Shown: positions 1 to 64,000 of the stretch, one piece after another
Layout: every line of letters begins with the position of its first letter
How positions within the stretch are numbered: the first letter of the stretch is position 1
NCBI RefSeq assembly: GCF_001483745.1
Contig: NZ_LQBL01000032.1
Span: 1 to 64,000, forward strand
Direction of reading: 5' to 3'
Origin: Serinicoccus chungangensis
GTDB taxonomy: Bacteria; Actinomycetota; Actinomycetes; Actinomycetales; Dermatophilaceae
Length of the DNA: 64,000 nucleotides
Translations under genes and position numbers: made by a program
The notes under the pieces: generated by a model
Told to the model about the DNA's origin: nothing
Databases searched by the model: none
Seen by the model: only the letters and a program-made list of their open reading frames with translations

Positions 1-21
1 CCGTCTGGTGGTGGACATGCG

Positions 22-55
22 CAAGGGCCCGCCCCTGGTGTGGGGCGGGCCCTTG
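22..55 (-). terminator. rRNA operon terminator hairpin
   Basis: A perfect 14-bp inverted repeat (22-35 with 42-55) encloses a 6-base loop just after the 3' end of 5S rRNA on the minus strand. The stem is almost all G-C. No clear U-tract follows, so this is a strong-stem terminator of the kind common in high-GC bacteria. Confidence 0.8.
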
Positions 56-65
56 CGTGAATGGT

Positions 66-185
66 GGTCCGGCGGTGTCCTACTCTCCCACACCGTTCCC
101 AGTGCAGTACCATCGGCGCTGTCAGGCTTAGCTTCCGGGTTCGGAATGTGACCGGGCGTTTCCCTGACGCTATGACCGCCGTAAC
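66..185 (-). rRNA. rrf: 5S ribosomal RNA
   Basis: Read on the minus strand, the region starts GTTACGGCGGTCATAGCG and ends with the complementary CCGCCGGACC, giving the terminal helix of 5S rRNA over about 120 nt. The conserved CCGAACCCGGAAG loop lies in the middle. It is the last gene of the operon. Ends are approximate to a few bases. Confidence 0.95.
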
Positions 186-246
186 ATGTTTGACCATGTC
201 ACCAACATCAACCATGTGGGGTTGGGTTGGTTGTGGGTCAGGAACC

Positions 247-264
247 GTGCAGTGGACGCGAGCA
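247..264 (-). other. 3' arm of the 23S rRNA processing stem
   Basis: The 18 bases at 247-264 in the 23S-5S spacer are complementary at 17 of 18 positions to 3456-3473 in the 16S-23S spacer. The two arms bracket 23S rRNA, so in the precursor they should form the long helix normally cut by RNase III. That role is inferred from position and known rRNA maturation. Confidence 0.7.
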
Positions 265-292
265 AAAATAGGGCTGTTGATGCTTGGGGTTG

Positions 293-5448
<5,156 letters not shown>

Positions 5449-5630
5449 ACAAAACCATTACCGAACAGATAACGATCCCAACAAAAACCACAACCAGCAC
5501 CCGGGGGCGGGCACCAGCCATGGCAAACAAAACATGGCATCAAAAAACAAACACGCTGTTGAGTTCTCAAGAATCGGACACACACCATCATCCGTGCGCT
5601 TTCGCGCCGTGATGTCCGGGGCTTTCTTCT
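5449..5630 (-). other. rRNA leader with boxA-like element
   Basis: This transcribed leader lies between the promoter and 16S. On the minus strand it holds TTCTTGAGAACTCAACAG near 5551-5575, matching the actinobacterial rRNA leader motif linked to antitermination and processing. A GCGCGAAAGCGC tetraloop hairpin lies at 5596-5607. No gene is present. Confidence 0.65.
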
Positions 5631-5660
5631 AGGTTACGCACCCGCGCTTCCGGGAGTCAA
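5631..5660 (-). promoter_or_regulatory. rRNA operon promoter (sigma-70 type)
   Basis: On the minus strand TTGACT (5655-5660) and TAACCT (5631-5636) are separated by exactly 18 bases, directly upstream of the rRNA leader. Only one clear promoter is seen. The expected start is near 5623. Confidence 0.75.
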
Positions 5661-5664
5661 ATCC

Positions 5665-5685
5665 CGTCCGAGCCCTGCTCGGACG
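5665..5685 (-). terminator. Possible terminator between tyrS and the rRNA promoter
   Basis: A perfect 9-bp stem (5665-5673 with 5677-5685) with a 3-base loop lies about 120 bases after the tyrS stop codon and just before the rRNA -35 box. It could end tyrS transcription, but it lacks a U-tract. The remainder of 5686-5801 holds nothing I recognise. Confidence 0.4.
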
Positions 5686-5801
5686 CTGTCGATGCGTGGT
5701 GCCGTACCCGGGACCGGCCACCTCTCGGTGTCCGTGCCTCCCTGTCGGTGCGGCGAGATGAAACTTTAGGCGACGCCGGCCGCGGACCACAAATCGGCTG
5801 G

Positions 5802-7064
5802 TCAGGAGGCCTTTCGGACCGCGGCGAGGCTCTTGCGGCCCCGCTTGAGCAGAGCCACCTGGCCGTGGAGGAAGTCCTCCGGGGTCAGGAGACGGTCGAC
5901 GTCGTCCACCCGCGCGTTGTTAAGGCTCACGCCACCGTCGCCGACCAGACGCCGGGCCGCTCCCCTGCTGTCGGCCAGGCCGGTGCGCACCAGTGCGTCG
6001 AGCAGGCTGTCACCCGCCTCCGCCGACCCACCGGGCAGCTCGGCCGTGGCGTCCCGGAGCGTGCCGGCCTCGAGCGTCGCCGGGTCGGCCCGTCCGAAGA
6101 GGACCTGGCTGGCCGCCTCGACCTGCGCGGTGGCCGCCGCACCGTGGACGAGGGTCGTGACGTCGGACGCCAGGGCCCGCTGGGCCTCGCGCAGGTGGGG
6201 CCGCTCGCGGGCCGACTCCTCCAGGGCGCTGATCTGCTCGGCGTCGCGGTCGGTGAAGACGCGCAGCAGCTTGCCGGTCTCCCCGTCCGCCACGTTGATC
6301 CAGTACTGGTAGAAGGCGTAGGGAGAGGTCATGTCGGCCGAGAGCCACACCGCGTTGCCCTCGGACTTGCCGTACTTCATGCCGTTCTCGTCGGTGATGA
6401 GGGGCGTCGTGAGCACCTGGACCGAGGCCCCTTCGACCCGGTGGATGAGGTCGACCCCCGCGGTGAGGTTGCCCCACTGGTCCTGGCCGCCGGTCTGGAG
6501 CGTGCAGCCGTACTCGCGGAACAGGTGCAGGTAGTCCAGCCCCTGGAGCAGCTGGTAGCTGAACTCGGTGTAGGAGATCCCCTCCTGGCTCTGCAGCCGG
6601 GCGGCGATGGCCTCCTTGCGGATCATCTGGTTCACCCGGAAGTGCTGGCCAACGTCCCGCAGGAAGTCCAGCGCGCTGAGCGGCGCCGTCCAGTCGAGGT
6701 TGTTGACCATGACGACCGGGTTGTCCCCCTCGACCTCGAGGAACGGCCGGACCAGCTCCTGGATCCGCGCGACGTTCGCCGCGGCCTCGTCCTTGGTCTT
6801 GAGGACCCGCTCAGCGGTCGCCTTCGGGTCGCCGATCAGGCCGGTCGAGCCCCCCACCAGGCAGATGACGCGGTGACCCGCGCGCTGCAGGTGGCGGAGC
6901 ACGATGAGCTGGACGAGATTGCCGAAGTGCAGCGACGGCGCGGTCGGGTCGAAGCCGCAGTAGACGGTGATCGGTCCGTCGTCGAAGGCCTGGCGCAGGG
7001 CGGCCTCGTCGGTGGTCTGCGCCACCAGGCCCCGCCACCGGAGCTCGTCGAGGATGTGGGTCAC
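5802..7064 (-). CDS. tyrS: Tyrosyl-tRNA synthetase
   Basis: This cytoplasmic class I aminoacyl-tRNA synthetase charges tRNA-Tyr. The 420 residues match the usual TyrRS length. The HIGH-type motif is HFGN (residues 46-49) after YCGFDPTAPSL, and the KMSKS loop appears as KYGKS near residue 230. An S4 RNA-binding domain fills the last 70 residues (SRGAARRLVGDGGVSLNN region). The start is ATG at 7064. It lies downstream of mpg on the same strand, the same pairing known in Mycobacterium, so both probably once shared a transcript. The element in mpg now separates tyrS from argH by an extra 7 kb, so it may rely on a promoter nearer by. Confidence 0.97.
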   Translation of the reverse strand: MTHILDELRWRGLVAQTTDEAALRQAFDDGPITVYCGFDPTAPSLHFGNLVQLIVLRHLQRAGHRVICLVGGSTGLIGDPKATAERVLKTKDEAAANVARIQELVRPFLEVEGDNPVVMVNNLDWTAPLSALDFLRDVGQHFRVNQMIRKEAIAARLQSQEGISYTEFSYQLLQGLDYLHLFREYGCTLQTGGQDQWGNLTAGVDLIHRVEGASVQVLTTPLITDENGMKYGKSEGNAVWLSADMTSPYAFYQYWINVADGETGKLLRVFTDRDAEQISALEESARERPHLREAQRALASDVTTLVHGAAATAQVEAASQVLFGRADPATLEAGTLRDATAELPGGSAEAGDSLLDALVRTGLADSRGAARRLVGDGGVSLNNARVDDVDRLLTPEDFLHGQVALLKRGRKSLAAVRKAS

Positions 7065-7118
7065 CGTGGGGTCCTTCCGGTCGTGGGGTCACGAGGTGCA
7101 CCTCGTGGTGGGTCCAGC

Positions 7119-7565
7119 CTACTGGCGGCCCACCCGGTGCCCCGAGGTGCTGCGCGGCTCGCCGCGGCGCGGCGCCGCCGCCCGGTACGCCGACACCGTC
7201 ACCTCCCCCGCCAGCCAGAACCGCCAGGGGAAGAGCTCGGCCGACCCGCCCTCGCCGCTCACCCCGACCCGCGGTCCCGTGCGGACCGCCCGCTCCTCCG
7301 GGCGGCCCGTGCCCGACGGCGCCGTGAGCGAGACCGGGGAGCCCGGAGCGCACAGGTCCAGCCCGTCGTGCTGCCGGTCGAGCCCCAGGGCCCGCCCCAG
7401 GTTGCCCGGCCCGCGGGCGAGGTCGCGGTCGGCGACCGGGCTGGCCCGCCCCCGCTCACGCCGGCGCCGGGCCAGCGGCACGCCGTCGACCACCTCCCCG
7501 GCCCGGATCAGGACGGCCGACGCCGCGCCCGCCGTGCCGGTGACGATGTTGGCGCAGCAGTGCAG
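7119..7565 (-). pseudogene. mpg: 3' remnant of the host mpg gene (3-methyladenine DNA glycosylase)
   Basis: Reading in frame from the junction at 7565 gives LHCCANIVTGTAGAASAVLI and continues to a TAG at 7119. This is the C-terminal two thirds of an Mpg/AAG-type glycosylase (motifs GPGNLGRALGLD, TGPRVGVS, PWRFW). No start codon or ribosome binding site precedes it. Its missing N-terminal part lies 7 kb away at 14633-14904; the two parts join in frame at the 2-bp core (...LSHG then LHCC...). The fragment is interrupted by the integrative element and is unlikely to make an active enzyme. Confidence 0.9.
7564..7565. other. Left attachment-site core of the integrative element
   Basis: Host mpg sequence ends at plus-strand TGCAG (7561-7565), then element sequence CCCCTTGCG begins. 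The dinucleotide AG (CT on the minus strand) is shared with the right junction at 14633-14634. Two-base cores are usual for large serine integrases. The exact bases are inferred from rebuilding an uninterrupted mpg reading frame. Confidence 0.65.
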
Positions 7566-7598
7566 CCCCTTGCGCTGTCGTTGTCTACATAGCGCAGC

Positions 7599-8438
7599 TC
7601 AGGAGCTAGACCCTCGGCGCACCCTCTCCCACTGCATGAGCCTGCCTAGCGGATTGTCCTCATCGACATAGGTGACCACTCGGGCATCGAGGAAGGTGCC
7701 ACCCCGCGTTCTCATTCGCAGGCTCTCCATGGCGGTGGCGCAGTTCTCCTGCAGCACGCGCATGTCTTCATCTAGGTGGAACAGGTCAATGACCCCGCGG
7801 TCGTACAGCAGGAGTCCCTGCAGGGGCAGGAACAGCCGCAGCCCCGAGCTGTCATCGTCAATGTCGGAGTCCCGGCCCTCGATCTGGCGCAGCACCATGC
7901 TGCCGTCGCTTACGTTCCACGGTCCGACGTGCCGCGCTTCGTCACTGTGGTAAGCGCGATCTAGCCGTTCGTCGACATGCTCCAGACCGTCACGGACACC
8001 ACGGATGTCGTACAGCGGGGAATCGCTCAACTCCGGCGCATCAAGGTCGATCAGCACCCGCAGTCGCGCCGCGCGCTCAGTAGCGAGCCGGGTACGGTCT
8101 GCCTTGGAACCCCACTCCTCCCGATTGCGCACGTGCGGATCGAGGATGCGATTGATGATGGTGGCCGCGAATAGGGCGCCCTGTAGGTGTCGCACAGCGG
8201 CGTCGAACTCGCTCGACTGCAGAGCTGCATCCATGGCGTCTTCGAAGCTGGCGATGAACATGCCCGCCTGAGTCTGCAGCTCATCGAGGAAGGCTAGATC
8301 GCGCAGATCCGCCGTCGCCTCGTCGGAGGCTCCCCTGGTGGCTCGGATGACAGAGCCGCGAGGTAGCCGACTGATGCCGCCCAGTCGCGACACCTCGCCC
8401 TTACCTCCGGCCTCTTGATCATCGGCCAGCGGGCTCAC
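7599..8438 (-). CDS. Hypothetical protein of the integrative element (279 aa)
   Basis: I do not recognise the family. The protein is soluble-looking, acidic, with no signal peptide or membrane segment. Residues about 50-130 look helical (LQTQAGMFIASFEDAMDAAL), and the C-terminal half carries a hydrophobic stretch, LRLFLPLQGLLLYDRG. The GTG start at 8438 overlaps the stop of the upstream lipoprotein gene (GTGA), so the two are translationally coupled. It is the last gene before the left attachment site, only 33 bases away. In the excised circle its transcript would run straight into the element's mpg. Function unknown. Confidence 0.65.
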   Translation of the reverse strand: MSPLADDQEAGGKGEVSRLGGISRLPRGSVIRATRGASDEATADLRDLAFLDELQTQAGMFIASFEDAMDAALQSSEFDAAVRHLQGALFAATIINRILDPHVRNREEWGSKADRTRLATERAARLRVLIDLDAPELSDSPLYDIRGVRDGLEHVDERLDRAYHSDEARHVGPWNVSDGSMVLRQIEGRDSDIDDDSSGLRLFLPLQGLLLYDRGVIDLFHLDEDMRVLQENCATAMESLRMRTRGGTFLDARVVTYVDEDNPLGRLMQWERVRRGSSS

Positions 8439-9106
8439 TCTTGGTACAGCTCCAGGTCTGGGTTCTTCACCACGAACACTGGGTCGCCGTTGTAGTCATC
8501 GAACGCGAGCCAGCCGAACTCGGCATCCAGCCCGTGGAATGCAGTCAGCCACGTCCCGGTCTGCCCCTGCATGAGCCCCGTCTGGCAGTTCTGCCCCTCG
8601 ATGAATCCCGGTTGCTCGACCATGAGCATCTCCCGCCCCTCCACGTCGAATGCGTGAAGGTCCATCGCATAGGGGCCGTGGCACTCCTTCGCCACGGACT
8701 CCGAGAGGTTGTTCGTCCAGGTGATGTCTACGTACCAAAGCCGCTCGCCCTCCTCCGGCTCCAGGACGGCGGGCATGTCGGGCAGCCCGTTGGGCATAGG
8801 GATGCCGTCGCGGTCCTCGATGGCGTTGACCACAAGGTCCGCCGTGGGGCTTTCGGCTGGCTCTCCGATCTGGTGAACCTCGATAGCCTCGGGCTCGGTC
8901 GTCTCCGGCGCTTCACTCGTGGGCTCCTCGGATGTCTCCTCCTCGGTCGACTCGGCCTCACTGGTCGCCGCCTCGCTCGTCGGGGCCTCGGAGATAGTCG
9001 GGGCTTGCGTGGCGGGTGCAGATTCCGGCTCGCCCTCTGACCCCCCACACCCGGCCAGCACTAGTCCACCGACAAGAACAATGCCCACTGATCCCCGCAG
9101 CCTCAT
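8435..9106 (-). CDS. Predicted lipoprotein of the integrative element
   Basis: From ATG at 9106 the protein begins MRLRGSVGIVLVGGLVLAGC, a classic type II signal with lipobox LAGC, so it is expected to be lipid-anchored on the outer face of the membrane. A Glu/Thr/Ser-rich linker (residues about 25-75, many EETSEEPTSEAP-like blocks) leads to a folded domain of about 140 residues with a WYVDITWTNN strand, reminiscent of DUF4352-like immunoglobulin-type lipoprotein domains (tentative). An open frame extends to 9193, but the signal peptide fixes the start. It overlaps the next gene by four bases and its true start lies inside the upstream gene's 3' end. Confidence 0.7.
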   Translation of the reverse strand: MRLRGSVGIVLVGGLVLAGCGGSEGEPESAPATQAPTISEAPTSEAATSEAESTEEETSEEPTSEAPETTEPEAIEVHQIGEPAESPTADLVVNAIEDRDGIPMPNGLPDMPAVLEPEEGERLWYVDITWTNNLSESVAKECHGPYAMDLHAFDVEGREMLMVEQPGFIEGQNCQTGLMQGQTGTWLTAFHGLDAEFGWLAFDDYNGDPVFVVKNPDLELYQE

Positions 9107-9155
9107 TTCGGGAGAGTAACAACCATTAGCCCCGAGGACTTGCTGGGAGCACACA

Positions 9156-9674
9156 TCAAGTACGACGGGCAACGTTCTTCCACCACCGCTCACCCCGTAG
9201 GGCTCGCCGCATGGCCAGCTCCAGCCCCCTTTGAGCTTCCCCGGCCCTCACGGCAGCCGCTGCTCGGGTGTTGAGGTCTGGCGCATGCGCCTCATCCTGA
9301 ATCGCCAACCGCGCCTCGTGACTCGCCTCATCGGCCTCCCTCACTGCGACCGACCATGCCCGCTCGACCCCGCCAGGCCCGAGCAAGCCCAGCCTGACGG
9401 ATAGGGCACCGAAGCGACCCCAGTGCTCCTCGCTGAGCCTGCCCGGCTCCGACGCGCCAGGCCCCTGGTACCCGGGCACTTCCCATGCCCGCTCCAGGGG
9501 CGAGTCTGGATACTCACTCAAGAACTCCAGCGCGTCGATGTAAACCTCCAGCCGCTTGTCCCTGAGCCATGCGGCATGCCCGGTGCGGCCCTGTAGGCGC
9601 TGGCCGAGCCAGACGCCCAATAGTGGGAGTAGAGCGAGCCCGAAGACGCCCAGTGAGGGCAATGCCTCAGTCAT
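9156..9674 (-). CDS. Membrane-anchored hypothetical protein (172 aa)
   Basis: An N-terminal hydrophobic segment (residues about 6-24, SLGVFGLALLPLLGVWLG) precedes a charged, probably helical cytoplasmic part (RLEVYIDALEFL; AREADEASHEARL-like region). No known domain is recognised. The ATG at 9674 overlaps the stop of the upstream gene by 8 bases, and its tail overlaps the lipoprotein gene's upstream region. Its layout (one N-terminal membrane helix, then a helical soluble part) resembles the neighbour 9667-10218, so the two may act as a pair at the membrane. Function unknown. Confidence 0.6.
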   Translation of the reverse strand: MTEALPSLGVFGLALLPLLGVWLGQRLQGRTGHAAWLRDKRLEVYIDALEFLSEYPDSPLERAWEVPGYQGPGASEPGRLSEEHWGRFGALSVRLGLLGPGGVERAWSVAVREADEASHEARLAIQDEAHAPDLNTRAAAAVRAGEAQRGLELAMRRALRGERWWKNVARRT

Positions 9675-10218
9675 CCGCCGCCTCCTTACTCGTCACGCCG
9701 TACCCGCCCTCTATGCCCAACTCCCGTGAAGCCGCCTCGACGTATGTGTCTACGGCGGCGTTCGCCTCCGCCATTGACGGTCCACTGTCCTCCCCGCCTC
9801 TGTCCTTCCTCGTGCGAGATGCCAGGCACCGGAGCCCTGCCTTGTTGGCCGCGCGGGCAAGATTGGCCGTGCTGGCGGGGCCTGTAAGCCGCACAACAGC
9901 GACTGACGCGCTTGCTCGTGAAAGGAGCCTCGTCGCCTCACCAACATCCGAGGTCCAGCCATTGACCAATCCTGAAAGGGCGTCAATACATTCGGCGTGG
10001 GCCTGCTTGCGCTCCTCGCGCTGGCGCAGCCGCTCGGCCCGCTGGGCCTCCTCGCGCCGATGCCGGTCCTCGTGCTCGCGTTGCTTACGCGCCTCGGCCG
10101 CGCCGTGCGCGAGCGCCTTGTCGGTTGACTTCGACTGCCACCGGGCGCCGACCCAGGCACCTGCCACGGTGCCGATGACAGGTAGTGCGTACCGCAGGAA
10201 CTCCCAGAACTCAGCCAC
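9667..10218 (-). CDS. Membrane-anchored coiled-coil hypothetical protein (183 aa)
   Basis: I choose the GTG at 10218 because GAGAGGG lies about eight bases upstream. The protein then begins with a hydrophobic segment (FWEFLRYALPVIGTVAGAWVG) at residues 3-25. A long, highly charged Arg/Glu/Gln coiled coil follows (about 40-75, REHEDRHRREEAQRAERLRQ), then a helical C-terminal part. The open frame extends to 10374, but the added residues look unlike coding sequence. No family recognised. The stop overlaps the start of the next gene by 8 bases, which implies coupled translation. Confidence 0.65.
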   Translation of the reverse strand: MAEFWEFLRYALPVIGTVAGAWVGARWQSKSTDKALAHGAAEARKQREHEDRHRREEAQRAERLRQREERKQAHAECIDALSGLVNGWTSDVGEATRLLSRASASVAVVRLTGPASTANLARAANKAGLRCLASRTRKDRGGEDSGPSMAEANAAVDTYVEAASRELGIEGGYGVTSKEAADD

Positions 10219-10468
10219 TGTGATGCCCTCTCGTGTGCCGTCGTGTCCCAGCCTGCCAGCGCCTACTGACATTCCCGGGTGCAGGCGGTGAGGGTGGGGT
10301 ATGACCCCCTGCAAGGCGATCCCCAATACCGGGGGGTGATAGCTCCTCCCATTCTGCGAGAGAACCAGGGCCAATATGAACTCGCTGCAGCTCCAGTATT
10401 CCGCGCCACGACTGGCTCAGCGCCGTGCGCACCCCTGCACGCTTTGTACCACTTGTTGTGTCAGCCAT
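10211..10468 (-). CDS. Doubtful small ORF upstream of the membrane-protein pair (85 aa)
   Basis: An ATG at 10468 opens a frame (MADTTSGTKRAGVRTALSQS...) whose stop overlaps the next gene's GTG by 8 bases, the same overlap style as its neighbours. The first 55 residues look plausible; the last 30 are low-complexity. No ribosome binding site is evident and no family is recognised. The stretch 10469-10625 shows no other gene. This could be a real short protein or the untranslated leader of the operon. Confidence 0.25.
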   Translation of the reverse strand: MADTTSGTKRAGVRTALSQSWRGILELQRVHIGPGSLAEWEELSPPGIGDRLAGGHTPPSPPAPGNVSRRWQAGTRRHTRGHHSG

Positions 10469-10629
10469 GATGCCGGATGAGCCCCAGGGCACGCGGACGG
10501 GTCTCCGCGCCCCTGCCGGTGCAGACTTTCGCGCCGTCCAGCGTGCCGATGCTGGGGGTAGTTCGCTCAAAATCTGGAGGGCTCCCCCAGGGCCAACGTG
10601 AACTCGTGCTGGCCCAGGACGCAAGAAAG

Positions 10630-10675
10630 GCCCCCACCCTGGGGCCTCTCTCGTGGAAGCTCCCGGGGTGGGGGC
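10630..10675 (-). terminator. Terminator downstream of the HNH-like gene
   Basis: A near-perfect G/C stem (GCCCCCACCC arm at 10630-10639 with its complement at 10666-10675) is followed on the minus strand by CCTTTCTT. It sits just after the stop codon at 10686 and separates that gene from the membrane-protein operon, which must have its own promoter in 10470-10620. Confidence 0.65.
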
Positions 10676-10685
10676 GTGGTGGTGC

Positions 10686-11393
10686 TCAGTGGTGCTCAGC
10701 CTCGTCGCCGGGGTGCGGCACTAGGCCGTGGGCAACGGCGTAGGCGTGGTGGACCAGGCTCAGGGCGTGGCGAGGTGCGGCCGCAGCTCGTGCGGCATCC
10801 CAGGTGCGGTGGCACGGTCGGCACGCCGGGGCGTAGTGCTGGGGGTCTGCTGAGTAGGTGAACCCCACCTCGCGGCCGTGCTCCTCGATGAGCTGGTCTG
10901 GGTCAGCGCTGAGGTAGGCCCACTGGTCCGCTCGTCGGCCGCAGCGGAAGCAAAGGAGCTCACTCGCCCGGCCTCGCGCGGCCACGATGCGCTGGTGGGC
11001 AGCCGAGTAGGTGGGGCGCTCGATGTGGCGGGGGTCGGGGTGGCGCCCCCGGTCGGCGCAGTCGCTCGTCCGTCCGCCCGTCACGTTGGACAGCTTCAGC
11101 TCCTTGACGGTGCCGCAGTCGCACCGGAACCTCGCGCGCCGATGGTCTCCCAGGCGCTCGGTGAGCACCAGGCTCCCGAACCTGTCGCCGGGGTTGTGCT
11201 TCAGCTTGCGAGGTGTGGGGTTGCTCTCTCGGTGCGCCCGGGAGCGCGCCGCCTGTCGTGCCGTCCTGACCTTGCCCTGCCAGCGCTTGCAGGTGTCGCA
11301 TGTCGTGCGAGGAGGTCCGGGGGTGCCAGGTGCTCGGGGCGGGAGCTCGCGGCCGCAGTGCCGACAGGCGGGGGTGCTCGGTGGGGTGGTCAT
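10686..11393 (-). CDS. HNH-like zinc-cluster protein (phage/mobile-element type)
   Basis: ATG at 11393 is chosen because an AAGGAAGG-type site lies upstream. Residues 9-12 (CRHC) and 35-38 (CDTC) form a possible first zinc site. The middle part (FGSLVLTERLG ... FRCDCG ... SDC) matches the pattern of a small domain common in phage HNH proteins. The C-terminal part, CFRC plus CRPCHRTWDAA, looks like a degenerate HNH/zinc module. The product is probably nucleic-acid binding and possibly a nuclease. The family assignment rests on motif patterns only, and a complete H-N-H triad is not obvious. Confidence 0.55.
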   Translation of the reverse strand: MTTPPSTPACRHCGRELPPRAPGTPGPPRTTCDTCKRWQGKVRTARQAARSRAHRESNPTPRKLKHNPGDRFGSLVLTERLGDHRRARFRCDCGTVKELKLSNVTGGRTSDCADRGRHPDPRHIERPTYSAAHQRIVAARGRASELLCFRCGRRADQWAYLSADPDQLIEEHGREVGFTYSADPQHYAPACRPCHRTWDAARAAAAPRHALSLVHHAYAVAHGLVPHPGDEAEHH

Positions 11394-11591
11394 GCGCGGT
11401 TCTTTCCTTCCTTGGGTGGTCCGGGGTAGGGGTGGTCCGGGGCCAGAATGGCCCACTCCCGTAGGCCCCTGACCTGCGGCGACGCTCTCGATAGGCAGGC
11501 CGTTTCAGGGGTCCTGGGGTGATTACCTTCAGAGGCCAGAAAGGGGCCATCTATCGGGAGCATCGTTGCTGGTCAGAGACATATGCCCAGG

Positions 11592-12158
11592 TCAGGCCGC
11601 ACGACGCTCGCGCTCTCGGGTGCGCCGTGCGGCTCGGGTGCACGCCTCGGTGCAGTAGCGAGCCCGGCCGGTAGCTCGGAATCCCTCCCCGCAGTGCGCG
11701 CAGGGCTTGCCCTCCGTGCCGCCCTTCAGCAGCTCGGCCAGCTCGGCACGATTGGCCTTGGCATGGTTGGACCGGGCAGGCACCTGGTTGGGTCGCCAGT
11801 CGTCGGCGCGGCGGCGCAGGGCCAGGTAGGCGCGCAGGGCCTTGCGGTCGGCCTCGGTGGGCACCTCGGCCAGGGCGGAGCCCAGGTCACGGTGCAGCGC
11901 CCAGTCGGTCCAGCCGGTGACCTCGCGCAGCACCCTGCGGCCCTGCTCGGTCCTGACCTTTTCGCAGGGCTTGCAGCCTGCCGTCGGGTGGCTCGTGGTG
12001 GTCCCTGCCAGGGCGAGCGGCAGGTGCTCCAGGCGGGCAGCTCGGGCGGCGCAGGGGTTGCACAGCCCCTCGGTGGCGTAGCGGTCTCTGGGCCGGGTCG
12101 TCGGCGCTCCCTTGGGGTCGCCCGACGTCCGGGAGGAGGGCGCGCCGTAGACGTCCAG
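11592..12158 (-). CDS. Zinc-cluster protein with an unclear start
   Basis: The frame is open from a stop at 12159 to 11592 (188 sense codons) but contains no ATG; the only GTG is at 11933. Upstream of that GTG the frame still encodes paired cysteines (LCNPCAARAA and GCKPCEKV), and the C-terminus has CAHC...YCTEACTRAARR, a phage-type zinc ribbon. The coding signal therefore runs beyond the GTG, and a CTG directly after the stop at 12159 is the only other candidate. Coordinates give the full open frame. It may be translated by coupling to the upstream gene, or may be damaged at its 5' end. Role unknown, perhaps DNA binding. Confidence 0.45.
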   Translation of the reverse strand: MDVYGAPSSRTSGDPKGAPTTRPRDRYATEGLCNPCAARAARLEHLPLALAGTTTSHPTAGCKPCEKVRTEQGRRVLREVTGWTDWALHRDLGSALAEVPTEADRKALRAYLALRRRADDWRPNQVPARSNHAKANRAELAELLKGGTEGKPCAHCGEGFRATGRARYCTEACTRAARRTRERERRAA

Positions 12159-12172
12159 CTAGGAGCTAGGGG

Positions 12173-12491
12173 CTACAGCCGCACCGGGCCGACGGCCGGG
12201 TGCCAGCTCGTGCCCTCGTGCACCAGCGCCACCACCTCGGGCAGCACCCCATCCTCCGTGAGGTAGACGAACGTCCCGTCGTCCTCCTCGGCCACCTGCC
12301 AGCCCAGCCGGTAACAGCTCCCTCACTGCCCGGCCCCAGTCGGCCTCCTGCATCGACATAGGTCCACCCTCGGCCAGCGGATCGTCGATGTCGTCGCAGG
12401 GTGCCGGGCGCAGGAGCCCTCCTACCCCCTGCCCCTCGTGCAGTAGTGCCGTGTGCGTCCCGAACTCCAGCGTCCTCGTGTGCTCGATCAT
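12173..12491 (-). pseudogene. Small element gene with a single-base frameshift
   Basis: ATG at 12491 has a good ribosome site (GAGAGGAC) and opens MIEHTRTLEFGTHTALL. Around 12318-12330 coding sense leaves this frame. Removing one G from a GGG run gives ...ELLPAGWQVAEEDDGTFVYL and a continuous protein of about 105 residues ending at 12173. The interval is 319 bases, that is 3n+1, as expected for a one-base insertion. The cause is either a true mutation or a sequencing error. Family not recognised; the repaired product is small, acidic and soluble. Confidence 0.6.
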
Positions 12492-12552
12492 GCGTCCTGT
12501 CCTCTCTGTCGTGGTCTCTCACTAGGTGCCGCCCGTCGGGCCTCAGTCGGTG

Positions 12553-14019
12553 TCACTCGCCCTCTGGGTCGCCCTCGCCCGTGCTGGGCGTGATGATCCG
12601 CAGGGCCAGGTCATTGGCCCAGCCGTTGCGCTCGAAGGCCAGTAAGGATCGGTCCGGCTTCGCCTTGGAGCCGCGCCCGCGTGGCGCGCAGGTGATCGCC
12701 CCGAACAGGTGGCGTAGCAGCTCGCGCCGCCCGTCCTGCCCGCGCTCCCGGTCCTGCCACCACGCGAGCATCCCCTCACGGTCCAGCTTATCGACGGCGA
12801 GCCCGCCACGCCCCCGCTCCAGGCCCTCCAGCTTGCCCTCGACCTCGGCCAGCTTGGCAGTGGTCGCCGCCTGCTCAGTCCTCCACTGCTCGCGCGTCAG
12901 CAGCCCCTCTCGCCTGTCCTCCAGCAGCTCGCCCACCAGCCCTCGCAGGCGCTCCACCTCGGCGCGAGCGGCGTGGACCTCCTCCGTGATCCCTTCCCCC
13001 TCCGAGGCGGGGTGGAAGCTCGGAGAGGAAAGCAGTGCAAGGGCCGTCTCTGACAGGTGCTCGTCCAGCCACTCGCGCGGCCAGGCGTTGCATCGCTTCG
13101 TGCAGCAGTAGTACCGATACGTCTTGCCACGTTGGGTCTGGCTGAACACGCGCATAGCGCCGTCGCAGCTCGCGCAGAACAGCAGGCCGGTCAGCAGGCC
13201 GGTGCGCTTGGTGCTCGCCGCCTGGCGTCGCCCCGGCCGGGTCAGCTCGCGCTCCACTCGTCGGAACGTGTCCTCATCGACTAGCGGCGCCCAGGTGCCG
13301 TAGGTGTCCAGCTCCGTGTGCACACCCCCACCCTCTGAGCGGGTCAGCTTGCCGATGTTGCGGGGATGGATCAGCAGACCCCGCACCGTCGTCGGCCTGA
13401 ACTCCCCGCCCTCGGGCTTGTTCCTGGTCTCAGTAGTCCTGACGCCTGCCTCGCGCCAGGCGCGAGCAATACCGGCGATGCTCGCACCCTCCAGCACCTG
13501 GGCATAGGCCCGGCGCAACAGCGCGGCCTCGCTCTCGCGGAGAGTCCCGTCCATGTTGTAGCCGAACGGTCGCCGGACCCAGAACGGACGCCCCTGGCGT
13601 CGCCTCTGCTCGTGGGCCGAACGCTGGCGCTCTCCCTTCTGCTCGGTTTCGTAGGTCGCCCACGCGGTGACGGTGCGGGCGACGGCGCGACCGGCAGGGT
13701 TGGACAGGTCCAGCTTGCCTCCGGCCACGGTGTGCACGTCCACGCTCAGCTCCAGGACACGCTCCAGCTCCGGCGTCAGGCGGACCAGCCGGTCCAGGTG
13801 CCAGCAGACGATGCGCTCGGGCTTGCTCTCCAGCAGACGCTCAAAGGCTGGCCGCAGCTTGCCGCTCGTCGCGCTGATCGAGTTGTCCACCAGCACCTCC
13901 GAGACCTCCCATCCGCTGCGCTCGCACAGCTCCCGACACTCTCGCTCCTGGCGCTCGACCCCGGCCCCCTCGCCCGTGGCGTCCAGGCTGATCCGGGCGT
14001 AGATCGTCGCCGTGCTCAT
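12553..14019 (-). CDS. int: Large serine recombinase (integrase)
   Basis: This site-specific recombinase is expected to join element attP to attB in mpg. The 488 residues show the full large-serine layout. The resolvase catalytic domain (1-145) opens with YARIS, giving nucleophile Ser11 and Arg9, and later WHLDRLVR. A recombinase domain spans about 150-270 (RRPFGYN, FRPTTVRGLL, GKLTR). A zinc ribbon follows with C282/C285 and C306/C310, then a coiled-coil segment (about 340-400) typical of integrases. The ATG overlaps the stop of the element's mpg (ATGA), so both are co-translated. No excision factor is recognised, though any of the small proteins could be one. Confidence 0.95.
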   Translation of the reverse strand: MSTATIYARISLDATGEGAGVERQERECRELCERSGWEVSEVLVDNSISATSGKLRPAFERLLESKPERIVCWHLDRLVRLTPELERVLELSVDVHTVAGGKLDLSNPAGRAVARTVTAWATYETEQKGERQRSAHEQRRRQGRPFWVRRPFGYNMDGTLRESEAALLRRAYAQVLEGASIAGIARAWREAGVRTTETRNKPEGGEFRPTTVRGLLIHPRNIGKLTRSEGGGVHTELDTYGTWAPLVDEDTFRRVERELTRPGRRQAASTKRTGLLTGLLFCASCDGAMRVFSQTQRGKTYRYYCCTKRCNAWPREWLDEHLSETALALLSSPSFHPASEGEGITEEVHAARAEVERLRGLVGELLEDRREGLLTREQWRTEQAATTAKLAEVEGKLEGLERGRGGLAVDKLDREGMLAWWQDRERGQDGRRELLRHLFGAITCAPRGRGSKAKPDRSLLAFERNGWANDLALRIITPSTGEGDPEGE

Positions 14020-14621
14020 CGAGCCACCCCCTTGGCGTCGGCCCTCGGGCTACGTCGGTAGGTGGAGACGGTGCCGTCTCCCGTGATCCAGAACCGCCAG
14101 GGCACGTCGGCCGCACGGGACACGCCTACGCGCGGACCCGAGCTGATCGTCTCGACCGGCTTACCCGGCTCCAGCCACACGGGAGACTCCCGGTCCAGCA
14201 GGTCTGTGCCGTAGTCCTCCCCCGTGATGCCCAGCGCGCGGGCTAGATTGCCCGGCCCGCTCGCCAGCTTGTGCGCGGGCAGGCTCCCCCGTCGCTCCAG
14301 CGCTAGGGCCTCCCCCTCCACTACCTCGCCAGCTCGCAACAGCACGGCACTGGCGATGCCCTCAGTCCCAGTAACAACGTTGCAGGCCCAGTGCGCCCCA
14401 TAGGCGCGATACACGTACAGCAGTCCCGCCCTGCCGAACATGGCCCGTGTCCGCTCGGTCTCACCCCGCCAGGCGTGCGAGGCCGGGTCATCGCCTCCGG
14501 CGTAAGCCTCGGTCTCGGTGATGCGCAGGACGGTGCGGCCCTCGGCAGCGTCGCGCACCAGCAGGCAGCCGAGAAGGGCGCACGCCACCTCGGTGGCCGA
14601 GCCACGAATCTGTATGTCCAT
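14016..14621 (-). CDS. mpg: Element-borne 3-methyladenine DNA glycosylase (Mpg/AAG family)
   Basis: This complete 201-residue glycosylase excises alkylated purines such as 3-methyladenine in base-excision repair. Family marks are present: [10 protein letters not shown] (catalytic Glu), [45 protein letters not shown] and PWRFW. It differs clearly from the split host copy, so it is not a duplication of it. Its ATG lies only 12 bases from the right attachment core. It therefore sits just behind the truncated host reading frame and should be expressed from the host argH-mpg transcript. Its stop overlaps the integrase start. The copy probably keeps the cell repair-proficient after integration (inference). 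Confidence 0.93.
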
Positions 14622-14632
14622 ATCGGCATCGT

Positions 14633-16330
<1,698 letters not shown>

Positions 16331-16849
16331 TCAGGTGGCGTCGCGCTGATCGGGCTCGGCCGCCAGCGCGAGCAGCCGGTGCGCCGTGTCCGGGCCACCC
16401 GCGGGGTCCGTGGTGATGACGAGGATGGTGTCGTCCCCGGCGATCGTGCCCAGGATGTCCTCGGCGTCGCTGCGGTCGATGGCCGAGGCGAGGAACTGCG
16501 CGGCGCCCGGCGGCGTGCGCAGGACCACCTGGTTGCCGACCGAGCGCGCGCTGACGAGCAGCTCCTGGCAGAGCCGGGCGAGCCGGTGGCTGACCTCCAC
16601 CTGGTCCTGGGCGGGCCGGGGGGTGTGGTCACCGCCCTCACCGGGCACGGCGTAGACCAGCTGTCGCCCGCGGCGCACCTTGACCGCGTCCAGCTCGACG
16701 AGGTCGCGGGACAGGGTGGCCTGGGTGACCGAGATGCCGTCCTCGGACAGCAGGTCCAGCAGCTGCCCCTGCGAGCCCACCGCGTGCCGTTCCAGCAGGT
16801 CGCTGATGCGCTGGTGTCGCGCGGCACGGGTCATGGGGATGGAGCTCAC
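16331..16849 (-). CDS. argR: Arginine repressor
   Basis: ArgR binds ARG boxes with L-arginine as co-repressor and acts as a hexamer. The N-terminal winged helix ([17 protein letters not shown], then [13 protein letters not shown]) spans residues about 10-80. The C-terminal oligomerisation/arginine-binding domain includes [12 protein letters not shown], with the DD pair expected to contact arginine. The GTG at 16849 is used here because a TATAGT hexamer ends eight bases upstream, suggesting a leaderless message; an ATG at 16834 is the alternative. It is transcribed toward argH. Confidence 0.93.
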
Positions 16850-16871
16850 GATGCACGACTATACCGACGTC

Positions 16872-16885
16872 TGCAAGATTATACA
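16872..16885. promoter_or_regulatory. Possible ARG box upstream of argR
   Basis: TGCAAGATTATACA matches 7 of the 10 fixed positions of the TGAAT-N4-ATTCA operator pattern and overlaps a TATAAT hexamer on the minus strand. Position between argR and the divergent gene at 16923 fits autoregulation. This is inferred from pattern only. Confidence 0.4.
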
Positions 16886-16922
16886 CCCAGGGGGGCACCC
16901 GGGAGAGCGCTAGCGTGCACCC

Positions 16923-17321
16923 ATGGCGCACCCGCTCATGGTGGACCCGGACAGCCCGCTGCTGGGGCGGCTGCGGGCGCTCTGCCTGGCGCTCCCAGGG
17001 TCCGCGGAGAAGACCAGCCACGGGCACCCGGCGTTCTTCACGGTGAAGGTGTTCGCCTACGTCGGCGCCTCGGTCAAGGTCGACGGGGCGTACGTCCAGC
17101 ACCCGGACTCGGTGGTCGTGAAGCCGCACCCCGACGAGGCGCGGGCCCTGCTGGAGCAGCCCCGGTGCTTCCGGCCGGCCTACCTCGGCCCCGCCGGCTG
17201 GGTGGGCGTCGACCTCGACGACGACAGCGACCGGCTCGAGGTCGCCGAGCTCGTCGAGGAGTCCTACCGCGCGACCGCCCCCCGCACCCTGGTCACCCGG
17301 CTGGATGCAGGTCGGGGATGA
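16923..17321 (+). CDS. MmcQ/YjbR-family protein
   Basis: The 132-residue protein has the family pattern: LPGSAEKTSHGHPAFFTVKVFAYV near residues 20-45, a later VVKPHPDEARALL block, and WVGVDLDDD in the C-terminal half. Members fold like a small double-wing DNA-binding domain; their role is not firmly known. The ATG at 16923 follows TAGCGT (16911-16916) by six bases and has no ribosome site, so the message is probably leaderless. It is divergent from argR. Confidence 0.8.
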   Translation: MAHPLMVDPDSPLLGRLRALCLALPGSAEKTSHGHPAFFTVKVFAYVGASVKVDGAYVQHPDSVVVKPHPDEARALLEQPRCFRPAYLGPAGWVGVDLDDDSDRLEVAELVEESYRATAPRTLVTRLDAGRG

Positions 17322-17324
17322 CGA

Positions 17325-17344
17325 GGACCCCGAGGGTGGGGTCC
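17325..17344 (+). terminator. Hairpin between convergent genes
   Basis: GGACCCC at 17325-17331 pairs with GGGGTCC at 17338-17344 around a 6-base loop, four bases after the MmcQ-like stop codon. It could serve both converging genes. The stem is short and there is no T-run. Confidence 0.4.
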
Positions 17345-17387
17345 CTCGGAGGCACCCCGTCCCCGGACGAGCGGCGTGCTCACGTGC

Positions 17388-18326
17388 TCACGACCCGGCG
17401 CCACCCCAGAGCTCCTGCAGGAGCCGCACGGCGGCCTCGCCGCGGGAGCGCTGGAAGGGACGCAGGGTGGGCAGCCCCGGGGCGGCCGGGCGCCGGGCCG
17501 CGTCGAGCAGGTAGCCGCCCAGCCCGGCGACGACGCCCAGGACGTCCTCCCGGGTGGCACCCAGTGCCTGCAGCGCCGGTAGGTGGCGGGGCAGGTCCAC
17601 GTCGCCGACCGCCCGGACGTCCACCAGGAGCGAGGTGGCGTCGAACCAGGCCGCGCCGCGGCTGGCCCACGGCCAGTCGACGACCCTGACCCGGCCGCCC
17701 GGCTCGACCAGCAGGTTGTCGGCCCGCACGTCGGTGTGCACGACGGCGTCTCCCGAGAGCCGGGCGAGGATGCGCAGGGACAGGTCGTGCAGCTCCGGCA
17801 GCCGGGGGGCGAGCCACGGGTCCAGGTCGGGAGGTGGGTCCTCGACGACCCGTGCCCAGCAGCCGAAGGGCTCGGCCAGCTCGGTCGGCAGCTCCGGCCA
17901 GGAGCGGGGCGCGGGGTGCTGGGCGACCTCCCCCAGGGCGTCCAGGGCGGCTGCCAGCTCGTCGGTGGCCCATGGTGCGTGCGGGTGACGGCCGTCGACC
18001 ACCTCGGTCATGACCGCGACCCACCCCTCCTCGTCGAGGACCCCGAGCAGGGCCGGGGCGACGTCGAGACCGTCCGCGGCGAGACCGGCGAGCACCGCGG
18101 CCTCGCGGCGGTGCAGACCGGGCGAGTCCGGGTTGGGGTGGGGGCCGACCGCCTTGACGAAGGCCCGCCCGCCGCCGCCCGTGCGGACCCGGTCGGCCGA
18201 GCCCGGGGAGAAGCCGCCCGGCTGGGAGACCGCCTCCACGACGGGGCCGCCGAGGACGTGTGCGGCCCAGTCGTGCACCACGGTCGGCAGCTCGGCCCAG
18301 CGGAGACGGACGCCGAACTCCTCCAC
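17388..18326 (-). CDS. Aminoglycoside phosphotransferase (APH)-fold kinase
   Basis: About 312 residues with the APH catalytic core: VVHTDVRADNLLV (catalytic Asp within HTDVRADN) and VVDWPWA (the Mg-binding DW motif). FVKAVGP earlier supplies the ATP-binding lysine. Members phosphorylate small molecules or sugars; the substrate cannot be told here and resistance is not implied. GTG at 18326 starts one base after the SDR stop, so it ends the pheS-pheT-SDR-APH operon. The frame is open to 18413, but that part overlaps the SDR coding region. Confidence 0.85.
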   Translation of the reverse strand: MEEFGVRLRWAELPTVVHDWAAHVLGGPVVEAVSQPGGFSPGSADRVRTGGGGRAFVKAVGPHPNPDSPGLHRREAAVLAGLAADGLDVAPALLGVLDEEGWVAVMTEVVDGRHPHAPWATDELAAALDALGEVAQHPAPRSWPELPTELAEPFGCWARVVEDPPPDLDPWLAPRLPELHDLSLRILARLSGDAVVHTDVRADNLLVEPGGRVRVVDWPWASRGAAWFDATSLLVDVRAVGDVDLPRHLPALQALGATREDVLGVVAGLGGYLLDAARRPAAPGLPTLRPFQRSRGEAAVRLLQELWGGAGS

Positions 18327-18327
18327 G

Positions 18328-19107
18328 TCAGGTGGCCAGCGGGTCGTCCTCGCCCCAGGGGCGCAGCCGGAGCATGCGGGCCCCGTCGGGGAGGCCGCGG
18401 GCCGACCAGTCACGCAGGGTGTCGAGGTCGTCGGCGCCCGCCCGGACCATCCGGCCCGAGAAGCCGTCGAGCTCGCCCGAGGCGAAAGCCAGGAGCAGGT
18501 CGGTCACGTCCCGTGGAGCCGTCCACTCCGTACGGCCCTCGTGCATGCGCATCGAGTGGGTCATGTCCGTCTCGACGACGCCCGGCGCCAGGTCGAAGGC
18601 CAGCACCCCGTGCTCGGCCCCGGCGGCCGCCACCCCGCCGGTGATGCGGGCCAGGGCCGACTTGGAGCCGCAGTATGCCGTGAGGTCGGCGCGCTCCTTG
18701 GTGCCCGACCCGGAGTTGATGTTGACGACCCGGCCACCGCCCGCCGCGATCATGTGCGGCACGACCGCGCGGGTCATGAGGAACGGGCCGCGCACGTTGG
18801 TGACCATGACCTGCCACCACTCCTCGACGTCCGCCTCCCAGAGCGGGACCTCGGTCTCGATGAGGCCGGCGTTGTTGACGAGCAGGTCGATGCGGCCGTG
18901 CCGGTCGACGACGTCGGCCACGACGGAGGCCACCTGGTCGGCGTCGGTGACGTCGCACGGCATACCCTCGGCGCCCTCGGCGCCCTCGGCGACCGTGCCG
19001 GACCGGGACACGCCGACGACCTGCCACCCGGCGTCCAGCAGGGCCGCCACCGCGAGGGCGCCGATGCCCCGCGAGGCCCCGGTCACCAGAGCCACCCGCG
19101 CGCTCAT
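18328..19107 (-). CDS. Short-chain dehydrogenase/reductase
   Basis: A 259-residue classical SDR. It has an N-terminal TGASRGIG cofactor loop (residues 9-16), NNAG near 85 (LLVNNAGLI), and a YCGSK catalytic Tyr-Lys pair near 152 preceded by NINSGSG. Arg after the second strand (GVSRSG) suggests NADP(H) preference. Substrate unknown. The ATG overlaps the pheT stop (ATGA), so it is co-translated with phenylalanyl-tRNA synthetase, an unexpected partner; in many actinobacteria argC follows pheT instead. Confidence 0.9.
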   Translation of the reverse strand: MSARVALVTGASRGIGALAVAALLDAGWQVVGVSRSGTVAEGAEGAEGMPCDVTDADQVASVVADVVDRHGRIDLLVNNAGLIETEVPLWEADVEEWWQVMVTNVRGPFLMTRAVVPHMIAAGGGRVVNINSGSGTKERADLTAYCGSKSALARITGGVAAAGAEHGVLAFDLAPGVVETDMTHSMRMHEGRTEWTAPRDVTDLLLAFASGELDGFSGRMVRAGADDLDTLRDWSARGLPDGARMLRLRPWGEDDPLAT

Positions 19108-21641
19108 CGCTGCACCGCCCCGTGGTCCTGGGCGGCCCGGCCGACGGCGGCGTCGCGGGCGGCGTTGACCTCCTGGGTGGTGAGCGTCCGGTCCGGTGCC
19201 CGGAAGTGCATGCGGAAGGCCAGGGAGTGACGGTCCTGCGCGACCTGGTCGCCGGCGTAGACGTCGAAGAGCTCCAGGCTCTCCAGGAGCTCGCCCGCCC
19301 CCGCCTGCAGCGACTCCTCGACCGCGCTGAAGCGGACCCCGCGGGGCACCTCCAGCGCCACGTCCGAGGTCGCGAGCGGGTGGGTGGACAACGGGCTGGC
19401 CTGGGTGCGGTGGTCGCTGGCCGCGACGAGGACGTCGAGGTCGAGCTCGGCGGCACTGGTGCGCGGCGGGAGCCCCAGGCGTTGGACCACCGTCGGGTGG
19501 AGCTCACCCGCCCAACCCACCAGGGTCCCGTCGACCAGGGTGAGGTCGACGCAGCGACCCGGGTGGAAGGACGCCCTCTCGCTCTGCTCCCGGCGGACCT
19601 CCACCCCCAGGGCGTCGGCGACGGCGTGCGCCCACCCGACGACGTCCACGACGTCGACCGGGCGACCGCGGCCCCACCAGCCGGACCGGTCGGCCTGGCC
19701 GGCGGCCATGACCGCCACATGCCACGGCTGCGCGGGCACGGCGGAGCGGATCTGGCTCAGGACCTCGTCGTCGGGCTGCTCGCCGACACCGGGCACGGGG
19801 GCCAGCATCTCCCCCGAGGGCAGCGTCACGCTGTCGATCTCGAAGAGCGCGACGTCCCGGCTGCCGCGGGAGACGTTGCGGCGCAAGGCCTCCGGCAGGG
19901 TCTGCAGCAGGGCGGTCCGCAGCAGCGGCGCCTCGTCCGACAGCGGGTTGGCCAACCGCACCGCGTCGCGGTGCGGGTCGCCCTCGTCCAGCGCGAGCTC
20001 GTCGAAGCGCTCGGTACCGACGAACGGGTAGGTGAGGACCTCCTGGAGGCCCTGGCCCGCGAGGGCCGTCGCCACCGCCCGACGGGCCCGCTGGCCGTGG
20101 GTGAGGCCACGGCCGCCCACCGCCCGCGGGACGACCGACGGGATCTTGTCGTAGCCGTCGATCCGGGCGACCTCCTCGACCAGCCCGGGGGCGTCGGTGA
20201 GGTCGGGGCGCCAGCTCGGCGGTCGGACGGCGACCACCCGGTTGCCGGCATCCCCCTGCACCTCGCACCCGATGACGCGCAGGATCTCGCGCACCCGGTC
20301 CAGGGCGTAGTTGACCCCGACGTAGCGGCTGGCCAGCGTCAGGTCGAGGTCGACGACCGGCCGCTCCGGTCGCTCGTCGACGTCGGTGACCGCCGGGTCG
20401 GCGTGCCCTCCCCCGTGCTCGACGAGCAGGTCCACGGCCAGCTGGGCGGCGGCCGCCGTGACGTCCGGGTCCACCCCGCGCTCGAACCGCTTGGCCGCCT
20501 CGCTGGAGAGCCGGTGCCGCCGCGACGTGCGGCCGACCGACCGGGCGTCGAAGTGGGCGGACTCGATGAGCACGTCGGTCGTCACCCCAGGGGTCACCTC
20601 GCCGTCCTCGCCACCCATGACGCCGGCCAGCGCGAGCACCCGCTCGCCGCCGTCGGTGATGAGCAGGTCCTCGGGGTCCAGCGCCCGGTCCACGTCGTCC
20701 AGCGTGGTCAGCCGCTCTCCCGGGCGGGCCCGCCGGACCACGACCGGGCCGGTGAGGGTGGCCAGGTCGAAGGCGTGCAACGGCTGGCCGAGCGCCAGCA
20801 TGACGTAGTTGGTCACATCGACCGCGAGCCCGATCGGGCGCATGCCAGCCTCGGTCAGCCGCCGGGCCATCCACTCCGGGGTGGTCCGGGTGAGGTCGAT
20901 GCCGCGCACCACCCGGGCGAGGTACCGGTCGCAGCCCGGGACCCCCTCGAGCGGGGTCTCGTCGGCGAGCCGCACGGCATACCCCTCCCCCTCGCCGCGG
21001 TCGACGGGCAGCGAGGCGGGATCGGTGTAGGCCGCGCCCGTGGCGTGCGAGTACTCCCGGGCGATGCCACGGATCGAGAAGCAGTAGCCGCGGTCCGGGG
21101 TGACGTTGACCTCCACGGTCTCCCGGTCCAGACCGAGCACCCCGACGAGGTCGTCCCCCGGGGCCAGCCGCGCGACGACCTCGGCGGGCAGCAGGCGGGG
21201 CAGCACCAGGATGCCGTCGTGGTCCTCCCCGATCCCGAGCTCGCGGACCGAGCAGATCATGCCGGCCGACACGTGGCCGTAGGTCTTGCGCGCGCTGATC
21301 GTCAGCGGGCCCTGCGGGGTCGGCAGGCTGCCGCCGGGCAGGATGACCGCCACGAGGTCGCCGACCCCGAAGTTGTGCGCCCCGCAGACGATGCCCTGGG
21401 GCTCGCCGCTGCCGTTGGCGTCCCCGACGTCGACCTGGCACCAGTTGATGGTCTTGCCGTTCTTCTGCTCCTCCGGGGTCATCTCGAGCACCCGGCCGAC
21501 GACGAGCGGGCCGCCGACACCGCTGGTGTGCAGCCCCTCCTCCTCCAGCCCCACCGACACGAGGTCGGCGGCGATCTGCTCGCCGGTCACGCCCTCGGGC
21601 AGCGTGACGTAGTCGCCCAGCCAGTCGACCGGTACCCGCAT
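19104..21641 (-). CDS. pheT: Phenylalanyl-tRNA synthetase beta subunit
   Basis: 845 residues, forming the alpha2-beta2 synthetase with PheS. Domains in order: an EMAP-type tRNA-binding OB fold (about 40-150, VVGRVLEMTPEEQ...), the B3/4 editing domain (about 210-370, with DVTNYVMLALGQPLHAFD), B5 (about 400-470), a catalytic-like core and a C-terminal FDX-ACB anticodon-binding domain (LSTHPLATSDVALEVPRG, residues about 750-845). The ATG at 21641 shares one base with the pheS stop (TGATG). The open frame upstream of 21641 is not part of the gene. Confidence 0.97.
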   Translation of the reverse strand: MRVPVDWLGDYVTLPEGVTGEQIAADLVSVGLEEEGLHTSGVGGPLVVGRVLEMTPEEQKNGKTINWCQVDVGDANGSGEPQGIVCGAHNFGVGDLVAVILPGGSLPTPQGPLTISARKTYGHVSAGMICSVRELGIGEDHDGILVLPRLLPAEVVARLAPGDDLVGVLGLDRETVEVNVTPDRGYCFSIRGIAREYSHATGAAYTDPASLPVDRGEGEGYAVRLADETPLEGVPGCDRYLARVVRGIDLTRTTPEWMARRLTEAGMRPIGLAVDVTNYVMLALGQPLHAFDLATLTGPVVVRRARPGERLTTLDDVDRALDPEDLLITDGGERVLALAGVMGGEDGEVTPGVTTDVLIESAHFDARSVGRTSRRHRLSSEAAKRFERGVDPDVTAAAAQLAVDLLVEHGGGHADPAVTDVDERPERPVVDLDLTLASRYVGVNYALDRVREILRVIGCEVQGDAGNRVVAVRPPSWRPDLTDAPGLVEEVARIDGYDKIPSVVPRAVGGRGLTHGQRARRAVATALAGQGLQEVLTYPFVGTERFDELALDEGDPHRDAVRLANPLSDEAPLLRTALLQTLPEALRRNVSRGSRDVALFEIDSVTLPSGEMLAPVPGVGEQPDDEVLSQIRSAVPAQPWHVAVMAAGQADRSGWWGRGRPVDVVDVVGWAHAVADALGVEVRREQSERASFHPGRCVDLTLVDGTLVGWAGELHPTVVQRLGLPPRTSAAELDLDVLVAASDHRTQASPLSTHPLATSDVALEVPRGVRFSAVEESLQAGAGELLESLELFDVYAGDQVAQDRHSLAFRMHFRAPDRTLTTQEVNAARDAAVGRAAQDHGAVQR

Positions 21642-22801
21642 CAGATCTCCATCCCGAACTGCGCGTTGAAGCGCACGTCTCCCTCGATGAGCTCTCGCAT
21701 GTCCGCGATGCCGTGCCGGAACATCGCCGTGCGCTCCACCCCCATGCCGAAGGCGAAGCCCTGGTAGCGCTCGGGGTCGACACCGCACGCGCGCAGCACG
21801 TTGTGGTGGACCATCCCGCAGCCACCCCACTCGATCCATCCGGTGCCGCCGCACGTCCGGCAGGGCGTCGCGGTCGGCTCGCCGCGGCAGACGAAGCAGC
21901 GGAAGTCCATCTCCGCGCTGGGCTCGGTGAAGGGGAAGTATGCCGGTCGCAACCGGCTCACGATCCCGGCCCCGAACATGGCCTCGGCGAGGCGGTCCAG
22001 GGTGCCCTTGAGGTGGGCCATGGTCAGACCCTCGTCGATGGCCAGACCCTCGAGCTGGTGGAAGACGGGGGTGTGCGTGGCGTCGAGCTCGTCGGTGCGG
22101 AAGGTCTTGCCCGGCACCGCGACGTAGAGCGGCACCCCGCGCTCCAGCAGCGAGCGCGCCTGCACGGGCGAGGTGTGGGTGCGCAGCACCAGCCCCGCCT
22201 TGGCCGGCTCGACGAAGAAGGTGTCCTGCATCTGCCGGGCCGGGTGGTCCTTGTCGAAGTTCAGTGCGTCGAAGTTGAACCACTCGGCCTCGACCTGCGG
22301 CCCCTCGGCGATCTCCCACCCCATGCCGACCATCGCGTCCGCCATGCGCTCGGCGGTGACGGTCAGCACGTGGCGACGACCCAGCGGGCGGCGCCCCGGC
22401 GCGACCGTGAGGTCCATGGCCTCCTCGACGAGGATGCGCTCGTCCCGCTCGGCCTCCAGCTCCTGCTGGCGCCGCCCCAGCGCCTGGTTGACCCGCCCGC
22501 GTGCCTGGCCGACGAGCTTGCCGGCCGCGGCCTTCTCCGGACCCGGCAGACCGCCGATGGCCCGGTTGGCCAGCGCCAGCGGTGAGCGGTCCCCGGCGTG
22601 GGCCAGCCGCACCTCCTTCAGCCCGTCCAGGTCGCCGGCCCGGGCGATGGCCTCCAGGGCCTGTGCGACGTGGGCCTCGATGCTCTCCTCGGTCAGCGCG
22701 GGCGCCGACGACGCCGGGTCGCCCCCCTCGCGCGGCGACCCTCCCTCGTCGGTGCCTGCGGGCATACCGGCTGGACTGGGGTCATGGGTGGCGTCGGACA
22801 C
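21641..22801 (-). CDS. pheS: Phenylalanyl-tRNA synthetase alpha subunit
   Basis: Catalytic subunit charging tRNA-Phe. Class II motifs are visible: HPARQMQDTFFV (motif 2 region begins), TSPVQARSLLERG, FRTDELDATHTPVFHQLEG, FPFTEPSAEMDF and GWIEWGGCGMVH, with motif 3 GFAFGMGVERTAM near the C-terminus. The N-terminal coiled coil (residues about 30-110) binds tRNA. GTG at 22801 (VSDATHDPS) is the likely start; no strong ribosome site is visible and the frame is open to 22876. It heads a pheS-pheT-SDR-APH operon. Confidence 0.95.
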   Translation of the reverse strand: MSDATHDPSPAGMPAGTDEGGSPREGGDPASSAPALTEESIEAHVAQALEAIARAGDLDGLKEVRLAHAGDRSPLALANRAIGGLPGPEKAAAGKLVGQARGRVNQALGRRQQELEAERDERILVEEAMDLTVAPGRRPLGRRHVLTVTAERMADAMVGMGWEIAEGPQVEAEWFNFDALNFDKDHPARQMQDTFFVEPAKAGLVLRTHTSPVQARSLLERGVPLYVAVPGKTFRTDELDATHTPVFHQLEGLAIDEGLTMAHLKGTLDRLAEAMFGAGIVSRLRPAYFPFTEPSAEMDFRCFVCRGEPTATPCRTCGGTGWIEWGGCGMVHHNVLRACGVDPERYQGFAFGMGVERTAMFRHGIADMRELIEGDVRFNAQFGMEI

Positions 22802-22900
22802 CTGCGCAAGTCTAGGTGCGCGCCGTCGGCGCTCACGACCGGGTTTCCGCGACGGACCCCTGCCGGGCCGGATCACGGCCCCGGCCGCGTCCGGCGGCCC

Positions 22901-23722
22901 TCAGGGGCCGGGCGTCGAGGCGGCGGCGGAGGCGTGCAGGCAGACCGTCGCGGCCATCGCGAGGTTCAGCGACTCCGCACGCTCGATGGGGATCGAGACG
23001 CCGACGTCGCACGCGGCGAGCACGTCGGCGGGCATCCCCCAGGCCTCGTTGCCGAGGACCCACGCGTGCGGCCCGCCCAGGTCGGCGTCCGGGAGCGGGA
23101 CCTCCCCCGCCCCGTCGGCGGCGAGCAGCCGGATCCCGCGCGCCCGGCAGGCCTCCAGCAGCTCCTGCACCGGTGTCCCCACGCTCACCGGCAGGTGGAA
23201 GAGAGCACCGACGGTGGAGCGCACGACCTTGGGGTGGTGCACGTCGACGGAGGCGGCGCTCAGGAGCACCGCCGCGGCACCGAAGGCGCTCGCCCCCCGC
23301 AGCACGGTGCCCGCGTTGCCGGGGTCCCGCACGTGCGTGAGGACGACGGCGAAGTCCCGGGGTCCCACGGCGTCCAGCGCCTGGTCGAGGGGCACGTCGA
23401 CCTGCTCGGCGACGGCCAGCACCCCCTGCGGCGAGCCGGTGTCGGCCATCGCCGACAGCACCTCGTCGGTGCACATCCAGGTCGGCACCTCCGCCTCGCG
23501 GGCCGCGTCGAGGATCTCGGCATGCCGCCGCCCCGCCTCCGCGGTGACGTAGAGAGCGCGGGTGTGGCCCCCGGCATACCGGAGCAGCTCGCGCACGGCC
23601 TGCGGTCCCTCGACGAGGAACCGGCCGGACCTCGCGCGGGCAGAGCGACGCCCCAGCGCCGAGACCTCCCGGACCCGGTCGCTGCGAGCGTTGCTCAGCA
23701 GCGGCCGGTCGGAGGCGCTCAT
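22901..23722 (-). CDS. TrmH/SpoU-family RNA 2'-O-methyltransferase
   Basis: A 273-residue SPOUT enzyme that transfers a methyl group from SAM to a ribose 2'-OH of rRNA or tRNA. The N-terminal substrate-binding domain (RSARARSGRFLVEGPQAV) is followed by the knotted catalytic domain with motifs HVRDPGNAGTVLR, WVLGNEAWGMP and ISIPIERAESLNLAMA (here VSIPIERAESLN). It lies between rplT and pheS, a common actinobacterial order, so a ribosomal RNA target is likely. The exact nucleotide is not predictable from sequence. Confidence 0.92.
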   Translation of the reverse strand: MSASDRPLLSNARSDRVREVSALGRRSARARSGRFLVEGPQAVRELLRYAGGHTRALYVTAEAGRRHAEILDAAREAEVPTWMCTDEVLSAMADTGSPQGVLAVAEQVDVPLDQALDAVGPRDFAVVLTHVRDPGNAGTVLRGASAFGAAAVLLSAASVDVHHPKVVRSTVGALFHLPVSVGTPVQELLEACRARGIRLLAADGAGEVPLPDADLGGPHAWVLGNEAWGMPADVLAACDVGVSIPIERAESLNLAMAATVCLHASAAASTPGP

Positions 23723-23753
23723 GCGCTGGGGCGTCGGTGCGTCGTGCGGCGGC

Positions 23754-24140
23754 TCAGGCCGCGGACTCTGCCGCGGTGCCGGTGGCCGGCACGTGGGCGC
23801 GGGAGAGCTCGACCAGCGCGGCGAAGGCCGGCTCGTCGTGGACGGCGAGCTCGGCCAGCATGCGGCGGTCGACCTCGACGCCGGCGGCCTTGAGGCCCTG
23901 GATGAACCGGTTGTAGGTCATCCCGTGGGCGCGGGCGCCGGCATTGATGCGCTGGATCCAGAGACGACGGAAGTCACCCTTGCGGGCGCGCCGGTCGTTG
24001 TAGCTGTAGACCAGGCTGTGGGTGACCTGCTCCTTGGCCTTGCGGTAGAGCCGGCTGCGCTGCCCGCGGTAACCGCTGGCGCGCTCCAGGACGACCCGGC
24101 GCTTCTTGTGGGCGTTGACCGCCCGCTTCACGCGTGCCAC
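23754..24140 (-). CDS. rplT: 50S ribosomal protein L20
   Basis: A 128-residue basic 23S-binding protein essential for early 50S assembly. Begins [15 protein letters not shown] and has [11 protein letters not shown] and [12 protein letters not shown], typical of L20. The GTG at 24140 has AAGGAG eight bases upstream. The acidic C-terminal extension ([13 protein letters not shown]) is common in actinobacteria. Third gene of the infC-rpmI-rplT operon; in other bacteria L20 represses this operon by binding its leader. Confidence 0.98.
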
Positions 24141-24195
24141 GTGAGTACTCCTTGACTAGTGCTTCAGGGGGTGGGTTCGAGGGGAAGGCGCCCGG

Positions 24196-24390
24196 TCAGA
24201 GACCGAGCATCTTCTTGACCTTGCGGACGTCGCTGGGCGCGACCTCCTTGTCGTTGACCAGCCGGCGCGCGGCCTGGCTGCTGCGCTCCTGGAACTTGTG
24301 CACGTGGCGTGCGCGCTGGTGCATGAGCTTGCCGGAACCCGTCACGCGGAACCGCTTCTTGGCGCCGCTGTGGGTCTTCATCTTCGGCAT
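24196..24390 (-). CDS. rpmI: 50S ribosomal protein L35
   Basis: 64 residues, beginning [20 protein letters not shown] and ending VKKMLGL, the standard L35 pattern. ATG at 24390 with an AAGGAG-type site upstream. Sits between infC and rplT as usual. Confidence 0.98.
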
Positions 24391-24495
24391 GAGCCGATCT
24401 CCTTCGTCGTCATCGTCTCGCCCGGGGTGCCGGGCGTGGTTCTGTGGGGTGTGCCGGTGGCCGCGGGCCCGAGCCGTGGGCCCGCGCCCGCAGGC

Positions 24496-25110
24496 TCACT
24501 GGGCGTCGCCGGCGAGGGCCGCCCCGTCGTCCGTCGGACCGGTGGGCTGCTCACCCTGGGCGCGCTCGGCGTCCCGACGCTTCGCCTGCCGGACCTGGGC
24601 CTTCTTGGCGGTCGGGCCGAGGACCATGACCATGTTGCGGCCGTCCTGCTTGGGTGCGCTCTCGACGTGGCCCAGCTCGACCACGTCCTCGGCCAGCCGC
24701 TGCAGCAGCCGGAAGCCCAGCTCGGGCCGGGACTGCTCGCGACCGCGGAACATGATGGTCACCTTGACCTTGTCGCCCGCCTTGAGGAACCGCACGACGT
24801 GGCCCTTCTTGGTGCCGTAGTCGTGGTCGTCGATCTTCGGACGGAGTTTGATCTCCTTGATGACCGTGTTGACCTGGTTCTTCCGTGCTTCTCTGGCCTT
24901 CATGGCGGCTTCGTACTTGTACTTGCCGTAGTCCATGAGCTTGGCGACCGGAGGGCGCGCCATCGGGGCGACCTCGACCAGGTCGAGGTCGGCCTCGGCC
25001 GCCAGCCGCAGCGCGTCCTCGACGCGCACGATGCCGACCTGTTCCCCGTTGGGGCCCACCAACCGCACTTCCGGGACCCGGATGCGGTCGTTGATGCGAG
25101 GCTCGCTGAT
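24496..25110 (-). CDS. infC: Translation initiation factor IF-3, apparent ATC start
   Basis: IF-3 checks the initiator codon and prevents premature subunit joining on the 30S. From 25110 the protein reads [19 protein letters not shown], the family's conserved N-terminus, then the N domain ([18 protein letters not shown]), linker and C domain ([31 protein letters not shown]). AAGGAG lies seven bases before an ATC codon, and no ATG/GTG/TTG suits this site, so ATC is the likely start. Rare start codons are a known autoregulatory feature of infC. An acidic tail of about 25 residues follows. Heads infC-rpmI-rplT. Confidence 0.93.
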
Positions 25111-25361
25111 GTGCCTGCTCCTTCGTCGTCGTGTCGTGACGACCCCGAGCACCAGAAAGGCCTCCTGGCACCGGGTGCGCAAGAGGCCGACGGCGACGAG
25201 CCGCGCGACGGATCGCGAGGACGTCACACCCGCTCGGTGCTCGCACCGGGCGGGACCGGGACCCGGCGACCTGGACGGTCGACGCGGGTGGAGGCGGGGC
25301 CTCTCTTGCACGTCGGGCACGCGTACGCCCGACTGGTCACCGTCAAGGGTAGCAGACGGGG
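25111..25361 (-). promoter_or_regulatory. Long leader of the infC operon
   Basis: About 230 bases precede infC without a supported gene. A minus-strand TTGACG (25341-25346) is a candidate -35 box, but its -10 box is weak. G/C-rich segments could fold, and a ribosomal-protein leader is possible here by analogy with other infC operons, but I cannot fit a known leader structure by eye. Confidence 0.35.
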
Positions 25362-25395
25362 GCGGCCCGCCCCGAGCTCTGTCGGGACGGGCCGC
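25362..25395 (-). terminator. Terminator after the subtilase gene
   Basis: A 13-bp stem with one mismatch (25362-25374 with 25383-25395) and an 8-base loop lies 39 bases after the subtilase stop and before the infC leader. It is very G/C-rich and has no U-tract. Confidence 0.65.
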
Positions 25396-25433
25396 CTGGT
25401 GGAGGGCTGCTGACCTGGTCGGTCAGCCGGCCC

Positions 25434-28400
25434 TCAGCACCCGATCTTGCGGAGGGCGAAGTCCTCCGTCACGATCCGGCCCCGCGGCACCCGCACGTCG
25501 TCCACCGTCGGACGGTACCCGTCCTTGGCGACGATCGTCTGGTACCGGCCCGTGATCACCCAGTAGGCGTAGGACCCGTCGTCCTCGGTGATGAGGCTGT
25601 AGCCGGGCTCGTCACCGCGGTTGGGGGTGAGGTCGACGACCGCCCCTCCGAGACCGACCCGCGAGGTGTCGCACTCGACACCCTCGACGGTGCCCTGCAT
25701 CTTGCCCCAGTTGCGCGGCGGCGTGACATGCATCGTCACGTCGATCGGCTCGAGGTCCTGCGGGGTGTTCGTCCGGATACCGATGCCGGCGGTGTAGTCG
25801 CCCGGCTGGGCGACGTCGGCGTCGGTGGTGACGGTGACCCGCACCCGCTCACCCGGCTCGAGGGTGAACTCCATCGGGTCCACGGTCAGCCAGTCGACGT
25901 CCGCCGCGCTCGACCCGCAGTCGTCGTAGCCGGGCAGCTGCTCGGCCACGTCGATCGGGGTGAAGCCGCCGGTGGAGCCACCGACCTTGGCGATGCCGCA
26001 GGCCATACCACCGCGGTAGACGGCGGCGCTGCTGGCCGGGATCTCCGACCACTCGCCGGACGCCCCGTCGAGCGCGAAGCTCGCGTTGGTGACGGCACCA
26101 CCCTGGACCCCACCGTTGACGACCAGCTGGCCGTTGGCGCCAGAGGCCTGGGCGGCCCAGTGGTCGGCGGGGGCGTCGGGCAGCTCGGTCCAGCTGTCGC
26201 TGCCCGGGTCGTAGGCGTAGGTGTCGGCGATCCCGCCGGAGCCCGGGTTGCCACCCGAGCACAGCACCTGACCGTCGACCCCGCCGCAGACGACGAAGGC
26301 GGCCGCGACCGGGTAGTCGGCCAGCTGCTGCCAGCTGTCGTCGGCCGCGTCGTAGGCCATGACCGTGTCGCTCATCGGCGTGCACTCGGCCGTCGTGCAG
26401 CCACCCACCGAGTAGAGCATCCCGTCCAGGACCGCGGTCCCGGCGGCCGACCGGGCCTCCGGCGCCGCAGCCGCCGACGACCAGGAGTCGGCACCGGGGT
26501 CGTAGGTGTGGGTGGCGCTGGAGACGCCGCCGTCCACCCAACCGCCCGTGACGACGATCCGACCGTCGACCGCACCGGCGGTGACCGCCGAGGCGGCCTC
26601 CGGGAGGGCGGCTGCCTCGACCCACGCCATGGCGGCGGGGTCGTAGCGGTTGACGTCGGCGAAGGCCGCCGAGCCGGTCGTGCCGCCCAGCGTGTACCAG
26701 TCGCCGTCGAGGTTCACCACCCGGTTGTCCATGGCCACCCGCGGGTAGTCGCTCAGCGGGGTCCACGGGTCGGCGGCCACCCGGACGGGGTCGGCCGCAC
26801 CGGTGCTGCCGAACCTGCCGGTGGTCCCGGCCGCCAGCGAGGTCTCCACGTCGAGCGTGACGACCTCACCCCCGTCTCCCTCGTAGCTCGCACCCATGCG
26901 CTCGGTGGAGCCGTCGACGCGCAGGATCTCGAACTCGCCGGCCTGCTCGGTCATGGTCACCTCGGCGGCGCCCGACCCGGTGTTGTTCACCCAGAACCGG
27001 TGGTTCCGCGTCGACCCGAGCGGCTGGTAGACCTCGATCTCGCTCTCGTCCACGACGACGAAGCCGGAGCCGAGGACGAAGTCCGCGCGCACCGCGTCGG
27101 ACGCGGCGACGGTGACGTCCTGCGTGGTGGACGCGAAGCCGCGGGCCGAGGCCTCGAACGGGTGCGTCCCCGGGGAGGCCGAGAACAGCCAGTAGAAGCC
27201 GTCGTCCAGGTTGTCGTCCGACGGGGTCGCCATCGTGGTACCGGACTCCTCCGGTGCGTCCACGTTGGTGACGGTCGCTCCGACGACACCCTCGCCGTCC
27301 TCCTCGCCGTAGACGTTGCCGACCACGTAGCCGCCCTCGCCGGTCGGCGAGCAGGCCCGGTTGCCCAGGAAGACGTCGTCCACCTGCCACCACCAGGCGT
27401 AGGAGGCCTGGTGGTAGTGGAAGGCCACCTTGACGTCGGACTCACCTGCCGCGTCGGGCAGCTGCACGACCTGCTCCGCCGGCCCACGGACGGAGTTGTC
27501 CTGGCTCAGGACGGTCGTCCAGGTCTCGCCACCGTCGGTGCTGAGCTCGACGTCGGCCAGGTCCGCGCCCAGGGCGTAGAAGTCCTGCTGGAAGCCGACG
27601 ACGGGCTCGGACAGGTCGCTCATGTCGACGGACGGGCTCACGAGGTAGGTGTCCTGGCTGCCGCCCGACCCGTAGAAGTCGGAGTCGACGACCGCGAAGC
27701 CGCCCTCACCACCGGTGAGGTTGCCGCGGTCACCCGGGTCATCGAACCGCCAGTCCTCACCGGTCCCTGCCTCGTCGACGACCTCCCAGCCCTCGGGCGT
27801 GGATGCCGCATCGAAGCTCTCGGTCACCCCGTCGACCTCGTAGGCGTACCCGGGGGCGGTGCACGTCGCGGCGTCGACCGGGACGGAGACCTCGAGGCCC
27901 TCGCCTCCGGCGGAGGCCTCGACCGTGGTGGAGAGGTAGCCGGGGTACTGCACCTGCACCGTGAGCTCGAAGGTCTCGCCCTCGGGGAGGTCCAGGGAGA
28001 ACTCACCGGTCTCCGGGTCGGTGTAGGCCGCGGCGGGGGTCCCCTCGGCGCTCACGCGGGCGTAGAGCGGGAAGCCGTAGCCGGAGCCGTCGGTGACGGT
28101 GCCCGTCACGGCCCCACTCGGGACCGGCTCGAGCGCCGCGTCGACGGTGGTCGTCCCACCCGGCTCGACGGTGGCGCTCGCGGTCTCGGTGGCATACCCG
28201 AACTTGCTCATCGTGAGGTCGTAGTCGCCCGAGGACAGGGTGGCCGAGTAGTCGCCGGCCTCACCGGTGAGCAGCTCGCGCTCGGTGTCGCCCTCGATGA
28301 CGACGGAGGCGTCGGCGAGCGGGTCGCCGCTGCCGGCGTCCGTGACCGTGCCCTCCAGCGTGCCGGCGTCCCCGATGGGCGAGGAGGTCACGAGCTCGAG

Positions 28401-29807
28401 GGCGTCCAGCCGACCCTCGCCGAAGACGTTGTTGTCCTCGGCGGTGCCGCCGCACTGCAGGTCCTCGGTGTCGATCGCCGTCCCGTTGAGCAGGTTGCGC
28501 GTGCCCTCGACATCACCGACGAGCGCCGGGGCGCCGGACCACGCCAGCGCCACCGCGCCCGCGACGTGCGGGCTGGCCATCGAGGTGCCGCTGTAGACGG
28601 CATACCCGTTGCCGGGGACCGAGGAGCGCACCGCGCTGCCCGGGGCGGAGATGTTGGGCTTGATCTCCCCGTCCTGGCCCGCGCCGCGACCCGAGGTCCC
28701 GGAGATGGTGTGGTTGATGTTGTAGTTGCCGACGCTGAAGGCCACGATGCGGCTGCCGGGTGACCCCGAGCTCTCGCACGAGGGACCCGAGTTGCCGTTG
28801 GCGAAGACGCCGAACTGGCCGCTCGCCGCCCACGCCTCGATGATGTCCTCCATGAAGGGGGCGTTCGAGGGGGCGGTGGTGCCCCAGCTGTTGTTGATGA
28901 TGTGCGGGCGCTTCGAGACGTCCGGGTTCTCACCCTCGAGGTCGGTGGGCTCGAGCATCCACTCGCCGGAGGCGATGAGGGCGGCGTCGCTCGGGCAGCA
29001 GCCGTTGGCGGCGATCCAGGTCGCCCCGGGTGCCACGCCGACCTGGTTGTCCCCGCCGTCGTCCCCGACCATGGTGCCGGTGACGTGGGTGCCGTGCCCG
29101 TCGCCGTCCGCCGGCGCGTCCGGCGAGGTGCCGGCGGCGTCGAACCAGTTGTAGTCGTGGTCGAAGGTGCCGTCGCCGTTGTTGCCGCGGTAGGAGTTCA
29201 CCAGCGCCGGGTGGTCGTACTGCGCACCCGAGTCGATGGTGGCGACGACCACGCCCTCCCCCCGGATCCCGAGGTCGTCCCACACCTCGGGCGCGTTCAC
29301 GTCGTCGACCCCCCACTCGACGGCGGCCGGGGCCATCTGCGGCTCCTCCACCTTGAGGGGCGGCAGCTCGATCTCCATCGGGGCGTAGATGCCCTCGACG
29401 CCCTGCTCGGACGCCATCGACGTCACCAGGTCGAGGTCGGCGGCGTCGACCCGGATGGAGTTGGTCGCCCAGAAGCTGCGGTACTCCACCCCGGCGTCGT
29501 CCAGCTCCTGCCGCAGGTCGGCCTGGCTCTGCGACGCGGACGCCTGCAACGCGTCCGCGACCGCCTGCCCCCGCTTGTCCCAGTCGGTGATCGAGGCGAA
29601 CTGCTCCAGGTCGGGCCGGTCGGCGAAGCGGACCCAGACGTCCGACCGCCCCTGGCTCTCCAGAGCGGCGTCCACCGCCGCCTCGATCTTCTCGTCGGGG
29701 CCGGAGGCCACCGACGTCGCGGAGGCCGGGAGCGTTGCCGCCCCCGGGACGAGCAAGGCGCCGGTGGCCAGGGTGGCCCACCAGCGCCGTGAGGATGGTG
29801 AATGCAT
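25434..29807 (-). CDS. Large secreted S8 subtilisin-family peptidase with kelch-like repeats
   Basis: The 1457-residue extracellular serine protease starts with an export signal (about 1-30: RRWWATLATGALLVPGAATLPASA). A propeptide spans about 35-150. The catalytic triad is Asp192 (VVATIDSGAQ), His238 (DGHGTHVTG) and Ser409 (SGTSMASPH), with oxyanion Asn in FANGNSGPS. Carboxypeptidase-regulatory-like beta domains follow (about 480-650), then a jelly-roll-like insert (about 665-830), another such domain, and roughly five kelch-type repeats with repeated GGT/GGW and YDP...SW marks (about 1040-1300). A final beta domain closes it. No LPXTG or membrane anchor, so it is probably released. AAGGAAGT precedes the ATG. 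It interrupts the usual sseB-infC adjacency together with fur-katA. Confidence 0.93.
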   Translation of the reverse strand: MHSPSSRRWWATLATGALLVPGAATLPASATSVASGPDEKIEAAVDAALESQGRSDVWVRFADRPDLEQFASITDWDKRGQAVADALQASASQSQADLRQELDDAGVEYRSFWATNSIRVDAADLDLVTSMASEQGVEGIYAPMEIELPPLKVEEPQMAPAAVEWGVDDVNAPEVWDDLGIRGEGVVVATIDSGAQYDHPALVNSYRGNNGDGTFDHDYNWFDAAGTSPDAPADGDGHGTHVTGTMVGDDGGDNQVGVAPGATWIAANGCCPSDAALIASGEWMLEPTDLEGENPDVSKRPHIINNSWGTTAPSNAPFMEDIIEAWAASGQFGVFANGNSGPSCESSGSPGSRIVAFSVGNYNINHTISGTSGRGAGQDGEIKPNISAPGSAVRSSVPGNGYAVYSGTSMASPHVAGAVALAWSGAPALVGDVEGTRNLLNGTAIDTEDLQCGGTAEDNNVFGEGRLDALELVTSSPIGDAGTLEGTVTDAGSGDPLADASVVIEGDTERELLTGEAGDYSATLSSGDYDLTMSKFGYATETASATVEPGGTTTVDAALEPVPSGAVTGTVTDGSGYGFPLYARVSAEGTPAAAYTDPETGEFSLDLPEGETFELTVQVQYPGYLSTTVEASAGGEGLEVSVPVDAATCTAPGYAYEVDGVTESFDAASTPEGWEVVDEAGTGEDWRFDDPGDRGNLTGGEGGFAVVDSDFYGSGGSQDTYLVSPSVDMSDLSEPVVGFQQDFYALGADLADVELSTDGGETWTTVLSQDNSVRGPAEQVVQLPDAAGESDVKVAFHYHQASYAWWWQVDDVFLGNRACSPTGEGGYVVGNVYGEEDGEGVVGATVTNVDAPEESGTTMATPSDDNLDDGFYWLFSASPGTHPFEASARGFASTTQDVTVAASDAVRADFVLGSGFVVVDESEIEVYQPLGSTRNHRFWVNNTGSGAAEVTMTEQAGEFEILRVDGSTERMGASYEGDGGEVVTLDVETSLAAGTTGRFGSTGAADPVRVAADPWTPLSDYPRVAMDNRVVNLDGDWYTLGGTTGSAAFADVNRYDPAAMAWVEAAALPEAASAVTAGAVDGRIVVTGGWVDGGVSSATHTYDPGADSWSSAAAAPEARSAAGTAVLDGMLYSVGGCTTAECTPMSDTVMAYDAADDSWQQLADYPVAAAFVVCGGVDGQVLCSGGNPGSGGIADTYAYDPGSDSWTELPDAPADHWAAQASGANGQLVVNGGVQGGAVTNASFALDGASGEWSEIPASSAAVYRGGMACGIAKVGGSTGGFTPIDVAEQLPGYDDCGSSAADVDWLTVDPMEFTLEPGERVRVTVTTDADVAQPGDYTAGIGIRTNTPQDLEPIDVTMHVTPPRNWGKMQGTVEGVECDTSRVGLGGAVVDLTPNRGDEPGYSLITEDDGSYAYWVITGRYQTIVAKDGYRPTVDDVRVPRGRIVTEDFALRKIGC

Positions 29808-30055
29808 CTACATGCCTACTTCCTTGAGCGGTACGTTCGTCGACGCGACAGGGATGCCGTCGCCGTCCAGCAGTCCCGTCAGGGCCGCGCGGCGCGGCCT
29901 ACCACCCTCCCCGGATCCACCCATCAACGCCGAGGAGGGACCTCCCCGACTGATCGTCGACACTATGGAGGCGGTTTCACAGGGCGCAACGGACTTGACG
30001 ATCTTCATACCGAGCCTTTGCTCTGCGCTGACCGGAGACGTCGGGCACCGACCCC

Positions 30056-30074
30056 AACTTGAGTCGTTCAAGTT
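30056..30074. promoter_or_regulatory. Palindromic operator upstream of fur
   Basis: AACTTGA-GTCGT-TCAAGTT is a perfect 7-5-7 inverted repeat ending 20 bases before the fur start codon. It is placed where a FurA-type autoregulator would bind to control the fur-katA pair. The remainder of 29808-30055, the divergent promoter region, shows no gene. Confidence 0.65.
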
Positions 30075-30094
30075 TTCGTGATCAGGTGAGGGGT

Positions 30095-30574
30095 ATGACC
30101 CCGTCACCCGCCTCCGCCGACGCCCTCCGGGGTGCCGGTCTGCGGGTCACACCCCCGCGGTTGGCCGTCCTCGACACGCTGCAGCGCCACCCACACCTCG
30201 AGGCGACGGACGTGGTGCGGCTCACGAGGGCGCAGCACCGGGGCGTGTCCGTCCAGGGCGTGTACGACGTGCTGCGCGTCCTCGCGTCCGCCCACCTGGT
30301 GCGCCGCATCCAGCCGGCGCACGCGGTGGCGCGCTACGAGCTCGACCTGGGGGACAACCACCACCACGTCGTGTGCCGCGGCTGCGAGGTGCTCGTCGAC
30401 GTCCCGTGCGTGGTCGGGACGGCACCCTGCGTCGACACGGCCGGGGCGAGCGCCCTGGGGTTCGAGGTCGACGAGGCCGAGGTCATCTACTGGGGGCTGT
30501 GCCCCACGTGCCGCGACCGGGCGACCCACCAGACCACCGATGTCCCATCCACCCATCGCAAGGAGCAGGTATGA
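30095..30574 (+). CDS. Fur-family transcriptional regulator (FurA/PerR-like)
   Basis: Metal-dependent repressor with a winged-helix domain (residues about 8-75, [20 protein letters not shown], and [20 protein letters not shown]). A dimerisation/metal domain follows, with [11 protein letters not shown], a CRGC pair and a CPTC pair for structural zinc. ATG at 30095 follows a GAGGGG-type site; the frame runs further up through the palindromic operator, so the shorter start is preferred. The stop overlaps the catalase ATG (ATGA). This pairing makes a peroxide- or iron-responsive switch controlling catalase the likely role. Confidence 0.88.
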
Positions 30575-32139
30575 CCTACCCCGGATACGTGAACGCCGAG
30601 CACTCCGGTGAGGGCCCCGAGCCCACCGGAGGCACCACCACCAACGGCGCGCCCCACGACTCCGACCGCAACAGCCTCTCGGTCGGGCCGAACGGCCCGC
30701 TCATGCTGCACGACGTCAGCCTCGTCGAGGCGCTGGCGCACTTCGACCGCGAGAAGGTCCCGGAGCGCCTGCCCCACGCCAAGGGCTCCGGCGCCTTCGG
30801 CACCTTCGAGACGACCGAGGACGTGTCCGCCTACACCAAGGCCGGCATCTTCCAGCAGGGTGCCAGCAGCGAGGTCATCACCCGGTTCTCCACCGTCGCC
30901 GGGGAGCAGGGCTCGCCGGACACCTGGCGGGACGTGCGGGGCTTCTCGGTGCGCCTCTACACCGACGAGGGCAACCTGGACATCGTCGGCAACAACACCC
31001 CGATCTTCTTCGTCCGCGACCCGCTGAAGTTCCCGAACTTCATCCGCTCCCAGCGGCGCACGCCGGACAGCGGGCTGCGCGACCCCAACATGCAGTGGGA
31101 CTTCTGGACCGCCAACCCCGAGTCCTCGCACCAGGTGAGCTACGTCATGGGCGACCGCGGGCTGCCCAGGACGTGGCGCGAGATGAACGGCTACTCCTCG
31201 CACACCTACATGTGGGTCAACGAGCAGGGTGAGCGCTTCTGGGTGAAGTACCACTGGCACAGCGACCAGGGCGTCCACAACATCAGCAACGAGGAGGCGG
31301 ACCGCCTCGCCGGTTCGGACGCCGACTACCACCGGCGTGACCTCTTCGAGGCGATCGACCGTGGGGACCACCCGAGCTGGACCCTGTTCGTGCAGGTCAT
31401 GCCGTACGACGAGGCCAAGACCTACCGCTACAACCCGTTCGACCTCACCAAGGTGTGGCCGCACTCGGACTACCCGCTCGTCAAGGTGGGCCGGATGACG
31501 CTGAACCGCAACCCGGAGAACTGGTTCGCCCAGATCGAGCAGGTGGCGTTCTCGCCGTCCAACCAGGTGGTCGGCACCGGCGTCTCCCCCGACAAGATGC
31601 TGCTGGCCCGGGTGTTCTCCTACCCGGACGCCCAGCGTCACCGCATCGGTGCCAACTTCACCCACCTGCCGGTCAACCAGCCCAAGGTGCAGGTCAACGC
31701 CTACCAGTTCGACGGGCCGATGGCCTACCTGCACTCGGGGAGCCAGCCCACCTACGTCACCAACTCCTACGGTCGCCCCTGGTCGGACCGGACCGGCCCG
31801 GTGGAGAACGGCTGGGAGGCCGACGGCGAGCTGGTCCGCCAGGCCTACGACCTGCGTCAGGACGACAGCGACACCGGGCAGGCCGCCCTCCTGGTGGGCG
31901 AGGTCTACGACGACGCCCAGCGTGAGCGCCTCGCCCAGACGGTCGGCGGCATGATGGGCGCCTGCGACCCGATGATTCGCGAGCGGGTCTACGAGTACTG
32001 GCGGAACATCCACCAGGGCGTGGGTGAGCGGATCGAGCAGATCGCCGCCGAGGCCGAGGTCCGGGAGAGCGACGGCGGTACGCCGCAGGTCGAGTCCCTA
32101 GGCGAGTCCCGGTCGGACCTGGTCGGCAGCCACCGCTGA
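30571..32139 (+). CDS. katA: Monofunctional haem catalase
   Basis: Decomposes hydrogen peroxide in the cytoplasm. The 522 residues include the catalytic His motif [15 protein letters not shown] near 60-75, the catalytic Asn region [11 protein letters not shown] and the proximal haem Tyr motif [14 protein letters not shown] near 345. It is translationally coupled to the Fur-type regulator. In many actinobacteria furA is joined to katG (catalase-peroxidase); here a small-subunit-type monofunctional catalase occupies that place. The 3' end (residues about 490-522) is an acidic flexible tail. Confidence 0.95.
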
Positions 32140-32170
32140 GCCGGCGGCGCGCCGACGCCGCCGATCGACC

Positions 32171-32210
32171 GGAGCGCCCCACCGCCGCACCGCGGCCGGT
32201 GGGGCGCTCC
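32171..32210. terminator. Bidirectional terminator between katA and sseB-like gene
   Basis: A perfect 14-bp inverted repeat (32171-32184 with 32197-32210) and 12-base loop sit between the convergent stop codons at 32139 and 32255. It can serve both genes. Confidence 0.8.
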
Positions 32211-32254
32211 CGTGTGCCGGGATCCCTCCACGTGGCGCGTCGGCCGGCCCCTCA

Positions 32255-33013
32255 TCAGGCCGTGCGCAGCCGGAACGCCACCGCGTCGATGCGCTCGCGC
32301 ACCTCAGGCTCCAGCGCGATCCCCCGGCCCAGCCGCGCCACGACGCCCTCCAGCTCTCCCTGGGTGAGGCCCGGCCGCAGGGCGAGCGTCACGACCAGCT
32401 CGCCCCCCTCCCCGCCGAGGTCGTGCCCCCGCACGGCGTCCTCCTGCGCCACCACCGCCGCCACGGCGTGCGCGACGTGCTCGTCGCGGTGCGCCGCGGC
32501 CCAGGGGCGTCCGGTCGCGAGAGCGCGCACCATGCTCCCGGTGAGCGTCCAGGCCGCCGGCCCCGGGCTCGGCGGGAGGTCCAGCGGGACCACCTCGCAC
32601 CCCTCCTGCAGCGCCGCCCGGGCCGCTCGCCGGGCGGTCACCGGCACGGGACGGGCGCTGGGGTCCCAGGCCTGCAGCGCCCGCGTGCTGGTGAAGGCCG
32701 GTAGCGCGCGCTGACCGTCCGGGGCGACCAGGGTGACCGAGGCCATGTCGCTGCGCGCGTCGACGGAGGTGCCCGAGCTGTCGTCGACCTCGGCGGCCAC
32801 CGCCACGATCGGCACGAGCAGCCGGGCCCGGGCGACGGCGGCCACCACGTCGACCGCCTCGGCACCGACACCGCCGAGCAACCCCGCGAGGACCGCGTCC
32901 GCCTCACCGGTGTCGCCGTCGAAACCGGTGCCGGTCAGGGTGCGACCCGCCCACGGCACGCCGCCGGTGTCGGCGCCGTCCTGCGGGCGGTGCTGCGAGA
33001 AGCGGTGGGTCAT
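32255..33013 (-). CDS. SseB-family protein
   Basis: A 252-residue protein with the SseB N-terminal domain pattern: a LLVPIVAVAAEV strand, then MASVTLVAPDGQRALPAFTSTRALQAW, then GCEVVPLDLPP. The second half resembles the SseB C-terminal domain. Biochemical role is unclear. The ATG overlaps the priA stop (ATGA). In related genomes this gene is usually followed by infC; here a 7-kb block (25434-32139) lies between. Confidence 0.85.
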   Translation of the reverse strand: MTHRFSQHRPQDGADTGGVPWAGRTLTGTGFDGDTGEADAVLAGLLGGVGAEAVDVVAAVARARLLVPIVAVAAEVDDSSGTSVDARSDMASVTLVAPDGQRALPAFTSTRALQAWDPSARPVPVTARRAARAALQEGCEVVPLDLPPSPGPAAWTLTGSMVRALATGRPWAAAHRDEHVAHAVAAVVAQEDAVRGHDLGGEGGELVVTLALRPGLTQGELEGVVARLGRGIALEPEVRERIDAVAFRLRTA

Positions 33014-33717
33014 CGGCAGGCCTCCAGCGCGTCGCGCAGGGTGAACGCCCCCTCGTGCAGCGCGGCTCCCAGCACCACCTCGTCCACCTCGGGGCAGTCG
33101 CGCAACGCGCGCAGGTCGGCCAGGCCGGCGACCCCGCCGGAGGCGGTCACCGGCGAGCCCACGAGCCGGGCGACCGAGCGGAAGAGGGTGACGTCGGCCC
33201 CCGTCCTCCGGCCGTCGCGAGACGCGTCCGCCACCAGCACGCGGGCCCGGCCCCCGCGCAGGACCGGGTGCCTCCCCACGACCTCGTGGACCGGGCCCAG
33301 CCGCAGCGACGTCCCCCGGGCGACGACCTCGCCGTCGCGCACGTCGACCGCGACCACCAGCCGCTCCCCCAGGCGCCCGGCCGCCTCCTCGACGAGGGCG
33401 GGGTCGGCCAGGGCCGAGCTGGCCAGGACCACGCGGAAGGCGCGGGTGCCCTCCGCCCAGGACAGGTCCTCCGCACCGGCGATGCCGCCGGAGAGCTGCA
33501 CCGGGACGGGCAGCTCGTCGACCAGACCCGCCATGAGCTCGGGATCGCCGCCCCGCCCGAAGGCGCGGTCCAGGTCCACGAGGTGGAGCAGCCGGGCGCC
33601 TTCCCGCACCAGGGACCGGGCCACCTCCGCGGGCCGCGCCCCGGCGTCACCCCGGACCTGGGCCGCCCGGCCGGCCGCCACGTCCACCGCGGGGAGGAGG
33701 GTCAGGCCCTGCGTCAC
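33010..33717 (-). CDS. priA: Phosphoribosyl isomerase A (HisA/PriA type)
   Basis: A TIM-barrel isomerase of histidine synthesis (ProFAR to PRFAR); actinobacterial PriA also performs the TrpF reaction. Marks include LLPAVDVAAGRAAQV with the first catalytic Asp, LVDLDRAFG, PVQLSGGI and VTASGGVAGLADL phosphate loops, and VVLGAALHEGAFTL. The barrel second-half acid is replaced near VLVADASRDG, where HisA normally shows TDI(S)RDG, so activity there may follow the PriA pattern. 235 residues, near normal length. hisF/hisH are not adjacent in this window. Overlaps both neighbours by four bases. Confidence 0.85.
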   Translation of the reverse strand: MTQGLTLLPAVDVAAGRAAQVRGDAGARPAEVARSLVREGARLLHLVDLDRAFGRGGDPELMAGLVDELPVPVQLSGGIAGAEDLSWAEGTRAFRVVLASSALADPALVEEAAGRLGERLVVAVDVRDGEVVARGTSLRLGPVHEVVGRHPVLRGGRARVLVADASRDGRRTGADVTLFRSVARLVGSPVTASGGVAGLADLRALRDCPEVDEVVLGAALHEGAFTLRDALEACR

Positions 33718-34358
33718 GAGAGCACGCCCAGCTCCCGGCGCAGACGGACCGAGTCACGGACGGCGTCCTGGAACCAGGCCACCTGCTGGGGGTCGGGCTC
33801 GGTGCGGACCGCCCCCGGGAGCCCGTCCGCGTGCGCGGGGTCCTCGACCAGGCGGGTGCCGGGCAGCCCGAGGGTGGCCATGACGGCCTGCAGCATGCGG
33901 GCCGGACGCACCCGGGTCTCGTGCAGCAGGTCCACGAGCTCGTCGCGGACGGCCGGGGCCGCACCTGCCAGACCGACGATCTCCGCGGGCCCGGCGAGCT
34001 CGAGGCCCGGCGGCCGCAGCAGGCCCTTCTCGGGCTCCCACACCACCCAGCGGACCCGACGACGTCGTCCCGGCTGGTGGAGGGTCACGAGGGCGCGCCC
34101 GTCCACCTCGAAGAACCCGAGTCCCGGGGCGGCCTTGGCCGACAGTGCCCGGCAGGCGCTGAGCAGCCCACCGTCGTCGTAGGGGGACCCGGCACGCGAG
34201 GGGCCGCGGGTGACCACCGCCACCCAGCCCGGCAGCGGGACCACGGTGACCGGGACGATGCTCGCGCGCACCCAGGCGTCGACCTCCTGCCGCGGGCCGG
34301 ACGCGAGGACGAGACCCTGGGAGCGTCCGGACGTCGTCGCATCGTCGGGTCGGCTCAC
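33714..34358 (-). CDS. Conserved hypothetical protein upstream of priA
   Basis: 214 residues with no domain I can name. The N-terminal half is strand-rich (VTVVPLPGWVAVVTRG, GLGFFEVDGRALVT), the C-terminal half helical (VRDELVDLLHETRVRPARMLQAVMATLGLP). No signal or membrane segment. GTG at 34358 follows TAGGAT by six bases (34365-34370), suggesting a leaderless message that starts the hypothetical-priA-sseB operon. Genes of this kind are often seen next to priA in actinobacteria, which hints at a housekeeping role. Confidence 0.7.
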   Translation of the reverse strand: MSRPDDATTSGRSQGLVLASGPRQEVDAWVRASIVPVTVVPLPGWVAVVTRGPSRAGSPYDDGGLLSACRALSAKAAPGLGFFEVDGRALVTLHQPGRRRRVRWVVWEPEKGLLRPPGLELAGPAEIVGLAGAAPAVRDELVDLLHETRVRPARMLQAVMATLGLPGTRLVEDPAHADGLPGAVRTEPDPQQVAWFQDAVRDSVRLRRELGVLS

Positions 34359-34367
34359 CCGGCCATC

Positions 34368-37300
34368 CTACGGACCGGCGGGTCCGGTCCCGTCCTCGCC
34401 ACGGCGCTCCCGCGACGAACGCCCGAACGGGTCACGGCGGGGCGGGGGGAAGTGGCCGGCGTCGCGCGGCGGCGAGGCCACGCGGGGGCGGCCGAAGCCG
34501 TCGGTGCGCCGGTCCCGGGACGGTGCGTCCGGCCGGGTGCGGGAGGGAGACCCGCCGGCACGCCCCGGGGACGCCCCCTCGCCACCCGTGCGCGGAGGCC
34601 TGTTGCCGTAGAGCAGCCGCTCCACCACCTCGCGGGCGTGCCGGGCGGTCCGTCGCCAGTCCTGGGCCAGGGAGGCGCCGCTGCCCGGGCCGCGGCGCAT
34701 GACTCGGGACATGCCCTCCGCGTCGCGCAGGTCGCTGGGCACGCTGTCGACCGGACGTCCCCGCCAGACGATGCCGGCGTCGCGCAGCTGGGAGGCGACG
34801 CACCAGGCCTGGACCAGCGGCTCCTGGTCCTGCTCCGACAGCAGACCGGCCTCCTCCGCCGCGCGGAGCGCGTCGATGGTGCTGGTCGTGCGCAGCCCGG
34901 GGTGGTCGTGGGCGTGCCGCAGCTGGAGCAGCTGGGCCACCCACTCCACGTCCGACAGCCCGCCCATGCCCAGCTTGAGGTGGGTCCGGGGGTCCGCGCC
35001 CCGGGGCAGCCGCTCGGCCTCCATCCGGGCCTTGAGCTTGCGGATCTCCCGGACCGCCGCGTCGTCGATCCCTCCGTCCGGCCACCGGAGCGGACGGACC
35101 ATCTCGACGAAGGCCTCCCCGAGACCGGGGTCCCCGGCCACGGGTCGCGCCCGCAGCAGGGCCTGGGACTCCCAGCCGGCCGACCAGCGCTCGTAGTAGC
35201 TGCGGTACCCCTCCAGGCTGCGCACGAGCGGCCCGGCCCTGCCCTCGGGGCGCAGGCCCGCGTCCAGCTCGAGGACCGGGTCGGGGCCCGGCCCGGTGAG
35301 CCCCTTGCGCAGCTCGGTGACGATCTCGACCGCCTGCTCCGCGGCCAGCTCGGGCGAGGCCTCCGGGAGCGGGTCGTAGACGAACATGACGTCCGCGTCG
35401 CTGGCATAGCCGACCTCGCGGCCACCGAGGCGCCCCATCCCGACGAGGAGCAGCGCCGCGGCCGCGTCCTCCCCCCGCCGGGCCAGCACCCGGCGGGTCG
35501 CCACCCCGAGCGCCCCCTCGAGGTAGGCGTCGGTGAGGTCGCTCAGGGCCTGCCGCACCAGCGGACCCTCCCAGCCGGCCGCGAGGTCGCCCAGCACGAT
35601 CCGCACCAGCTCCTTCGCGCGGACCGAGCGGACCGAGGCGAAGGCCTCCCCCGCGCTCTCCTGCCGGGTCGCGGCGGCGGTCATCCGGGCCACCAGGGCG
35701 TCCTTGTCGGGTGCCACCAGCTCGGCCTCGTCGCCGAGCAGCGCCACCGTCTCCGGGCTGCGGATGAGCAGGTCCACGGCATACCGGCTGGAGGAGAGCA
35801 CCCGGGCCAGCCGCTGGGCGGCACTGCCCTCGTCGCGGAGCATCCCGAGGTACCAGTGCGTGGTGCCGAGGGCGTCGCTGATCCGGCGGAAGGCCAGCAG
35901 CCCGGCGTCGGGGTCGGCGCCGTCGGCGAACCAGGACAGCATCACCGGCAGCAGGTGGCGCTGGATGGTGGCCCGGCGGCTCACGCCCTCGGTCAGCGCC
36001 TCGAGGTGGCGCATCGCACCGGCCGGGTCGCGGAAGCCCAGCGCGGCCAGCCGCGCCCGGGCCGCCTCGGGCGAGAGCCGCGCCTCGTCGGACGACAGCC
36101 GGGCGACGGCCGACAGCAGCGGCCGGTAGAACAGTCGCTCGTGCAGGCGCCGGACCTCCCGGCGCACCCCCTTCCAGCGCTGCAGGACGGCCCGGTCGGC
36201 GTCGCCGCGATCCCCCAGGGAACGCCCGAGCCGCCGCAGGTCGGCCTCGGCGGTGGGCATGAGGTGGGTGCGCTTCATCCGGTGCAGCTGCACCCGGTGC
36301 TCCAGGCAGCGCAGCAGCCGGTACGCCTCGTCCAGCGCCTGGGCGTCCTCGCGCCCCACGTATCCCCCGTCGCGCAGGGCGGCCAGCGCCTCCAGCGTGG
36401 TCCGCGAGCGCAGGGCGGGGTCGGCCCGCCCGTGCACGAGCTGCAGCAGCTGGACGCTGAACTCGATGTCGCGCAACCCGCCCGGTCCCAGCTTGATCTG
36501 CCGGTCGACCTCGTCCCGGCGGACGTGCTGCTCGACCCGGCGGCGCATCGACTGCACCTCGTCGACGAAGTTCTCGCGGCCCGCCGCCTCCCACACCATG
36601 GGCTCGACGAGCTCGAGCCAGCGTCGGCCGAGGTCCCCGTCCCCGGCGACGACCCGGGCCTTGAGCAGCGCCTGGAACTCCCAGGTCTTGGCCCAGCGCT
36701 GGTAGTACTCCCGGTGCGAGTCCAGGGAGCGCACGAGCGGACCGTTCTTGCCCTCCGGCCGCAGCGCGGCGTCCACCTGCCACAGGGCACCCTCGGCGGT
36801 GGACTCCCCGCAGATGCGCATCACCGCCGTGGCGAGCCGCCCACCGACCGCGAGCGCCGTGGACTCCGGGGCACCCGACCGCGGGGCGGCCAGGAAGATG
36901 ACGTCGACGTCGGAGATGTAGTTGAGCTCTCGTCCCCCGGTCTTGCCCATGGCGACGACCGTCAGGGCGCACGTCTGCTCGTCCTCGACCTCGGCGCGGG
37001 CCAGCAGGAGCGCCCCCTCCAGCGCTGCCGAGGCGAGGTCGGCCAGGGCCCCGCCGACGGCGGGCAAGAGCGCCACGGGCTCCGGCGAGGTGAGGTCGGC
37101 GGTCGCGACCCGCAGCAGCTGGCACCGGTAGGCCACCCGCAGGGCGTCCATCCCGGCGCGCCCCCGCTGCCCGCGCACCGCCTCGACGATGCTCCACGGC
37201 TCCGGGGAGAGCCCCTCCGCGACGTCGCGCACGTGCTCGGGGTGCCGCAGGAGGGTCTCGCCCAGCGCGGCCGAGCCCCCCAGCAGCGACAGCAGCCGGC

Positions 37301-37667
37301 GGCGCGGCTCCCCACCCGCTCGCACGACCGGCAGGGCGAGCTCGTCGCAGCGCCGCCCGTCGGCGCCCGTCGACCGGGGGTCGAGCAGGCGCACCAGCAG
37401 GAGCAGGGCAGCGTCGGGGTCGGCGCCCGCCCCCAGGTCCGCGACCAGGGCCGTGACGTCCACCTCCGGCTCGGCGTCCGGACCGCCCAGCCTCTCGAGG
37501 ACCTCCTCCAGCAGGCGGCCGGCCCGCCCGCTGTCCTGGAAGCCGCCCCGGGCGAGCCGGGCCGCCCCCAGCCGTTCCCCCCCGGGACGCCCACCGCCCC
37601 GGGGCCGACCCTCGGCGGCGGCGTCGGCGTCGGCGTCGTCCGAGCGGGTGCTGTCCGGTGGTGGCAC
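34368..37667 (-). CDS. glnE: Glutamine synthetase adenylyltransferase/deadenylylase
   Basis: Bifunctional enzyme that adds or removes AMP on glutamine synthetase in response to nitrogen state. It contains two nucleotidyltransferase modules: the N-terminal one with GGRELNYISDVDVIFL (deadenylylation) and the C-terminal one with GGREVGYASDADVMFV (adenylylation), each followed by a helical GlnD-UR-linker domain. GTG at 37667 is chosen because GGAGGG lies six bases upstream; a GTG overlapping the glnA2 stop at 37685 is also possible. After LLYGNRPP, where family members end, a 74-residue Pro/Arg/Gly-rich tail continues, predicted disordered. Confidence 0.95.
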   Translation of the reverse strand: MPPPDSTRSDDADADAAAEGRPRGGGRPGGERLGAARLARGGFQDSGRAGRLLEEVLERLGGPDAEPEVDVTALVADLGAGADPDAALLLLVRLLDPRSTGADGRRCDELALPVVRAGGEPRRRLLSLLGGSAALGETLLRHPEHVRDVAEGLSPEPWSIVEAVRGQRGRAGMDALRVAYRCQLLRVATADLTSPEPVALLPAVGGALADLASAALEGALLLARAEVEDEQTCALTVVAMGKTGGRELNYISDVDVIFLAAPRSGAPESTALAVGGRLATAVMRICGESTAEGALWQVDAALRPEGKNGPLVRSLDSHREYYQRWAKTWEFQALLKARVVAGDGDLGRRWLELVEPMVWEAAGRENFVDEVQSMRRRVEQHVRRDEVDRQIKLGPGGLRDIEFSVQLLQLVHGRADPALRSRTTLEALAALRDGGYVGREDAQALDEAYRLLRCLEHRVQLHRMKRTHLMPTAEADLRRLGRSLGDRGDADRAVLQRWKGVRREVRRLHERLFYRPLLSAVARLSSDEARLSPEAARARLAALGFRDPAGAMRHLEALTEGVSRRATIQRHLLPVMLSWFADGADPDAGLLAFRRISDALGTTHWYLGMLRDEGSAAQRLARVLSSSRYAVDLLIRSPETVALLGDEAELVAPDKDALVARMTAAATRQESAGEAFASVRSVRAKELVRIVLGDLAAGWEGPLVRQALSDLTDAYLEGALGVATRRVLARRGEDAAAALLLVGMGRLGGREVGYASDADVMFVYDPLPEASPELAAEQAVEIVTELRKGLTGPGPDPVLELDAGLRPEGRAGPLVRSLEGYRSYYERWSAGWESQALLRARPVAGDPGLGEAFVEMVRPLRWPDGGIDDAAVREIRKLKARMEAERLPRGADPRTHLKLGMGGLSDVEWVAQLLQLRHAHDHPGLRTTSTIDALRAAEEAGLLSEQDQEPLVQAWCVASQLRDAGIVWRGRPVDSVPSDLRDAEGMSRVMRRGPGSGASLAQDWRRTARHAREVVERLLYGNRPPRTGGEGASPGRAGGSPSRTRPDAPSRDRRTDGFGRPRVASPPRDAGHFPPPRRDPFGRSSRERRGEDGTGPAGP

Positions 37668-37681
37668 GGCATACCCTCCGG

Positions 37682-39010
37682 TCACAGGTGCAGCAGGTAG
37701 CGGTCCAGCTCGAACTGCGTGACCTGGGAGCGGTAGTCGCCCCACTCCTGCCACTTGTTGCGCAGGTAGAAGTCGAAGACCTGCTCGCCCAGCACCTCGG
37801 CCGCCAGCTCCGAGCCCTCCATCACCGCGACCGCCTCGCCGAGGCTCTGCGGCAGCGGGTCGATGCCCATGGCCCGGCGCTCGGCGTCGGTGAGCACCCA
37901 GACGTCGTCCTCGGCCTCCGGCGGCAGGTCGTAGCCCTCCTTGATCCCCCGCAGCCCGGAGGCCAGCACGAGGGCGTAGGTGAGGTAGGGGTTGCAGGCC
38001 GCGTCGATCGAGCGCACCTCGACCCGTCGGGAGTGACCGCGACCGACGGAGTACATCGGCACGCGGGCCAGGGCGGAGCGGTTGTTGTGCCCCCAGCAGA
38101 CGTGCGCCGGGGCCTCGCCACCGCCCCACAGCCGCTTGTAGGAGTTGACCCACTGGTTGGTGACGGCGCAGATCTCCCGGCTGTGGGCCAGGACGCCCGC
38201 CATGAAGCGGCGACCGGTCTGGGAGAGCTCGTAGTCGGCGCCCGGCTCGTAGAAGGCGTTGCTGTCCCCCTCGAAGAGGGAGACGTGGGTGTGCATGCCC
38301 GACCCGGGGTGCTGGGCCAGCGGCTTGGGCATGAAGGTCGCGAACGCCTTCTCGTGCAGCGCCACCTCCCGGACCACCGTGCGGAAGGTCATGATGTTGT
38401 CCGCCATCGACAGGGCGTCGGCGTAGCGCAGGTCGATCTCCTGCTGGCCGGGTCCGCCCTCGTGGTGGCTGAACTCCACGGAGATGCCCATCTGCTCCAG
38501 CATCTCGATCGCCCCGCGGCGGAAGTCGTGCCCGTCGCCGCGCGCGACGTGGTCGAAGTAGCCCGCTTGGTCCACCGGGGTGGGCCCGACGGTGCGGTCG
38601 TAGGGCTCCTTGAAGAGGTAGAACTCGATCTCGGGGTGGGTGTAGAAGGTGAACCCCTGCTCGCCGGCCCGGTCCAGGGTCCGGCGCAGGATGTTGCGCG
38701 AGTCGGTCGCGGCCGGCGTCCCGTCGGGCATGTTGATGTCGCAGAACATCCGGGCGGTGCGGTCGCGCCAGGGCAGCACCTGGAAGGTGTCGGCGTCGGG
38801 CTGGACGATCATGTCGGCCTCGTAGACCCGGGTGAAGCCCTCGATGACGCTGCCGTCGATGCCGATGCCCTCGGTGAAGGCCTGCTCCAGCTCGGCCGGG
38901 GCCACCGCCACCGACTTCAAGGTGCCCATGAGGTCGGTGAACCAGAGCCGGACGAACCGGATGTCCCTCTCCTCGATGGTGCGGAGGACATACTCCTGCT
39001 GGCGGTTCAT
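37682..39010 (-). CDS. glnA2: Type I glutamine synthetase (GlnA2 type)
   Basis: Forms glutamine from glutamate, ammonia and ATP; 442 residues, the shorter GlnA2-like length. Marks: WFTDLMGTLKS, IDGSVIEGF, MFCDI, HPEIEFYLF, EFSHHEGGPGQQEI, MPKPLAQHPGSGMH (ATP loop) and NRSALARVP. The residues around EGYDLPPE are where the adenylylated Tyr lies in GSI-beta enzymes, and a Tyr is present. ATG at 39010. It is directly upstream of glnE, the order known for glnA2 in Mycobacterium. The physiological substrate of GlnA2-type enzymes may differ from the main GlnA. Confidence 0.92.
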   Translation of the reverse strand: MNRQQEYVLRTIEERDIRFVRLWFTDLMGTLKSVAVAPAELEQAFTEGIGIDGSVIEGFTRVYEADMIVQPDADTFQVLPWRDRTARMFCDINMPDGTPAATDSRNILRRTLDRAGEQGFTFYTHPEIEFYLFKEPYDRTVGPTPVDQAGYFDHVARGDGHDFRRGAIEMLEQMGISVEFSHHEGGPGQQEIDLRYADALSMADNIMTFRTVVREVALHEKAFATFMPKPLAQHPGSGMHTHVSLFEGDSNAFYEPGADYELSQTGRRFMAGVLAHSREICAVTNQWVNSYKRLWGGGEAPAHVCWGHNNRSALARVPMYSVGRGHSRRVEVRSIDAACNPYLTYALVLASGLRGIKEGYDLPPEAEDDVWVLTDAERRAMGIDPLPQSLGEAVAVMEGSELAAEVLGEQVFDFYLRNKWQEWGDYRSQVTQFELDRYLLHL

Positions 39011-39014
39011 GACC

Positions 39015-39362
39015 TCATCCTGCCCCATCGGCGAGGTCCGCCGTGGCCCGGGCGTAGTCCGTGGCGAGCGCGCTCAGGTCGGCGCGGTAGTCCGCGATGC
39101 GGCAGCCCAGACCGTTGGGCTTGACCCGGATCCCCTCCTCGTCCCAGTGCGGCCGGGCCCGGGCCAGCAGGTCGCCCTGGAAGTCGCCCGCGTGGCTGGT
39201 CACCCGCCACCAGGTGACGTTGTCGCCCCAGTGCCGCAGGATCGAGCCGACCTGGCGCGGACCGATGCCGACGAGCGCGGCGAGGTCGCCGTAGCTCACC
39301 ACCCGCCCCGGGGGCACCTGCTCGACCGCGCGCAGCACCCGCTCGACCAGCACCTCGTCCAC
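39015..39362 (-). CDS. Alkyltransferase-like protein (ATL), MGMT family without the active cysteine
   Basis: A 115-residue MGMT-like DNA-binding domain: PPGRVVSYGDLAALVG then RQVGSILRH. Where O6-methylguanine methyltransferases have PCHRV, this has TWWRV, so the alkyl-acceptor Cys is replaced by Trp. ATL proteins bind O6-alkylguanine and hand the lesion to nucleotide excision repair. GTG at 39362 is the probable start; an upstream ATG at 39419 would overlap the divergent start at 39418. It ends 4 bases before glnA2 begins. Confidence 0.85.
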   Translation of the reverse strand: MDEVLVERVLRAVEQVPPGRVVSYGDLAALVGIGPRQVGSILRHWGDNVTWWRVTSHAGDFQGDLLARARPHWDEEGIRVKPNGLGCRIADYRADLSALATDYARATADLADGAG

Positions 39363-39417
39363 CCGGGGCAGGCTACCGGGGCCGGGGGTGTCGGGGACGA
39401 GGCATACCCTGAGCGAC

Positions 39418-40419
39418 ATGAGCGAACTCACGGTCGGGTATGCCGCGATGCTGGAGCAGTTCCACCCCTCCGAGGCGGTGGCGCTCACCGCCGCGGCCGA
39501 GGAGCACGGCTTCTCCGGCTGCATGGCCGCCGACCACTTCGCGCCGTGGGTGCCCTCGCAGGGGCAGTCGGCCTTCGTGTGGAACGTCCTCACCGCCGTC
39601 GGGGAGCGCACCACCGGGGACCTCGGCCCCGGTGTCGTCTGCCCCAGCTTCCGCTGGCACCCGGCCGTCGTGGCGCAGGCCGCCGCCACCCTGGAGGCGA
39701 TGTATGCCGGGCGCACCTGGCTCGGGGTCGGCGCGGGCGAGGCGCTCAACGAGCACGTGCTCGGCGGCTACTGGCCGGAGGCCGGGGAGCGCTCGCGCCG
39801 GATGTTCGAGGCCGTCGACCTCATCACGCAGCTCTTCGAGGCGTCGGTGGCCGGCAAGGACACGAAGTTCGCCGGTGAGTTCTTCCGGATGGAGACGACG
39901 CGGCTGTGGACCATGCCGGACGCGCCGCCGCCGATCCTCGTCGCCACGGCCGGGCCGGTCAACGCGAAGAAGACCGGACGGCACGCGGACGGGATCATCA
40001 CCGTCGGCGCCCCGCCCGAGAAGATCGAGATGCTGCTGGGGAAGTTCGCCGAGGGCGCCCGGGAGGCGGGCAAGGACCCGGACACCATGCCCAAGGTCCT
40101 GCAGCTGCACCTGTCCTGGGCGCCGACCGACGAGGAGGCCCTCGACAACGCGGTCCGCGAGTGGCCCAACGGCGGGATGAAGTTCGGCAAGGCCGACATC
40201 CGCTCACCGCACGACTTCGCCGCCATGGCCCAGCTCGTCCGGCCCGAGGACTTCGAGGGCCGGATGGTCATCTCCTCCGACCCGGACGTGCACCGCGAGC
40301 ACATCCAGAGCCTGCTCGACCTCGGCTTCGACCGGGTCTACCTGCACAACGTCGGGCGCAACCAGCAGGAGTGGCTCGAGGTCTTCGGCCGCGAGGTGCT
40401 GCCCCGGCTGCACCGCTGA
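39418..40419 (+). CDS. F420-dependent LLM-class oxidoreductase
   Basis: A 333-residue TIM-barrel flavin-independent enzyme using coenzyme F420, related to F420-dependent glucose-6-phosphate dehydrogenase and the TIGR03557-type subgroup. Marks: VGYAAMLEQFHPSEAV, GCMAADHFAPW (the DHF/W active-site region), GPGVVCPSFRWHPAVVAQ, LGVGAGEALNEH and GGYWPE. TACCCT at 39405-39410 lies seven bases before the ATG, pointing to a leaderless transcript. Substrate unknown. Its presence implies that the host makes F420. Confidence 0.9.
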   Translation: MSELTVGYAAMLEQFHPSEAVALTAAAEEHGFSGCMAADHFAPWVPSQGQSAFVWNVLTAVGERTTGDLGPGVVCPSFRWHPAVVAQAAATLEAMYAGRTWLGVGAGEALNEHVLGGYWPEAGERSRRMFEAVDLITQLFEASVAGKDTKFAGEFFRMETTRLWTMPDAPPPILVATAGPVNAKKTGRHADGIITVGAPPEKIEMLLGKFAEGAREAGKDPDTMPKVLQLHLSWAPTDEEALDNAVREWPNGGMKFGKADIRSPHDFAAMAQLVRPEDFEGRMVISSDPDVHREHIQSLLDLGFDRVYLHNVGRNQQEWLEVFGREVLPRLHR

Positions 40420-40454
40420 GCCCGGCGGCCGGTCACCGGGGGCGTGCCGGTCGG

Positions 40455-40664
40455 TCAGTCCCGGTCGTTGAACGGGTTGTTGTCCCAGTCGTCGTTCTCG
40501 CGCTCGGCCTCGTCCCAGCGCTCGGTCTTCTCCCGGGCGATCTCGAGGGCGCGGGAGGCCTCGTCCTCGCTGCCGTAGGGACCGAGCAGGTCGGCGCTGC
40601 GGGCGCGCTTGTCGTCGACCTCGGACTCCACCTGGCCGGTCTTCGTGTTGTACCAGTACTGCAT
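40455..40664 (-). CDS. Small SPOR-like conserved protein
   Basis: 69 residues: [11 protein letters not shown] at the start, [20 protein letters not shown] in the middle, then an acidic Trp-rich tail. It matches the small actinobacterial proteins usually labelled SPOR-domain-like; function unknown. A strong GGAGG site lies five bases before the ATG at 40664. It is divergent from map, with about 70 bases between. Confidence 0.8.
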
Positions 40665-40734
40665 GCGTACCTCCGTCTGGTCTCGGCTCCGTACCCCGGT
40701 CGTGGCCCACGACAGGGCACCTAGACTGGACCCT

Positions 40735-41595
40735 ATGCCCACCCTCGCCCCGATCGCCCCCGGACGCGTCAGCCCCCGCCTGCCGGTGCCCGCCTCCATC
40801 GACCGCCCGGAGTACGTCGACCGGCCGGCCCCGGCGCCGTTCCGCGGCTCGGAGGTCAAGGACGCGGAGACCATCGCGGCGATGCGGCGCGCCGGACGGC
40901 TGGCGGCCCAGGCGCTGGCGCTGTGCGGCGAGATGGTGCGCCCCGGGGTGACCACCGACGCCATCGACCGGGCGGGGCACGAGTTCCTGCTCGACCACGG
41001 GGCCTACCCCTCCACCCTGGGCTACCGAGGGTTCCCCAAGTCGTTGTGCACCTCGGTCAACGAGGTCATCTGCCACGGCATCCCCGACGACCGGGAGCTG
41101 CGCGAGGGCGACATCTGCAACATCGACATCACGGCCTACGTCGGCGGGGTGCACGGCGACAACAACGCGACCTTCCTCTGCGGAGAGGTGGCCGAGGAGA
41201 CCCGGCTGCTCGTCGAGCGCACCCGGGAGGCGCTGGAGCGGGCCATCCGGGCCGCCCGCCCGGGGCGCGAGGTCAATGTCATCGGCCGGGTCATCGAGAG
41301 CTACGCCAGCCGGTTCGGCTACGGCGTCGTCCGCGACTACACGGGGCACGGCGTCGGTGAGGCCTTCCACTCCGGGCTGGTCATCCCCCACTACGACGCC
41401 GCCCCGGACTACGACACCCTCATCGAGCCCGGCATGACCTTCACCATCGAGCCCATGCTCAACCTCGGCACGCCGGAGTGGACGGAGTGGGAGGACGGCT
41501 GGACGATCCTCACCGCGGACGGGCGGCCCTCGGCACAGTTCGAGCACACCCTGCTCATCACCGACGACGGCGCCGAGATCCTCACCCTCCCCTGA
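40735..41595 (+). CDS. map: Methionine aminopeptidase, type I
   Basis: Removes the initiator methionine from nascent proteins using two metal ions. 286 residues with an N-terminal extension of about 40 residues containing a Pro-rich segment ([18 protein letters not shown]), seen in actinobacterial MetAPs. Metal ligands: Asp in NIDITAYV, Asp in GVHGDNN, His in YTGHGVG, Glu in TIEPML and Glu in QFEHT. His in VICHGIP is also conserved. TAGACT (40722-40727) sits seven bases upstream of the ATG; a leaderless start is likely. Confidence 0.96.
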
Positions 41596-41671
41596 CCCCG
41601 GGGCCGGTCCGCGACCCGCGCCGACCCGACGCACGGCATACTCGGGGGTCCGTCACCACGTGGGAGGAAGC

Positions 41672-42433
41672 ATGGGCAAGAAGCACGACGTCCTGGGCGT
41701 CGACATCGGCGGCAGCGGCATCAAGGGGGCACCGGTCGACCTCGATGCCGGCGAGTTCGCCACCGACCGCCAGCGCATCCCGACGCCGGAGGAGTCGACG
41801 CCGGACGCCGTGGCGGAGGTGGTCGCCGAGATCGTCGAGAAGTTCGAGGGCGACCTCGACAAGCACGCCCCGCTCGGCATCACCGTGCCGGCCGTGGTCC
41901 ACCACGGCACCGTCCGCACGGCCGCCAACATCGACCCGTCCTGGATCGGCACCGACGCCGACCACCTCTTCGGCAGGGCCGTGGGCCGCCGGGTGCACGT
42001 CATGAACGACGCCGACGCGGCCGGGGTCGCGGAGATGCACTACGGCGCCGGCCGCGGCAACGACGGCGTCGTCCTGCTCACCACCCTGGGCACCGGGATC
42101 GGCACCGCGCTCTTCATGGGCGGCGAGCTGCTGCCGAACACCGAGCTGGGCCACCTGGAGCTGGACGGCCACGACGCCGAGACCCGCGCCGCGAGCAGCG
42201 CGCGGGAGGAGGAGGACCTCTCCTGGGAGGAGTGGGCCGAGCGGCTGCAGCGCTACTACTCCCACGTCGAGGACCTGCTGTGGCCCGACCTCATCATCGT
42301 GGGCGGGGGCGTGTCGAAGAAGGCGGACAAGTACCTCCCCCTCCTGCACACCCGGGCCCCCATCGTGCCCGCCATGCTCAAGAACGACGCTGGCATCATC
42401 GGCGCGGCCTGGCAGGCCAAGCACCTGGGCTGA
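41672..42433 (+). CDS. ppgK: Polyphosphate glucokinase
   Basis: A ROK-type kinase that phosphorylates glucose with polyphosphate (and ATP), an actinobacterial trait. 253 residues with the phosphate-1 motif GVDIGGSGIKG near 10-20, the glucose region HVMNDADAAGVAE, TTLGTGIG, and the ROK-like NTELGHLELDG block. LIIVGGGVSKKADKY is the C-terminal adenosine-type motif. ATG at 41672 has GGGAGG seven bases upstream; the frame is open to 41660. No operon partner is evident. Confidence 0.93.
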   Translation: MGKKHDVLGVDIGGSGIKGAPVDLDAGEFATDRQRIPTPEESTPDAVAEVVAEIVEKFEGDLDKHAPLGITVPAVVHHGTVRTAANIDPSWIGTDADHLFGRAVGRRVHVMNDADAAGVAEMHYGAGRGNDGVVLLTTLGTGIGTALFMGGELLPNTELGHLELDGHDAETRAASSAREEEDLSWEEWAERLQRYYSHVEDLLWPDLIIVGGGVSKKADKYLPLLHTRAPIVPAMLKNDAGIIGAAWQAKHLG

Positions 42434-42472
42434 GCCGGGCCACGGGGTATGCCGCGCCCGGCGCGGCGTCCC

Positions 42473-42586
42473 TCGTCCGGGTCGTCAGCCGTCGTCCGGG
42501 TCGTCAGCCGTCGTCCGGGTCGTCAGCCGTCGTCCGGGTCGTCAGCCGTCGTCCTCGTCGAGGGGGCTGGTGGTTGACATGCCGGA
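42473..42586 (+). repeat. 19-bp tandem repeat array and first flanking repeat of the AbiEi-like gene
   Basis: Four exact copies of the 19-mer TCGTCCGGGTCGTCAGCCG run from 42473 to 42548. The array then merges into a longer element (42541-42586) that recurs with roughly three-quarters identity at 43695-43740, downstream of the AbiEi-like gene. The rest of 42434-42672 holds no gene. The array may vary in copy number between strains. Confidence 0.85.
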
Positions 42587-42672
42587 CGAGGGTCCATACC
42601 GCCAGCCGACGTTGTCCACAGATTCCGGTCGCGCGCCTCCGACCCAGCCGCGGACCTGCCAGCCTGACGGTC

Positions 42673-43626
42673 ATGAAACCGGCCCTGGAGGGCTTCCTCC
42701 ACACCCACCACTTCGCCATCACCACCGCCGAGGCCGCCTCCATCGGCATCTCGCGGGAGGTGCTCCGGCTGCTCGTGGCCCGCAAGGTCCTGACCCGGGT
42801 GGGCAGAGGCGCCTACGTGCAGACCAGCGCGCTGGAGCGCGAGCCCTACGACGCCGGTCGGCATGTGCTCCGGGTCCACGCGCTCGTGCGCAGCCGACCC
42901 GAGGACTGGGCCGCCAGCCACCTGTCGGCGGCGTTGCTGTGGGGGCTGCCGGTCCCGCAGGTGCCCCTCGAGCGTCTGCACGTGTGCCATGCACGCCCGG
43001 TCGGTACCAGCCGCCGGCGCTCCGACTACAGCGTGCACCTGTGCCCCGGCGAGGAGCGGATCACCAGGGTCGAGGGCCTGCCGGTCGTCGCTGCCGCGAC
43101 GGCGGTGGTCGGCACCGCGCTGCAGGTGCCGCACGGGCCGGCCGTGGCGGCGATGGACGCCGCCCTGCACCGCGGGTTGGTCTCCCCCGACGACCTCGTG
43201 GAACAGCTCCACGCGTGGGCGCACGTCCCCGAGGTCGTGGGAGCCAGGCTGGCCGTCGCGCGGGCCGACGGCCGCAGCGAGTCCCCGGGTGAGTCGCTCC
43301 TGAGGCTGATCCTCCTCGACCTGGGTCTCACCGTCATCCCGCAGTACGTGGTCCGCGACGGCGACGTCGTCGTGGCTCGGGTGGATCTCTACCTGCCCGA
43401 GCTGGGGGTGGTCCTGGAGTTCGACGGGCGGCTGAAGTACGCCGGGCAGGACGGCAGGCAGGCCCTGGCGGCCGAGAAGCACCGGGAGGACCGGATCAGG
43501 TCGCTCGGCTACGGGGTCGGACGGCTCACGTGGGAGTGCCTCACCCAGCCCGCCGTGGTGTCCGGGGTGGTCGCGCGGGCCGCTCGGAGCGCCCACCCGC
43601 ACCTCATCGCCACCCGGGCCTCGTGA
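42673..43626 (+). CDS. AbiEi-like antitoxin-domain protein with C-terminal DUF559-like region
   Basis: 317 residues. The N-terminal part (TTAEAASIGISREVLRLLVARKVLTRVGRGAYV) is the winged-helix of type IV AbiEi antitoxins. The middle (WAASHLSAALLWGLPVP) is typical of actinobacterial members. The C-terminal part carries RVDLYLPELGVVLEFDGRLKY and EKHREDRIRSLGYGV, the Vsr/DUF559-like endonuclease-type pattern, with the LEFDG acidic residue present. No AbiEii toxin gene is adjacent. These orphan proteins are common in actinobacteria and their role is unproved. Direct repeats flank the gene. Confidence 0.8.
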   Translation: MKPALEGFLHTHHFAITTAEAASIGISREVLRLLVARKVLTRVGRGAYVQTSALEREPYDAGRHVLRVHALVRSRPEDWAASHLSAALLWGLPVPQVPLERLHVCHARPVGTSRRRSDYSVHLCPGEERITRVEGLPVVAAATAVVGTALQVPHGPAVAAMDAALHRGLVSPDDLVEQLHAWAHVPEVVGARLAVARADGRSESPGESLLRLILLDLGLTVIPQYVVRDGDVVVARVDLYLPELGVVLEFDGRLKYAGQDGRQALAAEKHREDRIRSLGYGVGRLTWECLTQPAVVSGVVARAARSAHPHLIATRAS

Positions 43627-43674
43627 GGCCACGGCGCCGGGCGTCCGGTCGGCGGGGCTGTCCGTCAGCCGGGA

Positions 43675-43749
43675 GGTCGACCTTCGTCCTGGTGGTCAGC
43701 TGTCGTCCTCCTCGACGGGGCCGAAGGTTGACCCGGAGGACGAGGGATG
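43675..43749 (+). repeat. Second flanking repeat of the AbiEi-like gene
   Basis: Contains one degenerate 19-mer unit (TCGTCCTGGTGGTCAGCTG) followed by the element shared with 42541-42586: TCGTCCTCCTCGACGGGG, then GGTTGAC, then GGACGAGGG. It occupies the gap between the AbiEi-like gene and guaB1. No gene is present in 43627-43787. Confidence 0.7.
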
Positions 43750-43787
43750 ACGAACCGGCGTCCAGAGAGCGGACGGGGGCTGACCGC

Positions 43788-45961
<2,174 letters not shown>

Positions 45962-45964
45962 CGC

Positions 45965-46050
45965 ACCGGACGCGCGGTCAGACCGCTCCGGACGCCTCGT
46001 CAGCCCACTCCGGACGCGCGGTCAGCCCACTCCGGACGCGCCGTCAGCCG
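45965..46050 (+). repeat. 22-bp tandem repeat at a convergent gene end
   Basis: Three to four imperfect units of CTCCGGACGCGCGGTCAGCC with small changes follow the stop of the metallo-hydrolase and reach the 3' end of the ferritin-VIT1 gene at 46044. It occupies the whole intergenic space, so variation in unit number would touch the last codons of the downstream gene. Confidence 0.75.
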
Positions 46051-47138
46051 ATCCCGGCCGCGCCGAAGGCCAGCCCCAGCAGGTAGGTGACGACGGCGGC
46101 CCCGTAGCCGATGAGCAGCTGACGCACGCCCCGGCCCAGGGGGGAGGCGCCCGACAGCACCCCCACCACGCCACCGGTCACCAGCAGGGCGATCCCCACG
46201 GCGAGCATGGCGACCCCGGCCGCGGCATACCCGGTCAGCCCGAGCAGGTAGGGCAGCACCGGGATGAGTGCTCCGGAGGCGAAGAACCCGAAGCTGGCCA
46301 GCGCCGCCCCCCAGGGGTTGAGCACGGCGTCCTGCTCGTCCGCGTCGGTCGCGGCGACCGGCACGGCGTCGCGCGGCGCCGAACCGGCCACCTGCACCTG
46401 TCCCAGGACGCTCGCGGCACGCGACCGCGCCTGGTCCCGGTCCAGGCCCCGGGCCCGGTAGACCAGCTCGAGCTCGTTGGCCTGCAGGTCGAGGGCGCCG
46501 AGGGCGGCCTGGGTGCCCTGGGCGGGCTGGGAGGCGGCCAGCAGCTCGCGCGCGGACCGCACCGAGATGTACTCACCGGCCCCCATGGACAACGCTCCCG
46601 CGAGCAGGCCCGCCATGCCCGCCGCCAGGACCACCGCGCCCGACACACCGGTGCCGGCCATCCCCATGATGAGCGCCAGGTTGGACACCAGCCCGTCGTT
46701 CGCGCCGAAGACGGCCGCCCGGAAGTTGCCGGACAGCTGCAGCCGGCCGCGCGCCGCCAGACCCCGCAGGACCTCCTCGTGGACCTGCTCGTCGGCCGCC
46801 ATGGAGGAGGCCGCGTCGGTCTCGCCGGCGTACTGGTTGTCCGACTTGGACCGCTGGAGCAGCGCGAGCACGAAGACCATGCCGAAGCGCCGGGCCAGCC
46901 AGGTCTGCAGCCGGTGGGCGATCGTGGGGTGGGGTGCCGGGTGCGCCCGCTCCCCCAACAGCCTCTCCCAGTGCTCGGCGTGCCGTTGCTCGGCGTCGGC
47001 CAGCCCGGTGAGGATCGCCCGCTCCTCGCCCTGGCGGCGGGCCGCGAGGTCACGGAAGGCACGCATGTTGGCGTGCTCGTCAGCCAGATGGCGCCGCCAG
47101 CGGCGCAGGTCGGCCGGGGTGGGTTGGGTCGTCGTCAC
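46044..47138 (-). CDS. Ferritin-like domain fused to VIT1/CCC1 iron-manganese transporter
   Basis: 364 residues. Residues about 10-140 form a ferritin-like helical domain with E/H metal ligands (LADEHANMRAF, DAEQRHAEHWERLL, ADEQVHEEVLRGL). Residues about 150-364 carry the VIT1-type membrane domain: FGANDGLVSNLALIMG, LAAGMAGLLAGALSMGAGEYIS, then helices ALIPVLPYLLG, AAGVAMLAVGIALLV and AAVVTYLLGLAFG. The domain order resembles membrane-bound ferritins such as MbfA, which export iron under peroxide stress. Its cytoplasmic ferritin part may sense or deliver the ion. Confidence 0.9.
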   Translation of the reverse strand: MTTTQPTPADLRRWRRHLADEHANMRAFRDLAARRQGEERAILTGLADAEQRHAEHWERLLGERAHPAPHPTIAHRLQTWLARRFGMVFVLALLQRSKSDNQYAGETDAASSMAADEQVHEEVLRGLAARGRLQLSGNFRAAVFGANDGLVSNLALIMGMAGTGVSGAVVLAAGMAGLLAGALSMGAGEYISVRSARELLAASQPAQGTQAALGALDLQANELELVYRARGLDRDQARSRAASVLGQVQVAGSAPRDAVPVAATDADEQDAVLNPWGAALASFGFFASGALIPVLPYLLGLTGYAAAGVAMLAVGIALLVTGGVVGVLSGASPLGRGVRQLLIGYGAAVVTYLLGLAFGAAGIG

Positions 47139-47187
47139 GTGGGTGGAGTCTACGGCGTGGCTCCCGGACCGCTATCCTGGCGGGCGT

Positions 47188-47574
47188 GGATGAGTCGGCC
47201 AGGCGGCCGCGTCGGGCACCTCCGGGTGACCCGCCGAGGAACGTCCGGGCTCCACAGGGCAAGGTGGTGGCCAACAGCCACCCGGGGTGACCCGCGGGAC
47301 AGTGCCACAGAGAACAGACCGCCCGCCGCCTCGGCGGTGGGTCAGGGTGAAACGGTGGTGTAAGAGACCACCAGCACGTCAGGTGACTGGCGTGGCTCGG
47401 TAAACCCCACCTGGAGCAAGACCAGACAGTGCGCGACCGAGGGCTGCCCGCCCGAGCGCACGGGTAGGTCGCTGGAGGTGCGCGGCAACGCGCACCCGAG
47501 ATGGATGGTCGCCACCCTCGCCGTGCCGGTGACGGCGCGAGGGGACAGAACCCGGCGTACCGGCCGGCTCATCC
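47188..47574 (+). ncRNA. rnpB: RNase P RNA (bacterial type A)
   Basis: Conserved blocks appear in the right order: GAGGAACGTCCGGGCTCCAC, GGTGACCCGCGGGACAGTGCC, ACAGAGAACAGACCGCC, GGGTGAAACGGTGGTGTAAGAG and ACAGAACCCGGCGTACCGGC. The 5' end GGATGAGTCGGCC pairs with the 3' end GGCCGGCTCATCC. A TATCCT hexamer at 47173-47178 is a likely -10 box. It processes tRNA 5' ends with RnpA protein. Confidence 0.96.
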
Positions 47575-47590
47575 ACCCCCACCGGGTGGC

Positions 47591-47734
47591 TCAGAGGTGC
47601 AGCGCGCCCGTCGCCAGGTCGACGAGGACGAAGATCGCCGTCACCGCCAGCAGTCCGAGGATGAAGGCGGTCAACCCGCCGCCGAAGCTGCCCCGTCGGG
47701 TGCTGGCCGGGGTGGTCTGCTTGCTGTCCGTCAT
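47591..47734 (-). CDS. Small single-pass membrane protein (47 aa)
   Basis: ATG at 47734 opens a 47-residue frame: a basic polar N-terminus (TDSKQTTPASTRRGSFGGG) and then one hydrophobic helix (LTAFILGLLAVTAIFVLVDL) with a short tail. The pattern and codon use look genuine. It ends 17 bases beyond the 3' end of rnpB on the opposite strand. A weak AGGG site precedes the start. Small proteins of this form occur widely in actinobacteria; function unknown. Confidence 0.65.
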   Translation of the reverse strand: MTDSKQTTPASTRRGSFGGGLTAFILGLLAVTAIFVLVDLATGALHL

Positions 47735-47746
47735 ACCCTGATCCTG

Positions 47747-48577
47747 TCACACCCCGCGGGCGTCGAGGAGCGCGGCGACGCGGCTCGCCACGCCGTCCTC
47801 GTCGTTGCTGGGCACCACCTCGTCGGCGAGCGCCAGGACCTGCGGGTGCGCGTTGGCGACGGCGTGGGAGCGCCCGGCCCACTCCAGCATCGGTATGTCG
47901 TTGAGCATGTCCCCGAACGCCCACACCTCGTGCGGCGCCACGGGTGGGTCCTGCTCGGCGCACCAGGTCAGGAGCGCGAGCGCCTTGGTGACGCCCCGGC
48001 CGGTGACCTCCCCCAGCTGCACCGCCCCGGAGTTCGCCACCTCCGCGCGCTCTCCCACGACCTCCTTGACCCGGGCGCTGATCTGCTCGGTGGACCAGTC
48101 GAGGTGCCGCACGAGGATCTTGCCGGCCGGCTCCTGGGCCAGCTGCCCGATGTCGCCGACCAGCCACTGCCCGTCGGTGCGGTCGTTGGCCCGGTGGAAG
48201 TGCGGCTCGCGGGCGAAACCGCGCACCGACTCGGTGGCCAGCGCCGCCCCGGGCAGCGCCTCCTTGAGCTCGGCCAGCAGCGTGCCCACGAGCTCGGTGG
48301 GCATGAGCCGGTGAGCGATGATCTCGCGCCGCGACACGTCGTAGGTGAAGGCGCCGTTGCCGCACAGCGCCACCGCCTCGACCCCGAGGTCCCCGAGCTC
48401 GTCCATCCACCGGGGCGGGCGGGCGGTGACGAGCACCACGCGGACACCGGCGGACGCGCAACGGTCCAGCACCGCGCGGGTGCGCTCGGACACCGTGCCG
48501 TCCGAGCGCAGCAGCGTGCCGTCGCAGTCGGAAGCGACGACCCGCACCCCGTCGGGTCCGGGCGGCGAGGCCTTCAC
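47747..48577 (-). CDS. Cof-type HAD-family phosphatase
   Basis: 276 residues. The HAD nucleophile motif is ASDCDGTLL (Asp17/Asp19 region), motif II is VVLVTARPP, and motifs III/IV appear as Lys in VTKALAL with FGDMLNDIPML. The large C2B cap places it in the Cof group acting on sugar phosphates or cofactors; the substrate is not known. GTG start overlapping the upstream RNB-gene stop by four bases. Confidence 0.9.
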   Translation of the reverse strand: MKASPPGPDGVRVVASDCDGTLLRSDGTVSERTRAVLDRCASAGVRVVLVTARPPRWMDELGDLGVEAVALCGNGAFTYDVSRREIIAHRLMPTELVGTLLAELKEALPGAALATESVRGFAREPHFHRANDRTDGQWLVGDIGQLAQEPAGKILVRHLDWSTEQISARVKEVVGERAEVANSGAVQLGEVTGRGVTKALALLTWCAEQDPPVAPHEVWAFGDMLNDIPMLEWAGRSHAVANAHPQVLALADEVVPSNDEDGVASRVAALLDARGV

Positions 48578-50037
48578 GCCTCCTGCCCCACGAGGCGCAG
48601 GTCGACCTCGCCCGCCAGGACGTCGGCCCGCTCCACCCGCACCGTGACGGCGCTGCCCAGCCGGGCGCTGCCGCTCGCGACGTCGCTGACCGGCGGGTCG
48701 AGGAGCTGCACCTGCACCCGGTCGCCGTTGACGCCGTCGACGACGACCGCCTCGAAGTCCTCGCCCACGCGGTCGTGGAGCACGGCCGCCTCGACCGCCG
48801 CGAGGCAGGCCCGGTCCACGGCCCGGGCCCGCCGACCGGTCTCCTCCATGACGGCGGGCAACCCCGGGAGGGCCTCGCGGGCCCAGGCGGGCACCTCACC
48901 CCCGGAGCAGAGCGCCTCGCACACCGCCAGCCCGAACCGGTCGACCAGACGGCGCAACGGCGCCGTCACGTGCGCGTAGGGCGCGGCCACCGCGGCCTGG
49001 ACCCGGTCCTCCTCCGGCGGCAGCTCGCCGTCGAAGGCGGTGTAGCCCGCACCCCGGAACAGAAACGTGGCCGCGTTGACGATCGCCAGGTGCCGGGTGT
49101 CGGCCCGGTCGAGGGTGCGGAGGAACTCGCCGTACGGCATACCCTCCGGCCAGTGGGCGCCGAGCGCCTCGACCTCCCGGCGGAAGCGCGCCACCGCCCC
49201 CTCCCCCGGCTCGGGCATGGTCCGCAGGATGCCGACCCCGCCCTCGAGCATCATCCGGGCGGCGACCATCCCGGTGAGCAGCGAGATCTGGGCGTTCCAG
49301 TCCTCGGCGGCCAGCAGCGGGCGCAGCCGCAGCGTGTAGTCGCACCCCTCCTCGTCACCGGTCCCCACCTCCTGCTCCGGCATCGGCAGGCTCGCGCCAC
49401 CCCGGGCGATCTCGCGGGCCGCGCGCAGCTCGCCCACCTCCCGGAGCAGCAGCAGCGTCTCCTCCGCCTCCCCGCCGTCGACCAGCCGCTGCACCTCCTC
49501 GTAGGTATAGCGGCGCCGGGACCGCACCATGGCCCGGTAGACCTCGGCGGTGTCCCGCGTGCCGTCGGCGGTGAGCCTGATGTCCCAGACGTATGCCGGT
49601 CGCACGGCGTCGGGGAGCAGGCTCGCCGCCTCCTCGCTCAGGGCCGGGGGGTGCAGGGGCACGCGCCTGTCCGGGCAGTAGATCGTCTGCCCGCGCAGCC
49701 GCGTCTCCGCGTCGAGCGCGCCCCCCTCGGCGAGGAAGGCCGGGACGTCGGCGATGGCGTAGCGGACCCGGAAGCCGGACCCGTCGCGCTCCAGGTGCAT
49801 GGCCTGGTCGAGGTCCATGGAACCCGGCGGGTCGACGGTGACGAGCTCCACGCCCGTCTCGTCGCGTCCGGGCAGGTCCGGGGCGGCGACCCCCTGCTCG
49901 ACCTCGGCCAGTGCCGCCTCCGGGAAGGTCTGGCGCACCTCGAGGTCGTCCCGGACCTGCTGGAACGCCTGGGCCAGCAGCCGTCCGGTCTCGGACGCGG
50001 TCGGGTCGCAGGCCAGGCTCGTCGCACGCTCCACCAT
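48574..50037 (-). CDS. RNB-domain ribonuclease (RNase II/R family)
   Basis: A 3'-5' exoribonuclease of 487 residues. The RNB core holds VDPPGSMDLDQAMHLERDG (Asp residues binding Mg), RYAIADVPAFL, and the later RQTIYCPDRRVPLHP-type block, with PYAHVTAPLRRLVDRFG near 375. A short C-terminal S1-like part follows (VQVQLLDPPVSDVASGS). It lacks the N-terminal cold-shock domains of RNase R, as is common for actinobacterial members. ATG at 50037; the frame further upstream overlaps the divergent yaaA and is not coding. Confidence 0.9.
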   Translation of the reverse strand: MVERATSLACDPTASETGRLLAQAFQQVRDDLEVRQTFPEAALAEVEQGVAAPDLPGRDETGVELVTVDPPGSMDLDQAMHLERDGSGFRVRYAIADVPAFLAEGGALDAETRLRGQTIYCPDRRVPLHPPALSEEAASLLPDAVRPAYVWDIRLTADGTRDTAEVYRAMVRSRRRYTYEEVQRLVDGGEAEETLLLLREVGELRAAREIARGGASLPMPEQEVGTGDEEGCDYTLRLRPLLAAEDWNAQISLLTGMVAARMMLEGGVGILRTMPEPGEGAVARFRREVEALGAHWPEGMPYGEFLRTLDRADTRHLAIVNAATFLFRGAGYTAFDGELPPEEDRVQAAVAAPYAHVTAPLRRLVDRFGLAVCEALCSGGEVPAWAREALPGLPAVMEETGRRARAVDRACLAAVEAAVLHDRVGEDFEAVVVDGVNGDRVQVQLLDPPVSDVASGSARLGSAVTVRVERADVLAGEVDLRLVGQEA

Positions 50038-50085
50038 GACGCCCACCCTACGTCGGGGCACCGACACCTGACCTACGCTGACGCG

Positions 50086-50838
50086 GTGCTCATCCTGCTC
50101 CCCCCGTCCGAGTCCAAGCAGACCCGCACCCGTGGCTCGGCGCTGCGACCGGAGTCCCTCTCCGCCCCCGCGCTCACGCCGGCACGGGACCGCGTGGCCA
50201 CGGCGCTGGCGCAGGTCAGTGGGCGCCCGGACGCCGCGAGGACGCTCGGGGTGAGCCCGAACCTCACGGCCGAGATCGCCAGGAACACCCGGTTGCGCAC
50301 CGCCCCCACGCTGCCGGCCCGCGAGCTCTACTCGGGCGTGCTCTACGACGCCCTCGACCTGCCCTCCCTGGACCCCGGCGCGGCGCGGCGGGCCAGCTCC
50401 CGGCTGCGGGTCGTCTCCGCGCTCTACGGCGTCGTGCGGATGACCGACCGGCTCGCGCCCTACCGCCTGTCGATGGGCGTCAACCTCCCCGGCGTCGGGC
50501 CGCTCGCAGGGTTCTGGAGGGAGCACCTGGACCCGGTGCTCACCGGGGCGGCCGGGCGCGGGCTGGTCGTGGACTGCCGCTCCAGCACGTACGCCGCGGC
50601 CTGGACCCCGGCCGCGACCTCCGACGTGGCCCGGCGCTGGGTGCACGTGCGGGTGCCCGGCGCCACGCACATGGCCAAGCACACCCGGGGGCTGGTCGCA
50701 CGGGCGCTCTGCCAGGACGCGGCGGACCTGAGGACCCCGTCGGCCCTGGTCGGGCTGCTCGGCGGCGCCTTCGACGTCGAGCTGCACGAGCCGCGACGAC
50801 CCGGCTCGCCGTGGGTCCTGGACGCCCTCCCCTCCTGA
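50086..50838 (+). CDS. yaaA: YaaA-family peroxide stress protein
   Basis: 250 residues of the YaaA/DUF328 family: ILLPPSESK at the N-terminus, ELYSGVLYDALDL, VSALYGVVRMTDRLAPYRLSM and LVVDCRSSTYAAAW, all family hallmarks. In E. coli YaaA limits free iron and DNA damage during hydrogen peroxide stress. The GTG at 50086 follows TACGCT (50074-50079) by six bases, indicating a leaderless message. Divergent from the RNB gene with a 48-base gap. Confidence 0.92.
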   Translation: MLILLPPSESKQTRTRGSALRPESLSAPALTPARDRVATALAQVSGRPDAARTLGVSPNLTAEIARNTRLRTAPTLPARELYSGVLYDALDLPSLDPGAARRASSRLRVVSALYGVVRMTDRLAPYRLSMGVNLPGVGPLAGFWREHLDPVLTGAAGRGLVVDCRSSTYAAAWTPAATSDVARRWVHVRVPGATHMAKHTRGLVARALCQDAADLRTPSALVGLLGGAFDVELHEPRRPGSPWVLDALPS

Positions 50839-50844
50839 CCGCCC

Positions 50845-51768
50845 TCACGCCGGGCGGCGCGCGACGACGCTCAGCGCCACCGGCACCTGCGAGCGCCAGG
50901 GCTCGGGCAGCACCCAGTCCTCGCCCTCGGGCGTCATCGCGGGGTGCGCGGGCCAGGGCAGGTCCTGGTGCTCGCCGACGTGCTCGAGCGTGAGCCCGGC
51001 GCCCAGCAGCGCCCCCAGGATCTCGCCGACCGGGTGCGGCCACTCGACGTTGCGCGGCTGGGAGATCGGCGCGCTGTCGCCGTCGGTGTAGGTCGAGCCG
51101 TCGGCGTAGGTGAAGCCCTCGCCCTGCGGCAGTGGGAAGTAGGTGTAGGCCGGGGTCATCGTGGAGGCATCGGTGTCCCCCATGACGTTGATCATGGGGT
51201 GGCTGTCGCGCAGCAGGACGGTGCCGCCCGGCCGCAGCAGCGCGGCGACCTGGGCGCCCCAGGTGGCGAGGTCCTGCAGCCAGCAGAGGGTCCCGATCGA
51301 GGTGTGCACGTGGTCGAAGGTCGCGCCCACGGCGCCCGCCGCGTCCATGACGTTGGCCTCGACGTAGCGGATGTCCGCCCCGGCGCGCTCCGCGAGGTCG
51401 CGGGCGACCCGCAGGGACGCCGGCGACAGGTCGACCCCGGTGCAGCGGGCCCCCCTCCGCGCCAGCCCGAGGGTGTCGGTCCCCAGGTGGCACTGCAGGT
51501 GGCAGACGTCCAGCCCGTCCAGACGGGGTATGCCGTCACCCCCGTCCCGCAGCGCCTCCGGCAGGTGCGGGGCGAGGATCTGCAGGTCGCGGCGGACGAC
51601 CGCGCCCACCCGGCCGGGGTCGGCGACCCAGCCCTCCAGGTCGTAGTGGGCGCTGGCCGCGTGCACCTGCGCCCGGCCGTCCCAGTTGTCCCGGTTGAGG
51701 GCATACCCCTCCTCCGGGGCCACCCGGGCCCGCTCCATGGGGGTGAGGTCCTCGGGCACCGCGCTCAT
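50845..51768 (-). CDS. SAM-dependent class I methyltransferase
   Basis: 307 residues. Motif I is DVCHLQCHLGTDTLGLA, followed by GARCTGVDLSPASL with the acidic residue that binds the SAM ribose, and later motifs YVEANVMDA, TSIGTLCWLQDL and LLRPGGTVLLRDSHPM. Substrate unknown. TAGGGT at 51776-51781 lies seven bases before the ATG, suggesting a leaderless transcript. Convergent with yaaA, seven bases apart. Confidence 0.88.
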   Translation of the reverse strand: MSAVPEDLTPMERARVAPEEGYALNRDNWDGRAQVHAASAHYDLEGWVADPGRVGAVVRRDLQILAPHLPEALRDGGDGIPRLDGLDVCHLQCHLGTDTLGLARRGARCTGVDLSPASLRVARDLAERAGADIRYVEANVMDAAGAVGATFDHVHTSIGTLCWLQDLATWGAQVAALLRPGGTVLLRDSHPMINVMGDTDASTMTPAYTYFPLPQGEGFTYADGSTYTDGDSAPISQPRNVEWPHPVGEILGALLGAGLTLEHVGEHQDLPWPAHPAMTPEGEDWVLPEPWRSQVPVALSVVARRPA

Positions 51769-51778
51769 GGCCCCGACC

Positions 51779-52537
51779 CTAGGCCAGACCGCGCAGGTGG
51801 TGGGTGTCGTTGACGAAGGTCACCTGCACCCCGCCGTCGGGCCACATCTCGACGACGCTGAGCGAGGCCGGGCCGGTCGCGATGCTCCAGCCACGGTCGT
51901 GCCCCACCCCCAGCACCCGGCACAGGACCGACATGATGGCCACCCGGTGGGTGGCCACGACGACCGTGCCGCCCCGCGCGACCGCCCGCTCCAGGGCCGC
52001 ACCGATTCGGGCGTCGAGGTCCCGACGGGACTCCCCGCCGGGGCGGGCGTAGTCCAGGTCGGTGCGCAGCCGGGCCAGCTCCTCGGGCTCCCGCGCCGCG
52101 AGCTCGGGCATGGCCTGCCCGTCCCAGTCGCCGAAGCCCTGCTCGTCCCAGTCCCGGTCCTCCTCACGCTCGACCCCGAGGCGGTCGGCGAGCAGCTGCC
52201 CGGTCTCCCGCGCCCTGGCCAGGGACGAGGAGACGACGCGGACCGGCGCGGGCGTGGCACGGGTCAGGAGCTCGGCGACGGCCCCCGAGGCGGCCCGTGC
52301 CTGCGCCCGGCCGGTGGCGTTGAGCGCCGGGTCGGCACCACCCCGTCCGTCCATCCGGCGTGTCTGCGTGAAGTCGGTGACGCCGTGGCGCACGAGCACC
52401 AGGCGGGTGCTGCCCTCGAGGACGGGCAGCGTCTCGTCGGACAGGTAGGTCTCGGCCGGGTCCTCGACCGCCCGGTCCCCGAGCTCCTCGGGCACGGGCG
52501 CCGGACCGCTCCCGGGGGTCGGCGCCCCCTCGGTCAC
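51779..52537 (-). CDS. Histidine-phosphatase (phosphoglycerate mutase-like) family protein
   Basis: 252 residues; the catalytic motif LVLVRHGVTDF gives the phospho-accepting His, with RMDGRGGADPALNATGRAQ next, the second basic motif SSSLARARETGQLL, and THRVAIMSVL with the second His. Related mycobacterial genes next to the same zinc-ribbon gene carry an RNase H domain in front; here that domain is missing and only an acidic 40-residue leader remains. GTG at 52537 overlaps the zinc-ribbon stop (GTGA). Confidence 0.88.
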   Translation of the reverse strand: MTEGAPTPGSGPAPVPEELGDRAVEDPAETYLSDETLPVLEGSTRLVLVRHGVTDFTQTRRMDGRGGADPALNATGRAQARAASGAVAELLTRATPAPVRVVSSSLARARETGQLLADRLGVEREEDRDWDEQGFGDWDGQAMPELAAREPEELARLRTDLDYARPGGESRRDLDARIGAALERAVARGGTVVVATHRVAIMSVLCRVLGVGHDRGWSIATGPASLSVVEMWPDGGVQVTFVNDTHHLRGLA

Positions 52538-53271
52538 AGGCCGGACTCCGCCGTCCGGACCAGGATGCGGCCGCACTCCTCGCAGCGCACGACCTCGTCC
52601 TCGGCGGCGGCCCGGATGCGGCCCAGGTCGACGGCGTTGAGCTCGAGGCGGCACCCCCCGCACCGACGCTGCTGCAGCGGCGCCGCGCCGGAACCGGTCT
52701 GGGCGCGCAGCCGCTCGTAGAGCGAGAGCAGCTCGGCCGACACGTCGGCCACGATGGCGTCGCGTCCCGCGGCCACCTCCTCCCGCTCCGCGACGACGGC
52801 CGCGGCCTTCTCGTCCCGGGCCTCCCGCAGCTCCCCGAGCCGGGCCTGGTGCGCCTGCAGGGCGGAGGTCGCCGCCTGCTGGGCCTCCTGGGCCTGCTCG
52901 ACCCGCTCCATGACCTCCAGCTCCTCGTCCTCCAGGACGCCCTGCCGCCGGGCCAGCGACTCCAGCTCGTGCTGCAGGCCCTGGAGGTCCTTGGCGCTGC
53001 CGGTGCCGGCCTCCAGGCGCTGCCGGTCGCGGGCCGCCCGGTCGCGGACGAGCTGGACGGCCGCCTCGGCCCGGGACACCTCGCGCTCCAGGTCGCTGAC
53101 CTCGGTGCTGGTCCGCACCACCTCGGCCTCGAGCCCGGGCTGCTCGCCCTCCATGCGGGCGATGTCGATGAGCTCGGGGACCGAGCGCAGGCGGTGCTCC
53201 AGCTGCGCGATGCGCGTGTCCAGCTCCTGCAGCTCGAGCAGCCGGGCCTGCATCTGGGGGCTTGCCTTCAC
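52534..53271 (-). CDS. Coiled-coil C4-type zinc-ribbon protein
   Basis: 245 residues, nearly all long antiparallel coiled coil (residues about 5-190, heptads such as LELQELDTRIAQLEHRLR). A C-terminal zinc ribbon follows with RRCGGCRLEL and VRCEECGRIL. The family is widespread in actinobacteria between a Nif3-like gene and a phosphatase/RNase H gene; the exact function is uncertain. GTG at 53271 overlaps the nif3 stop by four bases. Confidence 0.9.
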   Translation of the reverse strand: MKASPQMQARLLELQELDTRIAQLEHRLRSVPELIDIARMEGEQPGLEAEVVRTSTEVSDLEREVSRAEAAVQLVRDRAARDRQRLEAGTGSAKDLQGLQHELESLARRQGVLEDEELEVMERVEQAQEAQQAATSALQAHQARLGELREARDEKAAAVVAEREEVAAGRDAIVADVSAELLSLYERLRAQTGSGAAPLQQRRCGGCRLELNAVDLGRIRAAAEDEVVRCEECGRILVRTAESGL

Positions 53272-54167
53272 GGGTGGTCTCCTTCGACGGGGTGGTCGGT
53301 CGTGCGGTCGTGGTCCGGCCGGGCACCGACGACGAGGTCCCAGGGGTCGGTGCAGACGCCCGAGATCTCGACCTCGACGTCGAGGCGGCTGAGCAGCAGC
53401 TCGCGCAGCCCGGGCAGCCACAGCCACTCCGTGGCGTAGTGGCCGGCGTCGAGCAGGTAGGGCGTCGCGGCGCCACCGGCGCGGGCGGCGGCCCGCGCCT
53501 CCTCGCGGGCCTCGAGCGCGGGGTGGTGGCGCAGGTCCGAGGTGACGTAGACGTCGGCGCCGGCGCGGCGCACCGCCTCGAACTCGCCGTCCCCGGCGCC
53601 CCCGAGCACGGCCACCCGGCGCACGAGGGCCTCCGGGTCGCCGCTGACGCGCACCCCGCCGGCCGTGGGTGGCAGGGCCTCGGCGAGCCGCTGCGCCAGC
53701 GCCCTCAGCGTGACCGGCACGGGCAGCTCGCCGACCCGGCCGAGCTCCTGGTCCTCGGCGAGGGTCAGCGCCTGCGTGGCCGCGAGACCGCACGCAGCGG
53801 CCAGCGCCTGGCCGACGCCGGGATCGGCGACGTCGGCGTTGGTGTGGGCGCAGTAGAGCGCCACGTCGTTGACCACCAGCTCGGTCACCGTCGCCCCCTT
53901 CGCCGACGTCGTCGCGACGGAGTGGATCCCGCGCAGCAGCAGCGGGTGGTGGGTGATGACGAGGTCGGCGCCGGTGCGCACGGCCTCGGCCACGACCTCC
54001 AGCGTCGGGTCGACCGCGAGCAGCACCCGGTGGACGCGCTGCTCCGGGTCCCCCGCGACGAGACCCACGCGGTCCCACGACTGCGCGGTCGCGGTGGGGT
54101 AGAGCTCCTCGAGGGTGGCGACGACGTCGGCCAGGGCGACACCGGTCTGCTGCGTGCTGGCGTTCAC
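53268..54167 (-). CDS. Nif3-like dinuclear metal-centre protein
   Basis: 299 residues of the Nif3/YqfO family: SWDRVGLVAGDP, VITHHPLLLRG (metal-binding His pair), ALYCAHTNAD (third His), and a C-terminal DAGHYATEWLWLPG block with the remaining His/Glu ligands. Possible GTP cyclohydrolase-like or regulatory role, unproved. The GTG at 54167 is two bases from the 3' end of tRNA-Val with no ribosome site, and no later ATG/GTG fits, so processing of the tRNA would leave a leaderless message. Confidence 0.9.
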   Translation of the reverse strand: MNASTQQTGVALADVVATLEELYPTATAQSWDRVGLVAGDPEQRVHRVLLAVDPTLEVVAEAVRTGADLVITHHPLLLRGIHSVATTSAKGATVTELVVNDVALYCAHTNADVADPGVGQALAAACGLAATQALTLAEDQELGRVGELPVPVTLRALAQRLAEALPPTAGGVRVSGDPEALVRRVAVLGGAGDGEFEAVRRAGADVYVTSDLRHHPALEAREEARAAARAGGAATPYLLDAGHYATEWLWLPGLRELLLSRLDVEVEISGVCTDPWDLVVGARPDHDRTTDHPVEGDHP

Positions 54168-54168
54168 G

Positions 54169-54241
54169 TGGGCCCGGCCGGGCTCGAACCGACGACCTAC
54201 GCGGTGTAAACGCGGCGCTCTACCAGCTGAGCTACAGGCCC
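54169..54241 (-). tRNA. tRNA-Val (anticodon TAC)
   Basis: 73 bases without encoded CCA. The acceptor GGGCCTG pairs with CGGGCCC, D arm GCTCAGCTGGTAGAGC, anticodon loop TTTACAC with TAC at 54206-54208, and T loop TTCGAGC with a five-pair stem. The first anticodon-stem pair (27-43) is a C-T mismatch. It lies in line with the Nif3-like gene, two bases apart. Confidence 0.93.
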
Positions 54242-54261
54242 CTGTTGTGGTGGGTGTGCCG

Positions 54262-54744
54262 TCATTGTTGCAGGTGGCGGACCGCCTCGTGCAGCGCACC
54301 GATCTGCCGGGCCTCCCCCGGTCCGTGCACGAGCGACCACCGCACCCGCATGTCGGGGTCGACGAGGAAGGTGCCGCGCACGGCCATACCGGACTCCTCG
54401 TCGAACACGCCGTAGTCGCGCGCCACCTGCCCGTGCGGCCAGAAGTCCGACAGCAGCGGGAAGCGGTACCCCTCGTGGGCGGCCCACGCGCGCAGCGCCG
54501 GTGCGGGGTCGCAGGACACGCCGAAGACCTGCACCCGGTCGTTGACGAACTCGTCGATGTTCAGCTGGATCTCCAGCAGCTCCCCGGTGCAGATGGAGGA
54601 GAAGGCGAAGGGGTAGAAGACGAGCAGGGCGTGCCGGTCGGCCACGGCCGCGGAGAGGGTATGCCGTTCCCCCGCCTGGTCCGTGAGCGCGAGGTCGGGG
54701 GCGGCCCCGCCCACCTCCACCGGGGTGGGTGGCGCAGCGCTCAC
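54262..54744 (-). CDS. ahpE: AhpE-type peroxiredoxin
   Basis: 160 residues, reducing peroxides with a peroxidatic Cys at about 52 in PFAFSSICTGEL, the AhpE/1-Cys style with Glu three positions later. Arg in MAVRGTFLVDP is the conserved active-site Arg, and GVSCDPAPALRAWA carries a further Cys. GTG at 54744 overlaps the DUF3052 stop (GTGA). The order ahpE-DUF3052-aceE is the same as in Mycobacterium tuberculosis. Confidence 0.93.
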   Translation of the reverse strand: MSAAPPTPVEVGGAAPDLALTDQAGERHTLSAAVADRHALLVFYPFAFSSICTGELLEIQLNIDEFVNDRVQVFGVSCDPAPALRAWAAHEGYRFPLLSDFWPHGQVARDYGVFDEESGMAVRGTFLVDPDMRVRWSLVHGPGEARQIGALHEAVRHLQQ

Positions 54745-55190
54745 TTGCGGCCCACCAGGCGCTGGCCCAGCCACTCGCCGAGGTTGACCGCGCCGGAGGC
54801 CGTCATCGAGCAGGTGGTGCAGGCGTCCTGCACGTCGGCGGCCGGGACGCGGTCCTCCCGGCCGGCGCCCGGGGTGAGCAGCACGATGCAGCCGCCCTCC
54901 TCCATGGTCGTCAGGGCGTCCATGAGCTCGTCGGCGAGGTCGCCCTCCCCGTCGCGCCACCACAGCAGCACGACGTCGACGACGCCGTCGTAGTCGTCGG
55001 CCTCCAGCGGTGCCCCGCTCACCGCGGCGGCGGCCTGCCGCACGGCCTCCTCGACGTCGTCGTCGTAGCCGTACTCGACGACCACCTGACCCTCGCGCAG
55101 CCCGAGCTTGCGCACCATTCCCGCGAGGGGCGCCTCCCCCTGCGCGTCGTCGGTCACGTCCTGCTGCTCCGTCCTCTTCTGCCCGTCCAT
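54741..55190 (-). CDS. DUF3052-family protein
   Basis: 149 residues. After a polar leader, the core starts LAGMVRKLGLREGQVVVEYGYDDDVEE, then YDGVVDVVLLWWRDGEGDLADELMDAL and GGCIVLLTPGAG, with DACTTCSMTASG near the end. This matches the actinobacterial DUF3052 family found upstream of aceE; function not established. ATG at 55190. It is divergent from aceE with a 128-base gap that must hold both promoters. Confidence 0.88.
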   Translation of the reverse strand: MDGQKRTEQQDVTDDAQGEAPLAGMVRKLGLREGQVVVEYGYDDDVEEAVRQAAAAVSGAPLEADDYDGVVDVVLLWWRDGEGDLADELMDALTTMEEGGCIVLLTPGAGREDRVPAADVQDACTTCSMTASGAVNLGEWLGQRLVGRK

Positions 55191-55318
55191 GGTAGGACTA
55201 GACAAGCAGAGTGGCGCGGGTGACGTAAAGGCGGCCCCCAGGGTCGGCCACCACGGACGCGGCGTCAGGGACGTGACAGACTGGGCCGGACACCCCCTTG
55301 CAGGAAGGATCAACCCTG

Positions 55319-58072
55319 ATGGCCCAGGAGCGCTCCACCGGCCCCATCCTGAACGGTCTGCCCAGCCAGGTCCCCGACACGGACCCCGAGGAGACGCAGG
55401 AGTGGCTGGAATCGCTGGACTCCGCGATCAGCACCGGCGGGCGCCAGCGGGCCCGCTACCTCATGCTGCGCATGCTGGAGCGGGCCAGGGACTCCCAGGT
55501 CGGCATCCCGTCGCTGACCACGACCGACTACATCAACACCATCTCCCCCGAGCAGGAGCCGTGGTTCCCGGGCGACGAGGACATGGAGCGCCGGTACCGC
55601 GCCTGGATCCGGTGGAACGCCGCGGTCATGGTGCACCGGGCGCAGCACCCCGACATCGCGGTCGGCGGGCACATCTCGACGTATGCCTCGCAGGCCACCC
55701 TCACCGAGGTCGGCTTCAACCACTTCTGGCGCGGTCGTGACCACGAGGGCGGCGGCGACCAGGTCTTCTTCCAGGGCCACGCCTCACCCGGCATCTACGC
55801 CCGTGCCTACCTCGAGGGCCGGCTCAGCGAGACCGAGCTCGACGGCTTCCGCCAGGAGAAGAGCAAGGGCCTGCAGGACGACGTCACCGCCGTCCCGTCC
55901 TACCCGCACCCCCGGTCGATGCCGGACTTCTGGCAGTTCCCCACCGTGTCCATGGGTATCGGGCCGATGAACGCCATCTACCAGGCGTCGTTCAACAAGT
56001 ACCTCCACAACCGCGGCCTCAAGGACACCAGCCAGCAGCACGTGTGGGCCTTCCTCGGCGACGGCGAGATGGACGAGCCGGAGTCGCGCGGCCTGCTGCA
56101 GGTCGCGGCCAACGAGGAGCTCGACAACCTCACCTTCGTCGTCAACTGCAACCTGCAGCGTCTCGACGGCCCGGTGCGCGGCAACGGCAAGATCGTCCAG
56201 GAGCTGGAGAGCTTCTTCCGCGGCGCGGGCTGGAACGTCGTCAAGGTCCTCTGGGGCCGGGGCTGGGACGACCTCATCTCCCAGGACACCTCCGGCGCCC
56301 TGGTCAACCTCTTCAACACCACCCCGGACGGGGACTTCCAGACCTTCCGCGCCAACGACGGCGCCTGGATCCGCGACCACTTCTTCGGGCGCGACCCGCG
56401 CACCAAGGAGCTGGTCAAGGACTGGAGCGACGACGACATCTGGTGGAAGCTCAAGCGCGGTGGTCACGACTACCGCAAGGTCTTCGCCGCCTACCAGGCC
56501 GCGATGAACCACACCGGGCAGCCGACGGTCATCCTGGCCCACACCATCAAGGGCTACTCCCTGGGCAAGAGCTTCGCCGGGCGCAACGCCACGCACCAGA
56601 TGAAGAAGCTGACCCTGGACGACCTCAAGGCCTTCCGGGACGGCCTGCAGATCCCCATCTCGGACGAGCAGCTCGAGGCCGACCCCTACGCCCCGCCGTA
56701 CTACCACCCGGGCGAGGACGACCCGGCGATCCAGTACCTCAAGGAGCGCCGGCGCACGCTGGGTGGCTACCTCCCCAAGCGTCAGCCGGACAACACGCCG
56801 CTGCCGCTGCCGGACACCAAGGTCTACGACGTCGCTAAGAAGGGCTCCGGCAAGCAGGAGGTCGCCACCACGATGGCGCTCGTGCGGATCTTCAAGGAGT
56901 GGATGCGCGACAAGGAGTTCTCCAAGCACGTCGTGCCGATCATCCCGGACGAGGCCCGGACCTTCGGCATGGACAGCTTCTTCCCCACGGCCAAGATCTA
57001 CAACGTCCACGGGCAGAACTACACCTCGGTGGACGCCGACCTCATGCTGGCCTACAAGGAGTCCGAGCAGGGCCAGATCCTGCACGTCGGGATCAACGAG
57101 GCCGGGTCGGTCGGCGCGTTCAGCGCGGCCGGCACGTCCTACGACACCCACCAGGTGCCGATGGTGCCGTTCTACATCTTCTACTCGATGTTCGGCTTCC
57201 AGCGCACCGGTGACAGCATCTGGGCGGCGGCGGACCAGCTCGCCCGCGGCTTCATGATCGGCGCCACGGCGGGGCGCACCACGCTCACCGGCGAGGGCCT
57301 GCAGCACGCCGACGGGCACTCCCCGCTCCTGGCCTCGACCAACCCGGCGGTCGTCGCCTACGACCCGGCCTACGCCTACGAGATGGCGCACATCCTCCCG
57401 CGCGCCCTGGAGCGGATGTACGGCGAGGACCCCGAGAACGTCATCTACTACCTCACCGTCTACAACGAGCCGATGCGCCAGCCCGCGCAGCCGGACGACG
57501 TCGACGTCGAGGGGATCCTCCAGGGGATGCACCGCATCGCCACCGGTGAGCAGCAGGACGGCAAGCACGTGCGCCTGCTCGCCTCGGGGGTCGGGGTGCC
57601 GTGGGCGCTCGAGGCCGCCGACCTCCTCCGGGAGGACTGGGGCGTCAGCTCCGACGTCTGGTCGGTGACGTCGTGGTCGGAGCTGCGCCGCGAGGCGATG
57701 GCGTGCGACACCGACGCCTTCCTGCACCCCGAGCAGGAGCGCCGGGTGCCCTACGTCACCCGCCGCCTCTCCGAGGGCGACGGGCCGATCGTGGCGACGA
57801 GCGACTACATGCGCGCCGTCCAGGACCAGATCGCCCCGTGGGTGCCGGAGGACTACTTCGCCCTGGGTGCGGACGGGTTCGGCTTCGCGGACACCCGTCC
57901 GGCAGCACGTCGGTTCTTCCACATCGACGGTCCGTCGATGGCGGTCAAGGCGCTGCAGATGCTCGCCGACCGCGGCGAGCTCGACCCGCAGGTGCCGCGC
58001 GACGCGGCGGAGAAGTACCGCCTGCTCGACGTCACCGCGGGCACCTCCGGCACCACCGGCGGGGACGCCTGA
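55319..58072 (+). CDS. aceE: Pyruvate dehydrogenase E1 component, homodimeric type
   Basis: 917 residues. The thiamine-diphosphate enzyme decarboxylates pyruvate and acetylates the lipoyl group of E2, feeding acetyl-CoA to the FAS genes downstream. Marks: [56 protein letters not shown] (ThDP motif beginning GDG) and [16 protein letters not shown]. The transketolase-like second domain includes [24 protein letters not shown] precedes the ATG at 55319. E2/E3 genes are not in the window. The stop lies 3 bases from the convergent neighbour's stop. Confidence 0.97.
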
Positions 58073-58075
58073 GGG

Positions 58076-59140
58076 TCACTCCCCGGCCGGGGAACCCTCC
58101 CGCAGGGCCTGCACCACGAGGTCGGGGTGGTCGGTGAAGATGCCGTCCACCCCGACCGCCAGGTGCGCCCGCACCTCGGCGGCGAGGTCGCCGTGGGCCG
58201 CCGGCTCGGGGCTCGGGTCGACGTCCGCTCCGTCACGGACGTCGCCGTCGGGCCCGCGGCGCAGCGAGGGCGGCAGGAACTGGTTCTCCGCCCGGAACGT
58301 CCAGGCGTGCACCACCATCCCGGCCGCGTGCGCGTCGGTGACGAGCGGTGTGGGCTCCCCCAGGGTCCCGTCCGGCGCCCACGGCAGCACCATCTGCTTG
58401 CGCGGGCCGATCCCGTCGACGACGCCGCCCAGCTCCTCCAGGCCCGGCGGGGACAGGAGCTCGGCGTAGGTGCGCGGCCGCCCGGCGGCGGCGAGGTCGG
58501 CGGGCACGTCCTCCGGTGCGGTCGCGAGCAGCACCTGGCGCAGCCGGCAGCCGAGCTCCTCGCGCAGCCGCCGCAGGCTTCCCGGCTCGAAGCACTGGAC
58601 GAAGACCGGCGCGTCCTCGGCCAGCAGCCCCCCGGCGTCCAGGTCGGCGAGCATCCGCTCCTCCAGGGACAGCCCCAGCCCGGCGAAGTGGGTGGGGTGC
58701 TTGAGCTCGACGTAGAGCCCGAGCTCGCGTCCCAGCTCCTGGCTGAGCGCCGCCCGCAGGGCGACGACCTCCGCGAAGGTCGGGACAGGCCACTCCCCGT
58801 CCCGGTCGGTCCCGCGCAGCCGGGGCAGCCGCTCCCTGGCACGCAGGGTCCGCAGCTCCTCGAGGTCGAGGTCCTCGGTGAAGACCCCCTCCACCGGGAT
58901 GCCGTCGACGACCTCCTGGCGTCGGCGCCCGGCGAGGCCGGGGTGCCCGGCCACGTCGGTCGTCCCCCAGATGTCGTTCTCGTGCCGCGCCACCAGCACA
59001 CCGTCCCTCGTCGCCACGAGGTCGAGCTCGAGGTAGTCGGCACCCTGGCGCGCGGCGAGCTCGTAGGCGGCGAGGGTGTGCTCGGGCAGCCGCCCCGAGG
59101 CTCCGCGGTGGGCGAGGACGAGCGGGGACGCGGTCGGCAT
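58076..59140 (-). CDS. Glycerophosphodiester phosphodiesterase
   Basis: 354 residues. The GDPD signature LVLAHRGASGRLPEHTLAAYELA has catalytic His and Glu, followed by ELDLVATRDGVLVARHEN with Glu-Asp metal ligands and the second catalytic His. LYVELKHPTHF is the third metal-binding element, and GVDGIFTDHPD is the family's C-terminal mark. No signal peptide is seen, so it is cytoplasmic. Hydrolyses glycerophosphodiesters to glycerol-3-phosphate and an alcohol. Overall it is convergent with aceE, only 3 bases separating stop codons. Confidence 0.93.
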   Translation of the reverse strand: MPTASPLVLAHRGASGRLPEHTLAAYELAARQGADYLELDLVATRDGVLVARHENDIWGTTDVAGHPGLAGRRRQEVVDGIPVEGVFTEDLDLEELRTLRARERLPRLRGTDRDGEWPVPTFAEVVALRAALSQELGRELGLYVELKHPTHFAGLGLSLEERMLADLDAGGLLAEDAPVFVQCFEPGSLRRLREELGCRLRQVLLATAPEDVPADLAAAGRPRTYAELLSPPGLEELGGVVDGIGPRKQMVLPWAPDGTLGEPTPLVTDAHAAGMVVHAWTFRAENQFLPPSLRRGPDGDVRDGADVDPSPEPAAHGDLAAEVRAHLAVGVDGIFTDHPDLVVQALREGSPAGE

Positions 59141-59177
59141 ACCTCGATCCTGGCAGCCGCCGACTAGGCTCGCGAGG

Positions 59178-60335
59178 GTGCCCGACCGCGACCTCCCCCG
59201 CCACGCCGCCGACCTGGCCGGCCGCGCCGCGGGTCGGATGGAGGCCGAGCACGCGTGGTTCCGGGAGCTGGGGGCCGCCGACCGGGCCTGGGTGCGGCTC
59301 GTCGCGCAGGCGGGCATCGGCGCCCTCCTGACCTGGTATGCCGAGGGCGCGCGCCCCGGACCTCCGCCGGGTCAGATCTTCGCCGCGGCGCCCCCGAGCC
59401 TGGCCGCGACGATCACCCTGCGCCAGACCCTGGACCTCACCCGGACGGCGATCGCCACGGTCGAGGCCGCGGTGCCCGAGCTGGTCGAGGCGTCCGAGAC
59501 GCAGGCCCTGCGGGAGGCGGTGCTGCGCTACTCCCGGGACCTGGCCTTCGCGGCGGCCGACGTCTACGCCCGGTCCGCGGACCACCGCGGCGGGTGGGAC
59601 AGCCGCCTGGAGACCCTGGTCGTCCACGCCGTCGTCCGGGGCGAGGCCAACGACGCGATGGCCTCCCGGGCCGCCGAGCTCGGGTGGGAGGGGGTCACCG
59701 ACGTCACCGTCGTGGCCGGGCTACTGCCTGAGGGCGACCAGACCACGGCCGTCGAGGCGCTGCGGACCGCCGCCCGCACCCTGGGCCGGTCCGCGCTCGG
59801 CGCCGCCCACGACCGCCGGCTCGTCTGCGTGCTCGGCGGCAGCACCGACCCGCTCGCGGACGCCCGGCGGCTCACGGACTCCTTCGGCGAGGGCCCGGTG
59901 GTGGTCGGCCCGCGCGTGCCCCACCTCTTCGCGGCCGGACGGTCGGCCCGGGCCGCGCTCTCCGGGGTGGACGCCGCGCCGGCCTGGGGCGACGCGCCCC
60001 GGCCGGTAGCCGCCGACGAGCTGCTGGCGGAGCGGTCGCTGCTGGGTGAGGGGCCGGCGCGCCGCATGCTCGTCGACCGGGTCTACGCCCCGCTGAGGGA
60101 CCACCCGTCCGCCCTGCTGGACACGGTCCAGGCGTACCTCGACCACGGCATGGTGCTGGAGGCGACCGCCCGGCTGCTCTTCCTGCACCCCAACACGGTG
60201 CGCTACCGCCTGCGGCGGGTCGGCGAGGTGGTCGGGCTGGACCCGCACGACGCGCGCGACGCGTGGGTGCTCCAGGTGGCGCTGGCGCTGGGACGGATGG
60301 GCACCGGGCCCCGGCTGTGGCGCGGCAGCCGCTGA
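59178..60335 (+). CDS. fasR: PucR-family regulator, likely FasR-type activator of fatty acid synthesis
   Basis: 385 residues. The C-terminal PucR helix-turn-helix reads LDTVQAYLDHGMVLEATARLLFLHPNTVRYRLRRVGEVVG, and a GGDEF-like/CodZ-type central domain lies about 165-270. In Streptomyces and Mycobacterium a PucR-type gene directly before fabD encodes FasR, which controls the fab operon; position supports the same role here. TAGGCT (59165-59170) is seven bases before the GTG, so a leaderless transcript is likely. A palindrome stands between it and fabD. Confidence 0.85.
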   Translation: MPDRDLPRHAADLAGRAAGRMEAEHAWFRELGAADRAWVRLVAQAGIGALLTWYAEGARPGPPPGQIFAAAPPSLAATITLRQTLDLTRTAIATVEAAVPELVEASETQALREAVLRYSRDLAFAAADVYARSADHRGGWDSRLETLVVHAVVRGEANDAMASRAAELGWEGVTDVTVVAGLLPEGDQTTAVEALRTAARTLGRSALGAAHDRRLVCVLGGSTDPLADARRLTDSFGEGPVVVGPRVPHLFAAGRSARAALSGVDAAPAWGDAPRPVAADELLAERSLLGEGPARRMLVDRVYAPLRDHPSALLDTVQAYLDHGMVLEATARLLFLHPNTVRYRLRRVGEVVGLDPHDARDAWVLQVALALGRMGTGPRLWRGSR

Positions 60336-60381
60336 CCCGGCGCCACCACCCAGGCCACTCCGCGGTCCCCGGAGCGCCCAG

Positions 60382-60398
60382 TTGGAGGAATCCTCCAA
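60382..60398. promoter_or_regulatory. Palindromic operator in the fabD promoter region
   Basis: TTGGAGGA-A-TCCTCCAA is a perfect 17-bp palindrome about 70 bases before the fabD start and about 20 bases before an ATTATC hexamer (near 60411). It lies directly after the FasR-like gene, so it is a good candidate FasR site. Confidence 0.6.
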
Positions 60399-60466
60399 AG
60401 TTCCCCGCGCATTATCGTGCGTCGCGCAGTCGCGTCCTGGAGGGTCTCACCGGCACAGTAGGGGGC

Positions 60467-61396
60467 GTGCTCGTCATCGTCGCGCCCGGACAGGGCTCAC
60501 AGACCCCCGGCTTCCTCACCCCCTGGCTCGAGGAACCGGCCGTGCGGGAGCGGCTGGAGGCGCTGGCCGCCGCCGCCTCGCTCGACCTGGTCACCCACGG
60601 CACCACCTCGGACGCCGAGACCATCAAGGACACCGCCGTCGCCCAGCCGCTCATCGTCAGCGCCGGGCTGGCGACCCTGCCCCTGGTCCTGGCCCACGAC
60701 CAGGTGCCGCAGCACGTGTCGGCGACCGCCGGCCACTCGGTCGGGGAGATCACCGCGGCCGCGATCGCCGGGGTGCTGGCCCCGGACGACGCGATGAGCT
60801 TCGTCCGCGAGCGCGGGCTGGGGATGGCGGAGGCGGCCGCGCTCACCCCGACCGGCATGTCCGCGGTCGTGGGCGGCGACCCCGCCGACGTCACCGCCGC
60901 GCTGGAGCGGCACGGCCTCACCCCGGCCAACATGAACGGCGCCGGGCAGGTCGTGGCAGCCGGGACCATGGAGCAGCTGGCGGCCCTGGAGCAGGAACCC
61001 CCGACCCGCGCCCGGGTCGTCCCGCTGCCGGTCGCCGGCGCCTTCCACACCCACCACATGCAGCCGGCCGTGGACCGGCTGACCCGGCACGCCGAGTCGC
61101 TCGGCCCGCAGGACCCGCGGCTGCCGCTGCTGTCCAACGCCGACGGCCAGGTCGTGGCCGACGGCGGAGAGGTCCTGCGCCGGCTCATCGCGCAGGTCGC
61201 CGGCCCGGTGCGGTGGGACCTCACCATGGAGGCCCTCGTCGCCATGGGCGTCACCGGGCTCATCGAGCTCCCCCCGGCCGGCACCCTCGTCGGTCTGGCC
61301 AAGCGGGGCATGCGCGGTGTGGAGACCCTGGCGCTCAAGACCCCCGACGACCTGGACGCCGCCGCCCGCATGGTGCGCGAGCACGGCGCCGCCTGA
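60467..61396 (+). CDS. fabD: Malonyl-CoA:ACP transacylase
   Basis: 309 residues. Loads malonyl groups onto acyl carrier protein for FAS II. GQGSQ at residues 8-12, active serine Ser91 in AGHSVGE, catalytic His in PVAGAFHTHHM, and the Arg in SFVRERG. GTG at 60467 follows a GTAGGGGGC stretch; the open frame begins further upstream but that part crosses the promoter region. First gene of fabD-fabH-acpP-fabF. Confidence 0.96.
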   Translation: MLVIVAPGQGSQTPGFLTPWLEEPAVRERLEALAAAASLDLVTHGTTSDAETIKDTAVAQPLIVSAGLATLPLVLAHDQVPQHVSATAGHSVGEITAAAIAGVLAPDDAMSFVRERGLGMAEAAALTPTGMSAVVGGDPADVTAALERHGLTPANMNGAGQVVAAGTMEQLAALEQEPPTRARVVPLPVAGAFHTHHMQPAVDRLTRHAESLGPQDPRLPLLSNADGQVVADGGEVLRRLIAQVAGPVRWDLTMEALVAMGVTGLIELPPAGTLVGLAKRGMRGVETLALKTPDDLDAAARMVREHGAA

Positions 61397-61443
61397 CCCA
61401 CCTGTCCCGTGACCCGTCCCCGCCCATCCCAGGAGGCCTGCCC

Positions 61444-62475
61444 GTGAGCACGCGACCCGCCCTCTCGGCACCCACCACGCTGCGTCACGCCCGGATCCTG
61501 GGCCTGGGGGCCTACCGGCCCGAGCGCGTGGTGACCAACGAGGAGATCATCCAGTTCATCGACTCCAGCGACGAGTGGATCCGGCAGCGCTCGGGCATCG
61601 TCACCCGGCGCTTCGCCCGGGAGGACGAGACGGTCGTCGACATGGCCGAGGCCGCCTCCCGCCAGGCGCTGGAGCGTGCCGGTGTCGAGACGGGTCAGGT
61701 CGACGCGGTCATCATGGCGACCGTCACCCACCCCTTCCAGACGCCGGCCGCCGCGCCCGTCCTGGCGGACCGCCTGGGCATGACCGACCCGGCGGCCTAC
61801 GACATCTCGGCCGCGTGCGCCGGCTACTGCTACGCCATCGCCCAGGCGAACGACATGATCCGGGCCGGCAGCGCCGACACCGTCCTCGTCGTGGGGGTGG
61901 AGAAGCTCTCGGACTTCACCGACAAGCACGACCGCGGGTCGGCCTTCATCTTCGGGGACGGCGCGGGCGCCGCCGTCGTGGGTGTCGCCGACCGCCCGGG
62001 CATCGGGCCGACCATCTGGGGCAGTCTCGGCGAGCGGGCCGACGCCATCACCCAGCGCGAGTCCTGGACCGACCTGCGCCCCGCTATGGAGGACCCGGGC
62101 CGCACCAAGGGAGTCGACTGGCCGGCCTTCACCATGCAGGGCCAGACCGTCTTCCGCTGGGCGGTCTTCTCCATGGCCCCGGTCGCACGCCGGGCCGTCG
62201 AGGCCGCCGGCATCACCCCGGCCGACCTGGACGCCTTCGTGCCCCACCAGGCCAACATGCGGATCACCGACGCCATGGTCAAGGCGCTGGAGCTGCCCGA
62301 GCACGTGCCGGTCGCGCGCGACATCGCCGAGACCGGCAACACCTCGGCGGCCTCCATCCCGCTGGCGATGAGCCGCATGCTGGAGGAGGGCGAGGCGCCG
62401 CACGGCGGCCTGGCCCTACAGATCGGCTTCGGCGCAGGGCTGGTGTACGCCGCCCAGGTCGTCGAGATGCCCTGA
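61444..62475 (+). CDS. fabH: 3-oxoacyl-ACP synthase III
   Basis: 343 residues. Condenses an acyl-CoA primer with malonyl-ACP to start chain elongation; in actinobacteria it often takes branched primers. Catalytic triad: Cys125 (SAACAGYCY), His in VPHQANMRI, Asn in ETGNTSAAS. SDEWIRQRSGI is a family mark. GTG at 61444 has AGGAGG about nine bases upstream. It follows fabD by 47 bases. Confidence 0.96.
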   Translation: MSTRPALSAPTTLRHARILGLGAYRPERVVTNEEIIQFIDSSDEWIRQRSGIVTRRFAREDETVVDMAEAASRQALERAGVETGQVDAVIMATVTHPFQTPAAAPVLADRLGMTDPAAYDISAACAGYCYAIAQANDMIRAGSADTVLVVGVEKLSDFTDKHDRGSAFIFGDGAGAAVVGVADRPGIGPTIWGSLGERADAITQRESWTDLRPAMEDPGRTKGVDWPAFTMQGQTVFRWAVFSMAPVARRAVEAAGITPADLDAFVPHQANMRITDAMVKALELPEHVPVARDIAETGNTSAASIPLAMSRMLEEGEAPHGGLALQIGFGAGLVYAAQVVEMP

Positions 62476-62557
62476 GCGGCCTCATGACTCCCGTGACCCG
62501 GCGGGCGAGCAGGATCCCGGGTCGGCAACTGTTGTCCACGCTAGGAGAGAACGCACC

Positions 62558-62806
62558 ATGGCACTGAGCGAGCAGGAGATCCTCGCGGGTCTGGCCGAGA
62601 TCGTCAACGAGGAGACCGGGCTGGAGGCGGAGGAGGTCCAGATGGACAAGTCCTTCACCGAGGACCTCGACATCGACTCCCTGTCGATGATGACGATCGT
62701 CGTCAACGCGGAGGACAAGTTCGGCGTCCGCATCCCCGACGACGAGGTCAAGAACCTCACCCACGTCAAGGACGCGGTGTCCTACATCGCCAACCACCAG
62801 GGCTGA
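62558..62806 (+). CDS. acpP: Acyl carrier protein
   Basis: 82 residues, acidic; the DSLSMM motif carries the phosphopantetheine attachment serine Ser41. It has the helices ILAGLAEIVNEETG and MMTIVVNAEDKFGV, and ends YIANHQG. An AGGAGA site precedes the ATG. Carries the growing chain between FabD, FabH and FabF. Confidence 0.97.
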   Translation: MALSEQEILAGLAEIVNEETGLEAEEVQMDKSFTEDLDIDSLSMMTIVVNAEDKFGVRIPDDEVKNLTHVKDAVSYIANHQG

Positions 62807-62924
62807 CCCCGCTCCGGCCCGGTGCCGCGCGGACCGCGCCGCACCGGGCCGGGCCCAGTCCGACGGCATACCCTGATGTCGTCGACCTGACCACGCACGT
62901 CCCGTCCCCAGGAGGCCGCCACCC

Positions 62925-64000
62925 ATGACCGACACCACCCAGACCTCGCGCCGCGTCGTCGTGACCGGCCTCGGCGCCACCACGCCCGTCGGGGGCACGG
63001 CGCCGGAGACGTGGGAGGCGATCGTGGCCGGCCGCAGCGGTGTCCGAACCCTGGAGCAGGAGTGGGTCGCCGAGCACGAGCTGCCGGTGACCTTCGCCGC
63101 GCCGATCCACACCGACCCGCTCGAGGTGCTCAAGAAGGTCGAGGTGCGCCGCAACGACCCCTCGGGCCAGTACGCCCTCATCGCGGCGCGCGAGGCCTGG
63201 GCCGACGCCGGTGCACCCGAGGTCGAGCCGGAGCGGCTCGGTGTCGCCATCGGCTCGGGCATCGGCGGGGTCCACACCCTCCTGAGCCAGTGGGACACCC
63301 TCAAGGAGAAGGGGCCGCGGCGGGTCTTCCCGCTGACCGTGCCCATGCTCATGCCGAACGGCCCGGCGGCGGCCGTCTCCCTCGACCTGGGCGCCCGGGC
63401 CGGGGCGCACTGCCCGGTCAGCGCCTGCGCGTCCGGTGCCGAGGGGATGGGCCAGGCCCTCACCATGATCCGCGCCGGCCGCGCCGACGTCGTGGTCGCG
63501 GGCGGCACCGAGGCGGCCATCCACCCGGTGTGCATCGCCGCCTTCGCGGCGATGACCGCCCTGTCGGGGCGCAACGAGGACCCCCAGGCCGCGTCCCGGC
63601 CCTACGACGTCGACCGCGACGGCTTCGTCATGGGTGAGGGGGCCGGCGTCATGGTCCTGGAGGCCGAGGAGCACGCCCTGGCCCGCGGCGCGCGGATCTA
63701 CGCCTACCTGGACGGGCTCGGCATGTCCTCGGACGCCTACCACATCACCGCCGGCGAGCCCGAGGGAGCCGGGGCCGCCCGGGCTATGGAAGAGGCCATC
63801 TCCGACGCCGGCCTCGCCACCACCGACATCGCCCACATCAACGCCCACGCGACCTCCACCCCGGTCGGGGACGTCGCGGAGACCCGGGCGATCCACCGGG
63901 CCTTCGGCGGGCATACCGGCAACATCGCGGTGACCGCCACGAAGTCGATGACCGGCCACCTGCTCGGCGCGGCCGGTGCGCTGGAGGCGCTGCTCACCGT
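62925..64000 (+). CDS. fabF: 3-oxoacyl-ACP synthase II (cut by window end)
   Basis: 358 residues are visible; the C-terminus lies beyond the window. Elongates acyl-ACP chains with malonyl-ACP. Catalytic Cys168 lies in VSACASGAEG, the first His in NAHATSTPVGD, the Lys-His pair in TKSMTGHLLGAAG. AGGAGG precedes the ATG at 62925 by eight bases. Normal fabD-fabH-acpP-fabF order. Mycobacterial relatives (KasA type) act on longer chains; which is true here is not decidable from this part. Confidence 0.96.
   Translation, partial: MTDTTQTSRRVVVTGLGATTPVGGTAPETWEAIVAGRSGVRTLEQEWVAEHELPVTFAAPIHTDPLEVLKKVEVRRNDPSGQYALIAAREAWADAGAPEVEPERLGVAIGSGIGGVHTLLSQWDTLKEKGPRRVFPLTVPMLMPNGPAAAVSLDLGARAGAHCPVSACASGAEGMGQALTMIRAGRADVVVAGGTEAAIHPVCIAAFAAMTALSGRNEDPQAASRPYDVDRDGFVMGEGAGVMVLEAEEHALARGARIYAYLDGLGMSSDAYHITAGEPEGAGAARAMEEAISDAGLATTDIAHINAHATSTPVGDVAETRAIHRAFGGHTGNIAVTATKSMTGHLLGAAGALEALLT

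Follow-up and report, generated by a model that had tools for sequence, protein, structure and literature searches.

An integrative element splits the host methylpurine-DNA glycosylase gene mpg and carries a complete, divergent Mpg of its own

Introduction

The closest precedents for the locus described here are tRNA-dependent lysogeny and the insertion of phage Bxz2 into a putative DNA glycosylase gene. In tRNA-dependent lysogeny, as the available text on these actinobacteriophages has it, tyrosine integrases direct integration into an essential tRNA gene, which is destroyed and not rebuilt by the junction, and this has been shown experimentally (PMC10865867). Set against that text, our locus has its central feature in common: a host gene is destroyed and not rebuilt, and the element encodes a complete, here predicted, equivalent of it. 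It differs in that a serine integrase is involved, that the disrupted gene is mpg, a dispensable protein-coding repair gene, and not a tRNA gene (the window, that is, the whole 64,000-nucleotide stretch of DNA analysed, has one tRNA gene, at 54168-54241), and that the replacement abuts attR and stays after the element decays.

The serine integrase of mycobacteriophage Bxz2 inserts into the putative DNA glycosylase gene Msmeg_5156 (PMC9262239), and thus the two cases have in common a serine-integrase attB within an actinobacterial protein-coding DNA glycosylase gene. The available text of that account gives neither the glycosylase family nor any replacement gene, unlike the element in the window. 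The SpyCI streptococcal chromosomal islands target mutL and silence repair reversibly (PMC4129442). They too are mobile islands at a DNA-repair locus with a conserved attB, but their silencing is reversible and the available text mentions no replacement gene, whereas the window element carries one.

In the locus described here the entire gene gives way to a homologue that shares about half of its residues, unlike in elements that use dusA or tRNA ends. Integration at the end of a tRNA gene rebuilds that end of the target, and target-rebuilding elements leave a hybrid version of the gene in place. Islands in dusA, as far as the available text goes, likewise rebuild the target end (PMC4482086). 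Such elements avoid or lessen the cost of insertion, as the element here would. A literature search confined to open-licence papers, and therefore weak evidence of absence, returned no report of integration into mpg by name; two papers that it brought up (PMC3948429, PMC5133609) were, in their available text, not relevant to it.

Results

In the window the host gene for methylpurine-DNA glycosylase (mpg) lies between argH and tyrS and is present in two parts:

14897..16318, minus strand: host argH, upstream of mpg (ORF list; beside Mpg in 26 of the 27 other genomes of the genus with a match)
14633..14904, minus strand: host mpg 5' part, 90 codons to ...YVYLSHG (PF02245 profile 5-71, 3.7e-24; runs unbroken into the 3' part in G003)
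7119..7565, minus strand: host mpg 3' part, starting LHCCANIVTG (PF02245, Pur_DNA_glyco, profile 73-180, 7.6e-29)
5802..7064, minus strand: host tyrS, downstream of mpg (ORF list; beside Mpg in 26 of the 27 other genomes of the genus with a match)

An Mpg match was found in 28 of the 31 genomes of the genus, the window genome included. Within flanks of up to 1.5 kb, argH and/or tyrS lay near Mpg in all 27 other matching genomes (both in 25), and in 26 of the 27 an unbroken Mpg ORF spanned 75% or more of the query, the exception being G013 with two overlapping Mpg pieces in different frames. Relatives with the same split and no element, which the earlier note had named as evidence that would count against it, were not seen here; mpg is intact at the site in relatives.

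The empty site is preserved in the close relative G003. By DNA alignment, window positions 4116-7568 correspond to G003 1-3463 (93.8% identity) and 14633-18213 to G003 3459-7001 (90.5%). In G003, whose mpg is unbroken, the two window flanks therefore meet to within 5 bp. The insert represents a single clean event, bounded as follows:

7566..14632, no strand assigned: integrative element, 7,069 bp core to core, absent from G003 DNA and of lower GC
14616..14660, minus strand: attR, candidate cores CT 14634-14633 or GG 14637-14636 (sequence and G003 DNA alignment)
7550..7592, minus strand: attL, candidate cores CT 7565-7564 or GG 7568-7567 (sequence and G003 DNA alignment)

An mpg-splitting insertion with its own complete Mpg is thereby confirmed in the window, and the earlier description of host mpg as broken into a 5' part at 14633-14904 and a 3' part at 7119-7565 is borne out by the Pfam halves and by their continuity in G003. 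A putative 2-bp core fits the junctions in either register. CT is consistent with three close relatives (GGCCTG in G003, G027 and G028; GGGCTG in G020), and GG, three bases away, is the sole dinucleotide register fitting the junctions of both the window and the family genome G077. Because G077 does not share CT, we dropped the view that the core is certainly CT; the element boundaries first proposed at a 2-bp core hold if the core is CT, with GG fitting too and yielding an identical 7,069-bp element. GC content is 0.685 in the element against 0.734 and 0.741.

The gene immediately inside attR is a second mpg:

14016..14621, minus strand: element mpg, complete, 201 aa (Pfam 1.9e-62, profile 6-180 of 181; NCBIfam DNA-3-methyladenine glycosylase 233 bits, cutoff 182)

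Its start codon lies some dozen bases inside attR, and its stop codon shares an ATGA with the start of the integrase gene; no other complete Mpg match occurs in the window genome. The host frame continues past the element mpg start, so there is no ATGA coupling at attR in the window. The PF02245 domain is full-length, and an alignment to solved 3-methyladenine glycosylase chains shows six active-site positions kept, which we take to be the equivalents of human AAG Glu125, Tyr127, His136, Tyr159, Asn169 and Arg182; all six letters are identical in 41 of 41 aligned element Mpgs (L236 left out). With 52% identity to the Mpg of G003, the protein is the intact, divergent member of the same family that the earlier note had placed directly inside the right junction. 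Shared family and this identity are what could be said for a duplicated or diverged copy of the host gene, an origin to which we give next to no credence. In the Mpg tree, with rough support and a long branch, the element protein falls in a 55-row clade (98/90) with distant actinobacterial and other element Mpgs, apart from the host-genus Mpgs with the exception of one odd genus member (G021), so that the recent host duplicate named in the earlier note as a counter-case was not seen. Its GC3 also differs from host segments (0.82 against 0.95-0.98 in the four measured).

The remaining genes of the element are:

12553..14019, minus strand: large serine integrase, 488 aa, R4/phiCAM-like (Resolvase, Recombinase and zinc-ribbon domains; phrog_95 integrase 1.7e-85)
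11592..11933, minus strand: small protein with weak HNH-like and unknown phage-family matches (phrog_32573 1.8e-7; phrog_1271 HNH 1.2e-5)
10686..11456, minus strand: HNH-like protein (phrog_22195 2.9e-37; phrog_374 HNH 4.9e-9)
9667..10374, minus strand: ORF with no family above cutoff (Pfam, PHROGs, PADLOC and NCBIfam scans)
9156..9674, minus strand: ORF with no family match (same four scans)
8435..9193, minus strand: probable lipoprotein (lipobox-like N-terminus by eye; phrog_806 3.3e-6)
7599..8438, minus strand: left-end ORF reading toward attL, with no family match (same four scans)

A Resolvase N-terminal domain, a Recombinase domain and a zinc ribbon in one long protein identify the first of these as a large serine integrase. 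Its phage relatives reach about 45% identity over about 70% of its length, and phiCAM, Verabelle, Pablito and R4 share its 18-row part of the integrase tree (94/95). In domain order and tree placement it thus resembles the R4-type integrases of Streptomyces phages; unlike in those phages, no structural gene was recognised in the element (capsid, terminase and tail genes; PHROGs, ten ORFs including the integrase). Nor did the scanned ORFs match a relaxase, FtsK-like translocase or mating-pore gene in Pfam, PHROGs or NCBIfam, so nothing among them marks an ICE or AICE. A defence role was considered and set aside, PADLOC giving no match in the eight proteins scanned.

Two further genomes of the family, G077 and G154, have mpg split at the same codon position, which makes at least three splits in 186 (G056 and G233, each with a single match running to a contig end, were left out of the count). 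In G154 the host 5' fragment ends at residue 90 and is followed by a complete element-type Mpg. In G077 the integrase that splits mpg is 45% identical to that of the window, and the two are sisters in the integrase tree (100/100), with which the L214 integrase was not robustly grouped. The two mpg halves are the only Mpg matches in G077, and no replacement was found for its element in this genome (98% complete, about 110 contigs). The swap is therefore not obligatory, which argues against a strict need for a replacement in establishing the integrated state. Several Mpg matches with no insert at the att position were seen in, and led us to discard, G013, G041, G047, G048, G070, G102, G150, G169, G170, G173, G177, G178, G182 and G255; in G069, a second tandem Mpg copy is broken around residues 94-96, not far from the site, with no insert.

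Among near-complete genomes (at least 90% complete, at most 5% contaminated), an mpg match is absent in 23 of 380 in a second genus, that of G653, which is probably Streptomyces, and in 5 of 162 in the family. Loss is thus tolerated and Mpg is dispensable in nature. The dispensability of Mpg and the break in G077 with no replacement soften the case for a cost that needs hiding. For the suggestion in the earlier note that the swap might change repair in favour of the element, no evidence was found.

Of 392 genomes of the probable Streptomyces genus, 40, with G643 and G653 among them, have an Mpg of the element type (71-100% identical to L160, E 3e-87 or better). As the replacement served as query, these 40 loci are biased toward its presence; the other 352 genomes gave a best E of 2e-54, with at most 53% identity among the other matches listed. 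The same flank gene adjoins the element-type Mpg in 40 of 40 carriers, the replacement is intact in 38, and no second full-length host-type Mpg was found in the carrier genomes. A host 5' remnant is detectable in 33; in 31 of these it ends at residue 85/86, and likewise in 31 the first stop of the host frame falls on the replacement start (ATGA). Other elements abutting mpg, for which the earlier note had proposed a search, thus exist in G077, G154 and these 40 genomes. No fragment ending at residues 85-88 was found in 27 more genomes (7 with a weak match and 20 of the 25 with none), among which Mpg stops at residue 76 in G1090 and at 105 in G902 and G1240. A point on the other side is that long open frames are common in GC-rich DNA of this kind: the coupling frame stays open over at least 90 codons in 29 of 39, and the other frames do so in 18 and 5. 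The median dN/dS of element Mpgs (37 sequences, 666 pairs) was 0.20; host-type Mpg (10 sequences, 45 pairs) gave 0.26.

The rest of the element is kept unevenly. The integrase is undetected in 28 of the 40 carriers (some contigs end early), and in 4 at least 384 residues of the 437-residue query are covered. Among 14 carriers compared, deletions vary and all are located after Mpg; both att junctions are readable in L204 and L223; and one carrier has only Mpg and about 0.4 kb, between flanks 96% identical to those of an uninterrupted relative. These related actinobacterial cases suggest that the replacement often outlasts decay of the rest of the element. On the flank-gene tree the carriers are scattered (15 changes, at least 8 forced). 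Shuffling the carrier label gave a mean of 16.8 changes, with 87 of 500 shuffles at or below the observed number; the carriers are thus no more clustered than in shuffled trees, and the tree does not separate gain from loss or transfer. This scatter, the many carriers with no detected integrase and the bare Mpg between near-identical flanks would all accord with spread of the swapped locus mainly by homologous recombination among relatives and not by repeated integrase action. We regard this as possible but doubtful, as four carriers keep most of the integrase, two have both junctions legible and the compared deletions are unlike one another; it would in any case alter the route of spread and not the swap itself.

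Close-relative scans of genome and viral contigs with the window integrase gave no match. An alignment search with two integrases returned 17 loci in genome contigs and 4 in viral contigs; mpg lay beside the integrase in one of the 17 (L109, a Phycicoccus MAG contig, the same match as that of G077) and in none of the 4. Mpg is carried in two phage-like viral contigs (L062, L063), with no relative of the window integrase in their 10-kb flanks; further viral-contig scans with element Mpgs added no match, and plasmid and phage searches gave only matches below 60% identity, low-identity ones lying in 13 phage records. Mpg is hence known in phages away from this setting, and could be ordinary cargo that happens, through the choice of target, to match the disrupted gene; the G077 element, with the same site and no Mpg, points the same way, as does Bxz2, whose integrase, according to the available text, uses a putative DNA glycosylase gene although no mycobacteriophage is among the 13 records. 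We nevertheless consider a coincidence improbable: Mpg lies immediately inside attR and on the strand of the host gene not only in the window but also in G154 and 31 of 33 remnant-bearing carriers, a place that unrelated cargo need not occupy.

Discussion

The reading that we hold to be very likely is a site-specific swap of a repair gene followed by retention of the replacement. The earlier proposal of an invader that destroys and replaces a repair gene is supported by the divergent, complete Mpg and by the recurrence of the architecture in G154 and 40 further genomes. The serine integrase would recombine attP with attB inside a highly conserved stretch of mpg; the cut in the host gene follows the YVY..(Y/H)G codons, and directly behind the host 5' fragment, on the same strand, comes the complete element Mpg. 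Given this position, the host mpg promoter would drive transcription of the replacement. In the other genus, where the host frame usually ends on the replacement start codon (ATGA), its translation may be coupled to the host leader. Judging from the gene fates, the replacement would restore methylpurine-DNA glycosylase, so that insertion would cost little. Later losses would remove the integrase together with the attL side and what is left of the host gene's 3' part, while the replacement would be kept as the only Mpg of the species. The outcome would be that a distant homologue takes the place of a housekeeping gene, by site-specific recombination and without homologous exchange.

On this reading, the locus shows low-cost destruction of a host gene by an invading element, carries the principle of tRNA-dependent lysogeny over to a protein-coding gene for DNA repair, and offers a concrete mechanism, a site-specific swap followed by erosion, by which distant homologues can displace core genes. 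The gradation found in nature, with near-complete elements at one end and a lone replacement gene at the other, makes cost-hiding, promoter capture and domestication directly testable, and the mpg integration site may be usable in many actinobacteria.

We further lean, with some reserve, towards a distinct class of small, promoter-capturing 'gene-swap' elements that form a regular interspecies route for exchange of a core repair gene. If true, members of such a class would pair site-specific integration into a housekeeping gene with a full replacement for it, positioned so as to come under the host promoter; in one lineage they would also capture host translation through the ATGA overlap at the junction. 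Repeated insertion and decay would then swap a core DNA-repair gene across species without homologous recombination, and in a large actinobacterial genus roughly a tenth of the species sampled would now depend on an Mpg of element origin.

The split mpg gene and its replacement

The earlier note held that an insert had broken the host methylpurine-DNA glycosylase gene (mpg) while supplying a complete gene of the same family, and both points stand. Read along the minus strand, argH is followed by mpg codons 1-90, an insert of 7,069 bp, the remainder of mpg and tyrS, and the methylpurine-DNA glycosylase profile is matched by both mpg parts and by the insert's own ORF, which is the sole complete Mpg match in this genome:

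7566..14632, element inserted in host mpg
14016..14621, minus strand, complete element Mpg (the replacement)

Uninterrupted mpg genes were indeed found in close relatives. Insert-free counterpart DNA is present in the relative G003, where aligned stretches of 3,463 bp and 3,543 bp share five bases of overlap. An Mpg match was obtained in 28 of the 31 genomes of the genus sample, the window's own included; in the other 27, argH and/or tyrS lay within the examined flanks in every case (both in 25) and the Mpg ORF was uninterrupted in 26.

The element's own mpg begins some dozen bases in from the right junction and ends in a stop that overlaps the first codon of the gene for a 488-aa R4-like serine integrase. 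The six remaining ORFs, two of them HNH-like, have weak matches or none, and family profile searches recognised no phage structural or conjugation genes among the element ORFs. In GC as well as third-position GC the insert stands out as foreign. The crossover dinucleotide in the window is CT or GG; three close relatives agree with CT, and GG is the sole register common to the window and G077, a genome of the same family.

The element Mpg is alignable to solved 3-methyladenine glycosylase chains, which, like the active-site residue numbers, we take to be human; it keeps six active-site letters, the same in 41/41 element Mpgs aligned, and by its sequence looks functional. As had been proposed, it is divergent rather than a recent host duplicate: a 126-row tree of host and element Mpgs places it among the other element Mpgs and distant actinobacterial Mpgs, in a clade of 55 rows (98/90) that includes no host Mpg of its genus except that of G021. 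Its exact placement is rough because the bootstrap is unsettled and its row in this tree is long. In G021, a genus member, an Mpg of the element-containing clade adjoins tyrS (L004, 1492-2118), and an acyltransferase-like ORF, read by eye, separates argH from mpg; this Mpg is possibly an old swap without remnants. Complete Mpgs are also encoded, amid unrelated ORFs, on two viral contigs (L062 and L063, ~10001-10558); they sit on a long branch and are 54-55% identical to the element Mpg of the window.

Recurrence at the same site

Other elements abutting mpg were found within the family (G077, G154) and in another genus. At least three splits at this codon position, the window's included, occur among 186 family genomes, a lower bound that covers a minority of the single matches. 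The G077 integrase is sister to the window's (45% identity; 100/100 in the tree), and its insert of ~5.9 kb (L064, 5959-11870) breaks mpg between residues 90 and 91; this insert has no replacement Mpg, the two mpg halves being the only Mpg matches in that genome. In G154 the mpg 5' fragment stops at the same residue as in the window (in-frame stop) and is followed by a complete Mpg, which in the 126-row tree is the sister (100/90) of the element clade from the probable Streptomyces genus; neither an integrase nor the mpg 3' part was detected ahead of tyrS. Separately, tandem head-to-tail mpg genes at one locus span several genera of the family (L106, L107 and L108, there between argH and tyrS; G048, G070, G169, G170, G173 and G177) and may descend from old swaps or duplications. 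In L108 (genome G069) the second copy has a frameshift near the split position.

A class-level search gave an Mpg match in 285/394 genomes, and the top matches after the window's own were two Mpgs of one genus, each adjoining host fragments. In that genus, which includes G653 and is probably Streptomyces, an element-type Mpg is carried by 40/392 genomes, with E-values no worse than 3e-87 (best of the remaining genomes 2e-54). The same flank gene adjoins it in 40/40 carriers, and the replacement is intact in 38. A host mpg 5' remnant is detectable in 33/40; in 31 of these 33 it ends at residue 85/86, and likewise in 31/33 the first stop in its frame overlaps the replacement start. Integrase query coverage was at least 384/437 residues in 4/40 carriers, fewer in 8 and none in 28, with a query itself N-terminally truncated and several carrier contigs ending early. 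Deletions vary among the 14 carriers compared, and all are located after the replacement Mpg.

Both junctions are visible in the probable Streptomyces loci L223, where ACCTACGGCATGT is common to attL and attR (the element ends), and L204. The latter holds a minimal cassette (3060-4110) of the replacement Mpg plus ~0.4 kb between two att junctions, its flanks close to an uninterrupted relative; no integrase was detected in this cassette, which might be movable in trans. In L160, of the same probable genus, a reverse-transcriptase/maturase ORF (9522-11234), group II intron-like as read by eye, lies inside the element beside a truncated integrase.

Retention and spread

dN/dS was 0.20 for element Mpgs (37 sequences, 666 pairs) versus 0.26 for host-type Mpgs (10 sequences, 45 pairs). 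A second Mpg, host-type and full-length, is present in none of the 40 carrier genomes. No fragment ending at residue 85-88 was found in 27 further genomes (7 weak matches, 20/25 without a match), 20 of which were again without an Mpg match when re-examined. When the 40 carriers are placed on a flank-gene tree together with 20 uninterrupted genomes, the carrier trait takes 15 changes, at least eight forced by well-supported branches, compared with a mean of 16.8 for shuffled labels; this tree does not distinguish gain from loss or from homologous transfer. Carrier G1004 and uninterrupted G564 share 96% identity across a 2.9-kb flank. Fourteen of the carriers form a clade (99/91), which suggests that their insertion is older and that its Mpg was kept throughout.

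Known systems and a possible mechanism

The closest precedent in logic is tRNA-dependent lysogeny (PMC10865867), in which a host gene is disrupted and a complete replacement supplied, as in the window's element; that system, however, involves tyrosine integrases and tRNA genes, whereas here a serine integrase and mpg are involved. In target, the closest is mycobacteriophage Bxz2, whose serine integrase reportedly inserts into a putative DNA glycosylase gene, although the portion of that account seen names neither the glycosylase family nor a replacement gene (PMC9262239). Streptococcal islands in mutL likewise target repair (PMC4129442). Our search of open-licence papers turned up no account of an Mpg that acts as a replacement. 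In the R4/phiCAM-like phages Verabelle (L282, 2144-2196) and Pablito (L284, 2032-2172) a thymidylate synthase gene directly adjoins the integrase gene; these phages might integrate into host thyX.

The replacement's position, strand, junctions, integrity and recurrence are read directly from these loci. It may use the host promoter, and its translation may be coupled to the host frame. Over 90 codons or more, the coupling frame is open in 29 of 39, and the other two frames in 18 and 5; the coupling signal is moderate since open frames are common in these sequences; ATGA-type coupling, with the host-frame stop on the replacement start, is absent in the window. Mpg is naturally absent from 23/380 near-complete genomes of the probable Streptomyces genus and 5/162 of the family, which, together with the G077 insert, argues against a strict need for a replacement. 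Where one is supplied, it would restore repair and may thereby lower the cost of insertion.
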